NCBI RefSeq assembly: GCF_000518485.1
Contig: NZ_JADR01000002.1
Location: forward strand, 1 to 64,000
From: Olleya marilimosa CAM030
Lineage (GTDB): Bacteria > Bacteroidota > Bacteroidia > Flavobacteriales > Flavobacteriaceae
DNA length: 64,000 nt
Direction of reading: 5' to 3'
The notes beneath the pieces are model-generated. The model was given only the letters and a program-made list of their open reading frames with translations, was not told where the DNA came from and made no database searches. A program made the position numbers and the translations under genes. Positions 1 to 64,000 of the stretch are shown here, piece after piece (within the stretch, counting starts at the first letter, position 1; the number at the start of each line of letters is the position of its first letter).

Positions 1-18
1 TGTTGGTTTCTAGTTAGT

Positions 19-3000
19 TTATCTGTTTATATATACCCAAGAGGCTTTTGTTTTGTTTCCTTGATACTTCATTACATAGTAGTAAGTTCCAACTGGTAAC
101 TCGTCACCTGCGTTAGATTGACCTTCCCATTCGTCTACATAATTTGTTTTAGAGTAAACTAAAGTACCATTACGGTTGTATATCTCTAAACTTTGTACAT
201 CAAAACTACTTAAATCAAACTTGTCATTTAATCCTGGTGATACACCTGGAGAGATACCTTGTGGTATCGTACAGTTTTCTAACTCTACTACAGTAACAAA
301 CTCTGATTTAGAACATCCAGTCTCAGTGTATGTTACTTCAATTTCATACTCTCCTGCTGTTAAAACAGTGTTTAATGCTAATCCTGTTTGACCAACAATC
401 TCAACACCTTCATTATACCACTTGATGCTTACTTCACTAGCTGTGTAATTTTCTGCTTGAGCAGTAATAGTAATTGGTGATGTTGCGTTTGGACAAACCT
501 CATATGGCAGGTCTAAATTAAAGGTTGTTTCTGGTGTAGCATTAAATATAATATTAAAGTTTGTTACTTTATAACAATCTGCAGCTGCAGCATTTTCAAC
601 TCTAACAAATATAGTCTCTTCACTTCCTGTAATAGTATAAGCCGAAGGGTTAGCTATTGCATTTTCTCCATTAATGGCATCTGCTTCTAGGTTATGATAA
701 GTTACTACCACTCCTGTTTGAGCACCTAAAATAGTTGCTTCATTTTGAGTTAAATCAAAAACATCATTTCCTGCACCATCATCACACACTTCAATGTCCA
801 TTGGTTGCGTTGCTTCTGGAGCAGTACTTACCACTAAATTAAAGCTAGTATTAGTTGATGCACAACCAGAATCAGAGCCTACAGCATCTACATCTTCCAC
901 TCTTACGTAAATAGTTGTAGCGTCTGTTGCTGTATGAGGCGATGTTAATGCGCCAATTCCTGCTTGAGCGTTTGCTAAAGCTGAGTAATATGTTACTACA
1001 AAATCCGCTGGATTTTGAGTTCCTAAAATTGTTGCTGTTTGACTTTCTAAATCAAATACACCATTTCCTGAACCATCATCACAAACTTCTAAAGCTGGTG
1101 CTGGTGCAGCTGTAGCTGAATCGAAGAAATTAATATTAGCTATTAATGAAGACGTAAAATCATCACAAATACCACCACCAACGATACATTGGTATTGTCC
1201 TGAAACTGTAGCTTCAATAGTTGGAGAGTTTACTCCATCCTGATATATACCATTAACATACCAGTCATAACTATCAACAGCATAAGCTGTTTCTGCAGTT
1301 AATGTTACAGATGTAGCACCACATAAGTTTATGTCATCACTTGATCCTTCTGGAGCAGATAATCCTTGCTCTATTAAAATACCATCATAATCTAAAGCTA
1401 CTTCACATACAACATCACAATTTGTTCCGTCTAAAGGACCAGATTCTTGTGTAAACACATAAGTCCCTGATTGTTGAGAAAAGTTAGTTATTAAGATTAT
1501 ATAAATAGAGTTAGCAGGTACACCTGTTAATGTTATAGTTTCTGTTGCTGTTGCAGAAAAACTACAATCTGCAATAGTATCAGGTAACAAATCAAAACAT
1601 CCTGCCTCTTGACCAGGAAATGGTCCCCAAACTATAAAGTCAATATCTAATCCTGTTCCAGCATCATTAGTTTGTGCTAATTGGAACACATAATCTCCTG
1701 CGTCATCAAATTGAATAGTATTCCATTGTGGATCTGGTTGACTTCCTAAACAATCGTAATCGATATATGGAGGTGCCACTTGATCACCTACAATACTAGG
1801 ATAAAAAATTGTTGGATCCGCACATATTGGTAAAGCCTCAGTACAATACGTAGGTACACCTAAAGTTTGAATACATAAATCAAAGTTTATAGTCGTTGCT
1901 GTTGTACCAGCAGAGAATACTCTGATGTAATACACATTACCTACAGTTAAGGTTGGTGTTAAACTAGCATCATCAGTTGTACAATATAACTGCGTTAAAT
2001 CGTTACAGTCTGTACCTAGCTCATATAGTGCATGATCTACGTTAAATCCTCCTGTAACATTTAAAATCTGAATTATTTGTTGATCACCTAATGCAGTAAA
2101 TTGGTACCAAACATCATCATCTGCACTTGTAGTACAAGATCCTCCTGGTAAACCAGAGTCTGTTGCTTCTATTAAAGTACCAGAATTGACATCAATACAA
2201 GACTCACCATTATTAACTAAAGCTACTGTAGCGTTACATGGATTATCGTTTACTGGTGGACATGCTGCTAAAGATATAGCATTACTAGTAATAACACAGT
2301 TAGCATCACCTGTATTAGACACTGTAAATATAATATCTGTGTTAAAAGGATAAGGTCCAAACTGTTCTATTCCTGTTCCAAACACTGTTACTGGTGGATT
2401 ACCTTGATTGTCTTCAATAGATAAAGTTGTTGCATCACCTAAAGAGGTTATATCAACATCTACTAAAAACTGATCACCATTTGCACAATCATCTACCACA
2501 ACAAATGTTGCTGTTGGATTAACACAAGTTGCACAAGTTACTGTTAAATTAATTGAAGTATACGTTGAATTACTTTGACAACTACCACTTCCATCCGATT
2601 CTACAGCAAAAGAAATAGTATCTCCTGATGACTGAAAGGTTAAACCACCTATTTGACCAGCTACACCATAAGGTGATGCTGCGTTTAAATTAGTAACTCC
2701 GTCAGAATCTAACACAATTACTTCATCCCAATTATTTTCAACTTGACCTGCGTTAATTGTTAAATTAAGAGGTGTACCATCCGTAGATGTAAAAGTAAAC
2801 ACATTAGTATCATTATTACCATAACAATAATCTATTGTTTGTGGTCCATCCGTAGCACAATCTAAAGTAAAGTTAAATTGAAGTAGCGTTGAAAAAGTAA
2901 AAGGTCCAGCCCATGTACTATTTTCTGTTCCACAAACAGCTTGAACATATACTTCGTAAGCTGTTGCTGGATCTAATCCTGATACTGGTATAGTTGTAGC

Positions 3001-5436
3001 AGTTGTAGAAGTACCTGAAGTAGGAACTCCTGTTCCTGCTAATTGAACTACATAATTCCACTCTGCCTCTGCTCCATTTGGAGTCCATGAAATGTCAGCT
3101 GACGTTTCAGTAATAGCTGTTGCTGTTAAACCACTTGGTGCTATACAAAAATCTCCACAAGCCTCTACTCTAACTTGGTCGATAGCCATATCACTTTCCC
3201 AGGTATCTCCTGTTCCAACATAACTAATTTCTATATAAATAATTTGACCTAAATAAGCGTCTAAATTAACTCCTATTGGTACCCAAGCTTCATCTGCTGT
3301 TGATTGATAGTCTCCTATCCAAGTATACTCTGAAGTAAAAGGACCAGTTTGTGAGGTGCTAACACCTATATTTAAGGTTCCCATATTATCTCCAAATGCA
3401 TGCATCCAAAAGGATAATTCTGCACCATCTACTGCTGTAGATAAGTCTATAGCTGGAGTAATTGCTGAGGCTACGTTAGTTGTATTACCTGATCCTTCAT
3501 ATTCAAGGTGTGTTCCTGCGTTTCCGTCCCAAGTTATATTAGGACCTGTTCCTGTAGAGTTTGCATTTACGGTTGTAATATCCCAATCTCCATTGGTGTC
3601 TGTAAAAGCAGTCCCTGTCCATCCTGATGGCACATAATTAGTGTCATTACCAAAATCTTCTGTAAATATAAATGTAGATGTTCCACTTGCACATGTTACA
3701 CCAACTGGAGCAGGTGGAGGTGTATTTAAGGTTGTAAAGTTAACTGGACCAACCCAAACGCTGTAACCATCTGTACCACAATTTGATCTTACATAAACTT
3801 CGTAAGCAGTACTAGGTGTTAAGCCTGTTGCTGGATATGGAGCGTTTGAAGAAGTTACTACACCATCTGTTGTTGGTTCTCCAGTTCCTGCTGGTTGTAC
3901 CCAAATTTGCCATTCAGTTTCTGTTGCTCCAGCGTCCCATGTAATATCTGCTGTTGAGTCTCCAGTTGCAGTTGCTACTACAGCTAAAGGCTCTGGGCAA
4001 GAAGGTATGGCTCTTACTTGAAAATTATCAACAAAAACATCGTTATCGTTAGTGTCATCAACTGTACCCTCTGAAGCTCTAATACCAAACTGAGCTGTTG
4101 TTCCTGCATAAGCAGTTAAATCTTGTACTACATGTGTTCCTGTTGCAGGAATAACTGAAGTAGAATCAAACGTTTCTAATACAGTCCATGTTGTTCCGTT
4201 ATCTGTAGTAATTAATAATTCTACTGTGTCATCAGACCCTAAAGTTCCTGCAGTAGTAGTACTACCAAAAGTCATTACAGCAAAATCAAATTCTACTTGA
4301 AAAGGACCTCCTGTTAAATCAAAAAGTGGACTTAATAACCAATCGCTTTTTGCTGCTAACCATAAGTTAATTTTATAAGCTCCTGTAAATCCGTTGTTGA
4401 TATATCCATCATTAACCCAAGAAGAAGTACCTAAGTCTGTAGGACCTGTTGTTGCGTCTCCATTATCTGCAACATCCCAACAGTTAGCTGGAATAGTTGT
4501 AAAATCTTCTAAGTAGTCTGGAGTAAATACAGCACATGCTGTTGTAAAAGTTATTGGACCTGACCAAACACTTAAGTCTGTACCGCAATTTGCTCTAACA
4601 TAAACCTCATAGTCTGTTGCAGGAGCTAAAGTATTATCTGTATATAAAGTGTTATCTGTTGCTGGCGCACCTGATCCTGTTGGAGCTCCTGTTCCAGCTG
4701 GTTGAACAACTACTTCCCAAGCAGCTTCTGTTCCTCCTAATGTCCAAGATAAATCTACAGAAGTGGCTGTAATACCTGCTGCTGTTATAGCTGTAGGATT
4801 TGGACAGTTTGTATTAAAGACACTAACGTCATCAAAAGCAAAACCGTCATCCTGACCTGATCCATCAGAAGCAAAAGCAAATCTAAAGATTACATTTGTC
4901 TGACCAATTAATCCATCCAATGCATGATTAACATTAATCCATCCATTTGAACCTGAACCATTACGTCCAGTCCATCCAACTTGCTGACCTCCAGGACTAC
5001 CATTAATAGTACCATCATTGTACCAATTTGGATCACCTAAAGCGCCTACATTTTGCCAAGTCGCACCTCCATCTATTGAGCTTTGGAATACAGCACCATC
5101 CCAACTAAATTCAGCCTCGTACCATATATTAAATGATACTGTTGGTGCAGTTAAAGAAGACAAGTCAAACACTGGGCTTGTTACAAACGAATCATCATTA
5201 GCGTTGTAGTTGCCTGTTAAGTTAGTTACCCAGGAGTTAGCACCTGAAGCTGCACTATTTATTACTACTGCAGCTGGAAGACCAAGTGCCCAAGTACCAT
5301 TATTGGTATTATCGGCTACCCAACCACCATCACCTGCTTCAAAATCTTCTGAATAAGGGTAAGTTGTAATTTGTGAATTAGCTTGCCATCCTATAAATAA
5401 TAGTAGCAAAGCTAAAATGAACGTAGTTTTTTTCAT
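19..5436 (-). CDS. Giant secreted multidomain adhesin, T9SS type B sorted
   Basis: An 1805-residue secreted protein, probably displayed on the cell surface for adhesion or polymer binding; substrate unknown. A signal peptide is visible (residues 1-21, ending NSQ). About residues 22-208, 305-478 and 585-765 look like MAM/choice-of-anchor J type beta-sandwich modules with the EDF or LEDF opening. Each is followed by a fibronectin type III domain (about 212-300, 482-570, 768-855) sharing a QxAGTGxPT motif. A CUB-like module follows, then Ig-like modules and two repeats beginning EVCDDG (about 1500-1690). The last 80 residues, starting at ISPG and containing LEIYNRNG and LPVGTYYYV, are the gliding-motility/CHU_C type B sorting domain used by the type IX secretion system. 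The gene stands alone. Confident on class, not on ligand. Confidence 0.9.
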   Translation of the reverse strand: MKKTTFILALLLLFIGWQANSQITTYPYSEDFEAGDGGWVADNTNNGTWALGLPAAVVINSAASGANSWVTNLTGNYNANDDSFVTSPVFDLSSLTAPTVSFNIWYEAEFSWDGAVFQSSIDGGATWQNVGALGDPNWYNDGTINGSPGGQQVGWTGRNGSGSNGWINVNHALDGLIGQTNVIFRFAFASDGSGQDDGFAFDDVSVFNTNCPNPTAITAAGITATSVDLSWTLGGTEAAWEVVVQPAGTGAPTGSGAPATDNTLYTDNTLAPATDYEVYVRANCGTDLSVWSGPITFTTACAVFTPDYLEDFTTIPANCWDVADNGDATTGPTDLGTSSWVNDGYINNGFTGAYKINLWLAAKSDWLLSPLFDLTGGPFQVEFDFAVMTFGSTTTAGTLGSDDTVELLITTDNGTTWTVLETFDSTSVIPATGTHVVQDLTAYAGTTAQFGIRASEGTVDDTNDNDVFVDNFQVRAIPSCPEPLAVVATATGDSTADITWDAGATETEWQIWVQPAGTGEPTTDGVVTSSNAPYPATGLTPSTAYEVYVRSNCGTDGYSVWVGPVNFTTLNTPPPAPVGVTCASGTSTFIFTEDFGNDTNYVPSGWTGTAFTDTNGDWDITTVNANSTGTGPNITWDGNAGTHLEYEGSGNTTNVASAITPAIDLSTAVDGAELSFWMHAFGDNMGTLNIGVSTSQTGPFTSEYTWIGDYQSTADEAWVPIGVNLDAYLGQIIYIEISYVGTGDTWESDMAIDQVRVEACGDFCIAPSGLTATAITETSADISWTPNGAEAEWNYVVQLAGTGVPTSGTSTTATTIPVSGLDPATAYEVYVQAVCGTENSTWAGPFTFSTLLQFNFTLDCATDGPQTIDYCYGNNDTNVFTFTSTDGTPLNLTINAGQVENNWDEVIVLDSDGVTNLNAASPYGVAGQIGGLTFQSSGDTISFAVESDGSGSCQSNSTYTSINLTVTCATCVNPTATFVVVDDCANGDQFLVDVDITSLGDATTLSIEDNQGNPPVTVFGTGIEQFGPYPFNTDIIFTVSNTGDANCVITSNAISLAACPPVNDNPCNATVALVNNGESCIDVNSGTLIEATDSGLPGGSCTTSADDDVWYQFTALGDQQIIQILNVTGGFNVDHALYELGTDCNDLTQLYCTTDDASLTPTLTVGNVYYIRVFSAGTTATTINFDLCIQTLGVPTYCTEALPICADPTIFYPSIVGDQVAPPYIDYDCLGSQPDPQWNTIQFDDAGDYVFQLAQTNDAGTGLDIDFIVWGPFPGQEAGCFDLLPDTIADCSFSATATETITLTGVPANSIYIILITNFSQQSGTYVFTQESGPLDGTNCDVVCEVALDYDGILIEQGLSAPEGSSDDINLCGATSVTLTAETAYAVDSYDWYVNGIYQDGVNSPTIEATVSGQYQCIVGGGICDDFTSSLIANINFFDSATAAPAPALEVCDDGSGNGVFDLESQTATILGTQNPADFVVTYYSALANAQAGIGALTSPHTATDATTIYVRVEDVDAVGSDSGCASTNTSFNLVVSTAPEATQPMDIEVCDDGAGNDVFDLTQNEATILGAQTGVVVTYHNLEADAINGENAIANPSAYTITGSEETIFVRVENAAAADCYKVTNFNIIFNATPETTFNLDLPYEVCPNATSPITITAQAENYTASEVSIKWYNEGVEIVGQTGLALNTVLTAGEYEIEVTYTETGCSKSEFVTVVELENCTIPQGISPGVSPGLNDKFDLSSFDVQSLEIYNRNGTLVYSKTNYVDEWEGQSNAGDELPVGTYYYVMKYQGNKTKASWVYINR

Positions 5437-5577
5437 TAGTTTGAGAAATCGTTAGTTAATTTAATCACCTAAACTAAAAAAAAATCACCTTGAAAAACTG
5501 TTAAAAATACTATTATAGACCAACTACATTTATTACCGATAAAATGTGTTAAAATACACAGTAAATGCCTACAACAA

Positions 5578-6612
5578 CTAAGGTGCAGGGTTTGGAATTA
5601 TGGCATGAATATTTTCTATCTGTTCCATTAATTCTTCATTTAATGTTAAATTTATAGAATTAATATTTTCTTTTAACTGAATTAAACTTGAAGCACCAAT
5701 AATATTACTAGTCACAAATGGTTGACGATTTACAAATGCTAACGACATTTGAGCTAATGACAGATGGTTTTGCTCTGCTAATTCTAAATATTTTTTTGTT
5801 GCTAGTGTAGATTGATCACTACTATATCTTGCAAATCTTGGAAACAATTTTAGTCTTGAATTATCTCCAGCAATCCCTTTTACATATTTTCCTGACAACA
5901 CTCCAAAAGCCATAGGAGAATACACTAATAAACCTATATTTTCTCTTAATGACACTTCTGCCATATCACCTTCGAAAACACGGTTTAAAAGCGAGTAAGC
6001 GTTTTGGATGGTTACTGGTCTTGGTAAGTTATTAGTTTTAGCTTCTTCTAGATAACGCATGGTTCCCCAAGCTTTCTCGTTAGACAAGCCAATCTCTCTA
6101 ATTTTAGCTTCTTTTTTTACTTGGTTTAAAGCTTCAAGAACTTCTTTAAAATTATCTGTCCAAGGATCGTTTGGATTATGCTTGTAGTCTCTTACTCCAA
6201 AGGTATTGGTTTGGCGTTCTGGCCAATGCAATTGATACAGATCTATATAGTCTGTTTGTAATCTTTTTAACTCTAAATCTACAGCCTCTTTAATTGAATC
6301 TGCTGTAAAGCCTGTTGTACGTATATGTGCTGTATAATCTCCTGTTCCTGCTATTTTTGAGGCTATAACTACATCTTCCCTTTTTTTGTTTTTTAACCAT
6401 GTCCCAATAATCTTGCTTGTTCTTCCTGAGGTTTCGGCTGTTGCTGGAACAGGATACAACTCTGCTGTGTCAATAAAATTTACACCTTGATCGACTGCAT
6501 AATCTAATTGTGCATGACCTTCAGCTTCGGTATTTTGATTCCCAAATGTCATGGTCCCTAAACATATTTTACTAACTTTTATATCTGTATTTGGTAGTGT
6601 TGTGTATTTCAT
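5578..6612 (-). CDS. Aldo/keto reductase, Tas-like
   Basis: NADP(H)-dependent oxidoreductase with a TIM-barrel fold, 344 residues, the usual length for the Tas/Kv-beta-like branch. The catalytic tetrad is visible as D48, Y53, K86 and H129 in the contexts FIDTAELYP, IASKIAG and YQLHWPE. Substrate is unknown; the family reduces aldehydes and ketones in the cytoplasm. An in-frame ATG lies 27 bases further upstream, but a TAnnTTTG promoter box (6637-6644) overlaps it, so the start at MKYTTLPN is preferred. It follows the OmpA gene on the same strand, but a hairpin terminator separates them and the gene has its own promoter. Confidence 0.92.
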   Translation of the reverse strand: MKYTTLPNTDIKVSKICLGTMTFGNQNTEAEGHAQLDYAVDQGVNFIDTAELYPVPATAETSGRTSKIIGTWLKNKKREDVVIASKIAGTGDYTAHIRTTGFTADSIKEAVDLELKRLQTDYIDLYQLHWPERQTNTFGVRDYKHNPNDPWTDNFKEVLEALNQVKKEAKIREIGLSNEKAWGTMRYLEEAKTNNLPRPVTIQNAYSLLNRVFEGDMAEVSLRENIGLLVYSPMAFGVLSGKYVKGIAGDNSRLKLFPRFARYSSDQSTLATKKYLELAEQNHLSLAQMSLAFVNRQPFVTSNIIGASSLIQLKENINSINLTLNEELMEQIENIHAIIPNPAP

Positions 6613-6636
6613 AGGTTTATTGGTTAACGTTTTAAA

Positions 6637-6644
6637 CAAATATA
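6637..6644 (-). promoter_or_regulatory. -7 box for the aldo/keto reductase gene
   Basis: On the minus strand the bases read TATATTTG, an exact match to the Bacteroidota -7 consensus TAnnTTTG, 24 bases before the chosen ATG at 6612. No clear -33 TTG is present, so the call rests on the -7 box alone. Confidence 0.5.
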
Positions 6645-6648
6645 AAAA

Positions 6649-6679
6649 GACCTTTAATTATTGTTAGTAATTAAAGGTC
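6649..6679 (-). terminator. Hairpin terminator downstream of the OmpA gene
   Basis: A perfect 12-base inverted repeat (GACCTTTAATTA and its complement) around a 7-base loop. On the minus strand it is followed by a T-rich run. It lies about 110 bases past the ompA-like stop and just upstream of the aldo/keto reductase promoter, so it probably ends the xth-ompA transcript. Confidence 0.6.
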
Positions 6680-6697
6680 AAATGTTTGTTAAGGTTT

Positions 6698-6784
6698 GCG
6701 TTAAGGATAGAAGTGGCATCCTTTTTTTGCTGCCATATATGGCAAAAAAAGATATAACGGATAGCCTGACCCTTGTGGTAACGC
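6698..6784. repeat. Structured 87-base intergenic element (REP-like)
   Basis: The element is closed by inverted ends GCGTTA (6698-6703) and TAACGC (6779-6784). It carries a perfect 10-base-pair inner stem (6721-6730 with 6742-6751) around a loop containing TGCCATATATG. It begins 7 bases past the OmpA stop and would be transcribed as its 3' untranslated region. From memory, similar intergenic elements with a variable central hairpin are scattered through Flavobacteriaceae genomes; only one copy was noticed here. Function unknown. Confidence 0.5.
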
Positions 6785-6791
6785 GCTTAAA

Positions 6792-7745
6792 TTAATTATT
6801 TAACAAGTTGGTAATCTTGTCTAATTTTGGTGTCAAGATAACCTCTATACGACGGTTTTTTGCTTTACCTTCTGCTGTTGTATTTGGTGCAATTGGAGCA
6901 AACTCGCCACGACCTGCAGCTGTTAAGTTATTAGCTTTAATATTTGTGTTTTCTTGTAATATATTTACTATAGCTGTAGCACGTTTTGTTGACAAGTCCC
7001 AGTTGTTACTTATGTTTCCTTTTGGTGGATATGGTGCATTATCTGTATGTCCTTCTATAAGTACTGAGATTTCTGGGTTATCACCTAATACGGTTCCTAA
7101 TTGCTGTACCGCTTTACGTCCTTGTGTACCAACTGCCCAACTACCTGACTCAAATAGCAATTTATTTTCCATAGATACGTAGACTTTACCGTTACGTTGC
7201 TCTACAGTTAGTCCTTTACCTTCAAAATCTGTTAAGGCACTTGATATTGCATTTTTAAGTGCTGTCATTTCTGCTTCTTTGGATGCTATAATGCTTTCCA
7301 GATCTGCTACACGTTGTGAGCGTGCTTCTAACTCTTTTTTAAGTTGTGCTAGTCTAGCATTTTCTGCAGCTAATGCTTGCTCTTTAGTCTCTAGTTGCGC
7401 TAACAGCTCTCTGTTTTTTTGTGTATTTGCTGCAATTGCAGAACTACTATTAGCATCTAACGCGTCGTATGAGGCTTTTAAGGCATCATATTTATTTTGC
7501 GCTACTGCATAATCTGTTTCTAATTGGTCACGACGTTTAACTGCATCGTCATATTTTGCTTGTAGTTGTGCTAAATCATTACTGGCTTTATTTTTAGCTT
7601 TTAACAAGTCATTGTTTTCATCTTTTAGGTTTCTGTTTTCTTTTTTTAAGGTTGCATATTTACCTTCTAACTCCTTATACACTTTTGGAGAGACACAACT
7701 GGTTGCTATAAGCACTAATAGGATTACTGAAATTCTGCTTTTCAT
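6792..7745 (-). CDS. OmpA-family peptidoglycan-associated lipoprotein with coiled coil
   Basis: A 317-residue envelope protein. The N-terminal signal ends in a lipobox (ATSC, lipidated C17). Residues about 25-175 form a long heptad-rich coiled coil (KKENRNLKDEN, ETDYAVAQNKYDAL). Residues about 185-305 are an OmpA C-terminal peptidoglycan-binding domain, with IEGHTDN and the closing NRRIEVIL typical of diaminopimelate-binding OmpA domains. There is no beta-barrel, so it likely tethers the outer membrane to the cell wall through its lipid anchor. It lies 15 bases downstream of xth and is probably co-transcribed with it. Confidence 0.9.
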   Translation of the reverse strand: MKSRISVILLVLIATSCVSPKVYKELEGKYATLKKENRNLKDENNDLLKAKNKASNDLAQLQAKYDDAVKRRDQLETDYAVAQNKYDALKASYDALDANSSSAIAANTQKNRELLAQLETKEQALAAENARLAQLKKELEARSQRVADLESIIASKEAEMTALKNAISSALTDFEGKGLTVEQRNGKVYVSMENKLLFESGSWAVGTQGRKAVQQLGTVLGDNPEISVLIEGHTDNAPYPPKGNISNNWDLSTKRATAIVNILQENTNIKANNLTAAGRGEFAPIAPNTTAEGKAKNRRIEVILTPKLDKITNLLNN

Positions 7746-7760
7746 TGTTATTATTTGGGA

Positions 7761-8522
7761 TTATGATTCAATTTCGACTAAAATAGGACAATGGTCACTA
7801 TGTTTAGCTTCTGGTAATATAACTGCTCTTTTTATTTTTTGTTGTAATGGTTGGCTAACCATTGCATAATCTAAACGCCAACCTTTATTATTTGCTCTTG
7901 CATTTGCACGATAGCTCCACCAAGAATACTCTTGACGCTCAGGGTTTAAATACCTAAACGAATCTATAAAACCTGAGTCTATAAAATCGCCTAACCACTC
8001 ACGCTCTTCTGGTAAAAACCCAGAAACACCTTTCATTTTAGGGTTATGGATATCAATTTCTTCATGACATATATTGTAGTCTCCGCAAACGACTAAATTG
8101 GGTAACGTCTCTGTTAATTTATTTAGATACTTTTGGATTAAATCCATGTAGTCAAACTTATGCTCTAATCTTGCATCATTAGTACCAGAAGGTAAATACA
8201 TGCTCATAATTGATAGGTTATCATAATCCACACGAAGGTTACGTCCTTCAAAATCCATAGACTCTATTCCTGTACCATACTCGACATGATTAGGTTTTGT
8301 TTTACACAACACAGCAACACCACTATAGCCTTTTTTTTGAGCGCTAAACCAGTAGTTATAATGGTAACCAGCGTTTTTAAACAAATCTAAATCCAACTGT
8401 TCTTCCATTGCTTTTATCTCTTGCAAACAAATCACATCAGGACTGGCGCTTTGTAACCAATCTATAAATCCTTTGTTAATTGCTGCCCTAATTCCGTTAA
8501 CGTTATATGAGATAATTTTCAT
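7761..8522 (-). CDS. xth: Exodeoxyribonuclease III
   Basis: AP endonuclease and 3'-5' exonuclease of base excision repair, in the EEP (exonuclease/endonuclease/phosphatase) fold; cytoplasmic. At 253 residues it has the usual length. The metal and catalytic motifs are readable: SYNVNGIR at the N terminus, LQEIKA with E35, GDYNICHEE in the middle and SDHCPILVE at the C terminus. It is first in a minus-strand pair with the OmpA-type lipoprotein; no functional link between them is evident. It is divergent from the large outer-membrane protein gene at 8699. Confidence 0.95.
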   Translation of the reverse strand: MKIISYNVNGIRAAINKGFIDWLQSASPDVICLQEIKAMEEQLDLDLFKNAGYHYNYWFSAQKKGYSGVAVLCKTKPNHVEYGTGIESMDFEGRNLRVDYDNLSIMSMYLPSGTNDARLEHKFDYMDLIQKYLNKLTETLPNLVVCGDYNICHEEIDIHNPKMKGVSGFLPEEREWLGDFIDSGFIDSFRYLNPERQEYSWWSYRANARANNKGWRLDYAMVSQPLQQKIKRAVILPEAKHSDHCPILVEIES

Positions 8523-8698
8523 GTGTATTAGTTTGATGTTTCTGTTTATTTACAAGCTTTTTATTAAGCTAGTATAGTACTAAAAATTTTTGTTTCTGCT
8601 AAATTAAATAATGCTTTACTTTTACAAGATGAATTACGCCATTTTTACTGAAAAAATATTAACAAAATAATCTAGTTATATTGGTGTTATAGATATAG

Positions 8699-11600
8699 AT
8701 GAAATTAACCATTACTTGTTTTTTTATTTTCTTCGGAATTTTTGCGTTTGCGCAAGAACAAGCTAATGGGTTAAACCGAAAGACTGTTGCCACAAGTAAA
8801 ACCATCCAAATTGACAGTGTTAGCATTAATGCTGATGGCTTTAAAATTGAAACCAAAGCAGGTACAACAATTGACAGTAGTTATTACAAAGTAGACTTTG
8901 GAAAGTCTACACTTACATTTTTAAAACCTGTTACCACAGATTCCATAATAATCAATTACCAAAGTTATCCCGAATTTTTAACCAAAACCTACAAACAGTT
9001 TGACAAAAGTGTTATTGTTGAAAACACAGACAATATTAATAAACTAGTCCAACTAACACAACCTAACACTAACAGCAGCTACAAACCGTTTGATGGCTTA
9101 ACAACCTCTGGAAGTATTAGTCGTGGTGTAACTATTGGTAATAATCAAAACTCGGTTTTAAACAGTGAGCTTGATTTACAAATTACAGGAAAACTAAACG
9201 ATAACGTCTCGCTTCGTGCTAGCATACAAGACGCCAATATACCTTTACAAGAAACAGGATATTCGCAACGTTTAGATGAGTTTGACCAAGTGTTTTTAGA
9301 ATTATTCTCTGACAATTGGGCCATTCGTGCAGGAGATATAGATTTAATTAATGACCAATCCTACTTTGCTAACTTCACAAAACGCGTACAAGGATTACAA
9401 GTCAAAGCTAAATTTGGAGACGACGACCAACAAACCAACGTATTTGCGTCTGGTGCTTTAGTGCGTGGTCAATTTACCAATTATCAATTTACTGCTCAAG
9501 AAGGTAACCAAGGTCCTTATAAACTACAAGGTCCAAACGGAGAATTATTTGTACTAATTGTCTCTGGTAGCGAAACCGTTTATGTAAATGGTGTAGCAAT
9601 AAAACGAGGTGAAAACGAAGATTATATTATAGATTATAACGCAGGCGAAATTATCTTTAATGCCACTTACCCAATGACATCTGAGATGAGAATTAGCATA
9701 GATTTTCAATACTCTGAAAGAAACTACTCCAGAATTGTAGCTTATGGTGGTGGAAATCATGAAAGCGAAAAACTAAAATTAGGCGTTTCAGTGTATTCTG
9801 AAAATGACTCAAAAAACAATCCATTACAACAAAATCTATCACAAGAACAAGTTGCAATTCTAAGCACTGCAGGAGACGACTCACAACAAATGGTTGCCTT
9901 GTCTGAAGTACCAGAAACCTTCAACGAGAATAGGATTTTATACAAAAAAGAAGATTTTAATGGTGACACTATTTATGTGTTTTCCAACAATCCAGACGAC
10001 ACCTTATTTGGTGTTACGTTTACATTAGTTGGAGACAATCAAGGTGATTACATATTGTCTTCTAGCAATGCTATAAATAACATTTATCAATTTACACCAC
10101 CTATTGCAGGCGTAAAACAAGGTAATTACGCACCAATTGTGCAATTGGTAGCACCAACATTACTACAAATAGCAACCGTAAACGGAGTCTACAAACCTAC
10201 TAAAAAGACTGAAATTGGTTTTGAAGTTGCTGCCAGTAAAAACGATCTAAACCTGTTTTCTAGCCTAGACGATGCCAACAATAATGGCTTAGCTACCAAA
10301 TTAACAGTAGAGCAAAACGTAATAAAAAATGATAGCTTATGGAATGTAAATGCGGTTTTTGATGCAGATTACATTCAACAAAATTTTAAAACTATACAAC
10401 GTTTGTATGCTCCAGAATTTAATCGTGATTGGAATTTAAGCCAAGACAACTCAAACTTACTAAATGTCAACTTAGGTAACCAAGCATTAATTACTGCAGG
10501 ATTACAAAGTTATCACTATAAAAAAGGGCAAATCAATTACAATTTTCAACATTTAAATTATTCCGAAAATTTTAATGGAAACAAACATAATCTTAACGCC
10601 AATTTAAACATTGGAAATACACGATTAAACACAGCATCTAGCATATTAAAAGCAAACGGGACAACAAATTCCTCTAAGTTTTTCAGAACCTATAATAAAG
10701 CCATCTACAACTTAAAAAAACAATGGATTGGAACAGGTTTTTCTGCAGAAGAAAACAAAGAACGTATTAACCAAACACAACAATTTACCAATTTAACCCA
10801 ACGTTTTACTGCTTATGAAGCTTTTACAGGTATTGGTGATAGTACAAATGTCTACGCAGAAGTTGGTTACAAATACCGTGTTAATGACAGTTTACGTAAC
10901 GGTAAACTAGATCGCGTAAACAGCTCAAACACATATTATTTAGACACTAGATTACTTAAAAACGAAAAAACAAATCTGTCCTTATATGTTAATTACAGAA
11001 CTTTAAAAAATAAAGACCAAGAACAGCCAAACGAAAACTCATTAAACTCTCGCCTATTATTTAATCAGCGTTTTTTAAAAAATGGTATTGTTTGGAACAC
11101 TGCATTTGAAACTAATTCCGGAACCTTACCTCAACAAGACTTTACTTATGTGCAGGTCGAGCCTGGTCAAGGTGCGTATACATGGATAGATTATAATGAA
11201 AACGGAATCCAAGAACTTGAAGAGTTTGAAATAGCGCAATTCCAAGATCAAGGTGAATATATTAGAGTCCTTTTACCTAATCAAGTTTTTATTAAAACAC
11301 ACCAAAATAGGTTAAGTCAAACCCTTACCCTAAATCCTATTGATTGGGTAAACGCTGAGAGTAAAACAAAAAAAATATTATCTAAGTTTTATAATCAAAG
11401 TAGTTATTTAATTGATCGAAAAATTATACGTGACGATGCTGATTTTGACTTAAACCCATTTAAACAAGGCGAAGACAACCAACTAGGCTTAACACTTAAT
11501 TTTAGAAATGTATTGTTTTTTAATCGTGGAAAACAACGTTACACCACGTCTTACACCTATTTATGGAATAGTAGCGAAAACACATTAAGCTTCGGGTTTA

Positions 11601-12142
11601 TAGAGAATAATCTTAAAAGTCATCAATTAAATTTTATACACAAAATTAAAAACAGTTGGTTAGTAACTGTGACTTCAGCATTGGAACAACAATTTAGCAA
11701 CAGCGAAAATTTCAGCAGCAAAAACTTTGATATTGACACCAATAAACTCAACCCTAAGTTATCCTATTTATTAAACGATAACGTACAATTTGATGTGTTT
11801 TATCAATTTACAAACAAAGACAATACTATTAATAATCTAGAGACCTTAAAACAACAAAAATACGGTCTGTCATTTGCATATTCTCCTAAAGGAAATGCGC
11901 AAGTTGGTGCCATTTCTGGCGAATTTAATGTCTTTAACAACACCTTTGAAGGTAACGCTAACAGTCCTGTCGCTTTCCAAATGCTTGAGGGTTTACAACC
12001 CGGAAAAAACTTTACTTGGACCTTACTAGCACAAAAAAAACTAACCAAATTTTTAGATTTAAACCTAACGTATTTTGGACGTAAAACTGAAACCAGCAAG
12101 ACCATACATACAGGAAATGTGCAACTAAAAGCTTATTTTTAG
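8699..12142 (+). CDS. Large outer-membrane protein of unknown function
   Basis: An 1147-residue exported protein. A signal peptide is visible (residues 1-18, ending FAFAQ). The N-terminal 130 residues look like a soluble beta domain. From about 135 onward alternating amphipathic strands (LDLQITGKL, SLRASIQD, QVKAKFG) and a terminal aromatic residue (KAYF) suggest a very large outer-membrane beta-barrel or a plug plus barrel. A conserved-looking central block near residues 820-850 reads AYTWIDYNENGIQELEEFE, resembling a calcium-binding loop. I do not recognise a named family; proteins of this type are conserved hypotheticals in Bacteroidota. Its stop interlocks with that of the convergent gene at 12139. 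Confidence 0.8.
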   Translation: MKLTITCFFIFFGIFAFAQEQANGLNRKTVATSKTIQIDSVSINADGFKIETKAGTTIDSSYYKVDFGKSTLTFLKPVTTDSIIINYQSYPEFLTKTYKQFDKSVIVENTDNINKLVQLTQPNTNSSYKPFDGLTTSGSISRGVTIGNNQNSVLNSELDLQITGKLNDNVSLRASIQDANIPLQETGYSQRLDEFDQVFLELFSDNWAIRAGDIDLINDQSYFANFTKRVQGLQVKAKFGDDDQQTNVFASGALVRGQFTNYQFTAQEGNQGPYKLQGPNGELFVLIVSGSETVYVNGVAIKRGENEDYIIDYNAGEIIFNATYPMTSEMRISIDFQYSERNYSRIVAYGGGNHESEKLKLGVSVYSENDSKNNPLQQNLSQEQVAILSTAGDDSQQMVALSEVPETFNENRILYKKEDFNGDTIYVFSNNPDDTLFGVTFTLVGDNQGDYILSSSNAINNIYQFTPPIAGVKQGNYAPIVQLVAPTLLQIATVNGVYKPTKKTEIGFEVAASKNDLNLFSSLDDANNNGLATKLTVEQNVIKNDSLWNVNAVFDADYIQQNFKTIQRLYAPEFNRDWNLSQDNSNLLNVNLGNQALITAGLQSYHYKKGQINYNFQHLNYSENFNGNKHNLNANLNIGNTRLNTASSILKANGTTNSSKFFRTYNKAIYNLKKQWIGTGFSAEENKERINQTQQFTNLTQRFTAYEAFTGIGDSTNVYAEVGYKYRVNDSLRNGKLDRVNSSNTYYLDTRLLKNEKTNLSLYVNYRTLKNKDQEQPNENSLNSRLLFNQRFLKNGIVWNTAFETNSGTLPQQDFTYVQVEPGQGAYTWIDYNENGIQELEEFEIAQFQDQGEYIRVLLPNQVFIKTHQNRLSQTLTLNPIDWVNAESKTKKILSKFYNQSSYLIDRKIIRDDADFDLNPFKQGEDNQLGLTLNFRNVLFFNRGKQRYTTSYTYLWNSSENTLSFGFIENNLKSHQLNFIHKIKNSWLVTVTSALEQQFSNSENFSSKNFDIDTNKLNPKLSYLLNDNVQFDVFYQFTNKDNTINNLETLKQQKYGLSFAYSPKGNAQVGAISGEFNVFNNTFEGNANSPVAFQMLEGLQPGKNFTWTLLAQKKLTKFLDLNLTYFGRKTETSKTIHTGNVQLKAYF
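12126..12141. repeat. 16-base direct repeat, copy 1
   Basis: TAAAAGCTTATTTTTA lies at the 3' end of the outer-membrane protein gene, where it encodes the final KAYF. It recurs exactly at 13307-13322, so the two copies bracket the YD-repeat-like gene. It could be an insertion scar or chance in AT-rich DNA. Confidence 0.5.
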
Positions 12143-13224
12143 TAATATTTTATTTTTCGAACCCAAGCATAAAAAGGCTCTCCATTAACAATTTTTGTAA
12201 TTTTTGTCCAATTACCTTTTTTATCAAACTTATATTTAAAATCTAATGTCTTTGTTATATCATTATCTATAATAATGGTTCTAATTACATAATCTTCTTT
12301 ATTGTAAAATGTCTTAATTATACTAAAAGTAGAATCATTAGTTGTTGTCTCTTTCTCGTAAGTTTTAAAGCCTTTATTGTTATAGTCATAGACTACTTTT
12401 ATATAATTAGTGGTATCATTAATATTCGAATAATTTTTATACTCAATTAAATAATTTCTATCATCGTATTTATAAACCTGTTTTGATCGAATACTATTAG
12501 TGGATGTGTTATAGTTTAGCTGCAGTATCATATTTCCTCTCTCATCATATCTAAATTCATTAATATTCCTTTCTTTATTTTGAAATTTTGATTGAGCCTT
12601 CTTAGATTTTAGCTTGTTAAGTATATATTTTATATAGGTTCTAATTACTTTTCCTTCGTTATTAAGTTCATATAAAGTTGTATAATCCTCTCCATCTTCA
12701 TCTATTCTTCTACTTTCAATTACGTTATTATTTTCATCACTAATCGAATACCAATGCACAAATTCATTAGGCTCTAAGCTATTATAATAACTCATAGCAA
12801 TTGGTTTATTTAACTGGTTATAATGGTATTTAACCATCCAAAACTCATCATCCCAAGACACTTCTTTTTGCTCAATTAAATTATTTTTTTTATCATAAGA
12901 ATAATAAAAAGTTCTTTCTACTTCTCCCAAGAAATCGAACCAAACCTCATTATCTTTAAGTCCTTTTCTATTAAAATCTGTTTTGCAATTAATATAACCT
13001 ACGCCTTTATCTTTAAAAAAACTTTTCAGATTTCCCTTCTTATATCTTGCTATATCCATAAAACTATAATCTTGATATTCGGTATAATGTTTTGGCATTT
13101 TGGTTTTTAAAAACAAAAACCTCTCATTAACCGACTTTGGACTACCATAGATAGTATCCACGTTTTGTTGGCCAAACACTAGTGAAACAAAAAATAAGAG
13201 GATAAATTTTAAAAATAATTGCAT
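12139..13224 (-). CDS. Secreted YD-repeat-like (RHS-like) protein
   Basis: A 361-residue protein with a signal peptide (residues 1-18, ending VFGQ). From about residue 100 onward it consists of short repeats of the type YSYDKKNNLIEQK, YRYDERGNMI, YKYDDRNYLIEYK and YDYNNKGFKTYEK, spaced 20-25 residues apart. These resemble RHS/YD repeats and the toxin_rhs-less WG/YD proteins common in Bacteroidota. No toxin or protease domain is visible. The gene looks more AT-rich than its neighbours and is bracketed by a 16-base direct repeat, both hints of late acquisition. Function unknown. Confidence 0.8.
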   Translation of the reverse strand: MQLFLKFILLFFVSLVFGQQNVDTIYGSPKSVNERFLFLKTKMPKHYTEYQDYSFMDIARYKKGNLKSFFKDKGVGYINCKTDFNRKGLKDNEVWFDFLGEVERTFYYSYDKKNNLIEQKEVSWDDEFWMVKYHYNQLNKPIAMSYYNSLEPNEFVHWYSISDENNNVIESRRIDEDGEDYTTLYELNNEGKVIRTYIKYILNKLKSKKAQSKFQNKERNINEFRYDERGNMILQLNYNTSTNSIRSKQVYKYDDRNYLIEYKNYSNINDTTNYIKVVYDYNNKGFKTYEKETTTNDSTFSIIKTFYNKEDYVIRTIIIDNDITKTLDFKYKFDKKGNWTKITKIVNGEPFYAWVRKIKYY

Positions 13225-13306
13225 AATTACTAAATCAGTCTATCAAAGATTATAAAACAATTTAATTTAAAAAAATGCTATTTAGGGAACTCCTCTTGAC
13301 AGCGAG

Positions 13307-13322
13307 TAAAAGCTTATTTTTA
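13307..13322. repeat. 16-base direct repeat, copy 2
   Basis: Exact copy of 12126-12141, located 1181 bases away in the leader region of the metal operon. In one frame it would still read VKAYF-stop, as if it were a vestige of the outer-membrane protein's 3' end. Confidence 0.5.
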
Positions 13323-13336
13323 AGACATTTGTAACT

Positions 13337-13365
13337 TTTGTTACCATAAGACACATCTAATTTTG
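13337..13365 (+). promoter_or_regulatory. Promoter of the heavy-metal operon with overlapping palindrome
   Basis: A -33 TTTG (13337-13340) is followed after 17 bases by TAATTTTG (13358-13365), an exact TAnnTTTG -7 box, 17 bases before the ATG at 13383. The palindrome GTAAC-TTTT-GTTAC (13331-13344) covers the -33 element and could be an operator for a metal-responsive regulator. No regulator gene is adjacent. Confidence 0.65.
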
Positions 13366-13382
13366 TAAATTTGATTGTTATT

Positions 13383-13772
13383 ATGAGCAAAATTCTAGCC
13401 ATCACCTATTCACTTTTGATTCTCGTGCAGAGTTTCAACATAAACTTGGAAGATATTTCTAAGTTTAGTGTGTTGCTAGAACATGCCGAATTCCATAAAG
13501 CAAATTATGGTGATACGTTTTTTGAGTTTTTAGCAGAACACTATGGAGATGCCAGAAACAGTCATGATAATGACCACAAAGAGCACGAAGACCTTCCGTT
13601 TAAGGATAATCACCACATGTGTACACATATCAACATTTCTTTTATAGGTATTGCAAACAATTTCGAGATTAACTACCAAGAATTTATTGAAATCCCTTTT
13701 AACTTTCACTACAACGAAACGATAACAGACTCTGAAAAAACTTCTATTTTTCAGCCACCCAGACACGCATAA
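13383..13772 (+). CDS. His-rich small exported protein opening the metal operon
   Basis: A 129-residue protein with a hydrophobic N-terminal export signal (AITYSLLILVQS). The mature part is rich in His with acidic residues, including HAEFHK, EHYG, HDNDHKEHED and NHHMCTH, which suggests periplasmic divalent metal binding. It precedes the RND pump by 66 bases under a shared promoter. By position it may be a metal chaperone or sensor for the efflux system; this is inference. The ATG at MSKIL is preferred because the upstream TTG would lie only five bases from the -7 box. I do not recognise a named family. Confidence 0.7.
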   Translation: MSKILAITYSLLILVQSFNINLEDISKFSVLLEHAEFHKANYGDTFFEFLAEHYGDARNSHDNDHKEHEDLPFKDNHHMCTHINISFIGIANNFEINYQEFIEIPFNFHYNETITDSEKTSIFQPPRHA

Positions 13773-13838
13773 TTTAGTTTAGAATCTAATCCTGTTTACT
13801 TAAAACAGGCATTTATTATTTCTTAATTATTATGAATT

Positions 13839-16800
13839 ATGTTAGAAAACATCATAAGATTCAGCTTAAAAAATAAGCTGATTATTTTCCTTTTTACAGC
13901 CTTTATTATAGGCTTCGGTATTTTCTCGTTAACCAAAATACCAATTGGTGCTGTTCCAGACATTACCAATAACCAAGTTCAGGTTATTACCACATCGCGT
14001 AATTTATCTACGCAAGATGTCGAGCAATTTATAACCTATCCTGTGGAGCTTGAAATGGCCAATTTACCAGGTGTTGAAGAGATTCGTTCGGTTTCCAAAT
14101 TTGGATTATCTGTGGTAACCATCGTTTTTAATGACGACATGGGAACCTTTTTACCAAGACAACTTATTGCTGAAAAAATAAAATCGGCTTCCGAGAAAAT
14201 ACCAGAAGGTTTCGGTACTCCAGAAATGGGACCAATAACTACTGGTTTGGGTGAAATCTACCAATACATTTTAGATGTAAAGCCTGGTTACGAAAACAAA
14301 TATTCCACAACCGATTTGCGTACCATCCAAGATTGGATTGTAAAGCGTCAATTGTCAGGCATTCCTGGAGTGGTTGAAGTGAATACTTGGGGCGGATTTT
14401 TAAAGCAATACGAAGTTGCTATTAACCCAAACAAACTAACTGCAATGAATATTTCTATTGCAGAAATTTACAAGGCTTTAGAAAAAAACAACAGTGTATC
14501 TGGTGGTGGTTATATCGAAAAAAATGACAAAGCTTTTTTTATTCGTGGTGAAGGTTTGGTAGGCTCTTTAGAAGATATTAAAAACATAGTCGTTAAAAAT
14601 GATGGCTCACCAATTTACATTAAAGATGTTGCTATTGTTGGCTTTGGAAGCGCAACACGTTTTGGAGCCATTACAGGAAATGGAGAAGGCGAAAAAGTAT
14701 TAGGACAAATCATGATGCTTAAAGATGGTAACTCTAAAGAAGTTATAGACACTGTAAAAGAACGCGTAGCATCCATACAAAGCACATTGCCAGAAGGTGT
14801 TTATATTAATGGTTTTTTAGAGCGAAGCGAGCTGATTGGAAAAACCACATTTACCGTTGCCGAAAACTTAATTCTAGGCTCTTTAATCGTCATTTTTGTG
14901 GTGGTTTTACTATTGGGTAATTGGCGTTCAGGTTTGGTTGTTGCTTCTGTTATTCCGTTAAGTTTATTGTTTGCAATTATATTGATGCGTCAATTTGGTG
15001 TCGATGCCAATTTAATGAGTTTAGGTGCTATTGATTTTGGAATTATTATAGATGGAGCAGTCATAATTGTCGAGTTTATTGCGTTTCAAATTATGTCTAA
15101 AGCGTCGCAGCTTTCAGAAATTAATAAAAACAAAAAACAAGCCGAAATTGACCAAATAACACTAAAAAGCGCTTCAAAAATGATGAATTCTGCCATTTTT
15201 GGGCAATTAATCATATTAATCGTGTTTATTCCAATTCTGTCTTTAAGTGGTATTGAAGGCAAAATGTTTAAGCCTATGGCAATGACGTTCAGCTTTGCTT
15301 TAATAGGCGCAATGATTTTATGTTTAACCTATGTTCCTGTGGTCTCATCGTTGTTTTTAAAGCCAAGTAAACAGTCTGCAAAAAACATTTCGGTTAGACT
15401 AATGCACTTTTTAAATAAAGGCTACCAACCTATTATTAATTGGGCATTGTCTAACAAAAAAATAGTGGTTGTATTATCTGCTATTTTACTAGCGTCTAGT
15501 ATATGGATTTTTAGTAAAATGGGAGGCGAATTTGTACCAACTTTAGACGAAGGCGATTTTGTTATTCAACCTGTTTTAAAAACTGGAACTTCACTTGGAA
15601 AAACGATAGAAATCACAACAAGAATTGAACAAATTCTTTTAGATAATTTTCCAGAAGTAGACCAAGTGGTTACACGTATTGGCGCTGCAGAAGTCCCAAC
15701 AGACCCAATGTCTATGGAAGAAAGTGATGTGATTATTAAACTGAAACCTAAAAAAGAATGGACATCTGCACATAGTAAAGATGCATTAGCAGATAAGTTC
15801 AAGGAAGCTTTAGCAGTTATTCCAGGAATGGAAGTAGAATTTACCCAACCTATAGAAATGCGATTTAACGAGCTAGTTACTGGTGTTCGTGCAGATGTTG
15901 CGATTAAAATTTTTGGAGAAAACTTAACCGTTTTAGCTAATAAAGCAGATGAAATTAAAAGACTTATTGAAAATGTAGAAGGTGCTGCAGATATTTCAGT
16001 TGAAAAAGTAGAAGGCTTACCACAAATGAGTGTGAAATTCAACAGAAGTAAAATTGCGCGTTACGGACTTAATATTTCCGATTTAAACGATGTTATTTCC
16101 ATGGGATTTGCTGGTAAAACAGCAGGAAGTGTTTTTGAAGGTGAAAAACGTTTTGATTTAGTGCTTCGACTTCAAGAAAATAATAGAAAAAACATGGAAA
16201 GTCTTCAAAACCTCTATGTCGATACACCAAGTGGAACTAAAATTCCGCTTAGCGAATTAGCAGAAATTAGCTATACAACTGGTCCTGCTCAAATATCTCG
16301 AGACGACACCAAACGTCGTATTGTAGTTGGTATTAACGTTAGAAACCGAGATTTACAATCTGTTGTAAACGACGTGCAACACATTATTGAAAGCAAGCTA
16401 AAACTTCCCGTTGGTTACACTATTACGTATGGTGGACAATTTGAAAACTTACAAAGTGCAAAAGACCGCTTATTAGTTGCAGTACCTGTGGCTTTAGTCT
16501 TAATATTTATCCTCCTTTATTTTGCATTTAACTCGGTTAAAGAAGCGCTAATTGTGTATTCTGCTATTCCATTATCTGCAGTTGGTGGCATCCTTTTATT
16601 ATGGTTAAGAGATTTACCTTTTAGTATTTCGGCAGGTGTTGGTTTTATTGCATTATTTGGAATTGCAGTACTAAACGGAATTGTATTAATCGAGCATTTT
16701 AAAGAACTTAAAGCGGAAGGTTTCAGCAATATAAACGAACGTATTAAAAAAGGAACCACAGAACGTTTACGACCAGTTTTACTTACTGCATCAGCTGCAG

Positions 16801-18152
16801 CTTTAGGGTTTTTACCTATGGCTGTTTCTACAAATGCTGGTGCAGAAGTACAACGTCCTTTAGCAACGGTTGTTATTGGTGGTTTGTTTACTGCAACTTT
16901 ACTAACCTTAGTAGTATTACCTGTTTTATATGCTTGGTTTGAAGAAAAAAAAGCGCTTAAAATGAATAAGAAAACTATTATTTCTGTGATTGTCTTGCTT
17001 TTAACTTTTAGTATTCAAGCACAAAACAAACAACTAAATATTGAACAAACGATAGCATTAGCAATTGAAAACAATGCGAATTTAAAAGCTGAAAACTTAA
17101 AAATTGACCAATCCAATACTTTAGTTGGTTCGGCTTTTACGTTTGATAAAACGAGTGTTTATTATAATTATGACGAAAGTAATTTAGCTATAAATAATGA
17201 GCCTCTTAAGGTTTTTGGCATCTCACAAGATTTTAAATTTCCAACGGTTTATTTTGCTGAAAAGAAAGTGAACGAATCTAAAGTTAGTTTACAAGAAGCT
17301 AATTTTAGTTTGCAATTACAGCAAATAAAAAAACAAGTTTATGCTAATTATTACCAATTAAGTTATGCTAAAAACAAAGCAAAAAATTATAAGTACTTAG
17401 ACAGCTTATATAAAGATTTTGCTCAAAAAGCAAAGCGTCGTTTTGAGTTAGGCGAAACTAATTATCTAGAAATGATTTCTGCTCAATCCAAACAGAAACA
17501 GTTAGAAACACGCTACAAACAATCACTTCAAGACGTTGTTTTATATAGAGAACAACTTAAAAAAATAGTGCAAGTAGATTCTATAACTATTGAAGACAGT
17601 TTGCTTCAAAAACTAGAAGTAGCGCAATTATCTGCCAATCAAAATGTGGGTTTATCGGTTTTTGATGCGACTATAAATTATCAAAAAGCACAAACTAAAT
17701 TAGAAAAACAAAGCATGCTTCCAGATTTAAATGCGGAATATTTTCAAGGTACAAACAGTACTCTAAACGATAATATTAAAGGCTATCAATTGGGCCTTAA
17801 AATTCCTATTTTATTTGGTGGTCAACGTTCAAAAATTAAAGCTTCTAAAATTGCACAAGATATTATTGCCGAACAAAAACAAGATTATCAGGCTAAATTA
17901 AATGCTGAATATCAATCGTTATTGGCAAAGCTTCAGCAGTACGAAGACGCTATTAATTATTACGAAACGCAAGGAAAAACCCTTTCCGAAGAAATTATAA
18001 AAACAGCAAATAGAACCTTTAAAGAAGGTGAAATTGATTTCTTTCAATACATCCAAAGTTTAGAGACTGCAAAAGATATTCAGCTTAGCTATTTAGAGCA
18101 ATTAAATCAATACAATCAAACCGTAATTACCATCAATCACTTAACACTATAA
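13839..18152 (+). CDS. CzcA/CusA-type RND metal pump fused to a TolC-like outer-membrane factor
   Basis: A 1437-residue fusion. Residues 1-1037 are a complete heavy-metal RND transporter of the inner membrane (opening LENIIRFSLKNK; two 6-helix bundles; periplasmic loops). The helix-4 signature DFGIIIDGA with D399 and D405 is the DFGxxxDGA type of divalent-cation (Zn/Co/Cd/Ni) pumps rather than Cu/Ag CusA. Residue 1042 onward (M1042, bases 16962-16964) starts like a fresh signal peptide (NKKTIISVIVLLL, SIQAQ) and continues as a roughly 396-residue TolC/CzcC-like helical outer-membrane factor. Such fusions occur in Bacteroidota. Topology fits: the RND part ends in the cytoplasm and the second signal would export the rest. 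The adaptor follows 4 bases later. Confidence 0.92.
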   Translation: MLENIIRFSLKNKLIIFLFTAFIIGFGIFSLTKIPIGAVPDITNNQVQVITTSRNLSTQDVEQFITYPVELEMANLPGVEEIRSVSKFGLSVVTIVFNDDMGTFLPRQLIAEKIKSASEKIPEGFGTPEMGPITTGLGEIYQYILDVKPGYENKYSTTDLRTIQDWIVKRQLSGIPGVVEVNTWGGFLKQYEVAINPNKLTAMNISIAEIYKALEKNNSVSGGGYIEKNDKAFFIRGEGLVGSLEDIKNIVVKNDGSPIYIKDVAIVGFGSATRFGAITGNGEGEKVLGQIMMLKDGNSKEVIDTVKERVASIQSTLPEGVYINGFLERSELIGKTTFTVAENLILGSLIVIFVVVLLLGNWRSGLVVASVIPLSLLFAIILMRQFGVDANLMSLGAIDFGIIIDGAVIIVEFIAFQIMSKASQLSEINKNKKQAEIDQITLKSASKMMNSAIFGQLIILIVFIPILSLSGIEGKMFKPMAMTFSFALIGAMILCLTYVPVVSSLFLKPSKQSAKNISVRLMHFLNKGYQPIINWALSNKKIVVVLSAILLASSIWIFSKMGGEFVPTLDEGDFVIQPVLKTGTSLGKTIEITTRIEQILLDNFPEVDQVVTRIGAAEVPTDPMSMEESDVIIKLKPKKEWTSAHSKDALADKFKEALAVIPGMEVEFTQPIEMRFNELVTGVRADVAIKIFGENLTVLANKADEIKRLIENVEGAADISVEKVEGLPQMSVKFNRSKIARYGLNISDLNDVISMGFAGKTAGSVFEGEKRFDLVLRLQENNRKNMESLQNLYVDTPSGTKIPLSELAEISYTTGPAQISRDDTKRRIVVGINVRNRDLQSVVNDVQHIIESKLKLPVGYTITYGGQFENLQSAKDRLLVAVPVALVLIFILLYFAFNSVKEALIVYSAIPLSAVGGILLLWLRDLPFSISAGVGFIALFGIAVLNGIVLIEHFKELKAEGFSNINERIKKGTTERLRPVLLTASAAALGFLPMAVSTNAGAEVQRPLATVVIGGLFTATLLTLVVLPVLYAWFEEKKALKMNKKTIISVIVLLLTFSIQAQNKQLNIEQTIALAIENNANLKAENLKIDQSNTLVGSAFTFDKTSVYYNYDESNLAINNEPLKVFGISQDFKFPTVYFAEKKVNESKVSLQEANFSLQLQQIKKQVYANYYQLSYAKNKAKNYKYLDSLYKDFAQKAKRRFELGETNYLEMISAQSKQKQLETRYKQSLQDVVLYREQLKKIVQVDSITIEDSLLQKLEVAQLSANQNVGLSVFDATINYQKAQTKLEKQSMLPDLNAEYFQGTNSTLNDNIKGYQLGLKIPILFGGQRSKIKASKIAQDIIAEQKQDYQAKLNAEYQSLLAKLQQYEDAINYYETQGKTLSEEIIKTANRTFKEGEIDFFQYIQSLETAKDIQLSYLEQLNQYNQTVITINHLTL

Positions 18153-18156
18153 AGCG

Positions 18157-19302
18157 ATGAACAAGATATACATCCTATTATTTTCACTGGTTTTAGTAGC
18201 CTGCGGAAAATCAGAAAAGACAACAGAACTAGTTCCTGAAACGGAAACACATAACGACGACATTACCATTACAAAAGCTCAATTTGAAGGCGAAAAAATG
18301 GCTTTTGGCACCTTAGCCGAATACGATTTTAACGAAACCGTAAAAGTAAACGGAATGATAGATGTGCCACCAAAAAACAAATCTAGTGTTTCTACTTTTA
18401 CAGGTGGTTATATTACAAAAACACCATTGTTAGTTGGAGATAGCGTAAAAAAAGGACAACTTTTAGTCACTTTAGAAAATCCTGAATTTGTAGAGCTTCA
18501 GCAAAATTACTTGGAAGTTTCAGAGCAATTAAATTATTTAAAATCTGAATTTAACAGACAAAAAACATTGTTTGATGAAAAAATTACTTCAGAAAAAAAC
18601 TATCTAAAAGCCGAAAGCGCATACAAAAGCAACCTTGCGCATTATAACGGATTACGCAAAAAATTACAAATGCTAAACCTTAATCCAAGTAGTGTAGAAC
18701 AAGGACGCATTGCTTCAACCATAAACTTATATGCACCAATTTCCGGACACGTTACAAAGGTTAATGTTAGTAACGGAACCTATGTTTCGCCAAGCGATGT
18801 TATCATGGAAATTGTGGATATTGACCACATTCATTTAGAACTATTGGTCTTTGAAAAGGACATCATGCAAATTAAAAAAGATCAAAAAATCGAGTTTACC
18901 ATTCCTGAAGCATCAGAAAAAACCTTTGAAGCTGAAGTGCATTTAGTTGGTACCACAATCGATGAGCAAACACGACGTGTTAAAGTACATGGACACGTAG
19001 ATAACGACAAGGAAAACTTTATTGTTGGTATGTTTGTAGATGCTGATATTATTATAGAAAGTAAAAAAGGATTCGGCTTGCCAAAAGAAGCACTAATTGA
19101 AGTTGATAATCAGTTTTTTGTTTTAATTTTAGACGAAGAAAATACAGATGAATTTCATTTTGAAACGTTTAAATTAGAGCTTGGAAAACAAACCGAAGTC
19201 TATGTCGAAATTTTAAATTCTGAAGCTTTAAAGGATAAACAAATAGTAATTAAAGGCACAAATATGTTGCTAAATAATGGCGAAGGAGGACACAGTCATT
19301 AA
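18157..19302 (+). CDS. RND periplasmic adaptor lipoprotein (CzcB/CusB-like)
   Basis: A 381-residue membrane fusion protein linking the inner-membrane pump to the outer-membrane factor. Lipobox LVAC with lipidated C16. A biotinyl-lipoyl-like domain (about residues 70-110 and 185-215; PLLVGDSVKKGQLL, APISGHVTKVNVSNGTYV) flanks an alpha-hairpin (about 110-175), followed by beta-barrel and membrane-proximal domains (IHLELLVFEKD, FIVGMFVDADI). It begins 4 bases after the pump-TolC fusion, so it is translationally close-coupled and is the third component of the same tripartite system. Confidence 0.93.
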   Translation: MNKIYILLFSLVLVACGKSEKTTELVPETETHNDDITITKAQFEGEKMAFGTLAEYDFNETVKVNGMIDVPPKNKSSVSTFTGGYITKTPLLVGDSVKKGQLLVTLENPEFVELQQNYLEVSEQLNYLKSEFNRQKTLFDEKITSEKNYLKAESAYKSNLAHYNGLRKKLQMLNLNPSSVEQGRIASTINLYAPISGHVTKVNVSNGTYVSPSDVIMEIVDIDHIHLELLVFEKDIMQIKKDQKIEFTIPEASEKTFEAEVHLVGTTIDEQTRRVKVHGHVDNDKENFIVGMFVDADIIIESKKGFGLPKEALIEVDNQFFVLILDEENTDEFHFETFKLELGKQTEVYVEILNSEALKDKQIVIKGTNMLLNNGEGGHSH

Positions 19303-19326
19303 CAATAATCATACAGCATACATTAC

Positions 19327-21303
19327 ATGAGCAACCATACTAGCGACACACATAACCACAACCATAATTTAATTTTTGGTAAAAAAACAGAACTCTATTT
19401 TGCCATACTTTGTGGTGTTTTTTTGGTCGCTGGATTTACTATCGAAAAACTAACCGATTTATCAACTTGGGCTTCATTAATAAGCTACATGGTTTCATAC
19501 TTTTTTGGTGGTTATTTCATTTTTATTGAAGCGTTAAAAAAAATACCAAAAGGACAATTTGATATCGATTTTTTAATGATTGCTGCTGCAATTGGAGCTG
19601 CATACATTGGCAGTTGGGCAGAAGGTGCTTTGCTTTTATTTTTATTTAGTTTAGGTCATGCGTTGGAACATTACGCGATGAATAAAGCTAAAAAATCTAT
19701 TGAAGCATTAAGTGATTTATCACCAAAAATAGCATTGGTAAAAAATGGAAATCAGCTAATTGAAACACCAATTGAAGATTTAAAAATTGGAGATACAATT
19801 GTAATAAAACCAAACACTAAAATCGCAGCAGATGGCGTAATAATTAGCGGAAACAGCAGTATTAATCAGGCACCAATTACTGGAGAAAGCATGCCTGTTG
19901 ACAAAACAGCAATTGCAACTTTAAATAATTTACCAGAGTTTAAACACATCGATAAAAAACACATTGCATTTACAGGTACTATAAATGGAGATAGCACTAT
20001 TGAAGTGCATGTTTTAAAACTTAGTCACGACTCTACAGTGGCACGATTAATTAAAATGGTGAGTGAGGTAGAAACACAAAAATCGCCAACACAACGTTTA
20101 ACCAAAAAGTTTGAAAAATGGTATGTGCCAATTGTAATAATTGTGGTTGTTTTACTCTGTTTTGCCTACTTAGTTATAGACGAAACATTTAACGAAAGTT
20201 TATACAGAGCCATAACCGTTTTGGTAGCAGCAAGTCCTTGTGCTTTGGCCATATCTACACCAAGTGCAGTCCTTAGCGGAATTGCAAGAGCAGCTCAAAA
20301 AGGGGTTTTAATTAAAGGCGGAAAAGCATTAGAAGATTTAGGAAGTATTACCACAATTGCATTCGATAAAACAGGAACGTTAACTGAAGGAAAACCAAAA
20401 TTAACCAATGTGATTGCTTTAAATAATTTTGATGAAAATGAATTTCTCCAAATTGTTTTAGAAGTAGAAAGTTTAAGCAATCATCCACTAGCAAAAGCAA
20501 TAGCAAAGGATATTAAAAAGCTACATAATATACGTTTTAAAGGCATTGCTAAAAACATTGAAGCCATACAAGGAAAAGGAATTACTGCTATATATGACAA
20601 CGCTAAAGTCTTTATTGGTAACCTTAAATTAATGAAAGATGAAGGTATTACAGTTGAAGATGCTGTAATCTCAACAATGGATAGCCTTTTAAAACATGGT
20701 CATACCGTTATGTTGGTTGCTTTAAAAAACGAAGTGATAGGTATCATTAGCGTTATGGATACACCAAGAGAAACTGCAGAAAGCACATTAAAAAGGCTAA
20801 AAGCAATTGGTATTAAACGTATGATTATGCTAACAGGAGATCATCAAAATGTTGGTGATGCTATTGCAAAACAAATAGGATTAACAGAAGCAAAAGGAAA
20901 TTTACTACCAGAAGATAAAGTAAAAGCTATTAAAGATTTATTAGCCACAGACGGAAAAATCGCAATGGTTGGAGATGGTGTAAATGATGCACCAGCAATG
21001 GCTTTAAGTACAGTTAGTGTTGCAATGGGAGCAGCTGGAAGCGATGTGGCTTTAGAAACTGCAGACGTCGCTTTAATGTCTGACAAAATAGAAAACTTAC
21101 CTTTTGTTATTGGGTTAAGTAGAGCCTCTAAACGCATTATTAAAGAGAATATTTTTATAAGTTTAGGTGTTGTTGCTATACTTGTTCCTGTTACCATTCT
21201 TGGATTAACCAATATTGGATTAGCTGTTTTATTTCATGAAGGATCAACCATAGTGGTTGTTTTAAATGCGTTACGCTTATTGGCTTATAAGGAAGATTTA
21301 TAA
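19327..21303 (+). CDS. P1B-4-type heavy-metal P-type ATPase
   Basis: A 658-residue ion-pumping ATPase of the inner membrane. Phosphorylation site DKTGTLTEG (D347), actuator TGES and hinge GDGVNDAP are all present. The membrane metal site reads SPC (303-305) in helix 6 and HEGST (637-641) in the last helix region. That combination defines the P1B-4 subgroup, associated with Co2+, and in some members Fe2+, Zn2+ or Ni2+ export. There is no N-terminal HMA domain; instead the first 14 residues carry four His (H4, H9, H11, H13). It follows the RND adaptor by 24 bases, so cytoplasmic and periplasmic export steps are encoded together. Confidence 0.93.
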   Translation: MSNHTSDTHNHNHNLIFGKKTELYFAILCGVFLVAGFTIEKLTDLSTWASLISYMVSYFFGGYFIFIEALKKIPKGQFDIDFLMIAAAIGAAYIGSWAEGALLLFLFSLGHALEHYAMNKAKKSIEALSDLSPKIALVKNGNQLIETPIEDLKIGDTIVIKPNTKIAADGVIISGNSSINQAPITGESMPVDKTAIATLNNLPEFKHIDKKHIAFTGTINGDSTIEVHVLKLSHDSTVARLIKMVSEVETQKSPTQRLTKKFEKWYVPIVIIVVVLLCFAYLVIDETFNESLYRAITVLVAASPCALAISTPSAVLSGIARAAQKGVLIKGGKALEDLGSITTIAFDKTGTLTEGKPKLTNVIALNNFDENEFLQIVLEVESLSNHPLAKAIAKDIKKLHNIRFKGIAKNIEAIQGKGITAIYDNAKVFIGNLKLMKDEGITVEDAVISTMDSLLKHGHTVMLVALKNEVIGIISVMDTPRETAESTLKRLKAIGIKRMIMLTGDHQNVGDAIAKQIGLTEAKGNLLPEDKVKAIKDLLATDGKIAMVGDGVNDAPAMALSTVSVAMGAAGSDVALETADVALMSDKIENLPFVIGLSRASKRIIKENIFISLGVVAILVPVTILGLTNIGLAVLFHEGSTIVVVLNALRLLAYKEDL

Positions 21304-21337
21304 TACTATTCTTATTTACGCAACCTTTTAATTCATT

Positions 21338-21355
21338 TACCATCTACTAATGGTA
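21338..21355 (+). terminator. Weak inverted repeat after the metal operon
   Basis: TACCAT and ATGGTA face each other across 6 bases, 35 bases past the ATPase stop. The following bases are only moderately T-rich, so it is a weak terminator at best and could equally be a site upstream of the next gene. Confidence 0.3.
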
Positions 21356-21398
21356 TGGCTTTTGATAAGTTATACGCTTTAATCAATCAATCTTATTT

Positions 21399-21980
21399 AT
21401 GAAAAAAACACATTTATTATTCGTTTTATTATTGACTTCTTTTTATGGATTTGCTCAAGAAGACATTGAAACAACTACAAAAAAAAATGAAATTTCATCA
21501 AATTTATTTGACTTAGTAGTCGCAGGATCATTTAACGTTAATTACGAACGTTATTTAGAAAAAAATCAGTCACTTTTTATTGGAGCAACGTTTTTTGACA
21601 CTTATGCCTACTATGATACTGGATATATAAAAGACTCTGATGCTATTAGTCTTAAAGCAGCATATGTTATCTATTTTTCAAAGAAAAAAGATCATGCTGG
21701 CTTTTACTTTTATCCTCAAGCCAAACTTAGAACAGGAACTGTAACTGTAGAGGATTATTACTATTACGACTATATTAGTGACACTAATGTAGAAGAAGAA
21801 TATACGTATGATGTAGACGGTTTTTCTTTAGGCTTTGGTATTGGTCATAAATGGGTATTTAATGACACTTTTACGTTGGGAATTAACGGAGAAATAGCAA
21901 GAAATCTTGGTAGCATTGATGATGATTACTTAGATAATGTCGAGCCAAGATTTGGAATTAATTTTGGAATTAGATTCTAA
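21399..21980 (+). CDS. Small outer-membrane beta-barrel protein (DUF3575-like)
   Basis: A 193-residue protein with a signal peptide (residues 1-19, ending YGFAQ). The mature part is alternating amphipathic beta strands ending in FGINFGIRF, with a final Phe typical of outer-membrane barrels. The opening NEISSNLFDLVVAGSFNVNYERYL resembles the DUF3575/outer-membrane beta-barrel family. A Tyr-rich loop (VEDYYYYDY) sits near residue 112. Function unknown. It follows the metal operon on the same strand with a 95-base gap, so co-transcription is possible but not evident, and it ends at a strong hairpin terminator. Confidence 0.8.
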   Translation: MKKTHLLFVLLLTSFYGFAQEDIETTTKKNEISSNLFDLVVAGSFNVNYERYLEKNQSLFIGATFFDTYAYYDTGYIKDSDAISLKAAYVIYFSKKKDHAGFYFYPQAKLRTGTVTVEDYYYYDYISDTNVEEEYTYDVDGFSLGFGIGHKWVFNDTFTLGINGEIARNLGSIDDDYLDNVEPRFGINFGIRF

Positions 21981-21999
21981 AATTTAAATAATTAAATAT

Positions 22000-22032
22000 A
22001 AAAGCCCAAACTTATCAGTTTGGGCTTTTTTT
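22000..22032. terminator. Bidirectional terminator between the barrel gene and glyS
   Basis: Perfect 13-base arms (AAAAGCCCAAACT and its complement, 22000-22012 and 22017-22029) around a 4-base loop. A T run follows on the plus strand and an A run precedes, so it can serve both convergent genes. Confidence 0.85.
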
Positions 22033-22053
22033 ATAAATTCCTGTTATAATACT

Positions 22054-23595
22054 TTACATCTTCATTAACCACTCTTTAACATCAACTTCTTTTTTGATGA
22101 TGTCTTTAAGCTCTGAGATGGCAACACGTTTTTGCTCCATCGTATCTCTATGTCTAATAGTAACTGTATTAGTTTCTATAGTTTCATGATCTACTGTAAT
22201 ACAAAATGGTGTACCATTAGCATCCTGACGTCTGTAACGCTTACCAACCGCATCTTTTTCGTCATAAAACACGTTAAAGTCCCATTTCAGATCTTCAATA
22301 ATTTGCTTAGCTATTTCTGGTAAACCGTCTTTTTTAACTAGCGGGAAAACAGCTGCTTTTACAGGTGCTAATACTGCTGGTAATTTTAAAACTGTTCTAA
22401 CACTTCCATCCTCTAAAGTTTCATCCATTAAAGCATTAGAAAATACTGCTAAAAACATTCTATCTAAACCAATAGATGTTTCTAAAACGTAAGGTGTATA
22501 ACTTGCGTTGTCTTCATGATCAAAATACTGAAGTTTTTTTCCTGAAAACTCTTCATGCTGTTTTAAATCAAAATCTGTACGCGAGTGGATGCCTTCTAAT
22601 TCTTTAAAACCAAATGGGAATTTAAACTCAATATCTGTTGCAGCATCTGCGTAATGTGCTAATTTTTCATGGTCATGAAAACGGTAGTTGTCTTCGCCTA
22701 AACCTAAAGATTTATGCCATTTTAATCTAGTTTCTTTCCAGTAATCAAACCATTCTTTTTGTGTGCCTGGTTTAATAAAAAATTGCATTTCCATTTGTTC
22801 AAACTCACGCATTCTAAAAATAAATTGTCTTGCAACAATCTCATTTCTAAAGGCTTTACCAGTTTGTGCAATACCAAAAGGAATTTTCATTCTTCCAGTT
22901 TTTTGCACATTCAAGAAGTTTACAAAAATACCTTGAGCTGTTTCTGGACGTAAATATAAATCCATTGCAGTCTCTGCACTTGCACCTAATTTTGTACCAA
23001 ACATTAAGTTAAATTGCTTAACGTCTGTCCAGTTTCTGCTTCCTGATAAAGGACAAGCTATTTCTAACTCTTCAATTAATGCTTTAACATCTGCTAAATC
23101 TTCAGCTTCTAAAGATTTTCCTAAACGTTTTAATATGGTATCAATTTTTTCTTGATAACCTAAAACTCTTGGATTGGTAGAAATAAATTCTTGTTTATTA
23201 AAAGCGTCTCCAAAACGTTTTTCCGCTTTAGCGACTTCTTTATCGATTTTAGCTTCAATTTTAGCACAATAGTCTTCTACTAAAACGTCTGCTCTGTATC
23301 TTTTTTTAGAATCTTTGTTGTCTATTAATGGGTCGCTAAAAGCATCTACGTGTCCAGATGCCTTCCATGTGGTAGGATGCATAAATATTGCTGCATCAAT
23401 ACCAACAATATTATCATTCATTTGCACCATTGCTTTCCACCAATAGTCACGTATGTTTTTCTTTAATTCTGCTCCATTTTGAGCGTAGTCATAAACTGCG
23501 CTAAGTCCATCGTAGATTTCACTACTTTGAAATACGTAACCATACTCCTTTGCGTGAGAGATTACTTTTTTAAATTGATCGTCGTTGTTTGCCAT
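22054..23595 (-). CDS. glyS: Glycine--tRNA ligase
   Basis: Class II aminoacyl-tRNA synthetase of the homodimeric (eukaryote/archaea-like) type, 513 residues, charging tRNA-Gly in the cytoplasm. Opening GYVFQSSEIYDGLSAVYDYAQNG is the motif 1 region. LRPETAQGIFVNF and FGIAQTGKAFRNEI lie around motif 2, with GLDRMFLAVF as motif 3, and a C-terminal anticodon-binding domain follows. The start at MANNDD lies only 7 bases downstream of a TATCTTTG promoter box, which points to a leaderless transcript. Confidence 0.97.
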   Translation of the reverse strand: MANNDDQFKKVISHAKEYGYVFQSSEIYDGLSAVYDYAQNGAELKKNIRDYWWKAMVQMNDNIVGIDAAIFMHPTTWKASGHVDAFSDPLIDNKDSKKRYRADVLVEDYCAKIEAKIDKEVAKAEKRFGDAFNKQEFISTNPRVLGYQEKIDTILKRLGKSLEAEDLADVKALIEELEIACPLSGSRNWTDVKQFNLMFGTKLGASAETAMDLYLRPETAQGIFVNFLNVQKTGRMKIPFGIAQTGKAFRNEIVARQFIFRMREFEQMEMQFFIKPGTQKEWFDYWKETRLKWHKSLGLGEDNYRFHDHEKLAHYADAATDIEFKFPFGFKELEGIHSRTDFDLKQHEEFSGKKLQYFDHEDNASYTPYVLETSIGLDRMFLAVFSNALMDETLEDGSVRTVLKLPAVLAPVKAAVFPLVKKDGLPEIAKQIIEDLKWDFNVFYDEKDAVGKRYRRQDANGTPFCITVDHETIETNTVTIRHRDTMEQKRVAISELKDIIKKEVDVKEWLMKM

Positions 23596-23602
23596 AGTAG
23601 TA

Positions 23603-23632
23603 CAAAGATAAACGATAAATAAAAGTGTACAA
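23603..23632 (-). promoter_or_regulatory. glyS promoter
   Basis: On the minus strand TTG (23632-23630), 19 bases of spacer, then TATCTTTG (23610-23603), an exact TAnnTTTG box, 7 bases before the glyS ATG. Transcription would start at or within a base or two of the ATG. Confidence 0.7.
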
Positions 23633-23643
23633 CCAAAAAATGA

Positions 23644-24201
23644 TTAGTCTTTTTGACAAGTGTAAATAAATGCAGGCGGAATGTTTAATGGCTCAAAACC
23701 TAAATTAACGTTACCCTTAAAGGTATCCTTTAACGTTGCATAATAGGTTAGACTATATTGGTATTGAAAAAAGTAGCCTTTTGACTTAAGACTTTTATAA
23801 GAGTTTTTTAAAATAGACTTAGTTATTGGCTTTGGTATATTGGTAAGCGGTAGACTAGATACTATATAATCCACAGCTTCAAAACCATGGTCTTTTATAA
23901 CTTCTAAAACCCTATCTGCGGATTGATTTGAGACAATTAATCTAGGGTCATTAATATTTAATAATGTATTGTAAAACTTATCGTTAATTTCAAAACTAAT
24001 TAACTTAGCATCAGGTGTTAACTGCTTTAAAATCTCTTTAGTAATCACACCATTTCCTGGTCCAAACTCTACTATCAATTTAGCAGTATTAAAATCTATC
24101 CCTTTTAATATTTTTGATGCTAAGAATCTAGAGCTTGGAAACAATGTCCCAGAAGTTTTTAAGCTTTTTAAGGATTCTTTTAAAAAATTTATTTTGTTCA
24201 A
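23644..24201 (-). CDS. SAM-dependent methyltransferase, phospholipid/rRNA-methylase-like
   Basis: A 185-residue Rossmann-fold methyltransferase. Motif I is clear (LIVEFGPGNGVITKEIL, residues about 42-58), followed by the acidic residue of motif II (SFEIND) and a motif IV-like DYIVSSLPLTNIP. Length and layout match the small phospholipid N-methyltransferase (PmtA)/KsgA-like group that methylates phosphatidylethanolamine; the substrate here is not certain. It lies upstream of glyS on the same strand with a 48-base gap that holds the glyS promoter. Confidence 0.8.
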   Translation of the reverse strand: MNKINFLKESLKSLKTSGTLFPSSRFLASKILKGIDFNTAKLIVEFGPGNGVITKEILKQLTPDAKLISFEINDKFYNTLLNINDPRLIVSNQSADRVLEVIKDHGFEAVDYIVSSLPLTNIPKPITKSILKNSYKSLKSKGYFFQYQYSLTYYATLKDTFKGNVNLGFEPLNIPPAFIYTCQKD

Positions 24202-24265
24202 AAAAAGGGTTTTTAGAGATAATATAAACGAATATAAGCTTTTTTATTTCTTGAAATAAAATGCT

Positions 24266-24288
24266 AAAATAAAACCATTATTAATGGT
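24266..24288 (-). terminator. Putative terminator of the first coiled-coil gene
   Basis: ACCATT and AATGGT arms (24274-24288) with a 3-base loop, followed on the minus strand by TTTATTTT, 30 bases past the stop at 24318. The stem is short. A second AT-only palindrome (24243-24260) lies just beyond. Confidence 0.4.
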
Positions 24289-24317
24289 AATGGATTAAAT
24301 TAATTATTGTTTAACTA

Positions 24318-25223
24318 TTATTTAAGCAATATAGAGGTGCTTCCTAATCTAGTATTATCGTAAAAAACATTTACAAAATAAACCCCTTTAGTTAAAGGTT
24401 CGTCTATATCTGTAGTTATTAATGTATTAACATCAATATCTTGGTTTTTATACTCTACTTTTAATTTTTTACTAAAAATTAATGATTGTTCTCCAAACGA
24501 GACTGACCCTTGATCTGCAACGACATTGTTGTTAGGATTTAATATTTGTATGTATAAATCTTTTACTCCTGAGGTTGCTAATTTATTTTTAGCTAAGGTA
24601 AAAGCAACGTATAACTTATTAGCTTTACTAGAATTATCTGTGCTTACAATACGCTTTTTAGTCACTCGTTTAACAGCTTTTGCGTCTAAAGATGCTAGAC
24701 TTAATGCGCTTGCCTTTTTTAGGGCATTGGACATGTTTGAGTTAGCTGTGGCTAATCCTTTATTTTTAGCAACTAAGCTTGACGTATTGTTTTTTGCAGC
24801 TACCAAGTGTTGCGAGATAGTTTCGGTTTTGGAAGCAAGACGCTCGTTCTCGGTTTTTAATGTAGAAACTAAATTTAAAACTTCTGCATTTTCTTTTTGC
24901 AAAAGATTAATCTTTGAGCGATATAACGATAATAACGATGCACTTGGTTTTAATGTTTTTATAGAATCCAGAACACGCTCAATATTAACCTTAGATTGTT
25001 CAAGTTTTTTACGAAGTGAAACATTTTCCACCTGAACATTCTCGTAACGGACTACCATATCTGATAATTCGTTTTCTAATAGTTTTTTCTCTTGAGATAC
25101 GTATGTTTTATAATCTTCTAATTGAATATAGTTTGTTAACGTATAAGATCCTAACAGCACAAAAACAACAACCAGCGAGCCTATAATTATCCTATAGTTA
25201 TATGTATGAGGAAAAACTAACAT
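24318..25223 (-). CDS. Membrane-anchored coiled-coil protein, paralog A
   Basis: 301 residues: a short cytoplasmic tail, one transmembrane helix (about 12-30, IIIGSLVVVFVLLGSYTL), a long coiled coil (about 35-185), then a C-terminal beta-sandwich of roughly 110 residues (KANKLYVAFTLAKNKLATSGVKDLYIQILNPNN). The next gene upstream (25389-26297) has the same architecture and alignable blocks: ALLVRQxLDSIK-type heptads, KRVTxxx, KELYxQxLxPxxNVxAxxGxVxxGxxSLxxS and LxKGxYxxxVxxDN. It is a tandem duplication. No named family recognised; an envelope scaffold or sensor role is possible. Confidence 0.75.
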   Translation of the reverse strand: MLVFPHTYNYRIIIGSLVVVFVLLGSYTLTNYIQLEDYKTYVSQEKKLLENELSDMVVRYENVQVENVSLRKKLEQSKVNIERVLDSIKTLKPSASLLSLYRSKINLLQKENAEVLNLVSTLKTENERLASKTETISQHLVAAKNNTSSLVAKNKGLATANSNMSNALKKASALSLASLDAKAVKRVTKKRIVSTDNSSKANKLYVAFTLAKNKLATSGVKDLYIQILNPNNNVVADQGSVSFGEQSLIFSKKLKVEYKNQDIDVNTLITTDIDEPLTKGVYFVNVFYDNTRLGSTSILLK

Positions 25224-25321
25224 GATTATATTTTTATTTGGAAATAAAAATATTGCTATTTATTAAGGTGCCAATTTATAATCGATGAAGAGGAAATAAA
25301 ATTGTTTAACTATCTTAAAAT

Positions 25322-25360
25322 AAAAAAAACGCCTTAAGTATTTCTACTCTTAGCGTTTTT
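25322..25360 (-). terminator. Terminator of paralog B
   Basis: AAAAACGC and GCGTTTTT arms with an imperfect inner stem (TAAGTA/TACTCTTA). The minus strand continues into a run of T. It lies 29 bases past the stop at 25389, so the two paralogous genes appear to be separate transcription units. Confidence 0.7.
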
Positions 25361-25388
25361 AATAAATGGATTAATATTTATAATTTGA

Positions 25389-26297
25389 TTAATTAAAGGT
25401 CGCTGTTGCACTACCAATTAACTGATTATCATGATACACGGTTATGTAATATTCTCCTTTTATTAATGTTTCATTTTCTAAAAGCTCAATAAAAACACAA
25501 GTCTGCAAATTATTATTTGTATAATTAATAACATCTAACTGACTATACATCAGTGAAGTGTCACCAATAACAACATCTCCTTTGTAAGCAATTACATTGC
25601 TTTTTGGATCTAAAACCTGAAAATACAACTCCTTTTTACCTTGTGTTGCTATGTCATTTTTAAGAACTGTATAGCAAACGTTTAACATTTTGATGCGTTT
25701 TGCTGTTGTAGTTGTTTTAATGTTACCACTAGTTGTAACACGTTTTACGCCTTCAACAAAAATATCACTAACGCTAATCATTTTTGCTTTATCTATTTCG
25801 TTTAGGTAATTAGTGTTAAGCTTTGATAAATTTATATTCTGTTGTTTTAAATTTTTAGATAATAAAATCGTCTCATCCAAAGCTTGGTCTGCCAAACGTG
25901 CTTCTTCTTGAAGCAATTTATTTTCTTTATTTAATTGTGCCACTAGTTTTAATATTTTAGCATTTTCACGTTTTATAGCATGTAATTGCTCTTTGTAGTG
26001 GGTTAGCAACTTTATATCTGGCGTAATATGCTTGACAGAATCTAGGATACGTATTATTCTTATTTTAGATTTCTCTAACCTATCACTTAGCAATTGGTTG
26101 TCAATTTTAAGTGCGTTATAGTCTGTTGACAATTGATTAAGTTCTGCTTCAATTAAAGCGTTTTCATCTACCAGAAAGTTTTTATATTGATTTAGAGAGC
26201 TGTAATTAATATAACTGTATAAACCAAGCGCACAAAGCAGTACTGTTAGTGCAATAATAACTAACTTAAGATTATAGATTTGGGGTTTTATAATCAT
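25389..26297 (-). CDS. Membrane-anchored coiled-coil protein, paralog B
   Basis: 302 residues with the same layout as the neighbouring gene at 24318: one transmembrane helix (about 12-30, LVIIALTVLLCALGLYSYI), coiled coil (about 35-185), and a beta-rich C-terminal domain (MLNVCYTVLKNDIATQGKKELYFQVLDPKSNVIAYKGDVVIGDTSLMYS). Both end in a strand like YYITVYHDNQLIGSATATFN versus YFVNVFYDNTRLGSTSILLK. The family is not known to me by name. The leader contains the inverted repeat ATACTA-AAA-TAGTAT near 26311-26325. Confidence 0.75.
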   Translation of the reverse strand: MIIKPQIYNLKLVIIALTVLLCALGLYSYINYSSLNQYKNFLVDENALIEAELNQLSTDYNALKIDNQLLSDRLEKSKIRIIRILDSVKHITPDIKLLTHYKEQLHAIKRENAKILKLVAQLNKENKLLQEEARLADQALDETILLSKNLKQQNINLSKLNTNYLNEIDKAKMISVSDIFVEGVKRVTTSGNIKTTTTAKRIKMLNVCYTVLKNDIATQGKKELYFQVLDPKSNVIAYKGDVVIGDTSLMYSQLDVINYTNNNLQTCVFIELLENETLIKGEYYITVYHDNQLIGSATATFN

Positions 26298-26450
26298 GAG
26301 TTTAAATAATTGATACTAAAATAGTATAAAATAATGGAATTGTAAGAATTTTTCGATAACTTGAGTGTGTTTTTCACTAAAAACTAGACTATTACAAGTT
26401 TACACTTGCTATTCTCAATAATTTTTGACCTAAAGAAAATATTAATATTC

Positions 26451-27134
26451 ATGAGTTTAAAAGCGTTAGCAAATTTATTTTTCCCATTGGTTTGTAATGC
26501 TTGTAAAGACACATTATCAGACAACGAAACCTTTTTATGTACCAACTGTAGACATGATCTACCCACTACAAACTTCCATTTAAGTCAAGATCCTTTTGTA
26601 AAAAACGTTTTTTATGGTCGTGTAAAAGTTGAAGCTGCAACAGCCTTACTTAGATTTGAAAAAAAAGGAAAAGTACAGCATTTATTACACCAATTAAAAT
26701 ATGGTAATAATGAAGCCATAGGAAGTTTTTTAGGCGATTGGTTGGGTGAAGAGTTAAGTGCTAATCAAATTTTTAACTCCATAGATATAGTAATACCTGT
26801 ACCATTGCATCCAAAAAAATTAAAAAAAAGAGGTTATAATCAAGTCTCTAAATTTGGTCAAAACATTGCAACGCTACTTAATGCAGATTATCATGAAGAT
26901 ATTTTAGTTAAAATTACCAATCCATCAAAGTCTCAAGCCAGAAAAAACCGATTAGAACGATGGGAACTAAATAATGAAACCTTTAACGTTGGCGCATTAG
27001 ACAAATTACATAACAAACACATTTTATTAGTAGACGATATTATTACTACAGGAAACACATTAGAAGCTTGTGTTATTGAATTAAATAAAGCAAAGAATAT
27101 AAAAATAAGTATTGCAGCTATGGCAATAGCCTAA
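26451..27134 (+). CDS. ComF-family phosphoribosyltransferase-like protein
   Basis: 228 residues. A zinc-ribbon-like N terminus (CNACKDTLSDNETFLCTNC) is followed by a type I phosphoribosyltransferase fold, with the PRPP-binding motif ILLVDDIITTGNTLEAC near the C terminus and RGYNQVSKFGQNIA in the middle. ComF proteins support DNA uptake during natural transformation in some bacteria; in Bacteroidota the role is unproven. The start at MSLKALANLFFP is chosen because the upstream extension is not conserved-looking. Divergent from paralog B. Confidence 0.9.
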   Translation: MSLKALANLFFPLVCNACKDTLSDNETFLCTNCRHDLPTTNFHLSQDPFVKNVFYGRVKVEAATALLRFEKKGKVQHLLHQLKYGNNEAIGSFLGDWLGEELSANQIFNSIDIVIPVPLHPKKLKKRGYNQVSKFGQNIATLLNADYHEDILVKITNPSKSQARKNRLERWELNNETFNVGALDKLHNKHILLVDDIITTGNTLEACVIELNKAKNIKISIAAMAIA

Positions 27135-27191
27135 GGCTTTTTTCGTTAAACGAATAATATGTTGTTAATTTGTATCTTCATTTAAATTAAT

Positions 27192-28805
27192 ATGCAAAAT
27201 CGTCTTTTAAATTTTTGTTTTTTGTGCGCTATAGCATTCTCTTTTATCAATTGTGCTAATAGAGGAAATATTACTGGAGGAGAAAAGGATATTACACCTC
27301 CAAAAATCACAAAAACATTTCCTAAAAATTACTCTACTAACTTTAATAGTAAAGAAATAAGAATCTATTTTGACGAGTATATTAAAATTAAAAACCTGTC
27401 TAAACAGCTTATTATTTCGCCACCAATGGATATCACTCCAGAGATAACACCATTAGGAAGCTCTAGCGATTATATAAAAATTAAAATATTTGATACACTA
27501 AAACCTAATACCACCTATGCCTTTAATTTTGGTAATAGTATAGTAGACAACAACGAAGAAAACCCTTATACTTATTATAAATATGTGTTTTCTACAGGTG
27601 ATTACATAGATTCTTTAAAAGTAAAAGGAAAAGTAATGGATGCATTAAACCGTACCACAGATCCTTTTATATCTGTTAATTTATATGAAGTAGATTCGAC
27701 TTATACAGACTCTGTAGTTTATAAAAAAAATCCAAAATATGTAACCAACACATTGGATAGTACTACTAATTTTACCTTAGAAAACTTAAAAGCTGGAACT
27801 TATAAGTTATTAGCATTAAAAGACAATAATAGTAACAATAAGTTTGACCAAAAAACAGATAAAATTGGTTTTCATGAGGAGTATATTACTGTATCAACAG
27901 ACAGTTCTGCTTTTTATGAATTAAAATTATTTAAAGAAGAAATAAACTACAAAGCTTACAAACCAAAATTAGTTTCAGGTGAAAAAATTGCATTTGGATT
28001 TGAAGGTAAGGACTATAAAAACATGAGTATTGACTTATTGTCTAATGTACCTGCAGACTACACGTCAAGCTACTATAAAGATCAAGAAACCGACAGTTTA
28101 AACTACTTTTACAAACCTAAACTAGAAGTAGACTCATTAGTTTTTAAAGTTAGCTACAAAACTAAAATTGACACCTTTACGGTTAGAATTAAGGACAATA
28201 AAAAAGATTCGTTATTACTTAAAGCGACACCTAATAGCAATATAGATTTTATTGAAACCTTAAAAATTTCGGCAAATATCCCGATTACCAAATTTGACAA
28301 AAATCAAATTAGTATCATGGATAAAGACTCTACTAATGTTGTTTTTACAACCAAGTTAGACACATTACAAAATACAATAGTGGTTTTATTTGATAAAAAA
28401 GAAGACAACAAATACAAAGTCCGATTGCTACCAAATACTGTAACCGACTTTTTTGACAATACCAATGACACTTTAAACTTTAACTTATCTACCGTTAAAG
28501 CATCTAGCTTAGGAAACGTACGTGTTAATATTAAAAATGGTGTTTACCCTTTGATTGTGCAATTAGTAGATGACAAAAACGAGGTTAAATACGAAAAGTA
28601 TATTACCAAACCAGAACCCTTAGATTTCTTTTTAGTTAAACCTAACAAGTATTATATAAGAGCTATTTTTGACTCCAACAAAAATAAAATATATGATACA
28701 GGAGTCTATTTAACTTCTAAAAACCCAGAGCGTGTAAGCTATTCTGAAAAACCTATTGAGGTTAGAGTTGGCTGGGATTTAATTGAAGAATTTATTCTAA
28801 AATAA
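27192..28805 (+). CDS. Ig-like-domain lipoprotein
   Basis: 537 residues. The signal ends in a lipobox-like INC (C21), suggesting an outer-membrane lipoprotein. The mature N terminus (TPPKITKTFPKNYSTNFNSKEIRIYFDEYIKI) is a Big_5/SbsA-type Ig-like domain, about residues 34-135. It is followed by a carboxypeptidase-regulatory-like beta-sandwich (KVMDALNRTTDPFISVNLYEVD; AGTYKLLALKDNNSNNKFD). The rest is beta-rich without recognised motif. This type is common and uncharacterised in Bacteroidota. It sits 57 bases after comF and its last 14 bases overlap the convergent amidohydrolase. Confidence 0.85.
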   Translation: MQNRLLNFCFLCAIAFSFINCANRGNITGGEKDITPPKITKTFPKNYSTNFNSKEIRIYFDEYIKIKNLSKQLIISPPMDITPEITPLGSSSDYIKIKIFDTLKPNTTYAFNFGNSIVDNNEENPYTYYKYVFSTGDYIDSLKVKGKVMDALNRTTDPFISVNLYEVDSTYTDSVVYKKNPKYVTNTLDSTTNFTLENLKAGTYKLLALKDNNSNNKFDQKTDKIGFHEEYITVSTDSSAFYELKLFKEEINYKAYKPKLVSGEKIAFGFEGKDYKNMSIDLLSNVPADYTSSYYKDQETDSLNYFYKPKLEVDSLVFKVSYKTKIDTFTVRIKDNKKDSLLLKATPNSNIDFIETLKISANIPITKFDKNQISIMDKDSTNVVFTTKLDTLQNTIVVLFDKKEDNKYKVRLLPNTVTDFFDNTNDTLNFNLSTVKASSLGNVRVNIKNGVYPLIVQLVDDKNEVKYEKYITKPEPLDFFLVKPNKYYIRAIFDSNKNKIYDTGVYLTSKNPERVSYSEKPIEVRVGWDLIEEFILK

Positions 28806-29571
28806 AACCATCTTTATCGTCCAAGAAACGTAGTTTTTTCCTGGTAGCATCTACATGAAATTTAGTTAAAGCCACTAGCTTAACAGCTTCGGTATTTGGG
28901 TTGACATCTACCAATTTTTCGCCTAAAGCATCATATACAGTAGAATGTCCTGGATACTCAAAATTATTAGCATCCAATCCTACCCTATTAACACCAATAC
29001 AATAACACATATTTTCTATAGCTCTTGCTTGTAATAAAGTATCCCAAGCTTTAATCCTTTTTTTAGGCCAATTAGCCACGTATAAAAGTATGTCGTAATC
29101 CTCTGATATTCTGGACCAAACAGGAAAACGTAAGTCGTAACAAATTAAAGGTCTAATCTTAAAACCTTTATAGTTTATGATTAGTTTTTGATTCCCTTTT
29201 TTATATACTTTATCCTCTCCTGCCAACGTAAAAGTGTGTCGCTTATTATATGTGTCAGTGAGACCATTTGGATGCACAAAAACTAGTCTGTTATAGTAAT
29301 TATCATGCTCTTTTATAACCAAACTACCAACTATTGCTGCATTTTTTGCTTTTGCTAAGGACTGCATCCATTGTATGGTTTTACCATCCATAGCTTCTGC
29401 AACAAATTGCGGAAACATAGTAAATCCAGAAGTAAACATTTCTGGTAAAACAATTAAATCTACAGTATCAGATATTGCATTTATTTTTTCTGAAAAATTC
29501 AGTCTGTTTTGTTCAGGATTTTCCCAAACCAAATCAGACTGAATAATTGCAATATTTAATACAGTGTCCAC
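28792..29571 (-). CDS. Carbon-nitrogen hydrolase, omega-amidase-like (YafV/Nit2)
   Basis: 259 residues of the nitrilase superfamily. The catalytic triad is visible as Glu in VLPEMFTSGF, Lys in YNKRHTF and Cys in PLICYDLRFP. YafV/Nit2 enzymes hydrolyse alpha-ketoglutaramate and alpha-ketosuccinamate, a repair step after glutamine transamination. The start is GTG: the upstream gene's stop and this start share a base (TAGTG), implying translational coupling to the Lys-rich protein gene. Convergent with the Ig-like lipoprotein, overlapping by 14 bases. Confidence 0.9.
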   Translation of the reverse strand: MDTVLNIAIIQSDLVWENPEQNRLNFSEKINAISDTVDLIVLPEMFTSGFTMFPQFVAEAMDGKTIQWMQSLAKAKNAAIVGSLVIKEHDNYYNRLVFVHPNGLTDTYNKRHTFTLAGEDKVYKKGNQKLIINYKGFKIRPLICYDLRFPVWSRISEDYDILLYVANWPKKRIKAWDTLLQARAIENMCYCIGVNRVGLDANNFEYPGHSTVYDALGEKLVDVNPNTEAVKLVALTKFHVDATRKKLRFLDDKDGFILE

Positions 29572-30155
29572 TACTTTAATTTATTCAGTTTTTGTTCTGC
29601 CTTAGTAATATTTGATCTTAACTTTTCAAGTTTACCTTCCCATTTCTCAATGTCATTTGGAGACAGCTTTCCTTTAGCTTCAAGCTTTTGATATTTTTTA
29701 GTTTCTTTTTCTAATTTAGCATTAGCTTTTTCCAAGTTGCTTTCTGCTTTTTCTATTTTAGCGTTAGCCTTTTCTATTTTTTGACGCGCTTTCTCCGATT
29801 TTTTTCTAGCTTTCTCAGATCTTTTACGTTCCTTTTCAGCAGCTTTACGTTCTCTTTCTTGTGCCTTAACTTCTCTTGCTTCAGCTTTAGCTTGCTTTTC
29901 TTGTTGACGTTTTTCCTTATCTGCTGCTTTAACTGCTTCTTCTGAAGCTTTAATTTCGGCTTTCTTGGTGTCTGCCAAATTATAAATTTCTATTTTTTGA
30001 GATTCAGTTAATGTTTCAGAAACATCTTTACCATTTAAGCTAATAACTTTGTTTTTTACCACATAAGATTGATTATCAAAAGTCACTTCTTGAGCAGTTA
30101 GTGTATGAGATACTACTGTAATTAGTAGTATTAAAAGCATTTTTATTGTCTTCAT
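29571..30155 (-). CDS. Exported Lys/Glu/Ala-rich coiled-coil protein
   Basis: 194 residues with a signal peptide (residues 1-22, ending TLTAQ). A small N-terminal segment (VTFDNQSYVVKNKVISLNGKDVS) is followed from about residue 60 by a highly charged helix with KAEARE, RKAAEKERKRSEKARKK and KIEKA repeats, predicted as a long single helix or coiled coil. Similar periplasmic proteins occur in Flavobacteria without known function. It is translationally coupled to the downstream omega-amidase-like gene by a one-base overlap. Confidence 0.75.
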   Translation of the reverse strand: MKTIKMLLILLITVVSHTLTAQEVTFDNQSYVVKNKVISLNGKDVSETLTESQKIEIYNLADTKKAEIKASEEAVKAADKEKRQQEKQAKAEAREVKAQERERKAAEKERKRSEKARKKSEKARQKIEKANAKIEKAESNLEKANAKLEKETKKYQKLEAKGKLSPNDIEKWEGKLEKLRSNITKAEQKLNKLK

Positions 30156-30211
30156 TTTAATTATAAATTAGAAAGTAAAAGTAAGGAGAATTTCCTACAA
30201 AATAATCCGGT

Positions 30212-30904
30212 TTAAAGTATTCTTAACTTTTTAAGTAACTCACCTTTATAAGTTCTTCCAATAGGCAATCTGTGGGTTGTTATAAAGATTTCATTCCCTG
30301 AAATTTTAGTCACACTTTTAGTGTTTATAATAAATGATTTATGGATTTGAACAAACTGAGTACTAGGTAGTTTTTCGATCCAGTTTTTAAGTGAATCTAT
30401 AAAGGATAGTTTTTGTGTTTTAGTGGTAATAGTAATATAGTTTCTGTCAGATTCTAAAAACAAAATATCTTTTAAAATTATTTTATGAAGTGTTTTATCT
30501 ACGTTTAAAAAAATAGAATCTTCAGCAGTTGGATTAACAAAATCTTGTTTTACAAATCGGTCTTCAGCCTTATTTACAGCCTTTAAAAATCGATCAAAAC
30601 CAAAGGGTTTAACCAAATAATCTACAATGGTATCCAACTCAAAACTGCTAACTGCATATTCTGGATAAGCAGTAGTCATAATAATTGCTGGTGGATTTTT
30701 TACCGTTTTTATAAAATCTAATCCTGAAATATCAGGTAAATTAACATCTAAAAACACCAAATCTACAATGTTAGTTTTAAAGTAATTATTGGCATCCATT
30801 GCTACCTGAAAAGTAGCTAGCAATTGTAACTCGGGAATTTTACTTAAATAATTTTTAAGCAAATTTTGTGCAGGCAATTCGTCTTCTATAATTATACAAG
30901 TCAT
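30212..30904 (-). CDS. LytTR-family response regulator
   Basis: 230 residues: a receiver domain (phosphoacceptor D53 in VFLDVNLPDISG, switch Lys in DYLVKPFGF) followed by a LytTR DNA-binding domain (about 135-230; FLNVDKTLHKI, FLESDRNYITI, FVQIHKSFIIN). It overlaps its kinase gene by 4 bases and is the output of that two-component system. Targets cannot be told from the sequence; LytTR sites are usually pairs of short direct repeats. Confidence 0.95.
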   Translation of the reverse strand: MTCIIIEDELPAQNLLKNYLSKIPELQLLATFQVAMDANNYFKTNIVDLVFLDVNLPDISGLDFIKTVKNPPAIIMTTAYPEYAVSSFELDTIVDYLVKPFGFDRFLKAVNKAEDRFVKQDFVNPTAEDSIFLNVDKTLHKIILKDILFLESDRNYITITTKTQKLSFIDSLKNWIEKLPSTQFVQIHKSFIINTKSVTKISGNEIFITTHRLPIGRTYKGELLKKLRIL

Positions 30905-31872
30905 ACTAAATGTAGTGTTAAAACAACTTTAAACTTATCAGAGTTTTCTATTACTAATTGGTGCTTTTCTGGATATAATAATTGTAACCGTTTTTCTAAA
31001 TTTATTAATCCTATTTTAAATTGTGTAGTATCCGTAATTTTATTTTCAAAATCGTTGATACAAGTACATTTTAAAAGGTTGTTTTCCTCAATAATTTCAA
31101 TAGAAATAACACTATTTAACACACTATGTTTAAAAGCGTTTTCAATAATGGTAATTAACAATAATGGACCTATTTTTAAATAATTAGATGTGATACTTGT
31201 CGTATAGTTAATTTGCTTTACACCTTCGGTTCTAATTTTTTGAAACTTAATATAATTATCTAAAAACTGTAGTTCTTTATCTAAATCAACATACTGCGCA
31301 TTACTATCATACAACACGTGTTTTAAATTATCTGACAGCATCAAAATAAGTTCTGGAGTTTCGGTAGGTTTTTCAATAGAATAAGAATAAATCGTATTTA
31401 AATTATTAAACAATACGTGTGGATTAATTTGCGATTTCAAAAACTTCAACTCCATTTCAGTATGTTGTTTTATCAGGTCTTCTTTTTGCTTTTGTTCGTC
31501 CAAAAAACGAAACAACATCCATATAAACGAGAAAAATATTAATGGCACCAAGGTTTGCCATAAATAATCACTTAAGCATTTCATTATAGAGCAACCACAC
31601 TGTGCAAAAACATTACAATAGACTTGTGTGGCTAAAAATGAAATTGTCATAAATAACAACCCATAAAAAATATACCATTTTCGTTTTACAAAAAATGGCA
31701 AGAGTATAAAATGATTAATATATACAATTACTGCAAGTATAGATAAATACTGCAAAAAAGGGTTTTCAGCCCAATAATATCTAGAAAATATATATAGCGA
31801 TACAAATATAAATAGCATCCATCCCAAGAGGTGCACTAAAATTTGTGACGTGTGTTTTTTTAAATCTGTCAT
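30901..31872 (-). CDS. LytS-type sensor histidine kinase
   Basis: 323 residues. Four transmembrane helices (about 12-31, 42-61, 66-85, 104-124) with a Cys-rich extracytoplasmic loop (CNVFAQCGCSIMKC) between the third and fourth. A short coiled coil leads to the His_kinase domain with phosphoacceptor H152 in INPHVLFNNLNTI and an N box in TIIENAFKHSV. The C-terminal ATPase part is short, as is normal for this class. Stop and start of the kinase/regulator pair overlap by 4 bases. The signal sensed is unknown. Confidence 0.93.
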   Translation of the reverse strand: MTDLKKHTSQILVHLLGWMLFIFVSLYIFSRYYWAENPFLQYLSILAVIVYINHFILLPFFVKRKWYIFYGLLFMTISFLATQVYCNVFAQCGCSIMKCLSDYLWQTLVPLIFFSFIWMLFRFLDEQKQKEDLIKQHTEMELKFLKSQINPHVLFNNLNTIYSYSIEKPTETPELILMLSDNLKHVLYDSNAQYVDLDKELQFLDNYIKFQKIRTEGVKQINYTTSITSNYLKIGPLLLITIIENAFKHSVLNSVISIEIIEENNLLKCTCINDFENKITDTTQFKIGLINLEKRLQLLYPEKHQLVIENSDKFKVVLTLHLV

Positions 31873-32023
31873 AGCACGTCTGAAAGTAATCTAAAAACCT
31901 AAAACCATCAAAAAACAAAGTACAAAAGCCAATAAAAGCAATGCAAACTGCATAAATAATTGCTGTTTGTAATCTTAAGTACGCAGTTGGTTAACATTTT
32001 TATTTATTAAAAAATATAATAAA

Positions 32024-32031
32024 TAGGTTTG
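32024..32031 (+). promoter_or_regulatory. -7 box for the thioredoxin-like gene
   Basis: TAGGTTTG matches TAnnTTTG and lies 24 bases before the ATG at 32056. A longer reading frame would start inside this box, so the box decides the start. Confidence 0.5.
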
Positions 32032-32055
32032 AGTAAATCAAAAAACCAATACATT

Positions 32056-32952
32056 ATGAAATCATTAGTCACCCTTTTTATTTTTATTATTAGTTATGCA
32101 ACTGCATTTGCACAAACCCTAAACCAAGAGGTTATTGATCCTGACGGAAAACCCAAATTATTAGGTGTAATTAACAAAGAAGGACTCCAAAAAGACACTT
32201 ACAAAGCGTGGTTTGATACAAACCATGACCATTATATTGTTAATGATAAACTGGTAGAAACTTTCTCTGAATCGTTAAAAGATTATACTATCAAAGTATT
32301 TTTAGGTACGTGGTGTGGTGATAGCAAAAAAGAAGTCCCGCGTTTTTACAAAGTATTAGAAACAGCAAATTATAATCTAGATAATCTAGAAGTTGTCGCT
32401 TTAGACAATCAAAAAGAGCACTACAAACAAGGACCAAATGGAGAAGAAAAAGGATACGACATCCATCGTGTGCCTACTTTTATTTTTTATAAAGATGGTA
32501 AAGAAATTAACCGCATTGTAGAGCATCCAATAGAAACCCTGGAACGTGATATTGAAAAAATTATAACCAACCAACCTTATAGTTTTAATTACATTGCTGC
32601 AGACTATATCCAATATTTACTATCCACTAAAACAATAGAGCAACTAAATACAGAGGAAACAAAATTAGTCGCTCAACTATCAGAGTTTGTTAAAGGTAGT
32701 CGTGAGTTAAATACTTTAGGCTACGTGTATTTGCGTGCAAAAGCATTTGATAAAGCGTTATATACTTTTAAATTAAACACTTTAATTTTTCCATATAAAT
32801 CAAACGTGTATGATAGTTTAGGCGAAGCTTTTTTTATGACCAATAATTATACTGAAGCCTTAATTAATTACAATAAAGTATTAGCGTTGCAGCCAGAGGA
32901 TAAAAATGCTTTGGAAATGATTCAAAAAATCAATCAAGCAAACAAGCAATAA
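32056..32952 (+). CDS. Periplasmic thioredoxin-fold protein with TPR tail, CxxS active site
   Basis: 298 residues after a signal peptide (MKSLVTLFIFIISYATAFAQ). Residues about 70-170 form a thioredoxin fold, but the active site reads GTWCGDSKKEVPRF, a single-Cys CGDS rather than CxxC, with a normal cis-Pro loop (HRVPTFIFYKDG). Residues about 225-295 contain two TPR-like units (LGYVYLRAKAFDKALYTFKLN; LGEAFFMTNNYTEALINYNKVLALQP). The monothiol site fits a binding, isomerase or glutathionylation-type role rather than disulfide reduction. Role otherwise unknown. Confidence 0.85.
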   Translation: MKSLVTLFIFIISYATAFAQTLNQEVIDPDGKPKLLGVINKEGLQKDTYKAWFDTNHDHYIVNDKLVETFSESLKDYTIKVFLGTWCGDSKKEVPRFYKVLETANYNLDNLEVVALDNQKEHYKQGPNGEEKGYDIHRVPTFIFYKDGKEINRIVEHPIETLERDIEKIITNQPYSFNYIAADYIQYLLSTKTIEQLNTEETKLVAQLSEFVKGSRELNTLGYVYLRAKAFDKALYTFKLNTLIFPYKSNVYDSLGEAFFMTNNYTEALINYNKVLALQPEDKNALEMIQKINQANKQ

Positions 32953-33000
32953 ATGCTTACTATTTAATCTATTTTAACAATTTATTATTTGTTGGTTTTT

Positions 33001-33008
33001 TATCTTTG
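33001..33008 (+). promoter_or_regulatory. -7 box for the S46 peptidase gene
   Basis: TATCTTTG exactly matches TAnnTTTG, 23 bases before the ATG at 33032. No properly spaced -33 TTG was found. Confidence 0.5.
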
Positions 33009-33031
33009 ATGGCATATAAAATCAAAAAAAC

Positions 33032-35122
33032 ATGAAATTTTTAAAATTCCTTTTACTGTTTATTACCATCCAAGTGTCCGCACAACAAGGTGGTATGTGG
33101 ATTCCTTCGTTATTAGAAGGTATGAATGAGACCGAAATGACTAATCTTGGTAGTAAACTTACTGCTAAAGATATTTACGACGTAAACAACTCTAGCTTAA
33201 AAGATGCCATAGGACATTTTAATGGTGGTTGTACCAGCGAAGTTATTAGCGATAAAGGTTTGATTTTAACCAACCATCACTGTGGTTTTGGTCAAATACA
33301 ATCACATTCGTCTTTAGAAAACGATTATTTAAAAGATGGTTTTTGGGCAATGTCTTTGGATGAAGAATTGCCAAACGAAGGTTTATACATCGAGTTTATT
33401 GTTAGAATTGAAGATGTAACATCACAAGTATTGGCTGGAATTACAGACAGTATGACTGAAAAAGAAAAACAATCATTAATAGATAGAAATAGTAATACTT
33501 ACCAAAAAACGGTTGCTAAAGAAGCTTGGCAAGACACTAAAGTAAAATCATTTTACGAAGGAAACCAATACTTCCTGTTTGTTACAGAGCGTTTTGAAGA
33601 CATCAGATTAGTTGGTGCTCCTCCAACAAGCATTGGTAAATTTGGAAGCGATACAGACAACTGGGTTTTCCCTAGACATACAGGAGATTTCTCAATGTTC
33701 AGGATTTATGCAGACGCTAACAACAGACCTGCAAAATACAGTAAAGACAACAAACCATACAAGCCAAAGCATTTTTTACCAGTCTCTTTAGATGGCGTTG
33801 AAGAAGGTGACTTTACAATGGTATTTGGTTTTCCTGGTACAACTAGCGAATATCTTCCTGCTGTAGCAATACAACACATTACAGAAGAATTTAACCCTAC
33901 AAATATTGCTATTCGTGAAGCTGCTTTAAAAGTCATTGACGCTAAAATGAAAGAAAGCGATGCTGTACGTATTAAATACGCATCTAAACAAGCACGTATT
34001 GCAAACGCTTGGAAAAAATGGATTGGAGAAAATTTAGGAATCAAAAAAAGTGATGCTGTTGCTAAAAGACGTGCTTTTGAAGCTACTTTTACCAAAGCTT
34101 TAAAAGAAAAAAATCTAGAAGATAAATATGGAAACATCCTTCCTGAGTTTGATAACCTTTACAAAGATTTTGGTCCAATTAATATTAAACGCAGAAATTT
34201 TGTTGAAGTCTTTTTGGTTACCAACGAGTTAATGCAAATGACCTTTAGAGCCTATCAAATGGAAGAAGCTATAAAAGCTGACCCAGAAAATTTTGAAAAA
34301 GCAAAAGCACGTTTAGTTGGAACATTGCAAGGTATTCATAAAAATTATGATGCAGATGTAGACAAAGGTGTATTTAATAATGTGATGCCTTTTTATAATA
34401 AAAATGTACAAACATCTATCTATGACAAAACCGCTTTTACTAATTTAGATCAAGCTTTAAAACTGTTAGAAGGTAACGCTAAAGAGGTATTAAAAAAGCT
34501 AAATAAGGACGTTGCATACCAATATGCAAAACCAATGATTACTGAGTTTTACAATACTATTGACAAAGCCTACCAAGAAAAAAACCAACCAATAACTGCT
34601 TTACAAACTAAGTACATGACAGCTTTAATGGAAGCGTTACCTAATGCACGCTACTTTCCGGATGCTAATAGTACTTTACGTGTTACTTATGGTCAGGTTA
34701 GAGGGTATTCTCCTAGAGATGCTGTATACTACAACCCTGTAAGTTACCTAGATGGTGTTGTAGAAAAATATGTGCCAGGTGATTACGAGTTTGATGTCCC
34801 AGAAAAATTATTAGAGCTACATAAAAACAAAGATTACGGTCAATATGCAGATAGTAACGGAAAAGTACCAGTTTGCTTTTTAGGAACTAACCACACTACA
34901 GGAGGAAACTCTGGTAGTCCAGCAATTGATGCATACGGAAACCTAGTTGGTCTTAATTTTGATCGTGTTTGGGAAGGCACAATGAGTGATATGAATTATG
35001 ATCCTGAAATCTGCCGAAACATTATGGTTGACTTACGCTACGTCCTTTTTATTGTAGACAAATATGCTGGAGCAACACATTTAATTGACGAAATGAAATT
35101 AGTACATCCTAAGAAAAAATAG
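33032..35122 (+). CDS. S46 dipeptidyl peptidase, DPP11 type
   Basis: A 696-residue periplasmic serine peptidase that removes N-terminal dipeptides. Signal peptide (ending QVSAQ) and mature start QGGMWIPSLL typical of S46. The catalytic His lies in TNHHCGFG (H83), the Ser in GGNSGSP (S627). The S1 specificity residue is Arg (R645 in NFDRVWEGTMSD). Taking S627 as the counterpart of Ser655 in Porphyromonas gingivalis DPP11, R645 falls exactly on Arg673, which selects Asp/Glu at P1; DPP7 has Gly there. It therefore likely feeds on acidic dipeptides from extracellular protein. Single gene with its own promoter and terminator. Confidence 0.94.
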   Translation: MKFLKFLLLFITIQVSAQQGGMWIPSLLEGMNETEMTNLGSKLTAKDIYDVNNSSLKDAIGHFNGGCTSEVISDKGLILTNHHCGFGQIQSHSSLENDYLKDGFWAMSLDEELPNEGLYIEFIVRIEDVTSQVLAGITDSMTEKEKQSLIDRNSNTYQKTVAKEAWQDTKVKSFYEGNQYFLFVTERFEDIRLVGAPPTSIGKFGSDTDNWVFPRHTGDFSMFRIYADANNRPAKYSKDNKPYKPKHFLPVSLDGVEEGDFTMVFGFPGTTSEYLPAVAIQHITEEFNPTNIAIREAALKVIDAKMKESDAVRIKYASKQARIANAWKKWIGENLGIKKSDAVAKRRAFEATFTKALKEKNLEDKYGNILPEFDNLYKDFGPINIKRRNFVEVFLVTNELMQMTFRAYQMEEAIKADPENFEKAKARLVGTLQGIHKNYDADVDKGVFNNVMPFYNKNVQTSIYDKTAFTNLDQALKLLEGNAKEVLKKLNKDVAYQYAKPMITEFYNTIDKAYQEKNQPITALQTKYMTALMEALPNARYFPDANSTLRVTYGQVRGYSPRDAVYYNPVSYLDGVVEKYVPGDYEFDVPEKLLELHKNKDYGQYADSNGKVPVCFLGTNHTTGGNSGSPAIDAYGNLVGLNFDRVWEGTMSDMNYDPEICRNIMVDLRYVLFIVDKYAGATHLIDEMKLVHPKKK

Positions 35123-35140
35123 TCTGCTAAATAATTACAA

Positions 35141-35182
35141 AAAAAACCTGTCGTGTAACGTATACATTGACAGGCTTTTTTA
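35141..35182. terminator. Bidirectional terminator after the S46 peptidase
   Basis: CCTGTC (35147-35152) pairs with GACAGG (35169-35174), flanked by an A run on the left and a T run on the right, so it can end both the peptidase transcript and that of the convergent lipoprotein gene. Confidence 0.7.
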
Positions 35183-35205
35183 TGCTTTTAAAATCCTTAA
35201 TGGTC

Positions 35206-35778
35206 TTATTGCTCTAAAATTTTAAAGGTCTCAATAATTGACATAGCGTCTTCAATATAAGTATCGACATCTTTTTCAATAACAGAATAATAGATTAAAT
35301 AGTCTTTGTTGTTGTGATTAAATAAGGTTGACAATCTAATTACTTTGAAACCATCTGTAATACTTTTTGATGTAACAATATAATATTTTCCATAAATTGG
35401 ATGCACTTGTGACCTAACCTTTGGCGTTAAAAACGAAGCATTTTTAACACTTAAAAAATGACGCTCTAATGCTTCTTCAATGTTTTTACTTTTAAATGAC
35501 TCTGAATTTGGAGACATAACATATATCCCATTTTTAAATTCATTTTCTCTCAAGTCTTTTAAGTTATTAGGAGCATGAGATACAACATCATGAGACCCTA
35601 CATAAGTACACCAACTATCAGGAATAGTCATACTGTAAAATTTCATTTTAGCTTTAGCTTCAATAGTATCTAAACATTTATAATAGGTTGTGCGCTTAGA
35701 TGTTTTTTTAACTGCATCGCTTGAACCACATCCTAGCATTACTAATATTCCAAAATAAAGTAAGTATTTGATTTTCAT
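35206..35778 (-). CDS. Hypothetical lipoprotein
   Basis: 190 residues with a lipobox (VMLGCG, C17). The mature part is a single alpha/beta domain with SMTIPDSWCTYVGSHDVVSHAP near residue 48 and a closing helix SIIETFKILEQ. The layout resembles PsbP/DUF1795-like or DcrB-like small lipoprotein folds, but I cannot assign it firmly. It lies 35 bases downstream of the PLDc_N protein gene on the same strand. Confidence 0.7.
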   Translation of the reverse strand: MKIKYLLYFGILVMLGCGSSDAVKKTSKRTTYYKCLDTIEAKAKMKFYSMTIPDSWCTYVGSHDVVSHAPNNLKDLRENEFKNGIYVMSPNSESFKSKNIEEALERHFLSVKNASFLTPKVRSQVHPIYGKYYIVTSKSITDGFKVIRLSTLFNHNNKDYLIYYSVIEKDVDTYIEDAMSIIETFKILEQ

Positions 35779-35813
35779 AGGTCATTAATAATATGCAAAA
35801 CGTCTTTTATGCG

Positions 35814-36032
35814 TTATGTTGCATAAGTATGATTCATCCTTTTATTTTCAACAAAGTATTTAATAATATATATAATTGAACCAAATATTGGCACAAAAAT
35901 CACAAACAGAGTCCATAAAAGTTTAAATAACGGTTTTTCTTCGTTCTTAAATATAAATATTAAACTAGTTAAAATTAGTATTACTGCAAGTATTGCGCTA
36001 AGAATTAAAATTATTGGATTTACTATGGTCAT
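35814..36032 (-). CDS. Small membrane protein, PLDc_N-like
   Basis: 72 residues with two transmembrane helices (about 5-27 and 36-62). The second has the PLDc_N signature WTLFVIFVPIFGSIIYIIKYF, the N-terminal membrane module also found ahead of cardiolipin synthases; here it stands alone. Function unknown. Gene order suggests possible co-transcription with the lipoprotein at 35206. Confidence 0.75.
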   Translation of the reverse strand: MTIVNPIILILSAILAVILILTSLIFIFKNEEKPLFKLLWTLFVIFVPIFGSIIYIIKYFVENKRMNHTYAT

Positions 36033-36112
36033 AATATTCAGGCTTTAAAGATTTCTAAAGATAAAAAAACTTTCACAACTAATAAACAAGATAAATTTTT
36101 GAAATTAAATTA

Positions 36113-37882
36113 TTAAACAATCTCCATTTTTTTAAGCAGAAAACTAGCATTCATATTTTGACAAATTCCTTTTTTAAAGGTGTAATCAAAATACAATTCG
36201 TCATTAATAATTTGCGCATCAAAGTAGTAGTTTTTTACTTCTTCTAAATGCTTTTCTATTTCGCATAAGCTTAAATCATGCGTAGCAATAATGCCAGTTG
36301 CATGACTTGCTACAAGTTTTTCGACAAATTTACGTGACCCAATAGCTTTATCTGTACTATTTGTTCCTTTTAGGATTTCGTCTAAAATTATAAAGTAATT
36401 ATCCTGCTTAATAGCATCTACAATATATTTTAAACGTGTTAATTCTGAAAAGAAATAACTACTATCATCTGTTAAACTATCGCTTGTACGCATGCTTGTA
36501 ATTAATTTAACAGGACTGTAAACTGATGCTGTTGCACAAACCGGTAAACCAACATTAGCCATAACAATGTGTAAAGATACTGTACGTAAAAATGTACTTT
36601 TACCTGCCATATTTGCTCCTGTAATAATAAAAAACTGCTGATTTTTTATTTCAAAATCATTATCAACTCTTTTTTCTGTTTTTAATAAAGGATGTCCTAG
36701 TTGCGTTACTTTTGTGTCACTTTGTTTATCCACAATTTGAGGATAGATGTACTGTTGATGATTAAAAGCATAGTTTCCTAAACTGTTATAAGCATCAAAA
36801 AACGCAACAACCTCAAACCAATCTTCAACTTTGTCTTTGTAATTTTCCAACCATTGTTCAATACGATAGGCGTTTTTTATATCTGATAAAAAATAACCAT
36901 TACCAAAAATTGCCGAAATTAAATTATTACGATTATCCAATGCATCCATTGCTTTAGATAATTCGTGTAATATTTGGGATGCTTTTTTGTCTTCTAATTT
37001 AATTTTAGCTTGTTTTGCTAATAATAATTTAGAGGTAAACGATTCGTTTTCAATAGCACTTAATAGTGATGCATATTGTCTAAACGTGTCTCGCATCCTG
37101 TCTGTATTAGCAGATAATGCATTTGTTTTTTTTACGTAGCGACCAGTAATAAATAAACCAACAAATAACCAATATCCTATTATTGCAGCAGGAATAATTT
37201 GTGCTACAGCTAAACCGATTATTATTAGAGAAAGTGCGCTAATAATTAACGGAACCACCTTAAAATATTTAGGTATAAACGACTTATGCGTTTTTAAAAA
37301 ACTTAAAATAGTACTAGCTTTAGTATCAACTTTAATTAAGCTAGCATTAGCCTGAAATACTTGTCTCCAATCAGACTTATTAGCTAAGTCCTTAATAGCC
37401 TCCTGCCTTGATACAATAGCGTCTGTATTATTTGCTTTTAAGCAATTAGCTAAAGTTTTAGACCCTTCACTATTGGTTGTTCTATTTATAAATTGAAAAA
37501 AGCTTCCTTTACCAAATAAATCAATATCTAAAGCATAATTATGATTAGTATCCTGAAATTGTAAACCTTCACTTTTATCAAAAAAATCACCTTTTGCAAA
37601 CTGTAATTCTTCAGTATTAATAGTGACTAAAACTTTTTTTAGTTCGTATGTATGTTTTAAATTGGTGTACTTATTTAACAAATAAATAAAACCAATAACA
37701 CCTATAACAACAATCCCTATCAAAATTTGCCAGTTTCCAAAAGCAAAGTAAACGCTAACTCCTGTAGCTATAAACACTAAAAGTCTTGCTATACTTAATG
37801 TTGTAAGTTGCTTGTAAAGCTTTGATACTTCCTTAGTATAGTTATCTATATTGCTTTTATAATACTCTAAATGGTTTGCCAT
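36113..37882 (-). CDS. Membrane-embedded MutS-like ATPase
   Basis: 589 residues. Unlike true MutS it has two pairs of transmembrane helices (about 31-70 and 207-247) and no mismatch-recognition N domain. The core and lever region (about 110-400) and the C-terminal MutS ABC ATPase (about 400-589) are present: Walker A GANMAGKSTFL, signature DSSYFFSEL, Walker B FIILDEILKGTNS and the switch His in IATHD. It is therefore a MutS-family ATPase of the membrane-anchored type seen in Bacteroidota, unlikely to perform classical mismatch repair. The start is 5 bases past the stop of the M28 peptidase gene, so the two form an operon. Confidence 0.88.
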   Translation of the reverse strand: MANHLEYYKSNIDNYTKEVSKLYKQLTTLSIARLLVFIATGVSVYFAFGNWQILIGIVVIGVIGFIYLLNKYTNLKHTYELKKVLVTINTEELQFAKGDFFDKSEGLQFQDTNHNYALDIDLFGKGSFFQFINRTTNSEGSKTLANCLKANNTDAIVSRQEAIKDLANKSDWRQVFQANASLIKVDTKASTILSFLKTHKSFIPKYFKVVPLIISALSLIIIGLAVAQIIPAAIIGYWLFVGLFITGRYVKKTNALSANTDRMRDTFRQYASLLSAIENESFTSKLLLAKQAKIKLEDKKASQILHELSKAMDALDNRNNLISAIFGNGYFLSDIKNAYRIEQWLENYKDKVEDWFEVVAFFDAYNSLGNYAFNHQQYIYPQIVDKQSDTKVTQLGHPLLKTEKRVDNDFEIKNQQFFIITGANMAGKSTFLRTVSLHIVMANVGLPVCATASVYSPVKLITSMRTSDSLTDDSSYFFSELTRLKYIVDAIKQDNYFIILDEILKGTNSTDKAIGSRKFVEKLVASHATGIIATHDLSLCEIEKHLEEVKNYYFDAQIINDELYFDYTFKKGICQNMNASFLLKKMEIV

Positions 37883-37887
37883 TTTTT

Positions 37888-38856
37888 TTAAAATTCTAAA
37901 CTGTCAAATGCGGTAAATACGGTTATAATTGTTTGTACTGCATCCTTAAAAAATTGTTGATCAATATTTTCAAAATCGTCAGTCGGTTTATGGTAGTCTT
38001 TATGATCTGCAACACCAAAATAAATAAACGGGATTTTAGCTTTATGAAACGCTGCATGATCACTAGAATAAGTCCAATTATCTCCATCACCTAAACCTTC
38101 GTGACCAATTAAAAGATCTACTTTACCAATATCATTAAAGTTTTCTAAAACTGGCTTTAATTGAGGATAATATCTTGATCCCACAGCAAATAGTTGATTG
38201 TTATCACTTCTGCTAATCATATCCATATTTAAATTTAAAACAATATTTTTTTGCTGAATAACATTGTCATTAACAAAGTGGTAAGCACCTTTTAAACCTA
38301 ACTCCTCAGCATCAAAAGCTGCTAAAATAACATTATGTTTTGGTGGGTATTTGGCAAAATATTCCGCGAAAGCGAACAACGCACTAATTCCTGATGCATC
38401 ATCATCTGCTCCATTATATATTTGACCATTTTTTACACCTTCATGATCGTAATGTGCAGATAATACAATATACTTTGATGTATGTGTGGAACCTTTAATA
38501 ACTCCTAAAATATTTGTAGCATTGTATGTTTTACCTGCTTCAAAAGTAAAAGGCTGTTGGAAATTACTTCCTAAAGGATCTACACCTAGTTTTTCAAATT
38601 TTTGAATGATGTAATCCTTGGCTAAAGCTGCACCTTTTGTTCCTGTGCGTCTACCTTCATATACATCTGATGATAACGTTTTAATATTTTCAATTAAGGC
38701 GTTGGTGTCAAAATAATAATCGATATCTAACGTAGTACTTGTAACCGTTTCAGAGGTGTTTACAGCGTCTTCTTTTTGTTTAGACGTGTTTTGTGTTTTG
38801 CATCCTACTATTATTAAACCAATAATTGCTGTGTATAATATATTTATTTTTTTCAT
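37888..38856 (-). CDS. M28-family zinc aminopeptidase lipoprotein
   Basis: 322 residues. Lipobox VGC (C19) indicates lipid anchoring. The peptidase domain shows the di-zinc ligands of family M28: SAHYDHEG, NGADDDASG, the catalytic Glu and ligand in AFDAEELGLKG, MDMISRSD, and the final His in SSDHAAFHKAKIPFIYFG. It trims N-terminal residues from peptides in the periplasm or on the cell surface. It is first in a two-gene operon with the membrane MutS-like ATPase, an odd pairing whose meaning is unclear. Confidence 0.92.
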   Translation of the reverse strand: MKKINILYTAIIGLIIVGCKTQNTSKQKEDAVNTSETVTSTTLDIDYYFDTNALIENIKTLSSDVYEGRRTGTKGAALAKDYIIQKFEKLGVDPLGSNFQQPFTFEAGKTYNATNILGVIKGSTHTSKYIVLSAHYDHEGVKNGQIYNGADDDASGISALFAFAEYFAKYPPKHNVILAAFDAEELGLKGAYHFVNDNVIQQKNIVLNLNMDMISRSDNNQLFAVGSRYYPQLKPVLENFNDIGKVDLLIGHEGLGDGDNWTYSSDHAAFHKAKIPFIYFGVADHKDYHKPTDDFENIDQQFFKDAVQTIITVFTAFDSLEF

Positions 38857-38890
38857 AAATCTATAGTTAATTCTAAGAGGTAAATCTAAT

Positions 38891-38920
38891 AAAAAAACCC
38901 AAGCATTTGGCTTGGGTTTT
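38891..38920 (-). terminator. Terminator of the sdhCAB operon
   Basis: AAAACCCAAGC and its complement (38894-38904, 38910-38920) around a 5-base loop. The minus strand runs into seven T. It lies 35 bases past the sdhB stop. Confidence 0.85.
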
Positions 38921-38954
38921 TGTGTATTATTATTTGTGCTTTCGCAGAAATGTA

Positions 38955-39701
38955 TTATCCTTTTAAGGCAGCAGATAAGTACTCACGATTCATACGAGCA
39001 ATATTCTCTAAAGAAATTCCTTTAGGACATTCTACCTCACATGCTCCAGTGTTAGTACAGTTACCAAAACCTTCTTCATCCATTTGTTTAACCATGTTTA
39101 AAACACGCTCTGTAGCCTCAACTTTACCTTGAGGTAATAATGCAAATTGTGATACTTTAGCACCAACAAATAACATTGCAGAAGAGTTTTTACAAGACGC
39201 TACACAAGCACCACAACCAATACAAGTTGCTGCTGAAAAAGCATCATCTGCATCTTGTTTGTTAACTGGTATCGCGTTAGCATCGATCGTGTTTCCAGAT
39301 GTGTTTACCGAAATAAATCCACCTGCATGTTGTATACGGTCAAATGCTGTTCTGTCTACTACTAAATCTTTAATTACAGGAAAAGCACTAGCTCTCCATG
39401 GTTCAATAGTAATAGTCTCACCATCTTTAAACGTACGCATATGTAACTGACACGTTGTGATTAAACGGTCAGGACCATGTGCTTCACCATTAATATATAA
39501 TGAGCATGAACCGCAAATCCCTTCACGACAATCGTGATCAAAAGATACAGGAGCCTCTCCTTTTTCTATTAATTCGTTATTTAAAACGTCTAACATTTCT
39601 AGAAAAGACATATCTGGAGATATATTGCTGATTGGGTAATCAACCATTTTCCCCTTATCGTTAGCGTTTGCTTGACGCCAAATTTTTAACGTTAAATTCA
39701 T
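38955..39701 (-). CDS. sdhB: Succinate dehydrogenase/fumarate reductase iron-sulfur subunit
   Basis: 248 residues. Carries electrons from the flavoprotein to the quinone site through three Fe-S clusters. The [2Fe-2S] ligands are C58, C63, C66 and C84 ([12 protein letters not shown]). The later clusters use [11 protein letters not shown] and [14 protein letters not shown]. The length and the single cytochrome subunit upstream fit the type B enzyme. Third gene of sdhCAB, 9 bases after sdhA. Confidence 0.95.
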
Positions 39702-39710
39702 AGCTTTTCT

Positions 39711-41708
39711 TTATTTATAACTTCTTTCTTTTACTTCAATATTCTCGTATGCTAATTCTTCTTTATGAAGTATAGCATCTTTTGGTTCTCCTTTGTATTC
39801 CCAAGCTGATACGTATTGAAACTCTTTACGACGCATCGCTTCACCTTCTGCTGTTTGGTACTCTTCTCTAAAGTGACCACCTGCAGACTCTTCACGTTGT
39901 AAAGCATCTTTAGCAAATAGCTCTCCTAATTCTAAGAAATCTGCTACACGACCTGCTTTAGCAAGTTCTTCGTTAAATTCATTTTGTGTTCCTGGCACAC
40001 GAACGTCTTTCCAAAATTCTGCTCTAAGTTCAGAAATTTCAGTAATTGCAGATTTTAAATCTTCTGCATTTCTTGCCATTCCACATTTATTCCACATGAT
40101 TTTACCTAAACGCTTATGGAAATAATCAACAGAGTGTGTCCCATTATTATTTATTAAATGGTCAATGTTTTTTCTTACTTCAGCTTCAGCTTCAGCAAAC
40201 TCTTTAGTATCTGTAGATATTGGACCTGTTCTAATATCATCCGATAAATAATCTCCAATAGTATAAGGTAATACAAAATATCCATCTGCAAGACCTTGCA
40301 TTAACGCAGATGCACCTAAACGGTTAGCACCATGGTCAGAGAAGTTTGCTTCTCCAATTGCATATAATCCAGGAACAGTTGTCATTAAGTTATAATCAAC
40401 CCAAACACCACCCATTGTGTAGTGTACTGCTGGATAAATCATCATTGGTGTATTGTATGGATCTTGATCTACGATCTTCTCATACATTTGGAATAAGTTT
40501 CCGTATTTATTTTTGATTACTTCTTGTCCTAATTTTTTAACAAGCGCAGCATCATTTTCGTTTAAACCTTTAACGTGAGCAGCTTCTTTACCATAACGTT
40601 GAATTGCCGAAGCAAAATCTAAGAATACAGCTTCTCCTGTTGCATTAACTCCAAAACCAGCATCACAACGCTCTTTTGCTGCACGAGAGGCAACATCACG
40701 AGGTACTAAGTTTCCGAATGCAGGATAACGACGCTCTAGGTAGTAATCTCTATCTTCTTCAGCTAATTGAACAGGTTTTAATGTTCCTGCTTTTATAGCC
40801 TCAACATCTTTCATATGTTTTGGCACCCAAATACGTCCATCATTACGTAAAGACTCAGACATCAATGTTAATTTAGACTGATGATCTCCAGAAACCGGAA
40901 TACATGTTGGGTGAATTTGTGTGTAACAAGGGTTTGCAAAGTAAGCCCCACGTTTGTGTGCTTTCCATGCTGCTGTTACATTACTTCCCATCGCGTTAGT
41001 TGATAAGAAGAAAACGTTACCATAACCACCAGTACCAAGAACTACAGCATGCGCTGAATGTCTTTCAATTTCTCCAGTAATTAAGTTACGTGTTATAATT
41101 CCACGAGCTTTACCATCAACTTTAACAACGTCTAACATTTCATGACGATTGTACATTTTGATTTTACCACGACCAATCTGACGGTTCATAGCAGAGTAAG
41201 CTCCTAATAATAATTGTTGACCTGTTTGTCCTGCTGCGTAAAACGTACGTGATACTAATACACCACCAAACGAACGGTTATCTAATAATCCACCATACTC
41301 ACGTGCAAAAGGTACACCTTGAGCAACACATTGGTCAATAATATTAGTTGAAACCTCAGCTAAACGATAAACGTTAGCTTCTCTAGAACGGTAATCTCCA
41401 CCTTTTACAGTATCATAAAACAATCTGTAAGTTGAGTCACCATCTCCTTGATAATTTTTTGCTGCATTAATACCTCCTTGTGCTGCAATTGAGTGCGCAC
41501 GTCTTGGAGAATCCTGAAAGCAAAATGCTTTTACGTTATATCCTAGTTCTGCTAAAGTAGCAGCAGCAGATCCACCAGCTAATCCTGTACCAACAACAAT
41601 AACATCTATGTTACGCTTGTTAGCTGGATTTACTAAGTCGATATGATTTTTATAGTTAGTCCATTTGTCTGCAATTGGACCTTGAGGTATTTTTGAATCT
41701 AAAGCCAT
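39711..41708 (-). CDS. sdhA: Succinate dehydrogenase/fumarate reductase flavoprotein subunit
   Basis: 665 residues; oxidises succinate to fumarate in the TCA cycle on the cytoplasmic face of the membrane. FAD-binding Rossmann motif [18 protein letters not shown]; covalent flavin His in [12 protein letters not shown]; substrate region [11 protein letters not shown]; capping region with [16 protein letters not shown]. Second gene of sdhCAB, 15 bases after sdhC. Confidence 0.97.
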
Positions 41709-41723
41709 AATATCTCTTATTTT

Positions 41724-42398
41724 TTAGTGGTTTAAAAAGTGGTAAACAGCAATGAAGATGAAACCTACTGGCACACCAATTGCATAAATTTTACTAAATC
41801 CTTTTAATCCCTTTGTGTATTTGTTATTTGCTCCAATTGATTGGAAAGCAGAATTAAAACCGTGTAAAAGGTGTAATGATAAAAATACAAACCCTACACA
41901 GTATAGCGCTACACGCCATAAATCTTTAAACTTGTGTACTAGCTCTTCGTGGTATCTAAACTCACCACTTGGTAGCGTACCAGACATGTCACCAACAATA
42001 TATTTGGTGTTAATTTCTGGAATCCAGAAATCGATGAAGTGAATGATTAAGAATACAAGTATAAAACCTCCACTCCAAATCATGTTTCTGCTCATCCAAG
42101 AAGAATTTGCAGCTCCATTGTTTTTAGCATAGCTAATTGCTCTTGCTTTGTTGTTTCTGATTTCTAAAACAAATCCCATTACAAAATGAAATATTACACC
42201 AAGAATTAATACTGGCTGCAGTAAATATTGTACTGCCCAAAACGTTCCCATAAAGTGAGACGCTTCATTAAAAGCATCTGGACTAAATACAGAAAGAATA
42301 TTAATTGCAAAATGTTGTAAAATAAAAATCATTAGAAAGAGTGCTGAAAGTGCCATAGCAAACTTTCTCCCTATTGAAGAATTTAAAATTCCGCTCAT
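41724..42398 (-). CDS. sdhC: Succinate dehydrogenase cytochrome b subunit (type B, di-heme)
   Basis: 224 residues with five transmembrane helices (about 10-32, 55-75, 105-127, 160-180, 200-222). His residues that can ligate two hemes b are present in the helices (LQHFAIN, FHFVMGF, IIHFIDF, LHLLHGFNSAF). It anchors SdhAB and reduces menaquinone. A single large subunit with two hemes defines the type B complex. First gene of the operon, with a well-formed promoter. Confidence 0.95.
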   Translation of the reverse strand: MSGILNSSIGRKFAMALSALFLMIFILQHFAINILSVFSPDAFNEASHFMGTFWAVQYLLQPVLILGVIFHFVMGFVLEIRNNKARAISYAKNNGAANSSWMSRNMIWSGGFILVFLIIHFIDFWIPEINTKYIVGDMSGTLPSGEFRYHEELVHKFKDLWRVALYCVGFVFLSLHLLHGFNSAFQSIGANNKYTKGLKGFSKIYAIGVPVGFIFIAVYHFLNH

Positions 42399-42425
42399 TA
42401 TAATTGAAGTTAATTATTTGTTATA

Positions 42426-42457
42426 CAAAGATAAGCCACAAGCGATATACTAACAAA
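42426..42457 (-). promoter_or_regulatory. sdhCAB promoter
   Basis: On the minus strand TTTG (42457-42454), a 20-base spacer, then TATCTTTG (42433-42426), an exact -7 box, 27 bases before the sdhC ATG. Confidence 0.75.
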
Positions 42458-42505
42458 TTTTAAAACTTTTTTGTACTATTTAGAATGGGTTTAAGTAATA
42501 AAGCT

Positions 42506-44200
42506 TTAATGTAAGGTAATATTTATATTATTAACCCATAATTGGGATCTGTCCATGTTGGCATTCCACTGGTCAATCATAAATACGTCATCATAACCTA
42601 TGATTTTTTCAAAAACTAAAACATGGTTTACGATTACTTTTACTGGTTTAGATAAATCTACCATTTCTGGTGAAATATAAATATTAAACGACCCAACCTT
42701 TTCTGTATTTATATCAAATACACTATCAGTATATTTAGCATTAATCTTTGCAGATTGCCTAGGAAAATCAAATGCATTTTGATTAACATCAAACGCTATA
42801 GCATTATCATTATCATCTAATTTTAGCCATTTTGTAATTTTAAAATTAGTTGGTTTTTGCGACACTTTAGTCGTTTTGATAGTATCTAATTTAATAGTAT
42901 TTAACCAATCAATAGTGCCATGTGCATTGTCGTCAAACTCCCATTGCAATGTTTTTGAAAAAGGATTTCTTTTTCGCTTAATAAGATCTTCAAACAATAC
43001 ATCATAAGCAGGTTCTGCCTCATCAAAATCTGGAAACCAATGCGGAAAGCCATTGTACCTATAATCTTTATAATCCGCCTTAATTTTAGACATAATGCTA
43101 TTTAAACTATCATTTGCATTTGGCGGATAATAGTAATCTTGATCTGTAGAAAAATTAATAAAACTTCTAGCTTTTACATTCTCTATAAATGTTCCGCCAG
43201 TATAGACTTTTGGATGTGTATTAAAACCATAAAAACCAGCAAATTGTGTTGGTTGCTTCATTAAGTATGAAAACGACCCAGTTGCTCCATTAGAGTGACC
43301 AGAAACAAATACTTTATCATCATCAATGTTAATTGCTGACTTTATTTGCTTAATAATTTCTGGAACCATAAAAAAGCCTTCATCTCCAATCATCCAATTA
43401 AAATTTTTATCAGCTTTTGGAAACACTAAAACAACATCATTAGCGTCTGCACGCTTGGTATATTTTGTATTAGCGTATTTTAAATTACTTTTTGTCTCAT
43501 AATCCGATAATGTGGTGTAGCGTATAGCTCCATGTAAAAAAACCAACATTGGATATTGATTGTTTGGATTATACGTTTTGGGTAGATGCACAAAAAAAGA
43601 CGTGCTAGACGTATCATTTATTTGAAATGAAATAGAATAATCTTGCTTTTTTTTGGGCAAAAAATTGTTTTGACTTTTAATATAATTATAAAGTTGCTCC
43701 GCACTTAGACTATCAATTGAAGCTCCTTTTTTAGTGCTAAAAAATTCAGCTTCATCTGATGCCAAATTATCAAAAAACTGCATTTGATTTAATATTGCAG
43801 CTTGCTTTAAACTAGACCATCGTTTATCATTAAATAAATTTGAATAGTCCTCTGTTGCATAGTCTCCTAAGACATAATCCCAACCTGGATAACCTTCGTC
43901 ATCCTCTATTAATTCTGCCAATGGTTGCAAATACTTAAAAGCAACATCATTCATTTTTAAACGACTAGCAATGACACTTGCATTGTACTTAGAATAATCG
44001 TCTATACTATCTGGATAATTATTAAACGCATTTTGATAAGTAACAAGTGCTTCCTTTAATTTTAAAGAATCTTCGTCCTTTGACAATTGCATTGCCTTAT
44101 CAATTAAAACAGTGTAGGACTCTTTTTTTATTGCGATACTTTTTTTGCAACTACTTAAACTTAAACAAATGATTACTATAATTAATGCTGCCTGTTTCAT
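42506..44200 (-). CDS. Alpha/beta-hydrolase esterase lipoprotein
   Basis: 564 residues. Lipobox SLSSCK (C18). An N-terminal helical TPR-like region (about 25-180) precedes an alpha/beta-hydrolase/esterase domain (about 190-410). The oxyanion region is MLVFLHGAIR, the nucleophile is in VSGHSNGATGS, and a candidate His is in GFPHWFPDF. A beta-sandwich tail (about 430-564) follows. It may be a cell-surface esterase or depolymerase; substrate unknown. It lies 55 bases after the sortilin-like propeller gene on the same strand and is probably co-transcribed. Confidence 0.82.
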   Translation of the reverse strand: MKQAALIIVIICLSLSSCKKSIAIKKESYTVLIDKAMQLSKDEDSLKLKEALVTYQNAFNNYPDSIDDYSKYNASVIASRLKMNDVAFKYLQPLAELIEDDEGYPGWDYVLGDYATEDYSNLFNDKRWSSLKQAAILNQMQFFDNLASDEAEFFSTKKGASIDSLSAEQLYNYIKSQNNFLPKKKQDYSISFQINDTSSTSFFVHLPKTYNPNNQYPMLVFLHGAIRYTTLSDYETKSNLKYANTKYTKRADANDVVLVFPKADKNFNWMIGDEGFFMVPEIIKQIKSAINIDDDKVFVSGHSNGATGSFSYLMKQPTQFAGFYGFNTHPKVYTGGTFIENVKARSFINFSTDQDYYYPPNANDSLNSIMSKIKADYKDYRYNGFPHWFPDFDEAEPAYDVLFEDLIKRKRNPFSKTLQWEFDDNAHGTIDWLNTIKLDTIKTTKVSQKPTNFKITKWLKLDDNDNAIAFDVNQNAFDFPRQSAKINAKYTDSVFDINTEKVGSFNIYISPEMVDLSKPVKVIVNHVLVFEKIIGYDDVFMIDQWNANMDRSQLWVNNINITLH

Positions 44201-44255
44201 ATGGACGATTTACTATAAAAGAGGCGACATTTTAAATAGTGTTACACTATTTATG

Positions 44256-47066
44256 CTATTCGACTTCAAAAGCTTTTTCGACACCATCAATTTTAATTAG
44301 ATACTTCCCTTTAACAATGTAGTATTTTTCATTTTTAGCCTTATTGATATCAATAGAAGTGTTTTCTTTCAACAATACTTTTCTTCCTTTCTCATGAATG
44401 GTTAAATCGTAATCAATAAAATTAAATCCTTTATCTAAATTCACGTAAAACGATTGTATTTGCTTACCGCTTTCTGTAAGGATTTCAACTTCTTTTTTAC
44501 CAGAAACTGCACTAAATAATTGGATAGTCGTATTAGGCTCATACGGTTGCATCCATTTGCTCCATGAATTTCCCCAACGCGAATAATACCTAATTGGATC
44601 TAAATCAAAAATGGTCATTTTACTACTTAAAACCATACTAGAATCATACTTTTGTAACGCAGAAAGATTGGTTTTATAGATACCACGACCATGCGTACCT
44701 AATAACAAATCGTTGCTTTCTTTTTGTGTTTTAATATCATGCACAGCTACAGCAGGTAAATTTTTAGAAAATGCTTCCCACTGGTCTCCATTATTAAAAC
44801 TTACATACGCTCCATTATCTGTTCCTAAGTACAGAATATTTTCCTTTACAGGATCTTCTACAATTACATTTACTGGAGCTGTTGGAATATTAGCGCTTAT
44901 AGACTTCCAAGTTTGACCATAATCGTCACTCATGTAAACATAGGTAGAAAAATCGTCAAATCGATAACCATTTAATGTTGCGTAAACGCGTTCCTTTTTA
45001 TGCATTGAAGCCACTACGCGTGTTACCCATAAATTATTAGGTAAATTGCCTGAAACATTACTCCAGGTTGCACCTTGATTTTTTGACACATGTATTAATC
45101 CATCATCACTTCCAACGTATAATAAACCAAATTCAAAAGGAGACTCACTAATCGTAGTTAAGGTACCGTAAGCCACATTCCCTGATTTTCCACCTTGTGT
45201 TAAGTCATCACTAATAGCTTTCCAGCTATTACCTTGATCTAAAGATCGCATTAATTTATTACCACCTAAGTACAAAATATCTTGATTGTGATCCGACAAA
45301 TGAATTGGTGTTTGCCAATTAAAACGATACGGTTTTTCGCCAAGCTCATGCTTTGGTTGGATGTAAGTCTGCTCGCCAGACGCTCGGTTTAGTCGGTAAT
45401 AATTACCAAATTGGTAACCTGTATAAACAATATCTGGATTACGATTATCAATCTGGATTTGCATACCATCTCCACCCATTATACTTTTCCATGGATATTC
45501 TCCATTTTGATGCCAACTTTTATCTTCAGGTGCATTATTTGCACCAACCCAAACACCATTATCTTGTAAGCCACCATAAACACGATATGGTTTTTGATTA
45601 TCTACATTTATAGCGTAAAACTGTCCTACAGATGGCGAATTATTTTTTATCCAATTAACACCATCGTCATATGTAATATTAACACCTCCATCATTACCAT
45701 TAATTAAATGATTTGGGTTTTTAGGATTAATCCAAAGCGCATGGTGGTCTGCATGCACATTTTCTGCACTTATAGACGTAAACGTTTTACCTCCATCTTT
45801 AGATTTTAAAATTGGCACTCCGTAAACATAAATGTCATTTTGATTTGCAGGAGATACATATACATGTCCAAAATAATACCCATAGCTATAATATAAATCG
45901 TCTAAATAATCGTTGTGTGTCTTAGACCACGTTTGTCCACCATCTGTACTTTTATAAACTTCAGCTCCAATTACAGGTGTATCAAACAACATTGAGTTTG
46001 CATCTTCTAAATAATGAGCTAAATCAATTGGCTTTACGTTTCCGCTGCGTACCATTTGCTTCACGTTTTCTGCTCTGTATTTTTCCTGAAAGCCATTCAT
46101 TTTTAAAAAGCCATTCAGTTTTTTATCGTCTAAATTTAAAAATTCAGACGTGCTCATTGTTTTAAAATCATCTTTTTGCAAACCTCGTCTCACTGCATTA
46201 TTTCCGCTTGACGGTCGTCTAAATTGACTATCATGTATAGCGTAAATAATATCATTATCGTAAATAGCCAATCCAATACGTCCAACACCATTACCTACTG
46301 GAAAACCACTATTTTTTGTAGATATTTTATCCCAAGTATCTCCAGCATCTATACTTTTATAAATTGCCGAGTTGTTACCGCTTCCATCAAAATTCCAAGC
46401 CTTTCTATCTTTTGTCCATGCAGTAGCAAACATGGTGTTATAATCTCCAGGTACATGTTGCATATCAATAATTCCGCTGACATCATCCACGTATAATGTT
46501 TTAGTCCAATTAAGGCCACCATCTGTGGTTTTATAAACACCTCTGTCTTCAGATTTTGAATATAAAGCACCTGTGACACCAACAGTCACTTCATTAACAT
46601 TATTAGGATTAATCAATATACGTCCAATATGTTGAGAATTAGGCAATCCAACATGTTGCCAAGTTTGACCATTATCCGTAGACTTTAACATACCAACTCC
46701 TGCATAAGACGATCTAGATGCGTTATTCTCTCCTGTTCCAACCCAAATAGTTCTGGTTGGCCAATGCACAGCAATATCACCTACATTTTGGGTTTGAGAA
46801 TTATCTAAAATAGGCTCAAAAGTTGTCCCATTATTTATGGTTTGCCACACACCTCCAGAAGCATATCCAACATAAAATTCTGATGGGTTTTCTGGGTTTA
46901 CATCCAAATCTACAACACGACCACTCATAACGGTTGGTCCAATGTTTTGAAACGCTACATTTTTAACTATTGAGTTTGCTTGTAATTGGGCTTTATCTGC
47001 CAACGTAGTTTGTTGTGCACTTACAGAAGTAACGACAAATAAAAATAAAAAAAGTCTATAAATCAT
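44256..47066 (-). CDS. Secreted VPS10/sortilin-like BNR-repeat propeller protein
   Basis: 936 residues after a signal peptide (ending TSVSAQ). Numerous Asp-box/BNR repeats of the form YKSTDGGQTWSK, MKSTDNGQTWQH, YKTTDGGLNWTK and YMSDDYGQTWKS run from about residue 45 to 780 and should fold as one or two large beta-propellers, as in the sortilin/VPS10 and WD40/YVTN/BNR-like group. A roughly 140-residue beta-rich C-terminal domain follows. No T9SS sorting domain is evident. Such proteins are often annotated as glycosyl hydrolases without activity data; a binding or degradation role is inferred. First of a pair with the esterase lipoprotein. Confidence 0.88.
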   Translation of the reverse strand: MIYRLFLFLFVVTSVSAQQTTLADKAQLQANSIVKNVAFQNIGPTVMSGRVVDLDVNPENPSEFYVGYASGGVWQTINNGTTFEPILDNSQTQNVGDIAVHWPTRTIWVGTGENNASRSSYAGVGMLKSTDNGQTWQHVGLPNSQHIGRILINPNNVNEVTVGVTGALYSKSEDRGVYKTTDGGLNWTKTLYVDDVSGIIDMQHVPGDYNTMFATAWTKDRKAWNFDGSGNNSAIYKSIDAGDTWDKISTKNSGFPVGNGVGRIGLAIYDNDIIYAIHDSQFRRPSSGNNAVRRGLQKDDFKTMSTSEFLNLDDKKLNGFLKMNGFQEKYRAENVKQMVRSGNVKPIDLAHYLEDANSMLFDTPVIGAEVYKSTDGGQTWSKTHNDYLDDLYYSYGYYFGHVYVSPANQNDIYVYGVPILKSKDGGKTFTSISAENVHADHHALWINPKNPNHLINGNDGGVNITYDDGVNWIKNNSPSVGQFYAINVDNQKPYRVYGGLQDNGVWVGANNAPEDKSWHQNGEYPWKSIMGGDGMQIQIDNRNPDIVYTGYQFGNYYRLNRASGEQTYIQPKHELGEKPYRFNWQTPIHLSDHNQDILYLGGNKLMRSLDQGNSWKAISDDLTQGGKSGNVAYGTLTTISESPFEFGLLYVGSDDGLIHVSKNQGATWSNVSGNLPNNLWVTRVVASMHKKERVYATLNGYRFDDFSTYVYMSDDYGQTWKSISANIPTAPVNVIVEDPVKENILYLGTDNGAYVSFNNGDQWEAFSKNLPAVAVHDIKTQKESNDLLLGTHGRGIYKTNLSALQKYDSSMVLSSKMTIFDLDPIRYYSRWGNSWSKWMQPYEPNTTIQLFSAVSGKKEVEILTESGKQIQSFYVNLDKGFNFIDYDLTIHEKGRKVLLKENTSIDINKAKNEKYYIVKGKYLIKIDGVEKAFEVE

Positions 47067-47191
47067 GGTTGTTTATTATAAGTTTTGAAGATACAGATAA
47101 AAGTAAAATTAACAAAGTAAAAACCTTAAACCAAACAGATTTTAAGATGGATTTATAACTTATCTATCTTAAAGTTCTTATTTTTACAGCT

Positions 47192-47227
47192 AGTTATAAT
47201 TTCCGCTTGACGGAAAAAATTATAACT
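47192..47227. repeat. Stem-loop in the aminopeptidase P leader
   Basis: AGTTATAATTTCCG pairs with the complementary bases at 47211-47227 apart from a 3-base AAA bulge; the loop is CTTGA. No T run follows. It ends 57 bases before the ATG at 47285 and may be a protein-binding site or leader structure. Confidence 0.45.
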
Positions 47228-47284
47228 CAAATTTTATGAATACATTTTTTCACTTCTGTGGAAATTAAAAATTAAATTTTTCTT

Positions 47285-48577
47285 ATGAAATATCACAAAA
47301 TCGACTCGTCATTATTTATAAAAAACCGTAAAAATTTTGCTTCTCAAATGAAGCCAAAAAGTATTGCCTTTTTTAACTCTAATGATATTTATCCAATTAG
47401 TGCAGATAGCACATTACCATTCCAACAACAACGCGATATTTTTTACTTAAGTGGTGTTGATCAAGAAGAAAGTATTTTAGTTTTATTTCCGGATTGTCCA
47501 AATCCTAAAAACAGAGAGGTTTTATTTTTAAAAGAAACCAATGCACACATTGCTGTTTGGGAAGGTGAAAAACTAACTAAAGAGGCTGCATTGGCTACAA
47601 GCGGAATTAAAACCGTTTATTGGTTACAAGACTTAGAAAAAGTTGTGTTTGAAATGATGACACAAGCCGAAACCGTTTACATAAACACCAATGAGCATTA
47701 CAGAGCTAATGTAGAAACCGAAACAAGAGAAGACCGTTTTACTAAATGGATAAAAGATAAATATCCTGCACATAGTGTTGCTAAAAGCAATCCAATATTA
47801 CAACGCTTAAGATCTGTAAAAGATCAAATTGAATTAGACTTAATCCAAACCGCTTGTGATATTACAAATAAAGGTTTTAGACGTGTTTTAAACTTTGTTA
47901 AACCTGGCGTTATGGAATACAACATTGAAGCCGAGTTTATGCATGAGTTTTTAAATAATCGTTCTAAAGGCTTTTCATACACACCAATTGTAGGTTCTGG
48001 AAACAACGCTAACGTGTTACACTATATAGAAAACAATCAAGAGTGTAAAGCTGGAGATTTGATATTAATTGATGCTGGAGCAGAATACGCTAATTACGCT
48101 AGTGACATGACACGTACTATACCTGTTTCTGGTAAATACAATGACAGACAAAAAGCGGTTTACAATGCTGTTTTGAGAGTTAAAAATGAGGCTACAAAAA
48201 TGCTAGTTCCTGGTACAATTTGGGCTGACTACCATGTGGAAGTTGGTAAATTAATGACTAGTGAACTTTTAGGTTTAGGCTTACTTGATAAAGCAGATGT
48301 ACAAAACGAAAATCCAGATTGGCCTGCTTATAAAAAATACTTTATGCATGGTACGTCACACCACATGGGATTAGACACGCATGACTACGGGATTTTAACA
48401 GAACCAATGCAAGCTAACAACGTATTTACTGTTGAGCCTGGAATTTACATTCCTGCAGAAGGTTTTGGTATTAGATTGGAAGATGATGTTGTGATCCAAA
48501 AATCTGGAGAACCTTTTAATTTAATGAGAGACATCCCAATTGAAATTGAGGAAATTGAGGATATAATGAATAAGTAA
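47285..48577 (+). CDS. pepP: Xaa-Pro aminopeptidase (aminopeptidase P, M24B)
   Basis: 430 residues, cytoplasmic, removing an N-terminal residue before proline. An N-terminal AMP_N domain (about 1-140) precedes the pita-bread metallopeptidase fold. The five metal ligands are readable: the Asp pair in LIDAGAEYANYASDMTRT, His in HGTSHHMGLDTHD, and Glu in FTVEPGIYI and IRLEDDVV. It is followed after 39 bases by an unrelated membrane protein gene. Confidence 0.95.
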   Translation: MKYHKIDSSLFIKNRKNFASQMKPKSIAFFNSNDIYPISADSTLPFQQQRDIFYLSGVDQEESILVLFPDCPNPKNREVLFLKETNAHIAVWEGEKLTKEAALATSGIKTVYWLQDLEKVVFEMMTQAETVYINTNEHYRANVETETREDRFTKWIKDKYPAHSVAKSNPILQRLRSVKDQIELDLIQTACDITNKGFRRVLNFVKPGVMEYNIEAEFMHEFLNNRSKGFSYTPIVGSGNNANVLHYIENNQECKAGDLILIDAGAEYANYASDMTRTIPVSGKYNDRQKAVYNAVLRVKNEATKMLVPGTIWADYHVEVGKLMTSELLGLGLLDKADVQNENPDWPAYKKYFMHGTSHHMGLDTHDYGILTEPMQANNVFTVEPGIYIPAEGFGIRLEDDVVIQKSGEPFNLMRDIPIEIEEIEDIMNK

Positions 48578-48616
48578 AATTTTCAAAATAAACTTTACTT
48601 CAAAAGAAATTAAATA

Positions 48617-49561
48617 ATGGATAATTCATCTTTCGAAAAAGGAGAAAAATTCGAAGGTTTTGTAGAAAAGAATCTTTTCCCAAAATCAGATTATGATTTA
48701 ATACATAGAACTAATGCTTTTAGTCAAAACAGCAAAAGATATTCTGAGAACACTCTAAAACCTGATTTCAAATTTAGATGCAAGAAAACTAAAAAGGAAT
48801 TTTATATAGAAGCCAAATATCGTTCAAGCTTCAACTCGGACGATATGGTGGAGGTGATTAGCTTTACCCAATTAGAACGATTTAGAAAAATACAAGCAGA
48901 TGAAAATACTTCAGTCTTTATAGTTCTAGGAATAGAAGGCTCACCCGAAAACCCGAAAAATGTAAGCTTAATTCCTTTAAATGAATTAGCATATCTTAAA
49001 CTATACCCTTCTTTTATCAACAAATTTAAAATTGAAAAATCAGCAGTCACCAATGAAATTTTAAAGTCATACGATGTAGAGTATACCAACAATGATCTAG
49101 AGAAAAAGCAATTTAAAGCTAAGCCTAAAAACATTTTAATAGGGATGCTTCTTTTGATTATAACTACAGCTAGTTTTTTTATTTTTTACGAAAACACTGA
49201 AAGCAAAATCAGAAAGAAAACAACTGAATATTATCAACATTTAGAAAATGGCAACATAAATGCTTTAAAAAACTATATAGCTCCGAAAGTCAATAATTGG
49301 TATGACAAATCAGATTTAACTTTAGATGAAATAATAATAGAAACCTCAAAGTATTTAAAAAATTTCCCAAAAAGCACTACGAATGTGCAATGGGACACTT
49401 TTAAATTTTCAGAACTAGGTGAAGATTACCTATGTACTTACAATTTATTATATAAAATCAAATCAAAGGGAAAATTTAAAGATAAAATTTATCACTTAAA
49501 AATAAAAGCGACTTGGGGCAAAGACTTTAAATTAAAAAGTATTGTTGAAAACCGACTTTAA
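48617..49561 (+). CDS. Membrane-anchored PD-(D/E)XK-like protein
   Basis: 314 residues in three parts. Residues 1-110 look like a PD-(D/E)XK nuclease fold: E17 in an early helix, P49-D50 followed 15 residues later by E65-A-K67 (FYIEAKYRSSF), and Q85 in the next helix (ISFTQLERF). One transmembrane helix lies at 172-191 (NILIGMLLLIITTASFFIFY), which would put the nuclease-like part in the cytoplasm. Residues about 195-314 resemble an NTF2-like/DUF4878 domain outside the membrane. I know no named family with this layout. The gene appears more AT-rich than its neighbours. Nuclease activity is inference. Confidence 0.65.
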   Translation: MDNSSFEKGEKFEGFVEKNLFPKSDYDLIHRTNAFSQNSKRYSENTLKPDFKFRCKKTKKEFYIEAKYRSSFNSDDMVEVISFTQLERFRKIQADENTSVFIVLGIEGSPENPKNVSLIPLNELAYLKLYPSFINKFKIEKSAVTNEILKSYDVEYTNNDLEKKQFKAKPKNILIGMLLLIITTASFFIFYENTESKIRKKTTEYYQHLENGNINALKNYIAPKVNNWYDKSDLTLDEIIIETSKYLKNFPKSTTNVQWDTFKFSELGEDYLCTYNLLYKIKSKGKFKDKIYHLKIKATWGKDFKLKSIVENRL

Positions 49562-49580
49562 AAAAAAGTAATTAAAATAA

Positions 49581-49607
49581 AAAAGCAAGCCCTAAAAGCT
49601 TGCTTTT
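49581..49607. terminator. Bidirectional terminator between the nuclease-like gene and aspartate kinase
   Basis: Perfect 10-base arms (AAAAGCAAGC and its complement, 49581-49590 and 49598-49607) around a 7-base loop, with T-rich exits on both strands. Confidence 0.8.
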
Positions 49608-49614
49608 CCTCATT

Positions 49615-50943
49615 TTAAACTAAAACAGAATGACTCTCAAAAACATAGCGTTGTAGCTTTTTCAAGGTTTCTTTTTTATCACTTGTATTAATAAGCAAAG
49701 AGATATTATTATTACTTCCTCCATAAGATATCATACGCACGCTTACGTCTTGCAAAATTTGAAACAAATTAGGCGTGTCTGGATGAAATATAATAGCATT
49801 ACCAACTAAACATACAATACTCATATAGTTATCAACCTCAACTACTGAAAATCGATCCAATTCTTCTACAATAGCCTCTAGATGCGTGGTATCATCTATG
49901 GTTAATGACACAGCAATTTCTGATGTTGTAATCATGTCTATGGACGTTTCATAACGCTCAAAAACCTCAAATACTTTCTTTAAAAAACCATGTGCCAATA
50001 ACATTCTGGCAGACTTTATCTTTATGGCTGTAATACCATCTTTTGCAGCAATTGCCTTAATCCCTTCTCCATGGACTTGATTTGTTATTAATGTACCATG
50101 CGCTTCTGGTAACATGGTGTTTTTTAACCTAACTGGTATATCCAATTCACGCACAGGCATAACGGTTTGAGGATGTAATATTTTGGCTCCAAAATAAGCC
50201 AACTCTGCAGACTCATCAAAAGACAAATTAGAAATAGCTGTTGTATTCTCTACAAATCGTGGATCATTGTTATGAAAACCATCTATATCTGTCCAAATCT
50301 GCACTTCTTTTGCTTTTAACACAGCTCCAATTATGGTAGCAGTATAATCACTTCCTCCGCGTTGTAAATTAGCAACATTTCCTTTTACATCACGACAAAT
50401 AAAACCTTGCGTAATATAAATCTCTGCTTTTGGCGACTCATTAATTACACGATTTAAATTTTGTTGTATGTAATAATTATCAGGCTCATTTGTTTTATCA
50501 ATGCGCATAAAATCCAGAGCAGGCAATAACACAGCATTTATATTCTCTTGCTGTAAATAATGGCTAAAGATAAATGTTGACAATAACTCGCCTTGCGACA
50601 CTATTTGATTGTATAATAAATCGTCATACAATCTATTAACCAAAACCTCAAGTGAATTAAAAGTATTATTAACATACACAAAAACCGTTTTATAAATTTC
50701 TGGTGTTGTAATTAAATTTTTAACGGTCGTGTTATAGGTGTTTCTAAGTACATCAATAACAATTAAAGCATCTTCTGGATTATTATTTTTTATGTAATCT
50801 GCAACTTTGACTAAGGCATTTGTGGTACCTGACATAGCAGATAAAACCACAACTTTTTGTTGTCCATTGTTAATAATGTTTTTAACATTAACCATATTTT
50901 CAATAGACCCAACAGATGTGCCTCCAAACTTTAATACCAACAT
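49615..50943 (-). CDS. Aspartate kinase
   Basis: 442-residue monofunctional aspartokinase, the first step from aspartate to lysine, threonine, methionine and diaminopimelate. The N-terminal kinase domain has KFGGTSVGS at residues 5-13 and LQRGGSDYTATIIGAVL around residue 195; substrate and nucleotide regions are intact. Two C-terminal ACT domains (about 300-440; TAIKIKSARM, MSIVCLVGNAI) are expected to sense end-product amino acids. It is divergent from a gene encoding another ACT protein. Which isozyme (lysC, thrA or metL type) cannot be told. Confidence 0.93.
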   Translation of the reverse strand: MLVLKFGGTSVGSIENMVNVKNIINNGQQKVVVLSAMSGTTNALVKVADYIKNNNPEDALIVIDVLRNTYNTTVKNLITTPEIYKTVFVYVNNTFNSLEVLVNRLYDDLLYNQIVSQGELLSTFIFSHYLQQENINAVLLPALDFMRIDKTNEPDNYYIQQNLNRVINESPKAEIYITQGFICRDVKGNVANLQRGGSDYTATIIGAVLKAKEVQIWTDIDGFHNNDPRFVENTTAISNLSFDESAELAYFGAKILHPQTVMPVRELDIPVRLKNTMLPEAHGTLITNQVHGEGIKAIAAKDGITAIKIKSARMLLAHGFLKKVFEVFERYETSIDMITTSEIAVSLTIDDTTHLEAIVEELDRFSVVEVDNYMSIVCLVGNAIIFHPDTPNLFQILQDVSVRMISYGGSNNNISLLINTSDKKETLKKLQRYVFESHSVLV

Positions 50944-51012
50944 ATTATTTACATTTATACTGCTAAATTACTTAGGGACTTTTATCTAGCAATAAAAATG
51001 AAAAAATTGTAC

Positions 51013-51020
51013 TATTTTTG
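51013..51020 (+). promoter_or_regulatory. -7 box for the ACT-protein gene
   Basis: TATTTTTG matches TAnnTTTG, 25 bases before the ATG at 51046, in the 102-base divergent region shared with aspartate kinase. Confidence 0.55.
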
Positions 51021-51045
51021 CACAAATTGTTAAATAATTAACACG

Positions 51046-51702
51046 ATGAAAACCATAGCCTCTTGCGTAGAAGACATACTAATTACTCAACCATTTTTAG
51101 AAGAAGCGTTGTCAAGAAGTATTATTAATTATTCTGCTTTAGCAGAAGAGTTAAACGCTCCCATTAGTGCCATGCTACGTAAACCAGTAAAATCTGGAGC
51201 AATTATGATGGCTTTGCGACGTTACAATACACCAAATACACTTAGACATTCTTTAAAATTAAAAAGCACCTTACAAAATTTAGGAGATATTACAGTACGC
51301 TCCAATTTAAGTGACTTTACGTTTCAAAACTCAGAAACATTAATACAAAGTCACACAAAAATATTAGATCAAGTAGAAGCTAACAAAGATATTTTTTATG
51401 CGTTTACACGAGGTATCTTTGAAAGTAATATTATTATATCAAGTTCGGAAAACAAAAAAGTTAGTAAATGTTTTTCTAATGAAAAACAAATTGGATTACA
51501 AGAAGGTCTGTCTGCAATAAGCGTGCGCTTACCTAAAGACAACTCCAAAATATCTGGATTATATTACCAAATATTTAAGCGATTAGCTTGGGAAAACATT
51601 CCTATTTACGAAGTAGTATCTACCACAAACGAATTTACTGTTTTAGTAGAGGACCATGTGGTCGATAAAGCGTTTTCAGTTATTAAAAACCTAAAAAACT
51701 AA
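51046..51702 (+). CDS. ACT-domain-like regulatory protein
   Basis: 218 residues, cytoplasmic. The N-terminal half is helical (EDILITQPFLEEALSRSIINYSALAEELNAPISAML), perhaps a winged-helix-like domain. The C-terminal 70 residues (SAISVRLPKDNSKISGLYYQIFKRLAWENIPIYEVVSTTNEFTVLVEDHVVDKAFSVIKNL) have the beta-alpha-beta-beta-alpha-beta pattern of an ACT domain like that of aspartokinase. Being divergent from aspartate kinase, it may regulate that pathway; this is inference. Its stop interlocks with that of the convergent gene. Confidence 0.75.
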   Translation: MKTIASCVEDILITQPFLEEALSRSIINYSALAEELNAPISAMLRKPVKSGAIMMALRRYNTPNTLRHSLKLKSTLQNLGDITVRSNLSDFTFQNSETLIQSHTKILDQVEANKDIFYAFTRGIFESNIIISSSENKKVSKCFSNEKQIGLQEGLSAISVRLPKDNSKISGLYYQIFKRLAWENIPIYEVVSTTNEFTVLVEDHVVDKAFSVIKNLKN

Positions 51703-52049
51703 GGGTTAACGATAGTCAGTTCACCGGATTCTAAAGCCTTTTGATAATCCGCTTCTACAGTAGTTTGAAGTCCGAAAAACTTAGTACCATCTTTCTTTTT
51801 TAAAACAACGTAAGTTTTATTTTCCTTAGTAAAAACATTATCAATTAAAACCTTATGATTGATAACAGGCTTATAACTTGCTAACTTACCACGTTTGACT
51901 AAAATATTTAATCTTGGAAAGTCAATATGATTATAATGCTCACCTTTAGGTGCGTTAACCTCTAATACATCGCCTACCTGAGGTTGACTTTGAGCAAAAG
52001 ACACAACACACACACATAAAAATACTAAAGTTAATACCGTTTTTTTCAT
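51699..52049 (-). CDS. Small exported hypothetical protein
   Basis: 116 residues after choosing the start at MKKTVLTL. A signal peptide ends SFAQ. The mature part is a small beta-rich domain (VGDVLEVNAPKGEHYNHIDFPRLNILVKRG; KTYVVLKKKDGTKFFG). The chosen start sits 24 bases past an exact -7 box; the longer frame would begin within that box. I do not recognise the family. Convergent with the ACT protein, sharing the four bases CTAA across both stops. Confidence 0.75.
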   Translation of the reverse strand: MKKTVLTLVFLCVCVVSFAQSQPQVGDVLEVNAPKGEHYNHIDFPRLNILVKRGKLASYKPVINHKVLIDNVFTKENKTYVVLKKKDGTKFFGLQTTVEADYQKALESGELTIVNP

Positions 52050-52073
52050 AAATATTACGTTTTTGTTGTTACA

Positions 52074-52104
52074 CAAAGTTAAATACTTATTCTTAAAAAA
52101 TCAA
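52074..52104 (-). promoter_or_regulatory. Promoter of the small exported protein gene
   Basis: On the minus strand TTG (52104-52102), 20 bases of spacer, then TAACTTTG (52081-52074). The -33 element lies inside the 3' end of brnQ, so this promoter separates the gene from the brnQ transcript. Confidence 0.6.
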
Positions 52105-53387
52105 GCCTTTTTGGCTAGTAAATTAGCAATAATAAAACCTGTAAATGATGGCAAAACCCATCCCAAACTATATTTAGCAAAAGGAATAAAATTAACCACA
52201 CTTGATAAATTTTTTGAAGGACTTATAACACCTACAACATCAGGAATACTAAACAAAAAAGTAAGCAACACAACTACCCTAAACACTAACTTAGGTGCAT
52301 ATTTATTTGGGATTGCATTTAATATAATTAAAACTATAGTTATTGGATAAATAAATAAAAGTATTGGTAAAGCGATCACAATAATAGTATTAAAATCTAA
52401 CTGCCCAACCACAACACCAAACACACTAGCTATTATAGCTGTTACTACATAAACCGTCTGAGAGTTATTTATTAACCCTTTAAAATAATCTGCAGTACCT
52501 GTCACTATACCAACAGCTGTTGTAAAGCAAGCCAACGCTATTAAAACACTTAATACAGCGTAACCAAAAGTACCCAAAGCCTTAATACTAATTCCAGTTA
52601 ATAAATTAGCACGTTGCATGTCACTATTTAAACTACTATTTATATCAATCTCTCCTCCATAAGATGCCCCAACTGCTATTAGTCCTGCGTAAATTATAAA
52701 AAGCCCAAAACCAGCTATTAATCCTGATTTTTTAATTAAATCCTTTTTAGCTTCAAACGTAGCATCCGTTTTTAAATTAATTGAGATAATTATAACTGCA
52801 CCTACAACTACAGCAGCAATAGCATCAAAGGTTTGATAACCTTCTAAAATACCATCCACAATTGGAGTATCCATTTGCGTTGGGTTAGTAATCATTTGTG
52901 TAGAATACAAACCAATACCAATGACTAATAATAAAATAATAACAATAAAAGGTGTTAGATACTTACCTATTATATTTAATATTTTAGAGCGATTTAAAGC
53001 AAAAATCAATACTAATATAAAGTAAACACTACTAGTCAATAAAGGCGAAGTACCAAAATTTGGATGTATTGCAATTTCATGTGTTGCAGCTGCTGTACGT
53101 GGTGACGGAATAGCTACAGCTATTAGATAAATTAAAATACAATAAATAAAACTAAATACTGGTGATACCTTTTTACCAAAGTCATATAATGTACCTTGTA
53201 ATTTAGCGTGCGCATATATACCAATAATGGGTATTGCTACTGCTGTTATAACAAAACCTAAGGTTACCCAAAACCAATTTTGACCAGCATTATATCCTAA
53301 AAGTGGAGGCAACAATAAATTTCCTGCTCCAAAAAAAAGCGAAAACAACGCAAAGCTAGTTATTAAAAGGTCTTTAGTTTTATTCAC
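52101..53387 (-). CDS. brnQ: Branched-chain amino acid carrier protein
   Basis: 428 residues with about 12 transmembrane helices; a Na+-coupled importer of leucine, isoleucine and valine in the inner membrane. The N terminus LLITSFALFSLFFGAGNLLLPPLLG and the internal IPSPRTAAATHEIAI are LIVCS/BrnQ family signatures. The gene starts 2 bases after the serine hydrolase stop, so the two are likely one transcript. Confidence 0.94.
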   Translation of the reverse strand: MNKTKDLLITSFALFSLFFGAGNLLLPPLLGYNAGQNWFWVTLGFVITAVAIPIIGIYAHAKLQGTLYDFGKKVSPVFSFIYCILIYLIAVAIPSPRTAAATHEIAIHPNFGTSPLLTSSVYFILVLIFALNRSKILNIIGKYLTPFIVIILLLVIGIGLYSTQMITNPTQMDTPIVDGILEGYQTFDAIAAVVVGAVIIISINLKTDATFEAKKDLIKKSGLIAGFGLFIIYAGLIAVGASYGGEIDINSSLNSDMQRANLLTGISIKALGTFGYAVLSVLIALACFTTAVGIVTGTADYFKGLINNSQTVYVVTAIIASVFGVVVGQLDFNTIIVIALPILLFIYPITIVLIILNAIPNKYAPKLVFRVVVLLTFLFSIPDVVGVISPSKNLSSVVNFIPFAKYSLGWVLPSFTGFIIANLLAKKA

Positions 53388-53389
53388 AA

Positions 53390-54937
53390 TTAATCTTGTT
53401 TGATTAGTTTTAAATCTTCAAAATCAAAACTAAAATCTGTTACAGGTGCAATTGGCTTTAATGTCGCACTAACTGCCTGACCTTTTTCGTTAAAACTAAA
53501 TTGCATAAAACAATCCGCATCATAGCTTCTATTATCCCATTTAACAACATATGTGGTAGCATTGTATGGCAAGACGCTTCCTATTAAGGTTTTAGATTTT
53601 TCTGAAGCAATTCTTAATTCATTTCCCTTTTGATTAATAGTAATATTTCCAAACCAAGCATCCTTATATGTACCTGTTATGTTAGCTACTTTAGGCATGT
53701 TGCTACTTGTTTTCATTTTAGCTACCTGATTAAAAACTGCAGTTTTAATACTGTCGTTATATTGATACCATTCTTTATTATTTCGACCTAATTTATCTAT
53801 CCAATTACGGTTTTCATAACCTAAATAACTATCTTTAATAGTATTAGTAATGGTATTAAAAGCAGAACCATTCATTTGATTGGTTAGCACTACAATTGCC
53901 AAATCTAAATCCGGAATCATAGTAAATTGCGTTACTGTTCCCAATAAACCACCTGTATGATACACTTGTTTATAACCACCTTTTACGTCTGTCACAAACC
54001 ATCCTAAACCATATCCTCTAAAATTAGAATTATAACTATCATTAGGACTAACTTTTAAAGGTGTTTGTAGTTGCCAAAGCTCATTAAATTGTTTTTCACT
54101 TAGCAAACGTTCTCCTTTTGCTGTTACAGCATCATTCATTAAAAACTGAGCCCAAGTTAACATGTCATCAACATTACTAACTATACCTCCAGCTGGATTT
54201 GCAGTTGGACTCCAATCGTGCGGAATCTGTACCAATTGACCATCTGCATACGTATGCGCTTCAATAATATTAGATTTATCAGTCACACGATTGTAAGACG
54301 CTTTACTACTAATCATGCCAACAGGCTTCATAATTTTGGTTTCAATAAATTCTTCCCAAGACAAACCACTGACACGTTTTAAAACCTCTCCAGCGATAAT
54401 AAACATATTATTATTGTAAGCAAATTGACTTCTAAAAGAGCTTTCTGCCTCTAAATGCTCAACATTATCAATCACATCTTCTACCTCAAAACTGGCTTCC
54501 GGAAAAAACATTAAATCTCCTGCACCAAGTCCCATTCCACTTCTGTGCGTAACTAGATCTCTAACCGTAAATTGCTCTGTCACCCAAGCATCTTTAAGTT
54601 TAAATTCAGGTATGTGTTGTCTAACCTTATCATCCCAATTAAGTTTTCCCTCGTCCACCATCATAGCCAATGCAAAACAAGTAAATCCTTTACTATTAGA
54701 TGCTACTCCAACCAAAGTACTATTATCCATAGCTTTTTTATTAGACAAAGCACATACACCATGTCCTTTAGCATATACAACTTTACCGTCTTTAATAACA
54801 CCAACAGATATACCAGGAACGTCAAAGGTTTTTAAAGTATTTTCAACAAGTTGGTCTAACTTAGCCTCATCAATTTGAGCAGACAAGGTCATGCACATTA
54901 ACATAGCAAAAGCGTTAAGGATAGGTTTTAATCTCAT
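53390..54937 (-). CDS. Beta-lactamase-family serine hydrolase with DUF3471 tail
   Basis: 515 residues from the chosen start (MRLKPIL), with signal peptide ending TLSAQ. Class C beta-lactamase/esterase fold: SxxK as SNSK in GVASNSKGFT, the Tyr motif YNN in QFAYNNNMF, and the third motif region with HTGG in VYHTGGLLGTV. A C-terminal DUF3471-like beta domain (about 420-515) follows. Likely a periplasmic peptidase or esterase; true beta-lactamase activity is unlikely. An upstream start is rejected because a -7 box lies between the two candidates. Operon with brnQ. Confidence 0.9.
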   Translation of the reverse strand: MRLKPILNAFAMLMCMTLSAQIDEAKLDQLVENTLKTFDVPGISVGVIKDGKVVYAKGHGVCALSNKKAMDNSTLVGVASNSKGFTCFALAMMVDEGKLNWDDKVRQHIPEFKLKDAWVTEQFTVRDLVTHRSGMGLGAGDLMFFPEASFEVEDVIDNVEHLEAESSFRSQFAYNNNMFIIAGEVLKRVSGLSWEEFIETKIMKPVGMISSKASYNRVTDKSNIIEAHTYADGQLVQIPHDWSPTANPAGGIVSNVDDMLTWAQFLMNDAVTAKGERLLSEKQFNELWQLQTPLKVSPNDSYNSNFRGYGLGWFVTDVKGGYKQVYHTGGLLGTVTQFTMIPDLDLAIVVLTNQMNGSAFNTITNTIKDSYLGYENRNWIDKLGRNNKEWYQYNDSIKTAVFNQVAKMKTSSNMPKVANITGTYKDAWFGNITINQKGNELRIASEKSKTLIGSVLPYNATTYVVKWDNRSYDADCFMQFSFNEKGQAVSATLKPIAPVTDFSFDFEDLKLIKQD

Positions 54938-54964
54938 AATTTTATTATTTATTGTCTTGGTAAT

Positions 54965-54993
54965 CAAATATAGTAAATACTTAACCAAAACAA
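54965..54993 (-). promoter_or_regulatory. Promoter of the serine hydrolase-brnQ operon
   Basis: Minus-strand TTG (54993-54991), an 18-base spacer, then TATATTTG (54972-54965), 27 bases before the chosen ATG. It sits back to back with the promoter of the alpha/beta hydrolase gene. Confidence 0.65.
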
Positions 54994-55016
54994 CAGTCTA
55001 AAAACAGTACAAATCT

Positions 55017-55024
55017 TATCTTTG
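55017..55024 (+). promoter_or_regulatory. -7 box of the alpha/beta hydrolase gene
   Basis: TATCTTTG lies only 6 bases before the ATG at 55031, placing the transcription start at the ATG. It also rules out an in-frame TTG at 55022, which is inside the box. Confidence 0.6.
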
Positions 55025-55030
55025 TTGGCT

Positions 55031-55810
55031 ATGATTGTAACTTACAAAGGGATATCCATTTCGTACTCTGTTTCAGGACAAGGTAAAACCGTCACATTGC
55101 TACATGGTTTTTTAGAAAACAGCACGATGTGGAAGGACGCAGTGACCTTACTTGAAAAAAATCACCAAGTCATAACCATAGATTTATTAGGACATGGCAA
55201 TACAAATTGCTTAGGTTATGTCCATACTATGGAAGATTTTGCAGACGCAATAAACGCTGTATTAACACACTTAAATATTACAAACACAACACTTATTGGT
55301 CATTCATTAGGTGGTTATGTTGCTTTGGCTTACGCCGAAATTAAGCCAGAAACAATAGAAGGCTTATGTTTAATGAACTCGACTCCATTTGCAGATAGCC
55401 AAGAACGCATCTTACTTCGAAACAGAGCCATAAAAGTCGCTAAATCTAATTACGAAAACCTAGTTAGCATGTCCATTAGTAATTTGTTTTTTGAAGACAA
55501 CAGGTTACGTTTTGATAAAGAAATTGAATCCATTAAAACCGAAGCTTTAAAAACACCACTTCAAGGTTACGTTGCCACTCAAGAAGGCATGAAAATTAGA
55601 GTAGACAGAACTAAAATATTAGAAAACTTAAACTGCAAAAAGCTTATAATAGCAGGTAAAAACGATCCTATCTTATCAAAAATGGACTTACAACATTTAG
55701 AAACATTAAATGGTATTAATATTGTAATTTTAGATGGAGGACACATGTCTCACATAGAAAACAAAGAAGAATTCTTACAAGAAATAATGCGTTTCAACGA
55801 AAAAATATAG
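55031..55810 (+). CDS. Alpha/beta hydrolase, MenH/esterase-like
   Basis: 259 residues. Classical alpha/beta hydrolase: oxyanion region LLHGFLENSTMW, nucleophile in TLIGHSLGGYVALAYA, acid in IAGKNDPIL, and His in DGGHMSHIENKEEF. The size and the GHSLGG and GHMSH contexts are similar to MenH-like and short-chain esterase proteins; no menaquinone genes are adjacent, so the substrate is open. Probably leaderless mRNA. The next gene follows on the same strand after about 100 bases. Confidence 0.85.
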   Translation: MIVTYKGISISYSVSGQGKTVTLLHGFLENSTMWKDAVTLLEKNHQVITIDLLGHGNTNCLGYVHTMEDFADAINAVLTHLNITNTTLIGHSLGGYVALAYAEIKPETIEGLCLMNSTPFADSQERILLRNRAIKVAKSNYENLVSMSISNLFFEDNRLRFDKEIESIKTEALKTPLQGYVATQEGMKIRVDRTKILENLNCKKLIIAGKNDPILSKMDLQHLETLNGINIVILDGGHMSHIENKEEFLQEIMRFNEKI

Positions 55811-55914
55811 CTTTTTGACCGATTTTTAAAATATTGTTCATATATTCGGAATCGCTATCTATCAGATTTCTAAGACTTAACCACAAGTATCTGATAACAA
55901 AAAGACCTATAAGT

Positions 55915-56196
55915 ATGAATAATGTACAACAAAAACCATCACTAAAGGGACGTTTATACTGTTCTGTTTTTGGACACAACTTTAGCGTAAGCAAAAAAGT
56001 AACCTATCATATTAAAGAGTACAAGTGCTGTCATTGCAAAAAAGAAATGACTATAAATAGCAAAGGATACTTAACCGACTTGACACCAAAGTATAAAGAA
56101 ATAAACTCTGTGTTAGAACGTATTCATCAAAACAAATTAACTAGATATAGCAACAATCAAATTGTACAATCGCCTATCTTAAAAATGACATCTTAG
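55915..56196 (+). CDS. Conserved small zinc-ribbon-like protein
   Basis: 93 residues, soluble. Cys and His residues are arranged as LYCSVFGHNF followed by EYKCCHCKKEM, which could form a small zinc site. The C-terminal part (LTPKYKEINSVLERIHQNKL) is helical. Small proteins of this pattern are widespread in Flavobacteriaceae, function unknown. The ATG at MNNVQQ is preferred over an upstream in-frame ATG because the Cys/His core begins just after it. The stop interlocks with that of thiL. Confidence 0.7.
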   Translation: MNNVQQKPSLKGRLYCSVFGHNFSVSKKVTYHIKEYKCCHCKKEMTINSKGYLTDLTPKYKEINSVLERIHQNKLTRYSNNQIVQSPILKMTS

Positions 56197-57242
56197 TTAG
56201 TTTCAAAACTATTCCAACCTTGAGCTGTCAGTTGTATTTTTTGGTCTCCTCTTGTTACTAAATGTGCACCAGAAGCTTCTTCTGTAATATAACCTATTAC
56301 AGTTAAATGTGGATTTGCTTTTATTTTAGGAAAATCGTCTTGAGATATGGTCATCAACAATTCATAATCTTCTCCACCACTTAAAGCAATAGTAGTACTA
56401 TCCATGTTAAACTCTTCACTAGTAGAGATTACTTGAGGATCTAAAGGTATTTTGTTTTCATATAAATCACAACCAACTTTACTTGCTTTACATAAATGCA
56501 AAATCTCTGAAGACAACCCATCACTAATATCAATCATAGCAGTAGGTTTAACTTCTAAATCTGCAAGTAATTTTATTATATCTTTTCTAGCCTCAGGTTT
56601 TAATTGACGCTCAATTATATAAGTATAAGCATCTAAATCTGGTTGATTATTAGGATTAACTTTAAAAACCTCTTTTTCACGTTCTAAAACCTGCAATCCT
56701 AAATAAGCACCTCCTAAATCTCCAGAAACGACTAATAAATCGTTTGGCTTGGCGCCACTTCTATAAACTTCGTTTCCTGTTTTAACCTGACCAATTGCAG
56801 TTACTGAAATAATTAATCCAGAGGTTGAAGATGTCGTGTCTCCTCCTACCAAATCAACATTATATAATTTACAAGCAGTTTGTACACCTGCATAAAGTTC
56901 TTCAATCGCTTCTAATGGAAAACGATTAGAAACAGCTATCGATACTGTTATTTGTGTTGCCTCGGCATTCATTGCAAAAATATCCGATAAGTTGACTATA
57001 ACAGCCTTATAACCTAAATGTTTTAAAGGCATGTAGCTTAAATCAAAATGAACACCTTCAACTAAAAAATCTGTAGAGACCACTACTCTGTCTTTATCAA
57101 ATTCTAAAACAGCAGCATCATCACCAATTGCCTTAATGGTTGATTTTTGAGTCACCTCAAAACTCTTAGCTAAATGATCGATTAATCCAAATTCTCCTAA
57201 TTGGCTTAAATCTGTACGTTGTTGGTTTTTATCTTCTATCAT
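56193..57242 (-). CDS. thiL: Thiamine-monophosphate kinase
   Basis: 349 residues, cytoplasmic; phosphorylates thiamine monophosphate to thiamine pyrophosphate, the last step of de novo synthesis. AIRS/ThiL fold signatures: GDDAAVLEFD, STDFLVEGVHFDLSY, NLSDIFAMNAEATQ, GGDTTSS and a C-terminal SGGEDYELLMTI. The start codon lies 4 bases after a TATTTTTG box, suggesting a leaderless transcript. No other thi genes are nearby. Confidence 0.95.
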   Translation of the reverse strand: MIEDKNQQRTDLSQLGEFGLIDHLAKSFEVTQKSTIKAIGDDAAVLEFDKDRVVVSTDFLVEGVHFDLSYMPLKHLGYKAVIVNLSDIFAMNAEATQITVSIAVSNRFPLEAIEELYAGVQTACKLYNVDLVGGDTTSSTSGLIISVTAIGQVKTGNEVYRSGAKPNDLLVVSGDLGGAYLGLQVLEREKEVFKVNPNNQPDLDAYTYIIERQLKPEARKDIIKLLADLEVKPTAMIDISDGLSSEILHLCKASKVGCDLYENKIPLDPQVISTSEEFNMDSTTIALSGGEDYELLMTISQDDFPKIKANPHLTVIGYITEEASGAHLVTRGDQKIQLTAQGWNSFETN

Positions 57243-57246
57243 ACTG

Positions 57247-57254
57247 CAAAAATA
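57247..57254 (-). promoter_or_regulatory. thiL -7 box
   Basis: Minus-strand TATTTTTG matches TAnnTTTG and ends 4 bases before the ATG. No in-frame ATG follows within the conserved N terminus, so the transcript should begin at the start codon. Confidence 0.5.
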
Positions 57255-57379
57255 CTAAGCTTAATTTAATCTTTACAAAAAAAGCCTTTAAATTGTTTGA
57301 TTATTAAAAACAAGTGACGACAATTATAATTAATTCATCAATTTAACAAGGTAAAAGCGCATTTTATCGCTAATTCTGC

Positions 57380-57387
57380 TTAATTTG
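57380..57387 (+). promoter_or_regulatory. Weak -7-like box ahead of the MbnP/MbnH operon
   Basis: TTAATTTG differs from TAnnTTTG at one base and lies 29 bases before the ATG at 57417. No -33 element was recognised. A relaxed or regulated promoter is possible. Confidence 0.35.
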
Positions 57388-57416
57388 TGTCCAAAATTTA
57401 AGAATAACTTAACCTA

Positions 57417-58970
57417 ATGAATATTTCAAAAAAATTACTCCTATTTTTTACCATCTTTACTAGCTCTTTAATTTTTGCACAAAGTCCTTGTGTAGGCGGA
57501 TTTGCAACGCATACAACCAATGGTGTTACAACTAGTTATCCATGTGATGGTTACGACCTATTATCTAGAGTCCCAATAGCAACATTAGCAACTACTTTAG
57601 GTAATGAAGAAGGTAGTGATATTTGGGGATGGACAGACCCTTTAACCGGAAAAGAATATGCAATTGTAGGTACTACAAATAGCACTGCTTTTGTAGATAT
57701 TAGCGACCCAATAAACCCTTTATTTTTAGGTCGCATAGAAACCGTAAACAACAACACATCGTTTTGGCGAGATGTTAAAGTATACAATAATCATGCTTAC
57801 ATAGTGGCAGATGGTGTTGGTGCGCATGGTATGCAAGTTTTTGACTTAACCATCTTAAGAAACGGAGTTGATAGTGACTTAACCTTTGATGGTCCTCAGG
57901 TATTACGGTTTACTGGTAACGGAGGAACTGGTGATTTAACTATTGGAAGTTGTCATAATATTGTAATTAACGAGTCTGAAGGTGTTGCCTATTTAGTTGG
58001 CTGTAGTGGAGCTGCAAGTGGAGGACCTGTATTTGTAGATATTACTAATCCATCAAATCCAACTGTGGTTGGTAGCTATGCTGCAAAAGGATATACACAT
58101 GACGCACAAGTTATAACCTACAATGGGACAGATAATAACGTCACTAGCCCAACAGTAAGTGGAGTTTCTAGTTACATTGGACGCGAAATTTTACTTGCCA
58201 GCAATGGTGGCTCTAATGACAGAGTTGTATTATTAGATGTTACAGAAAAGAATAACCCTCAATTTATTTCAGAAATCACCTATCCTAATCCTGGTTACGC
58301 ACATCAAGGTTGGTTTACAGACGACCACAGATATTTTATTTTTGGTGATGAAACAGATGAGCAAAACTTTGGCTTTGGAACCAGAACATTTGTTTTTGAC
58401 ATGTTAGATTTGGACAACCCAGTTTTAATTTCGACTTATGAAGCTTCTTTTACTGCGATAGACCATAATGGATATGTAAAAGATGATAAGTTTTATTTGG
58501 CAAATTACCGAGCAGGTTTGCGTGTTTTGGATATTCCTACATTAATTTCGACTAACAATTCTAATTCAGAAATTGGATATTTTGACACATATCCAGCTAG
58601 TAATAGTGCTAATTTTAATGGCGCATGGAGTATTTACCCTTATTTTTCAAGCGGAAATATTATTGTTAGTGATATAGAAAGAGGCTTGTTTGTATTAAGA
58701 CCAAGCGACATGGCTTTAAGCACAGACACTTTTAAAATAGATAATACATTTTCTATTTCTCCAAATCCAGCAACACAATCTAATATAACAATCAAAGCTT
58801 CAACAACAATAAACACAGTAGAAGTTTATAGTATACTTGGTAAAAAGCTAATTTCTAAAAGCAATATAAACACAGATTCGTACGTTTTACCTATTCCTGA
58901 TTTATCTAACGGAATTTATTTAGTAAAAATCAACAATTCTGTATCCAAAAAACTAATAGTCAACAATTAA
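57417..58970 (+). CDS. Choice-of-anchor B (LVIVD-repeat) protein with T9SS type A sorting domain
   Basis: 517 residues. Signal peptide ends LIFAQ. From about residue 25 to 430 it is a choice-of-anchor B domain, a propeller of LVIVD repeats with units such as TAFVDISDPINPLFLGR, VFVDITNPSNPTVVGSY and FVFDMLDLDNPVLISTY, and conserved segments GSDIWGWTDPLTGKEYAIVG, GSCHNIVINE, YTHDAQV and YAHQGWFTDD. The last 80 residues (FSISPNPATQ, VEVYSILGKKL, LSNGIYLVKI) are a type A T9SS sorting domain, so it goes to the cell surface. First of five tightly spaced genes. Several conserved His (CHN, THD, AHQG, DHNG) could bind metal. Confidence 0.92.
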   Translation: MNISKKLLLFFTIFTSSLIFAQSPCVGGFATHTTNGVTTSYPCDGYDLLSRVPIATLATTLGNEEGSDIWGWTDPLTGKEYAIVGTTNSTAFVDISDPINPLFLGRIETVNNNTSFWRDVKVYNNHAYIVADGVGAHGMQVFDLTILRNGVDSDLTFDGPQVLRFTGNGGTGDLTIGSCHNIVINESEGVAYLVGCSGAASGGPVFVDITNPSNPTVVGSYAAKGYTHDAQVITYNGTDNNVTSPTVSGVSSYIGREILLASNGGSNDRVVLLDVTEKNNPQFISEITYPNPGYAHQGWFTDDHRYFIFGDETDEQNFGFGTRTFVFDMLDLDNPVLISTYEASFTAIDHNGYVKDDKFYLANYRAGLRVLDIPTLISTNNSNSEIGYFDTYPASNSANFNGAWSIYPYFSSGNIIVSDIERGLFVLRPSDMALSTDTFKIDNTFSISPNPATQSNITIKASTTINTVEVYSILGKKLISKSNINTDSYVLPIPDLSNGIYLVKINNSVSKKLIVNN

Positions 58971-58974
58971 CACC

Positions 58975-60468
58975 ATGAAAAACATTACTAAAACAGTAAA
59001 ACCATTTTTGCTTAGCCTAAGCGTTCTTTGTTTTTTTATCATATACCAAAGTTGTTCTAAAGATGACGAAAACGGAACAGGAGAACCTGTAGCAACAATT
59101 GCTGATATTGATCAAGATGGTATAGCAGATAATATTGACAACTGTATTAATATAGCAAATCCAAATCAAGAAGATACTGACAACGATGGTATTGGAGATG
59201 TTTGTGATGATGACTTAGATAACGATGGAATCCCTAATAATTTAGACAACTGTCCTTTAACTCCTAATCCAGGACAAGAAGATGAAAACAATAACGGAAT
59301 TGGAGATGCATGTGATGTAGAAAATGCTCCTCTGTATCCATGTGTAGATGGTATGGCAGGACCTTATCCTTGCAATGGTTATGATTTATTAGGACAAATT
59401 AATGTTAATATATTAAGCGGTAGCACTAACCAAGAAGGAAGTGACATTTGGGGTTGGACAGACCCTTTAGATGGAAAAGAATATGCCATTATTGGATTAT
59501 CTAATAGTACAGCTTTTGTGGATGTAACTGACCCAATAAATCCAATATTTTTAGGTCGATTAAACTCAAGTGCTGGATCAAACGCCTGGAGAGATGTTAA
59601 AACTTATAATAATCATGCATTTATAGTAGCAGATAATGTTGGAGCACATGGTATGCAAGTCTTTGATTTAACGCGATTAAGAAATGTAATTAACGCGCCA
59701 CAAAATTTTACTGAAGACGCTCTATTTAATGACGTTGGTAGCTGCCATAATATTGTAATTAACGAATCTGAAGGTGTGGCTTACCTTGTAGGATGCACCT
59801 CTACAAATGGCGGAGGACCTATATTTGTGGATATTAGCAATCCTACAAATCCGGTAAATTTGGGAGATTACACAGCTGTAGGATACACGCATGATGCACA
59901 AGTAGTCACTTATTCTGGTCCTGATTTAGATTATACTGGAAAACAAATCTATGTTGGTAGCAATGGTAACACAGATCAAGTCGTAATATTAGATGTTACA
60001 GATAAATCCAATGTCATAGAAATAAGCAGTTTTACCTACCCTCAAACCGCTTATGCGCATCAAGGTTGGTTTACAGAAGACCAAAAATATTTTATTTTAG
60101 GTGACGAACAAGACGAACTTAATTTTGGTTTTAATACTAAAACACTTGTTTTCGACTTTACAGACTTAGACAATCCAATTGCACACGCAACCTATCTTGG
60201 ACCAACAGCTGCTATTGACCACAATGGTTACGTTAAGGGTAACGAATATTATTTAGCAAATTACAGAGCAGGATTACGAGTTTTAGATATTTCTAACATA
60301 GCATCTACAACTAATTCTATGACAGAAACCGGATATTTTGACACTTATCCATCAAGTAATAGTGCTGCATTTAATGGTGTTTGGAGTATTTATCCTTATT
60401 TTGAAAGTGGCAATATAATTATAGGTGATATTGAAGGAGGACTACTAATTGTTCGTAAAAGCAATTAA
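58975..60468 (+). CDS. Choice-of-anchor B lipoprotein with thrombospondin type 3 repeats
   Basis: 497 residues. Lipobox YQSC (C27). Residues about 44-115 are calcium-binding thrombospondin type 3 repeats (DQDGIADNIDNC, DNDGIGDVCDDDLDNDGIP, DNCPLTPNPGQED). From about 120 to the end it is a choice-of-anchor B propeller clearly paralogous to the preceding gene's, sharing GSDIWGWTDPL, DGKEYAII, AHGMQVFDLT, CHNIVINESEGVAYLVGC and YAHQGWFTED. It lacks the T9SS tail; lipid anchoring plus the TSP3 stalk replace it. It starts 4 bases after the first paralog. Confidence 0.92.
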   Translation: MKNITKTVKPFLLSLSVLCFFIIYQSCSKDDENGTGEPVATIADIDQDGIADNIDNCINIANPNQEDTDNDGIGDVCDDDLDNDGIPNNLDNCPLTPNPGQEDENNNGIGDACDVENAPLYPCVDGMAGPYPCNGYDLLGQINVNILSGSTNQEGSDIWGWTDPLDGKEYAIIGLSNSTAFVDVTDPINPIFLGRLNSSAGSNAWRDVKTYNNHAFIVADNVGAHGMQVFDLTRLRNVINAPQNFTEDALFNDVGSCHNIVINESEGVAYLVGCTSTNGGGPIFVDISNPTNPVNLGDYTAVGYTHDAQVVTYSGPDLDYTGKQIYVGSNGNTDQVVILDVTDKSNVIEISSFTYPQTAYAHQGWFTEDQKYFILGDEQDELNFGFNTKTLVFDFTDLDNPIAHATYLGPTAAIDHNGYVKGNEYYLANYRAGLRVLDISNIASTTNSMTETGYFDTYPSSNSAAFNGVWSIYPYFESGNIIIGDIEGGLLIVRKSN

Positions 60469-60472
60469 TTAA

Positions 60473-61822
60473 ATGAAGCACAAAACAATACATAAAACAC
60501 TAATATTTTGTTTAGCCACAATTCTATTATCGTGTAATAACGATACTGATAACGCATCACCAAATATCACCACATCCACTCAAGGTGTTATCGAAAATGT
60601 AAAAACTTTTGGTGGCTCCAAAAACGAAAGCGGACAAGCAGTCAAAAAAACAACAGATGGTGGATACATTATATTAGGTTTTACTCAGTCAACAGATGGA
60701 GATGTAACAACTAAATTAGACAACAGTTATGATGTTTGGGTTTTAAAGTATAATCAAGACAACCAATTAGAATGGTCTAAAACTTATGGTGGATCAGGTG
60801 ATGAGAGAGGTAATGACATTATTCAAACCAATGATGGTGGTTATGCTATAACCGGCTTTACATATAGTAATGATGGAGATGTCAGCAATAACAATGGGCA
60901 AGAAGATTTTTGGATATTAAAAATAGATGCTCAGGGTAACTTGATTTGGCAAAAAACATATGGATTTTCCGGAATAGATACTGGGTATTCTATTTTACAA
61001 ACCAATGATGGTGGTTATTTTTTAACTGGAGTTTTAGATGTTACAGCATCAAATGGAGCAGGAAACACTAAAAGCAATCAAACATTACATGCTGGTGGAG
61101 ATTATTGGGCTTTAAAAATAGACCAATCCGGAACATTAGAATGGAGTAAATATTTTGGTGGTTTTTTCTCGGATACTGCCTACGATGCTATTCAGACAAC
61201 AGATCAAGGCTTTATTATTGTAGGATCTTCAGATAGTGCAGATACAGATATTTCTAACAATAAAGGGTCATATGATTATTGGGTTGTTAAAATTTCAAGC
61301 TCAGGAAACTTAGAGTGGGAGAAAAATTTTGGAGGAGATGAAATTGATGAAGCAAGAGCAATAACACCTTCAGGAGATGGTAATTATTTTATAATTGGAG
61401 ATACGCGTAGCGAAGATATTGATGTAAGCACCAATTTTGGAGCTGCAGATGTTTGGCTAATAAAAATTTCACCGCAAGGTGAATTACTATGGGAGAAAAC
61501 CTATGGAGGAGAAGACTTTGACGTTGGTAGAGCAATATCTCCCACTCAAGATAATGGTTTTGTTATCTGCGGAAGTTCAAGAAGTTTAACTGGAGATTTA
61601 ACTAATAACCAAGGTCAAAATGATGGTTGGATTTTAAAAATCGATGCCAATGGACTTATAAAATGGCAACAAAGTATTGGAGGCAGTAATATTGACTTTT
61701 TATACGGAGTAACACAACTTAATAATGGAACAATCATAACTGTAGGAGAATCAAGTAGTAATGATTTTGATATAACTGAAAATAAAGGGTTTACAGACTT
61801 ACTTTTAATTGAAATTAAATAA
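60473..61822 (+). CDS. Seven-repeat propeller-like lipoprotein
   Basis: 449 residues with lipobox LLSC (C21). Seven repeats of about 55 residues run from residue 40 to the end. The repeat consensus is W-x-x-TYGG-(6)-G-x-x-I-x-x-T-x-DGGYxIxGxT-x-S-x-DGDVSxNxGxxDxWxLKID-x-x-GNL, for example DGGYAITGFTYSNDGDVSNN and LIWQKTYG. Seven units suggest a seven-bladed propeller. I do not know a named function. It starts 4 bases after the choice-of-anchor B lipoprotein and its stop is 1 base before the MbnP start, so it belongs to the same operon. Confidence 0.85.
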   Translation: MKHKTIHKTLIFCLATILLSCNNDTDNASPNITTSTQGVIENVKTFGGSKNESGQAVKKTTDGGYIILGFTQSTDGDVTTKLDNSYDVWVLKYNQDNQLEWSKTYGGSGDERGNDIIQTNDGGYAITGFTYSNDGDVSNNNGQEDFWILKIDAQGNLIWQKTYGFSGIDTGYSILQTNDGGYFLTGVLDVTASNGAGNTKSNQTLHAGGDYWALKIDQSGTLEWSKYFGGFFSDTAYDAIQTTDQGFIIVGSSDSADTDISNNKGSYDYWVVKISSSGNLEWEKNFGGDEIDEARAITPSGDGNYFIIGDTRSEDIDVSTNFGAADVWLIKISPQGELLWEKTYGGEDFDVGRAISPTQDNGFVICGSSRSLTGDLTNNQGQNDGWILKIDANGLIKWQQSIGGSNIDFLYGVTQLNNGTIITVGESSSNDFDITENKGFTDLLLIEIK

Positions 61823-61823
61823 G

Positions 61824-62588
61824 ATGAAAAAAACAATTGCACTTTTATTGCTTTTAGCAATTACATTTTCTTGTAATGAAGACATGGATGATAACACAAC
61901 ATTGTCTGCAAGTGTTAACTTTAAATTTACTCATAATTGGAACAATACACCAATTAATAGTGCTAATCTAGATACTGAAACAGTCACAAACGCTAATGGA
62001 GAAGTTATAAACATGATTAGATTTAGATACTTAACTTCAAAATTCAAACTAACAAACACTGCAGGTGACACCTATAGTTTTGATGGCTTTAAATTTACAG
62101 ATTTAGCACAAGACGATTCATACAATTTCATACCAGACATTAATGGTATTCCTTCCGGAACATATACCTTAAGCTTTATTTGGGGATTTAATGAAGAAGA
62201 CAATATTGATGGAGCCTATCCAACACTAAATTCTGCTAGCTGGAATTGGCCAGAAATGCTAGGTGGTGGTTATCATTTTTTACAATTTGATGGTATGTAT
62301 AATGTAGACACACCAAACCCTTCACCATTTAACTTCCATAATGGTACAGCAAGAGTTACAGATGGATTATTTGAACAAAATTTTGCAACCATAGTATTAG
62401 ACACACCAATAATTATCACTAATGAAGCTACTATAGAGGTAAAAATGAATATTGCAGAGTTATTCACCAACCCTAATACATGGGATTTAAACGTATTAGA
62501 CACTCCTTTAATGCCTAATTATGACGCTCAAAAAATGATGCAAGAAAATATTTTAAGTGTTTTTAGTATCGGTGAAATAACGCAATAA
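61824..62588 (+). CDS. MbnP-family copper-binding lipoprotein
   Basis: 254 residues with lipobox TFSC (C17). The beta-sandwich contains MbnP family features: VNFKFTHNWNNTPI near the mature N terminus, MIRFRYLTSKFKLTN, and the conserved block SWNWPEMLGGGYHFLQFDG with W140, W142 and H151, followed by FHNG (H172). In methanotroph MbnP a Trp is oxidised to kynurenine by the partner MbnH and helps bind copper; W140 or W142 is the natural candidate here by inference. The MbnH-type gene follows 2 bases later, which strengthens the call. The ATG at MKKTIAL is preferred over an upstream TTG overlapping the previous gene. Confidence 0.88.
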   Translation: MKKTIALLLLLAITFSCNEDMDDNTTLSASVNFKFTHNWNNTPINSANLDTETVTNANGEVINMIRFRYLTSKFKLTNTAGDTYSFDGFKFTDLAQDDSYNFIPDINGIPSGTYTLSFIWGFNEEDNIDGAYPTLNSASWNWPEMLGGGYHFLQFDGMYNVDTPNPSPFNFHNGTARVTDGLFEQNFATIVLDTPIIITNEATIEVKMNIAELFTNPNTWDLNVLDTPLMPNYDAQKMMQENILSVFSIGEITQ

Positions 62589-62590
62589 TT

Positions 62591-63664
62591 ATGAAAAATT
62601 GGTTAACATACAGCCTTCTTTTTATTACACTAATTAGCTGCTCTTCCGAAGAAAATTCGGAAGAAAACGCGTATGTTCCTATTCCTTTTCAATTAGAAAT
62701 ACCACCACTTTTTGAAGAAAAACTAATTGATCCAATAATTCCTGTAACTAATAAATTAACAGTTGAAGGCGTAGCTTTAGGTAAACGTTTATTTTTTGAT
62801 AACATACTATCTGTTAATAACACAAAAGCTTGTGCAAGTTGCCATTCACCACAACATGCTTTTGCTGATCCAAGTCAATTTAGTGTTGGTGTAACAAATA
62901 TTGAAGGCACCAGAAATAGTATGCCTTTATTTAATTTAGCTTGGAATTTTGACGACAGATATTTCTGGGATGGTCACGCCTTAGGGTTAGAAAACCAAGC
63001 GCTAGAACCTGTAGTGGATGCTAACGAGCTTGGAAACGATAGCTGGCAACCAATAGAGGCTAAGCTTAACAACCACCCAGAATACCCACAACTTTTTAAG
63101 CAAGCATTTGGATCCTCAACAATTACTAAAACTTTAGTAACAAAAGCAATCGCTCAATTTGAACGCACTTTAATTTCAGGAAACTCAAAATTTGATAAAT
63201 TCTCTAACGGAGAAGTAGCTCTAACACCACAAGAGCAAAATGGATTAGATGTCTTTATGGACGAAACTCGTGGAGATTGTTTTCATTGTCATGGCAATCC
63301 AAATAATCCACTTTGGACAGATAACAAGTTCCACAACAACGGTTTAGACGCCACATTTTCAGATTTAGGCTTTGGCCTAGTAACAGGCAACCCTAACGAT
63401 AACGGTAAATTTAAATCGCCATCATTACGCAACTTAGCTTACACTGCTCCTTTTATGCATGATGGAAGATTTGCAACCTTGGATCAAGTTATAGAGCATT
63501 ATAGCACAGGACTTCAGGCTTCTTCTACCATTGACCCTTTAATGAAAAAAGTAGCACAAGGAGGTGTCAATCTTTCTGAGCAAGATAAAGCAGACTTAAA
63601 AGCCTTTTTACTGACACTTTCAGACCCTTCATTTTTAAACAACCAAGCTTTTCTTCCTGAATAA
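62591..63664 (+). CDS. MbnH-type di-heme cytochrome c peroxidase-family enzyme
   Basis: 357 residues with lipobox LISC (C17), a periplasmic or surface lipoprotein. It has two c-type heme sites, CASCH (81-85) and CFHCH (230-234), within the CcpA/MauG fold. Typical neighbours are visible: LGKRLFFD before the first heme, ALEPVVDANELG, and TAPFMHDGRFATL near the second. Length and immediate pairing with an MbnP gene identify it as MbnH-like rather than a general peroxidase. Expected role: oxidation of a Trp of MbnP to kynurenine. Last gene of the operon. Confidence 0.9.
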   Translation: MKNWLTYSLLFITLISCSSEENSEENAYVPIPFQLEIPPLFEEKLIDPIIPVTNKLTVEGVALGKRLFFDNILSVNNTKACASCHSPQHAFADPSQFSVGVTNIEGTRNSMPLFNLAWNFDDRYFWDGHALGLENQALEPVVDANELGNDSWQPIEAKLNNHPEYPQLFKQAFGSSTITKTLVTKAIAQFERTLISGNSKFDKFSNGEVALTPQEQNGLDVFMDETRGDCFHCHGNPNNPLWTDNKFHNNGLDATFSDLGFGLVTGNPNDNGKFKSPSLRNLAYTAPFMHDGRFATLDQVIEHYSTGLQASSTIDPLMKKVAQGGVNLSEQDKADLKAFLLTLSDPSFLNNQAFLPE

Positions 63665-63678
63665 GAAAAACCTATAAA

Positions 63679-63711
63679 ACCATATACTAATATAATGTTA
63701 GTTGATATGGT
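63679..63711. repeat. Inverted repeat between the MbnH-type gene and the Fe-S carrier gene
   Basis: ACCATAT-ACTAA (63679-63690) pairs with TTAGT and ATATGGT (63698-63702, 63705-63711), leaving a 2-base TG bulge and a 7-base loop. No T run follows, so an intrinsic terminator is unlikely. It lies just upstream of the -33 region of the next promoter and could be an operator. Confidence 0.5.
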
Positions 63712-63729
63712 AAAAAGCGACTGATGTTG

Positions 63730-63737
63730 TATCTTTG
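63730..63737 (+). promoter_or_regulatory. -7 box of the Fe-S carrier gene
   Basis: TATCTTTG exactly matches TAnnTTTG, 32 bases before the ATG at 63770. A TTG at 63702-63704 is 25 bases upstream, a long spacer. Confidence 0.55.
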
Positions 63738-63769
63738 CACTCTATTTAGATAAAATCTAATTAACAAGT

Positions 63770-64000
63770 ATGATAAAAGTTTCTGATACAGCTAAAAAGA
63801 AAGTCATCGAATTGATGAATGATGATGGCTTTAACCCAAGCACAGACTACGTTCGCGTTGGTGTAAAAAGTGGTGGTTGTTCTGGATTGTCTTATGATTT
63901 AAAATTTGACAAAGCAAAAGAAGATGAAGACAAAGTCTTTGAAGATAATGACGTTAAAATTATTGTAGACAAGAAAAGTTTTCTTTACCTTATAGGTACC
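63770..64000 (+). CDS. A-type iron-sulfur carrier (HesB/IscA/SufA family), partial
   Basis: The first 77 codons of a gene cut by the window end. The translation begins MIKVSDTAKKKVIELM and contains VRVGVKSGGCSGLSYDL, the A-type carrier motif with its first conserved Cys (C39), then DNDVKIIVDKKSFLYL. The missing end should hold the C-terminal CGCG-type motif. In Bacteroidota this gene commonly opens the sufBCDS operon; that is expected but not visible here. The upstream gap carries a clear -7 box and a palindrome. Confidence 0.9.
   Translation, partial: MIKVSDTAKKKVIELMNDDGFNPSTDYVRVGVKSGGCSGLSYDLKFDKAKEDEDKVFEDNDVKIIVDKKSFLYLIGT

Follow-up and report, generated by a model that had tools for sequence, protein, structure and literature searches.

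We describe a gene at positions 48617-49561 of the window, by which we mean the whole 64,000-nucleotide stretch of Olleya marilimosa CAM030 DNA that was analysed. The gene lies on the forward strand and has an ATG start. Its product, of 314 amino acids, is predicted to span the membrane once and has a PD-(D/E)XK domain; 'membrane-tethered Hjc-like nuclease' is a well-supported description of it. We propose that this protein defends the cell against incoming DNA by cutting that DNA at entry, its cleavage, topology and defensive purpose being inferred, and we consider this reading, taken as a whole, about evenly balanced between right and wrong. If true, it would add a second, unrelated nuclease fold to a recently described strategy, the cutting of foreign DNA during its passage across the membrane, and the outer domain of the protein could be the recognition part. 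The proteins described here would also represent a candidate family, found where type I restriction operons end, which is unrecognised by the Pfam and PADLOC versions used.

The nuclease domain and its predicted active site

An AlphaFold2 model of the protein, built from four sequences, has an overall mean pLDDT of 55.5, with values mostly of 84-89 in the blocks of the nuclease core, and models residues ~7-156 as a PD-(D/E)XK core. The modelled helices (H) and strands (E), namely H10-20, E26-31, E51-55, E61-69, H83-96, E99-109 and E112-120, follow one another in the order helix-strand-strand-strand-helix-strand-strand, which fits the alpha-beta-beta-beta-alpha-beta core. Archaeoglobus Hjc occupies the top rows of a Foldseek search of the PDB (E 1.3e-4), and VIA-align gives Z 12.3 for Hjc 2eo0 (rmsd 3.4, 124 residues aligned), Z 12.2 for Hjc 2wcw (rmsd 2.6, 117 residues), Z 11.8 for the RecU-type 2fco (rmsd 3.2, 131 residues) and Z 10.9 for SPARDA 9qcc (rmsd 5.2, 129 residues), with the type II restriction enzymes listed at Z of about 5 to 7. 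An earlier note on this DNA had proposed a PD-(D/E)XK-like fold, to be compared with Hjc-like nucleases; the core is modelled and, since Hjc folds head both the Foldseek and the VIA-align lists (Z about 12 for archaeal Hjc, the closest), that comparison comes out positive. On this fold and on the residue conservation described below, the N-terminal half of the protein almost certainly adopts a PD-(D/E)XK fold with a predicted active site of the Hjc-like kind.

By sequence, the single 314-aa protein matches nothing significantly in Pfam, NCBIfam, PADLOC or the PDB. Its best Pfam row (E 0.0049, under its cut-off) covers the helix, PADLOC 2.0.0 returns no family at E up to 10, and a PDB profile search gives only chance-level rows, one of which is the motif region of Can2 (E 0.98). 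Up to an E of 10 the protein has no match to a curated Hjc or Mrr sequence family, and with a limit of E 1 none appears among the matches listed for 18 members. Pfam rows for HsdR, HsdM and HsdS domains are found in neighbours only, and the protein itself has none for these or for GIY-YIG or DUF4041. For the nuclease family PHROGs holds no informative family, and we noticed no paper on it in literature searches, by which its absence is not proven.

The nuclease domain, which is predicted to be cytoplasmic, is taken as residues 1-140 (48617-49036, forward strand, as are all the features of the protein given below). E13, P49, D50, E65, K67, R69 and Q85 were read directly from the protein and followed through an alignment of nuclease domains from 29 relatives. 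Of these, 26 are genome loci spread over 25 genomes, and the other three come from a viral contig, an archaeal plasmid and a phage that stands for 19 similar records. The active site proposed in the earlier note consisted of P49-D50, E65-A-K67 and Q85 and was staked on the conservation of D50, E65 and K67 in homologues. The motif is present and its residues are conserved in 27 to 29 of the 29 relatives: P49 (29/29) and D50 (27/29) at 48761-48766, E65 (28/29) and K67 (27/29) of E65-A66-K67 at 48809-48817, and Q85 (27/29), which belongs to a Q-x-x-x-Y/F stretch after the ExK strand, at 48869-48871. The mean column majority of the same alignment is 44%. R69, like P49, is found in every relative, and E13 (48653-48655; 28/29), which was absent from the earlier list, lies within a K-G-x-x-F-E stretch and completes the usual set as motif I of the predicted active site. 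The motif residues given for Hjc are E9, D33, E46 and K48 (PMC1913061).

The full set of E13, D50, E65 and K67 is present in 27/29 aligned domains. In one exception (G307, L032:7168-7617; G and L numbers denote genomes and loci) D50 and K67 are both replaced by N, and in the other (G1340, L090) E13, D50, E65, K67 and Q85 are all changed; in both the overall domain is kept. Such joint loss of the motif residues in degenerate copies is the behaviour expected of a catalytic set.

The transmembrane helix and the outer domain

A variable linker of low model confidence (residues 141-172, 49037-49132) leads from the nuclease domain to a predicted transmembrane helix (residues 173-191, 49133-49189), the most hydrophobic 19-residue stretch of the protein, with a mean hydropathy of 2.42. 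A matching hydrophobic stretch occurs in the four other full-length copies (mean hydropathy 2.10-2.66). The arrangement put forward in the earlier note, with a cytoplasmic nuclease, one helix and a small extracytoplasmic domain, agrees with this predicted helix, which all five full-length copies have; its sidedness comes from hydropathy and domain context. We place the N-terminal side inside because a nuclease needs DNA and because the helix and outer domain are also borne by kinase-like and PLD-type proteins, and a membrane protein with its nuclease on the inner side is, on hydropathy and domain context, very probable. Charge balance was considered as proof of this topology and dropped, being even in three of the five full-length copies: the numbers of K/R on the two sides of the helix are 5 v 4 in the window protein and 4 v 4 in both G759 and G206. 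The balance is clear in G255 (6 v 2) and G031 (5 v 1), and the kinase-like protein of G997 has 5 on the kinase side and 0 on the other, which puts its outer domain outside.

Residues 192-314 (49190-49558) form the predicted extracytoplasmic domain, which is weakly NTF2-like. Between the two Olleya copies dS is saturated and dN alone was used, with no dN/dS; dN is 0.20 for this C-terminal part, 0.34 for the nuclease and 0.63, the highest of the three, for the linker and helix together, and the low value argues that the outer domain is no passive tail. Among nine members searched against Pfam, NTF2_YvbJ (E 4.3e-4), NTF2 (0.0026), DUF4440 (0.0034) and SnoaL each match a single member weakly, and no NTF2-like model is reported for the window member itself. 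A model of the domain built from two sequences is poor (mean pLDDT 49.6) and places three helices before four strands; its fold lists hold many NTF2-like, SnoaL-like and CaMKII-hub entries, the best of which (E 0.14, Z 4.7) are below significance. The profiles and the model are consistent with an NTF2-like fold, which is plausible for this domain.

The same outer unit recurs on other proteins. With the helix, it is found on a protein that looks by eye like a Ser/Thr kinase (G997, L042:6011-7555; profile E 6.4e-16) and on a PLD-type protein (G1143, L088:1462-2859) in which PLDc_2 scores above its cut-off; with nothing but the helix it occurs in G195 (L080), and in G418 it forms part of a probable lipoprotein (L019).

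Genomic setting and relatives

The gene begins 39 bp after pepP, which encodes aminopeptidase P (Pfam), and beyond its 3' end lies a convergent aspartokinase-like gene, lysC, with AA_kinase and ACT domains (Pfam). A two-way, terminator-like hairpin at 49581-49607, found on both strands, is common to the two genes and falls within the part common to sister genomes. BLAST similarity to one of these, G756, ends at 48606 and resumes at 49576, so that the whole gene differs between shared borders, and we take the intervening stretch without similarity to the pepP-lysC interval of G756 (48607-49575) as the extent of the exchanged segment. In G754, G755 and G756 the slot is filled by a 216-aa gene that appears by eye to be peroxiredoxin-like. 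G753 has another gene there, of 149 aa, and different ones come after pepP in G757, G346 and G171 (by eye). The interval (window 48577-49615; sister loci L063-L066) is variable in the genus and holds different single genes.

The description of the gene as isolated and AT-rich needs qualifying on both counts. Its GC content of 28.1% is below the mean of the window ORFs (32.6%, sd 2.9%), but only mildly so, being the fourth lowest of 39, and the gene is isolated in the window only, whereas several of its relatives sit in defence operons. Elsewhere in the window, a run of genes at 13839-21303 resembles by eye a heavy-metal efflux set, made up of a CusA/CzcA-like pump of 1437 aa and of proteins similar to a membrane-fusion protein and to a metal P-type ATPase.

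Relatives were sought in genome contigs, whole genomes, phage and plasmid records and viral contigs, the genome draws overlapping one another; the set of 26 loci excludes G267, G418, G691, G195, G997, G1143, G1338 and G1047, whose matches are confined to the C-terminal part. Four other genomes contain full-length relatives with the same three parts: G759, which is an uncultured Olleya of the same genus as the window genome (57% identity), G255 (43%), G031 (34%) and G206 (36%). The nuclease domain is found without a membrane part at six loci, and at fifteen it is preceded either by an N-terminal helix or by a more extended region linked to the membrane. L037, L038, L039, L041, L082 and L085 show an N-terminal helix, an intermediate stretch, which by eye resembles a helical domain of the TerB type, and then the PD-(D/E)XK domain. 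The order is reversed, with an outer domain, a helix and the PD-(D/E)XK domain last, in G893 (L040:6239-7345), G150 (L033:7541-8710) and G1212 (L087:1465-2511), the outer part of the first bearing a weak likeness to the C-terminal domain of the window protein (E 0.086).

The gene is present in two of ten genomes of the genus, at different places in the two Olleya genomes, and a draw from the family gives matches in 10/397 genomes, one of them (G267) to the outer part only. A short relative is shared by 19 phage records, 18 of them from Riemerella phages and the remaining one labelled as a Shigella phage; in the Riemerella phage RAP44 it is gp10 (L074:4950-5402), which lies between a predicted regulator-like gene and an integrase and is likely to be a prophage cargo gene. 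One relative is carried by an archaeal plasmid and one was found in the searches of viral contigs (UViG_3300032024_000414, L094:98-3484). The viral-contig protein has its nuclease domain after four predicted helices, and its gene adjoins, by eye, a recombinase-like gene and another restriction-nuclease-like gene. The patchy spread, the variable slot and the copies on phages and a plasmid together point to an accessory mobile gene and not to a housekeeping one.

Directly beside three of the four other full-length copies lies a defence gene (HsdR, HsdR and DRT2, respectively), neighbours being labelled by eye in loci that had no Pfam or PADLOC scan. In G759 the order is HsdS (by eye), LmuA/LmuC/LmuB-type ABC-3C genes, HsdR and, after 24 bp, the relative. 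In G031, HsdM, HsdS (by eye), AbiD and HsdR (by eye and HSDR_N) precede the relative, the last by 14 bp, and a methyltransferase, a weak PDDEXK_4 protein, ICEA and a Dam-like gene (by eye) follow it. The relative in G206 stands 105 bp after a DRT2 reverse transcriptase, with a type IIG enzyme further up on the same strand, and that in G255 is part of an island in which one gene looks recombinase-like by eye. Among the remaining loci, G234 has the relative, SoFic, HsdM and HsdS in that order; in G1322 the relative comes after hsdM pieces; a type IIG gene, another gene and the relative share one strand in G933; one further gene separates the relative from an upstream type IIG gene in G1139; and the relative in G150 is convergent with HamA/HamB (Hachiman).

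This survey, which the earlier note had suggested, finds a PADLOC-confirmed defence gene adjoining or two genes away at 8/26 loci, a lower bound because only some of the neighbours were scanned; among those scanned, none is confirmed at the other 18/26 loci, and the window copy has no defence neighbour. Two further PADLOC-confirmed genes fall outside this count, the helicase on the archaeal plasmid and a type IIG gene several ORFs from the relative in G740. For two or more of 17 loci to lie directly after an HSDR_N gene the chance is 3.4e-5, calculated from 27 HSDR_N matches in 16 carrier genomes with one gene per kb assumed, for a statistic picked after seeing the data. The window genome has a type I restriction operon of its own on contig C14 (L076, G000:C14:1-12341), identified by eye except for HSDR_N. 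Its hsdS and hsdR are separated by two DUF262-like genes, and recombinase-like genes occupy the ends of the contig (by eye).

Proposed role, alternatives and known systems

The earlier note had offered DNA uptake or defence as the role of the protein; the neighbourhoods favour defence, which from the gene context is probably its purpose, and nothing pointing to uptake was found. We propose that a PD-(D/E)XK nuclease of the Hjc kind would be tethered to the inner membrane on its cytoplasmic side, with the C-terminal domain outside, in the periplasm. The outer domain would keep the protein at, or sense, the point at which foreign DNA passes through the membrane, and the nuclease would cut the incoming DNA during entry, self and foreign being told apart by place and not by sequence. 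The step of cutting at entry, drawn by analogy with SNIPE and with a suggestion made for COG4741, is put forward tentatively.

Relatives lie directly after hsdR in two genomes and near hsdM in two more, and a separate contig of the window genome carries an hsd operon, all of which would suit an accessory nuclease of type I restriction. Such a nuclease would act on DNA that the HsdR motor is holding or translocating, and the window copy would cooperate in trans with the type I system encoded on the other contig. Against this, other copies stand beside DRT2, type IIG or Hachiman genes, or alone, and end-of-operon cargo is common in hsd operons (that of G031 also has AbiD and ICEA). Co-occurrence with hsdR was dropped as evidence, since HSDR_N is found in 15/16 carrier genomes and in 69/100 genomes of the family draw, figures that are too close. 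We regard such an accessory role as unlikely.

It is likewise improbable that the protein is a suicide effector, in which the outer domain would detect envelope damage and turn the freed nuclease against the DNA of its own cell, in the manner of abortive infection. The occurrence of the outer unit on kinase-like and PLD-type proteins does suggest a general sensor with exchangeable effectors, and the outer domain is under strong constraint, but no consistent partner or immunity gene lies alongside, a single helix offers no evident release mechanism and a tethered nuclease would reach the chromosome poorly. Resolvases being the closest folds, one might also think of a membrane-bound recombination, repair or DNA-uptake nuclease with Hjc- or RecU-like work on branched DNA; the sparse distribution in genus and family, the differing places in Olleya, the variable slot, the phage and plasmid copies and the lack of any competence gene seen adjoining make this very unlikely.

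A wider view, which we consider doubtful, is that of a modular single-pass family, in which one outer unit and helix would be combined with exchangeable cytoplasmic effectors (the Hjc-like nuclease, the PLD-type domain or the Ser/Thr kinase). The nuclease form would then be an entry-point defence that recognises, from outside, where injection or conjugation takes place and cuts the DNA inside, and the related helix-first PD-(D/E)XK proteins would be variants of the scheme in which the outer part is a different one.

Membrane location is one way in which DNA-targeting systems choose their target, according to a review (PMC12904381). SNIPE is a membrane nuclease that cuts phage DNA during injection and, as described in PMC13190303, has a nuclease fixed at the inner membrane, as is predicted for the window protein, and shares with it variable membrane-targeting parts and the entry-cutting logic proposed here; it differs in combining GIY-YIG and DUF4041 with an N-terminal helix, where the window protein runs from PD-(D/E)XK domain to helix to outer domain. 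COG4741, proposed in 2005 as a 'membrane-associated guardian against foreign DNA' (PMC1189080), is described there as a small resolvase-related PD-(D/E)XK domain with one membrane helix and a nuclease predicted to be cytosolic. In that account its helix comes before the nuclease, in contrast to the order seen here, it is mostly archaeal and it has no outer domain; no Pfam match links it to the window family (314-aa protein and 18 members). The window protein belongs to neither SNIPE nor COG4741.

RmuC, which has an N-terminal membrane helix and a PD-(D/E)XK-type domain, is set apart by its description, with coiled coils, another order and a link to recombination (PMC1189080). The SPARDA effector nuclease (9qcc, 9vx6 and 9jsz; Z 9.6-10.9) is a defence protein with the same nuclease core, but it is Argonaute-linked and filament-forming and has no membrane part. 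Archaeal Hjc and bacterial RecU share the core fold (Z 11-12), with E, D and ExK in the same order (Hjc residues as given in PMC1913061), and differ from the window protein as soluble repair enzymes without a helix or an outer domain.
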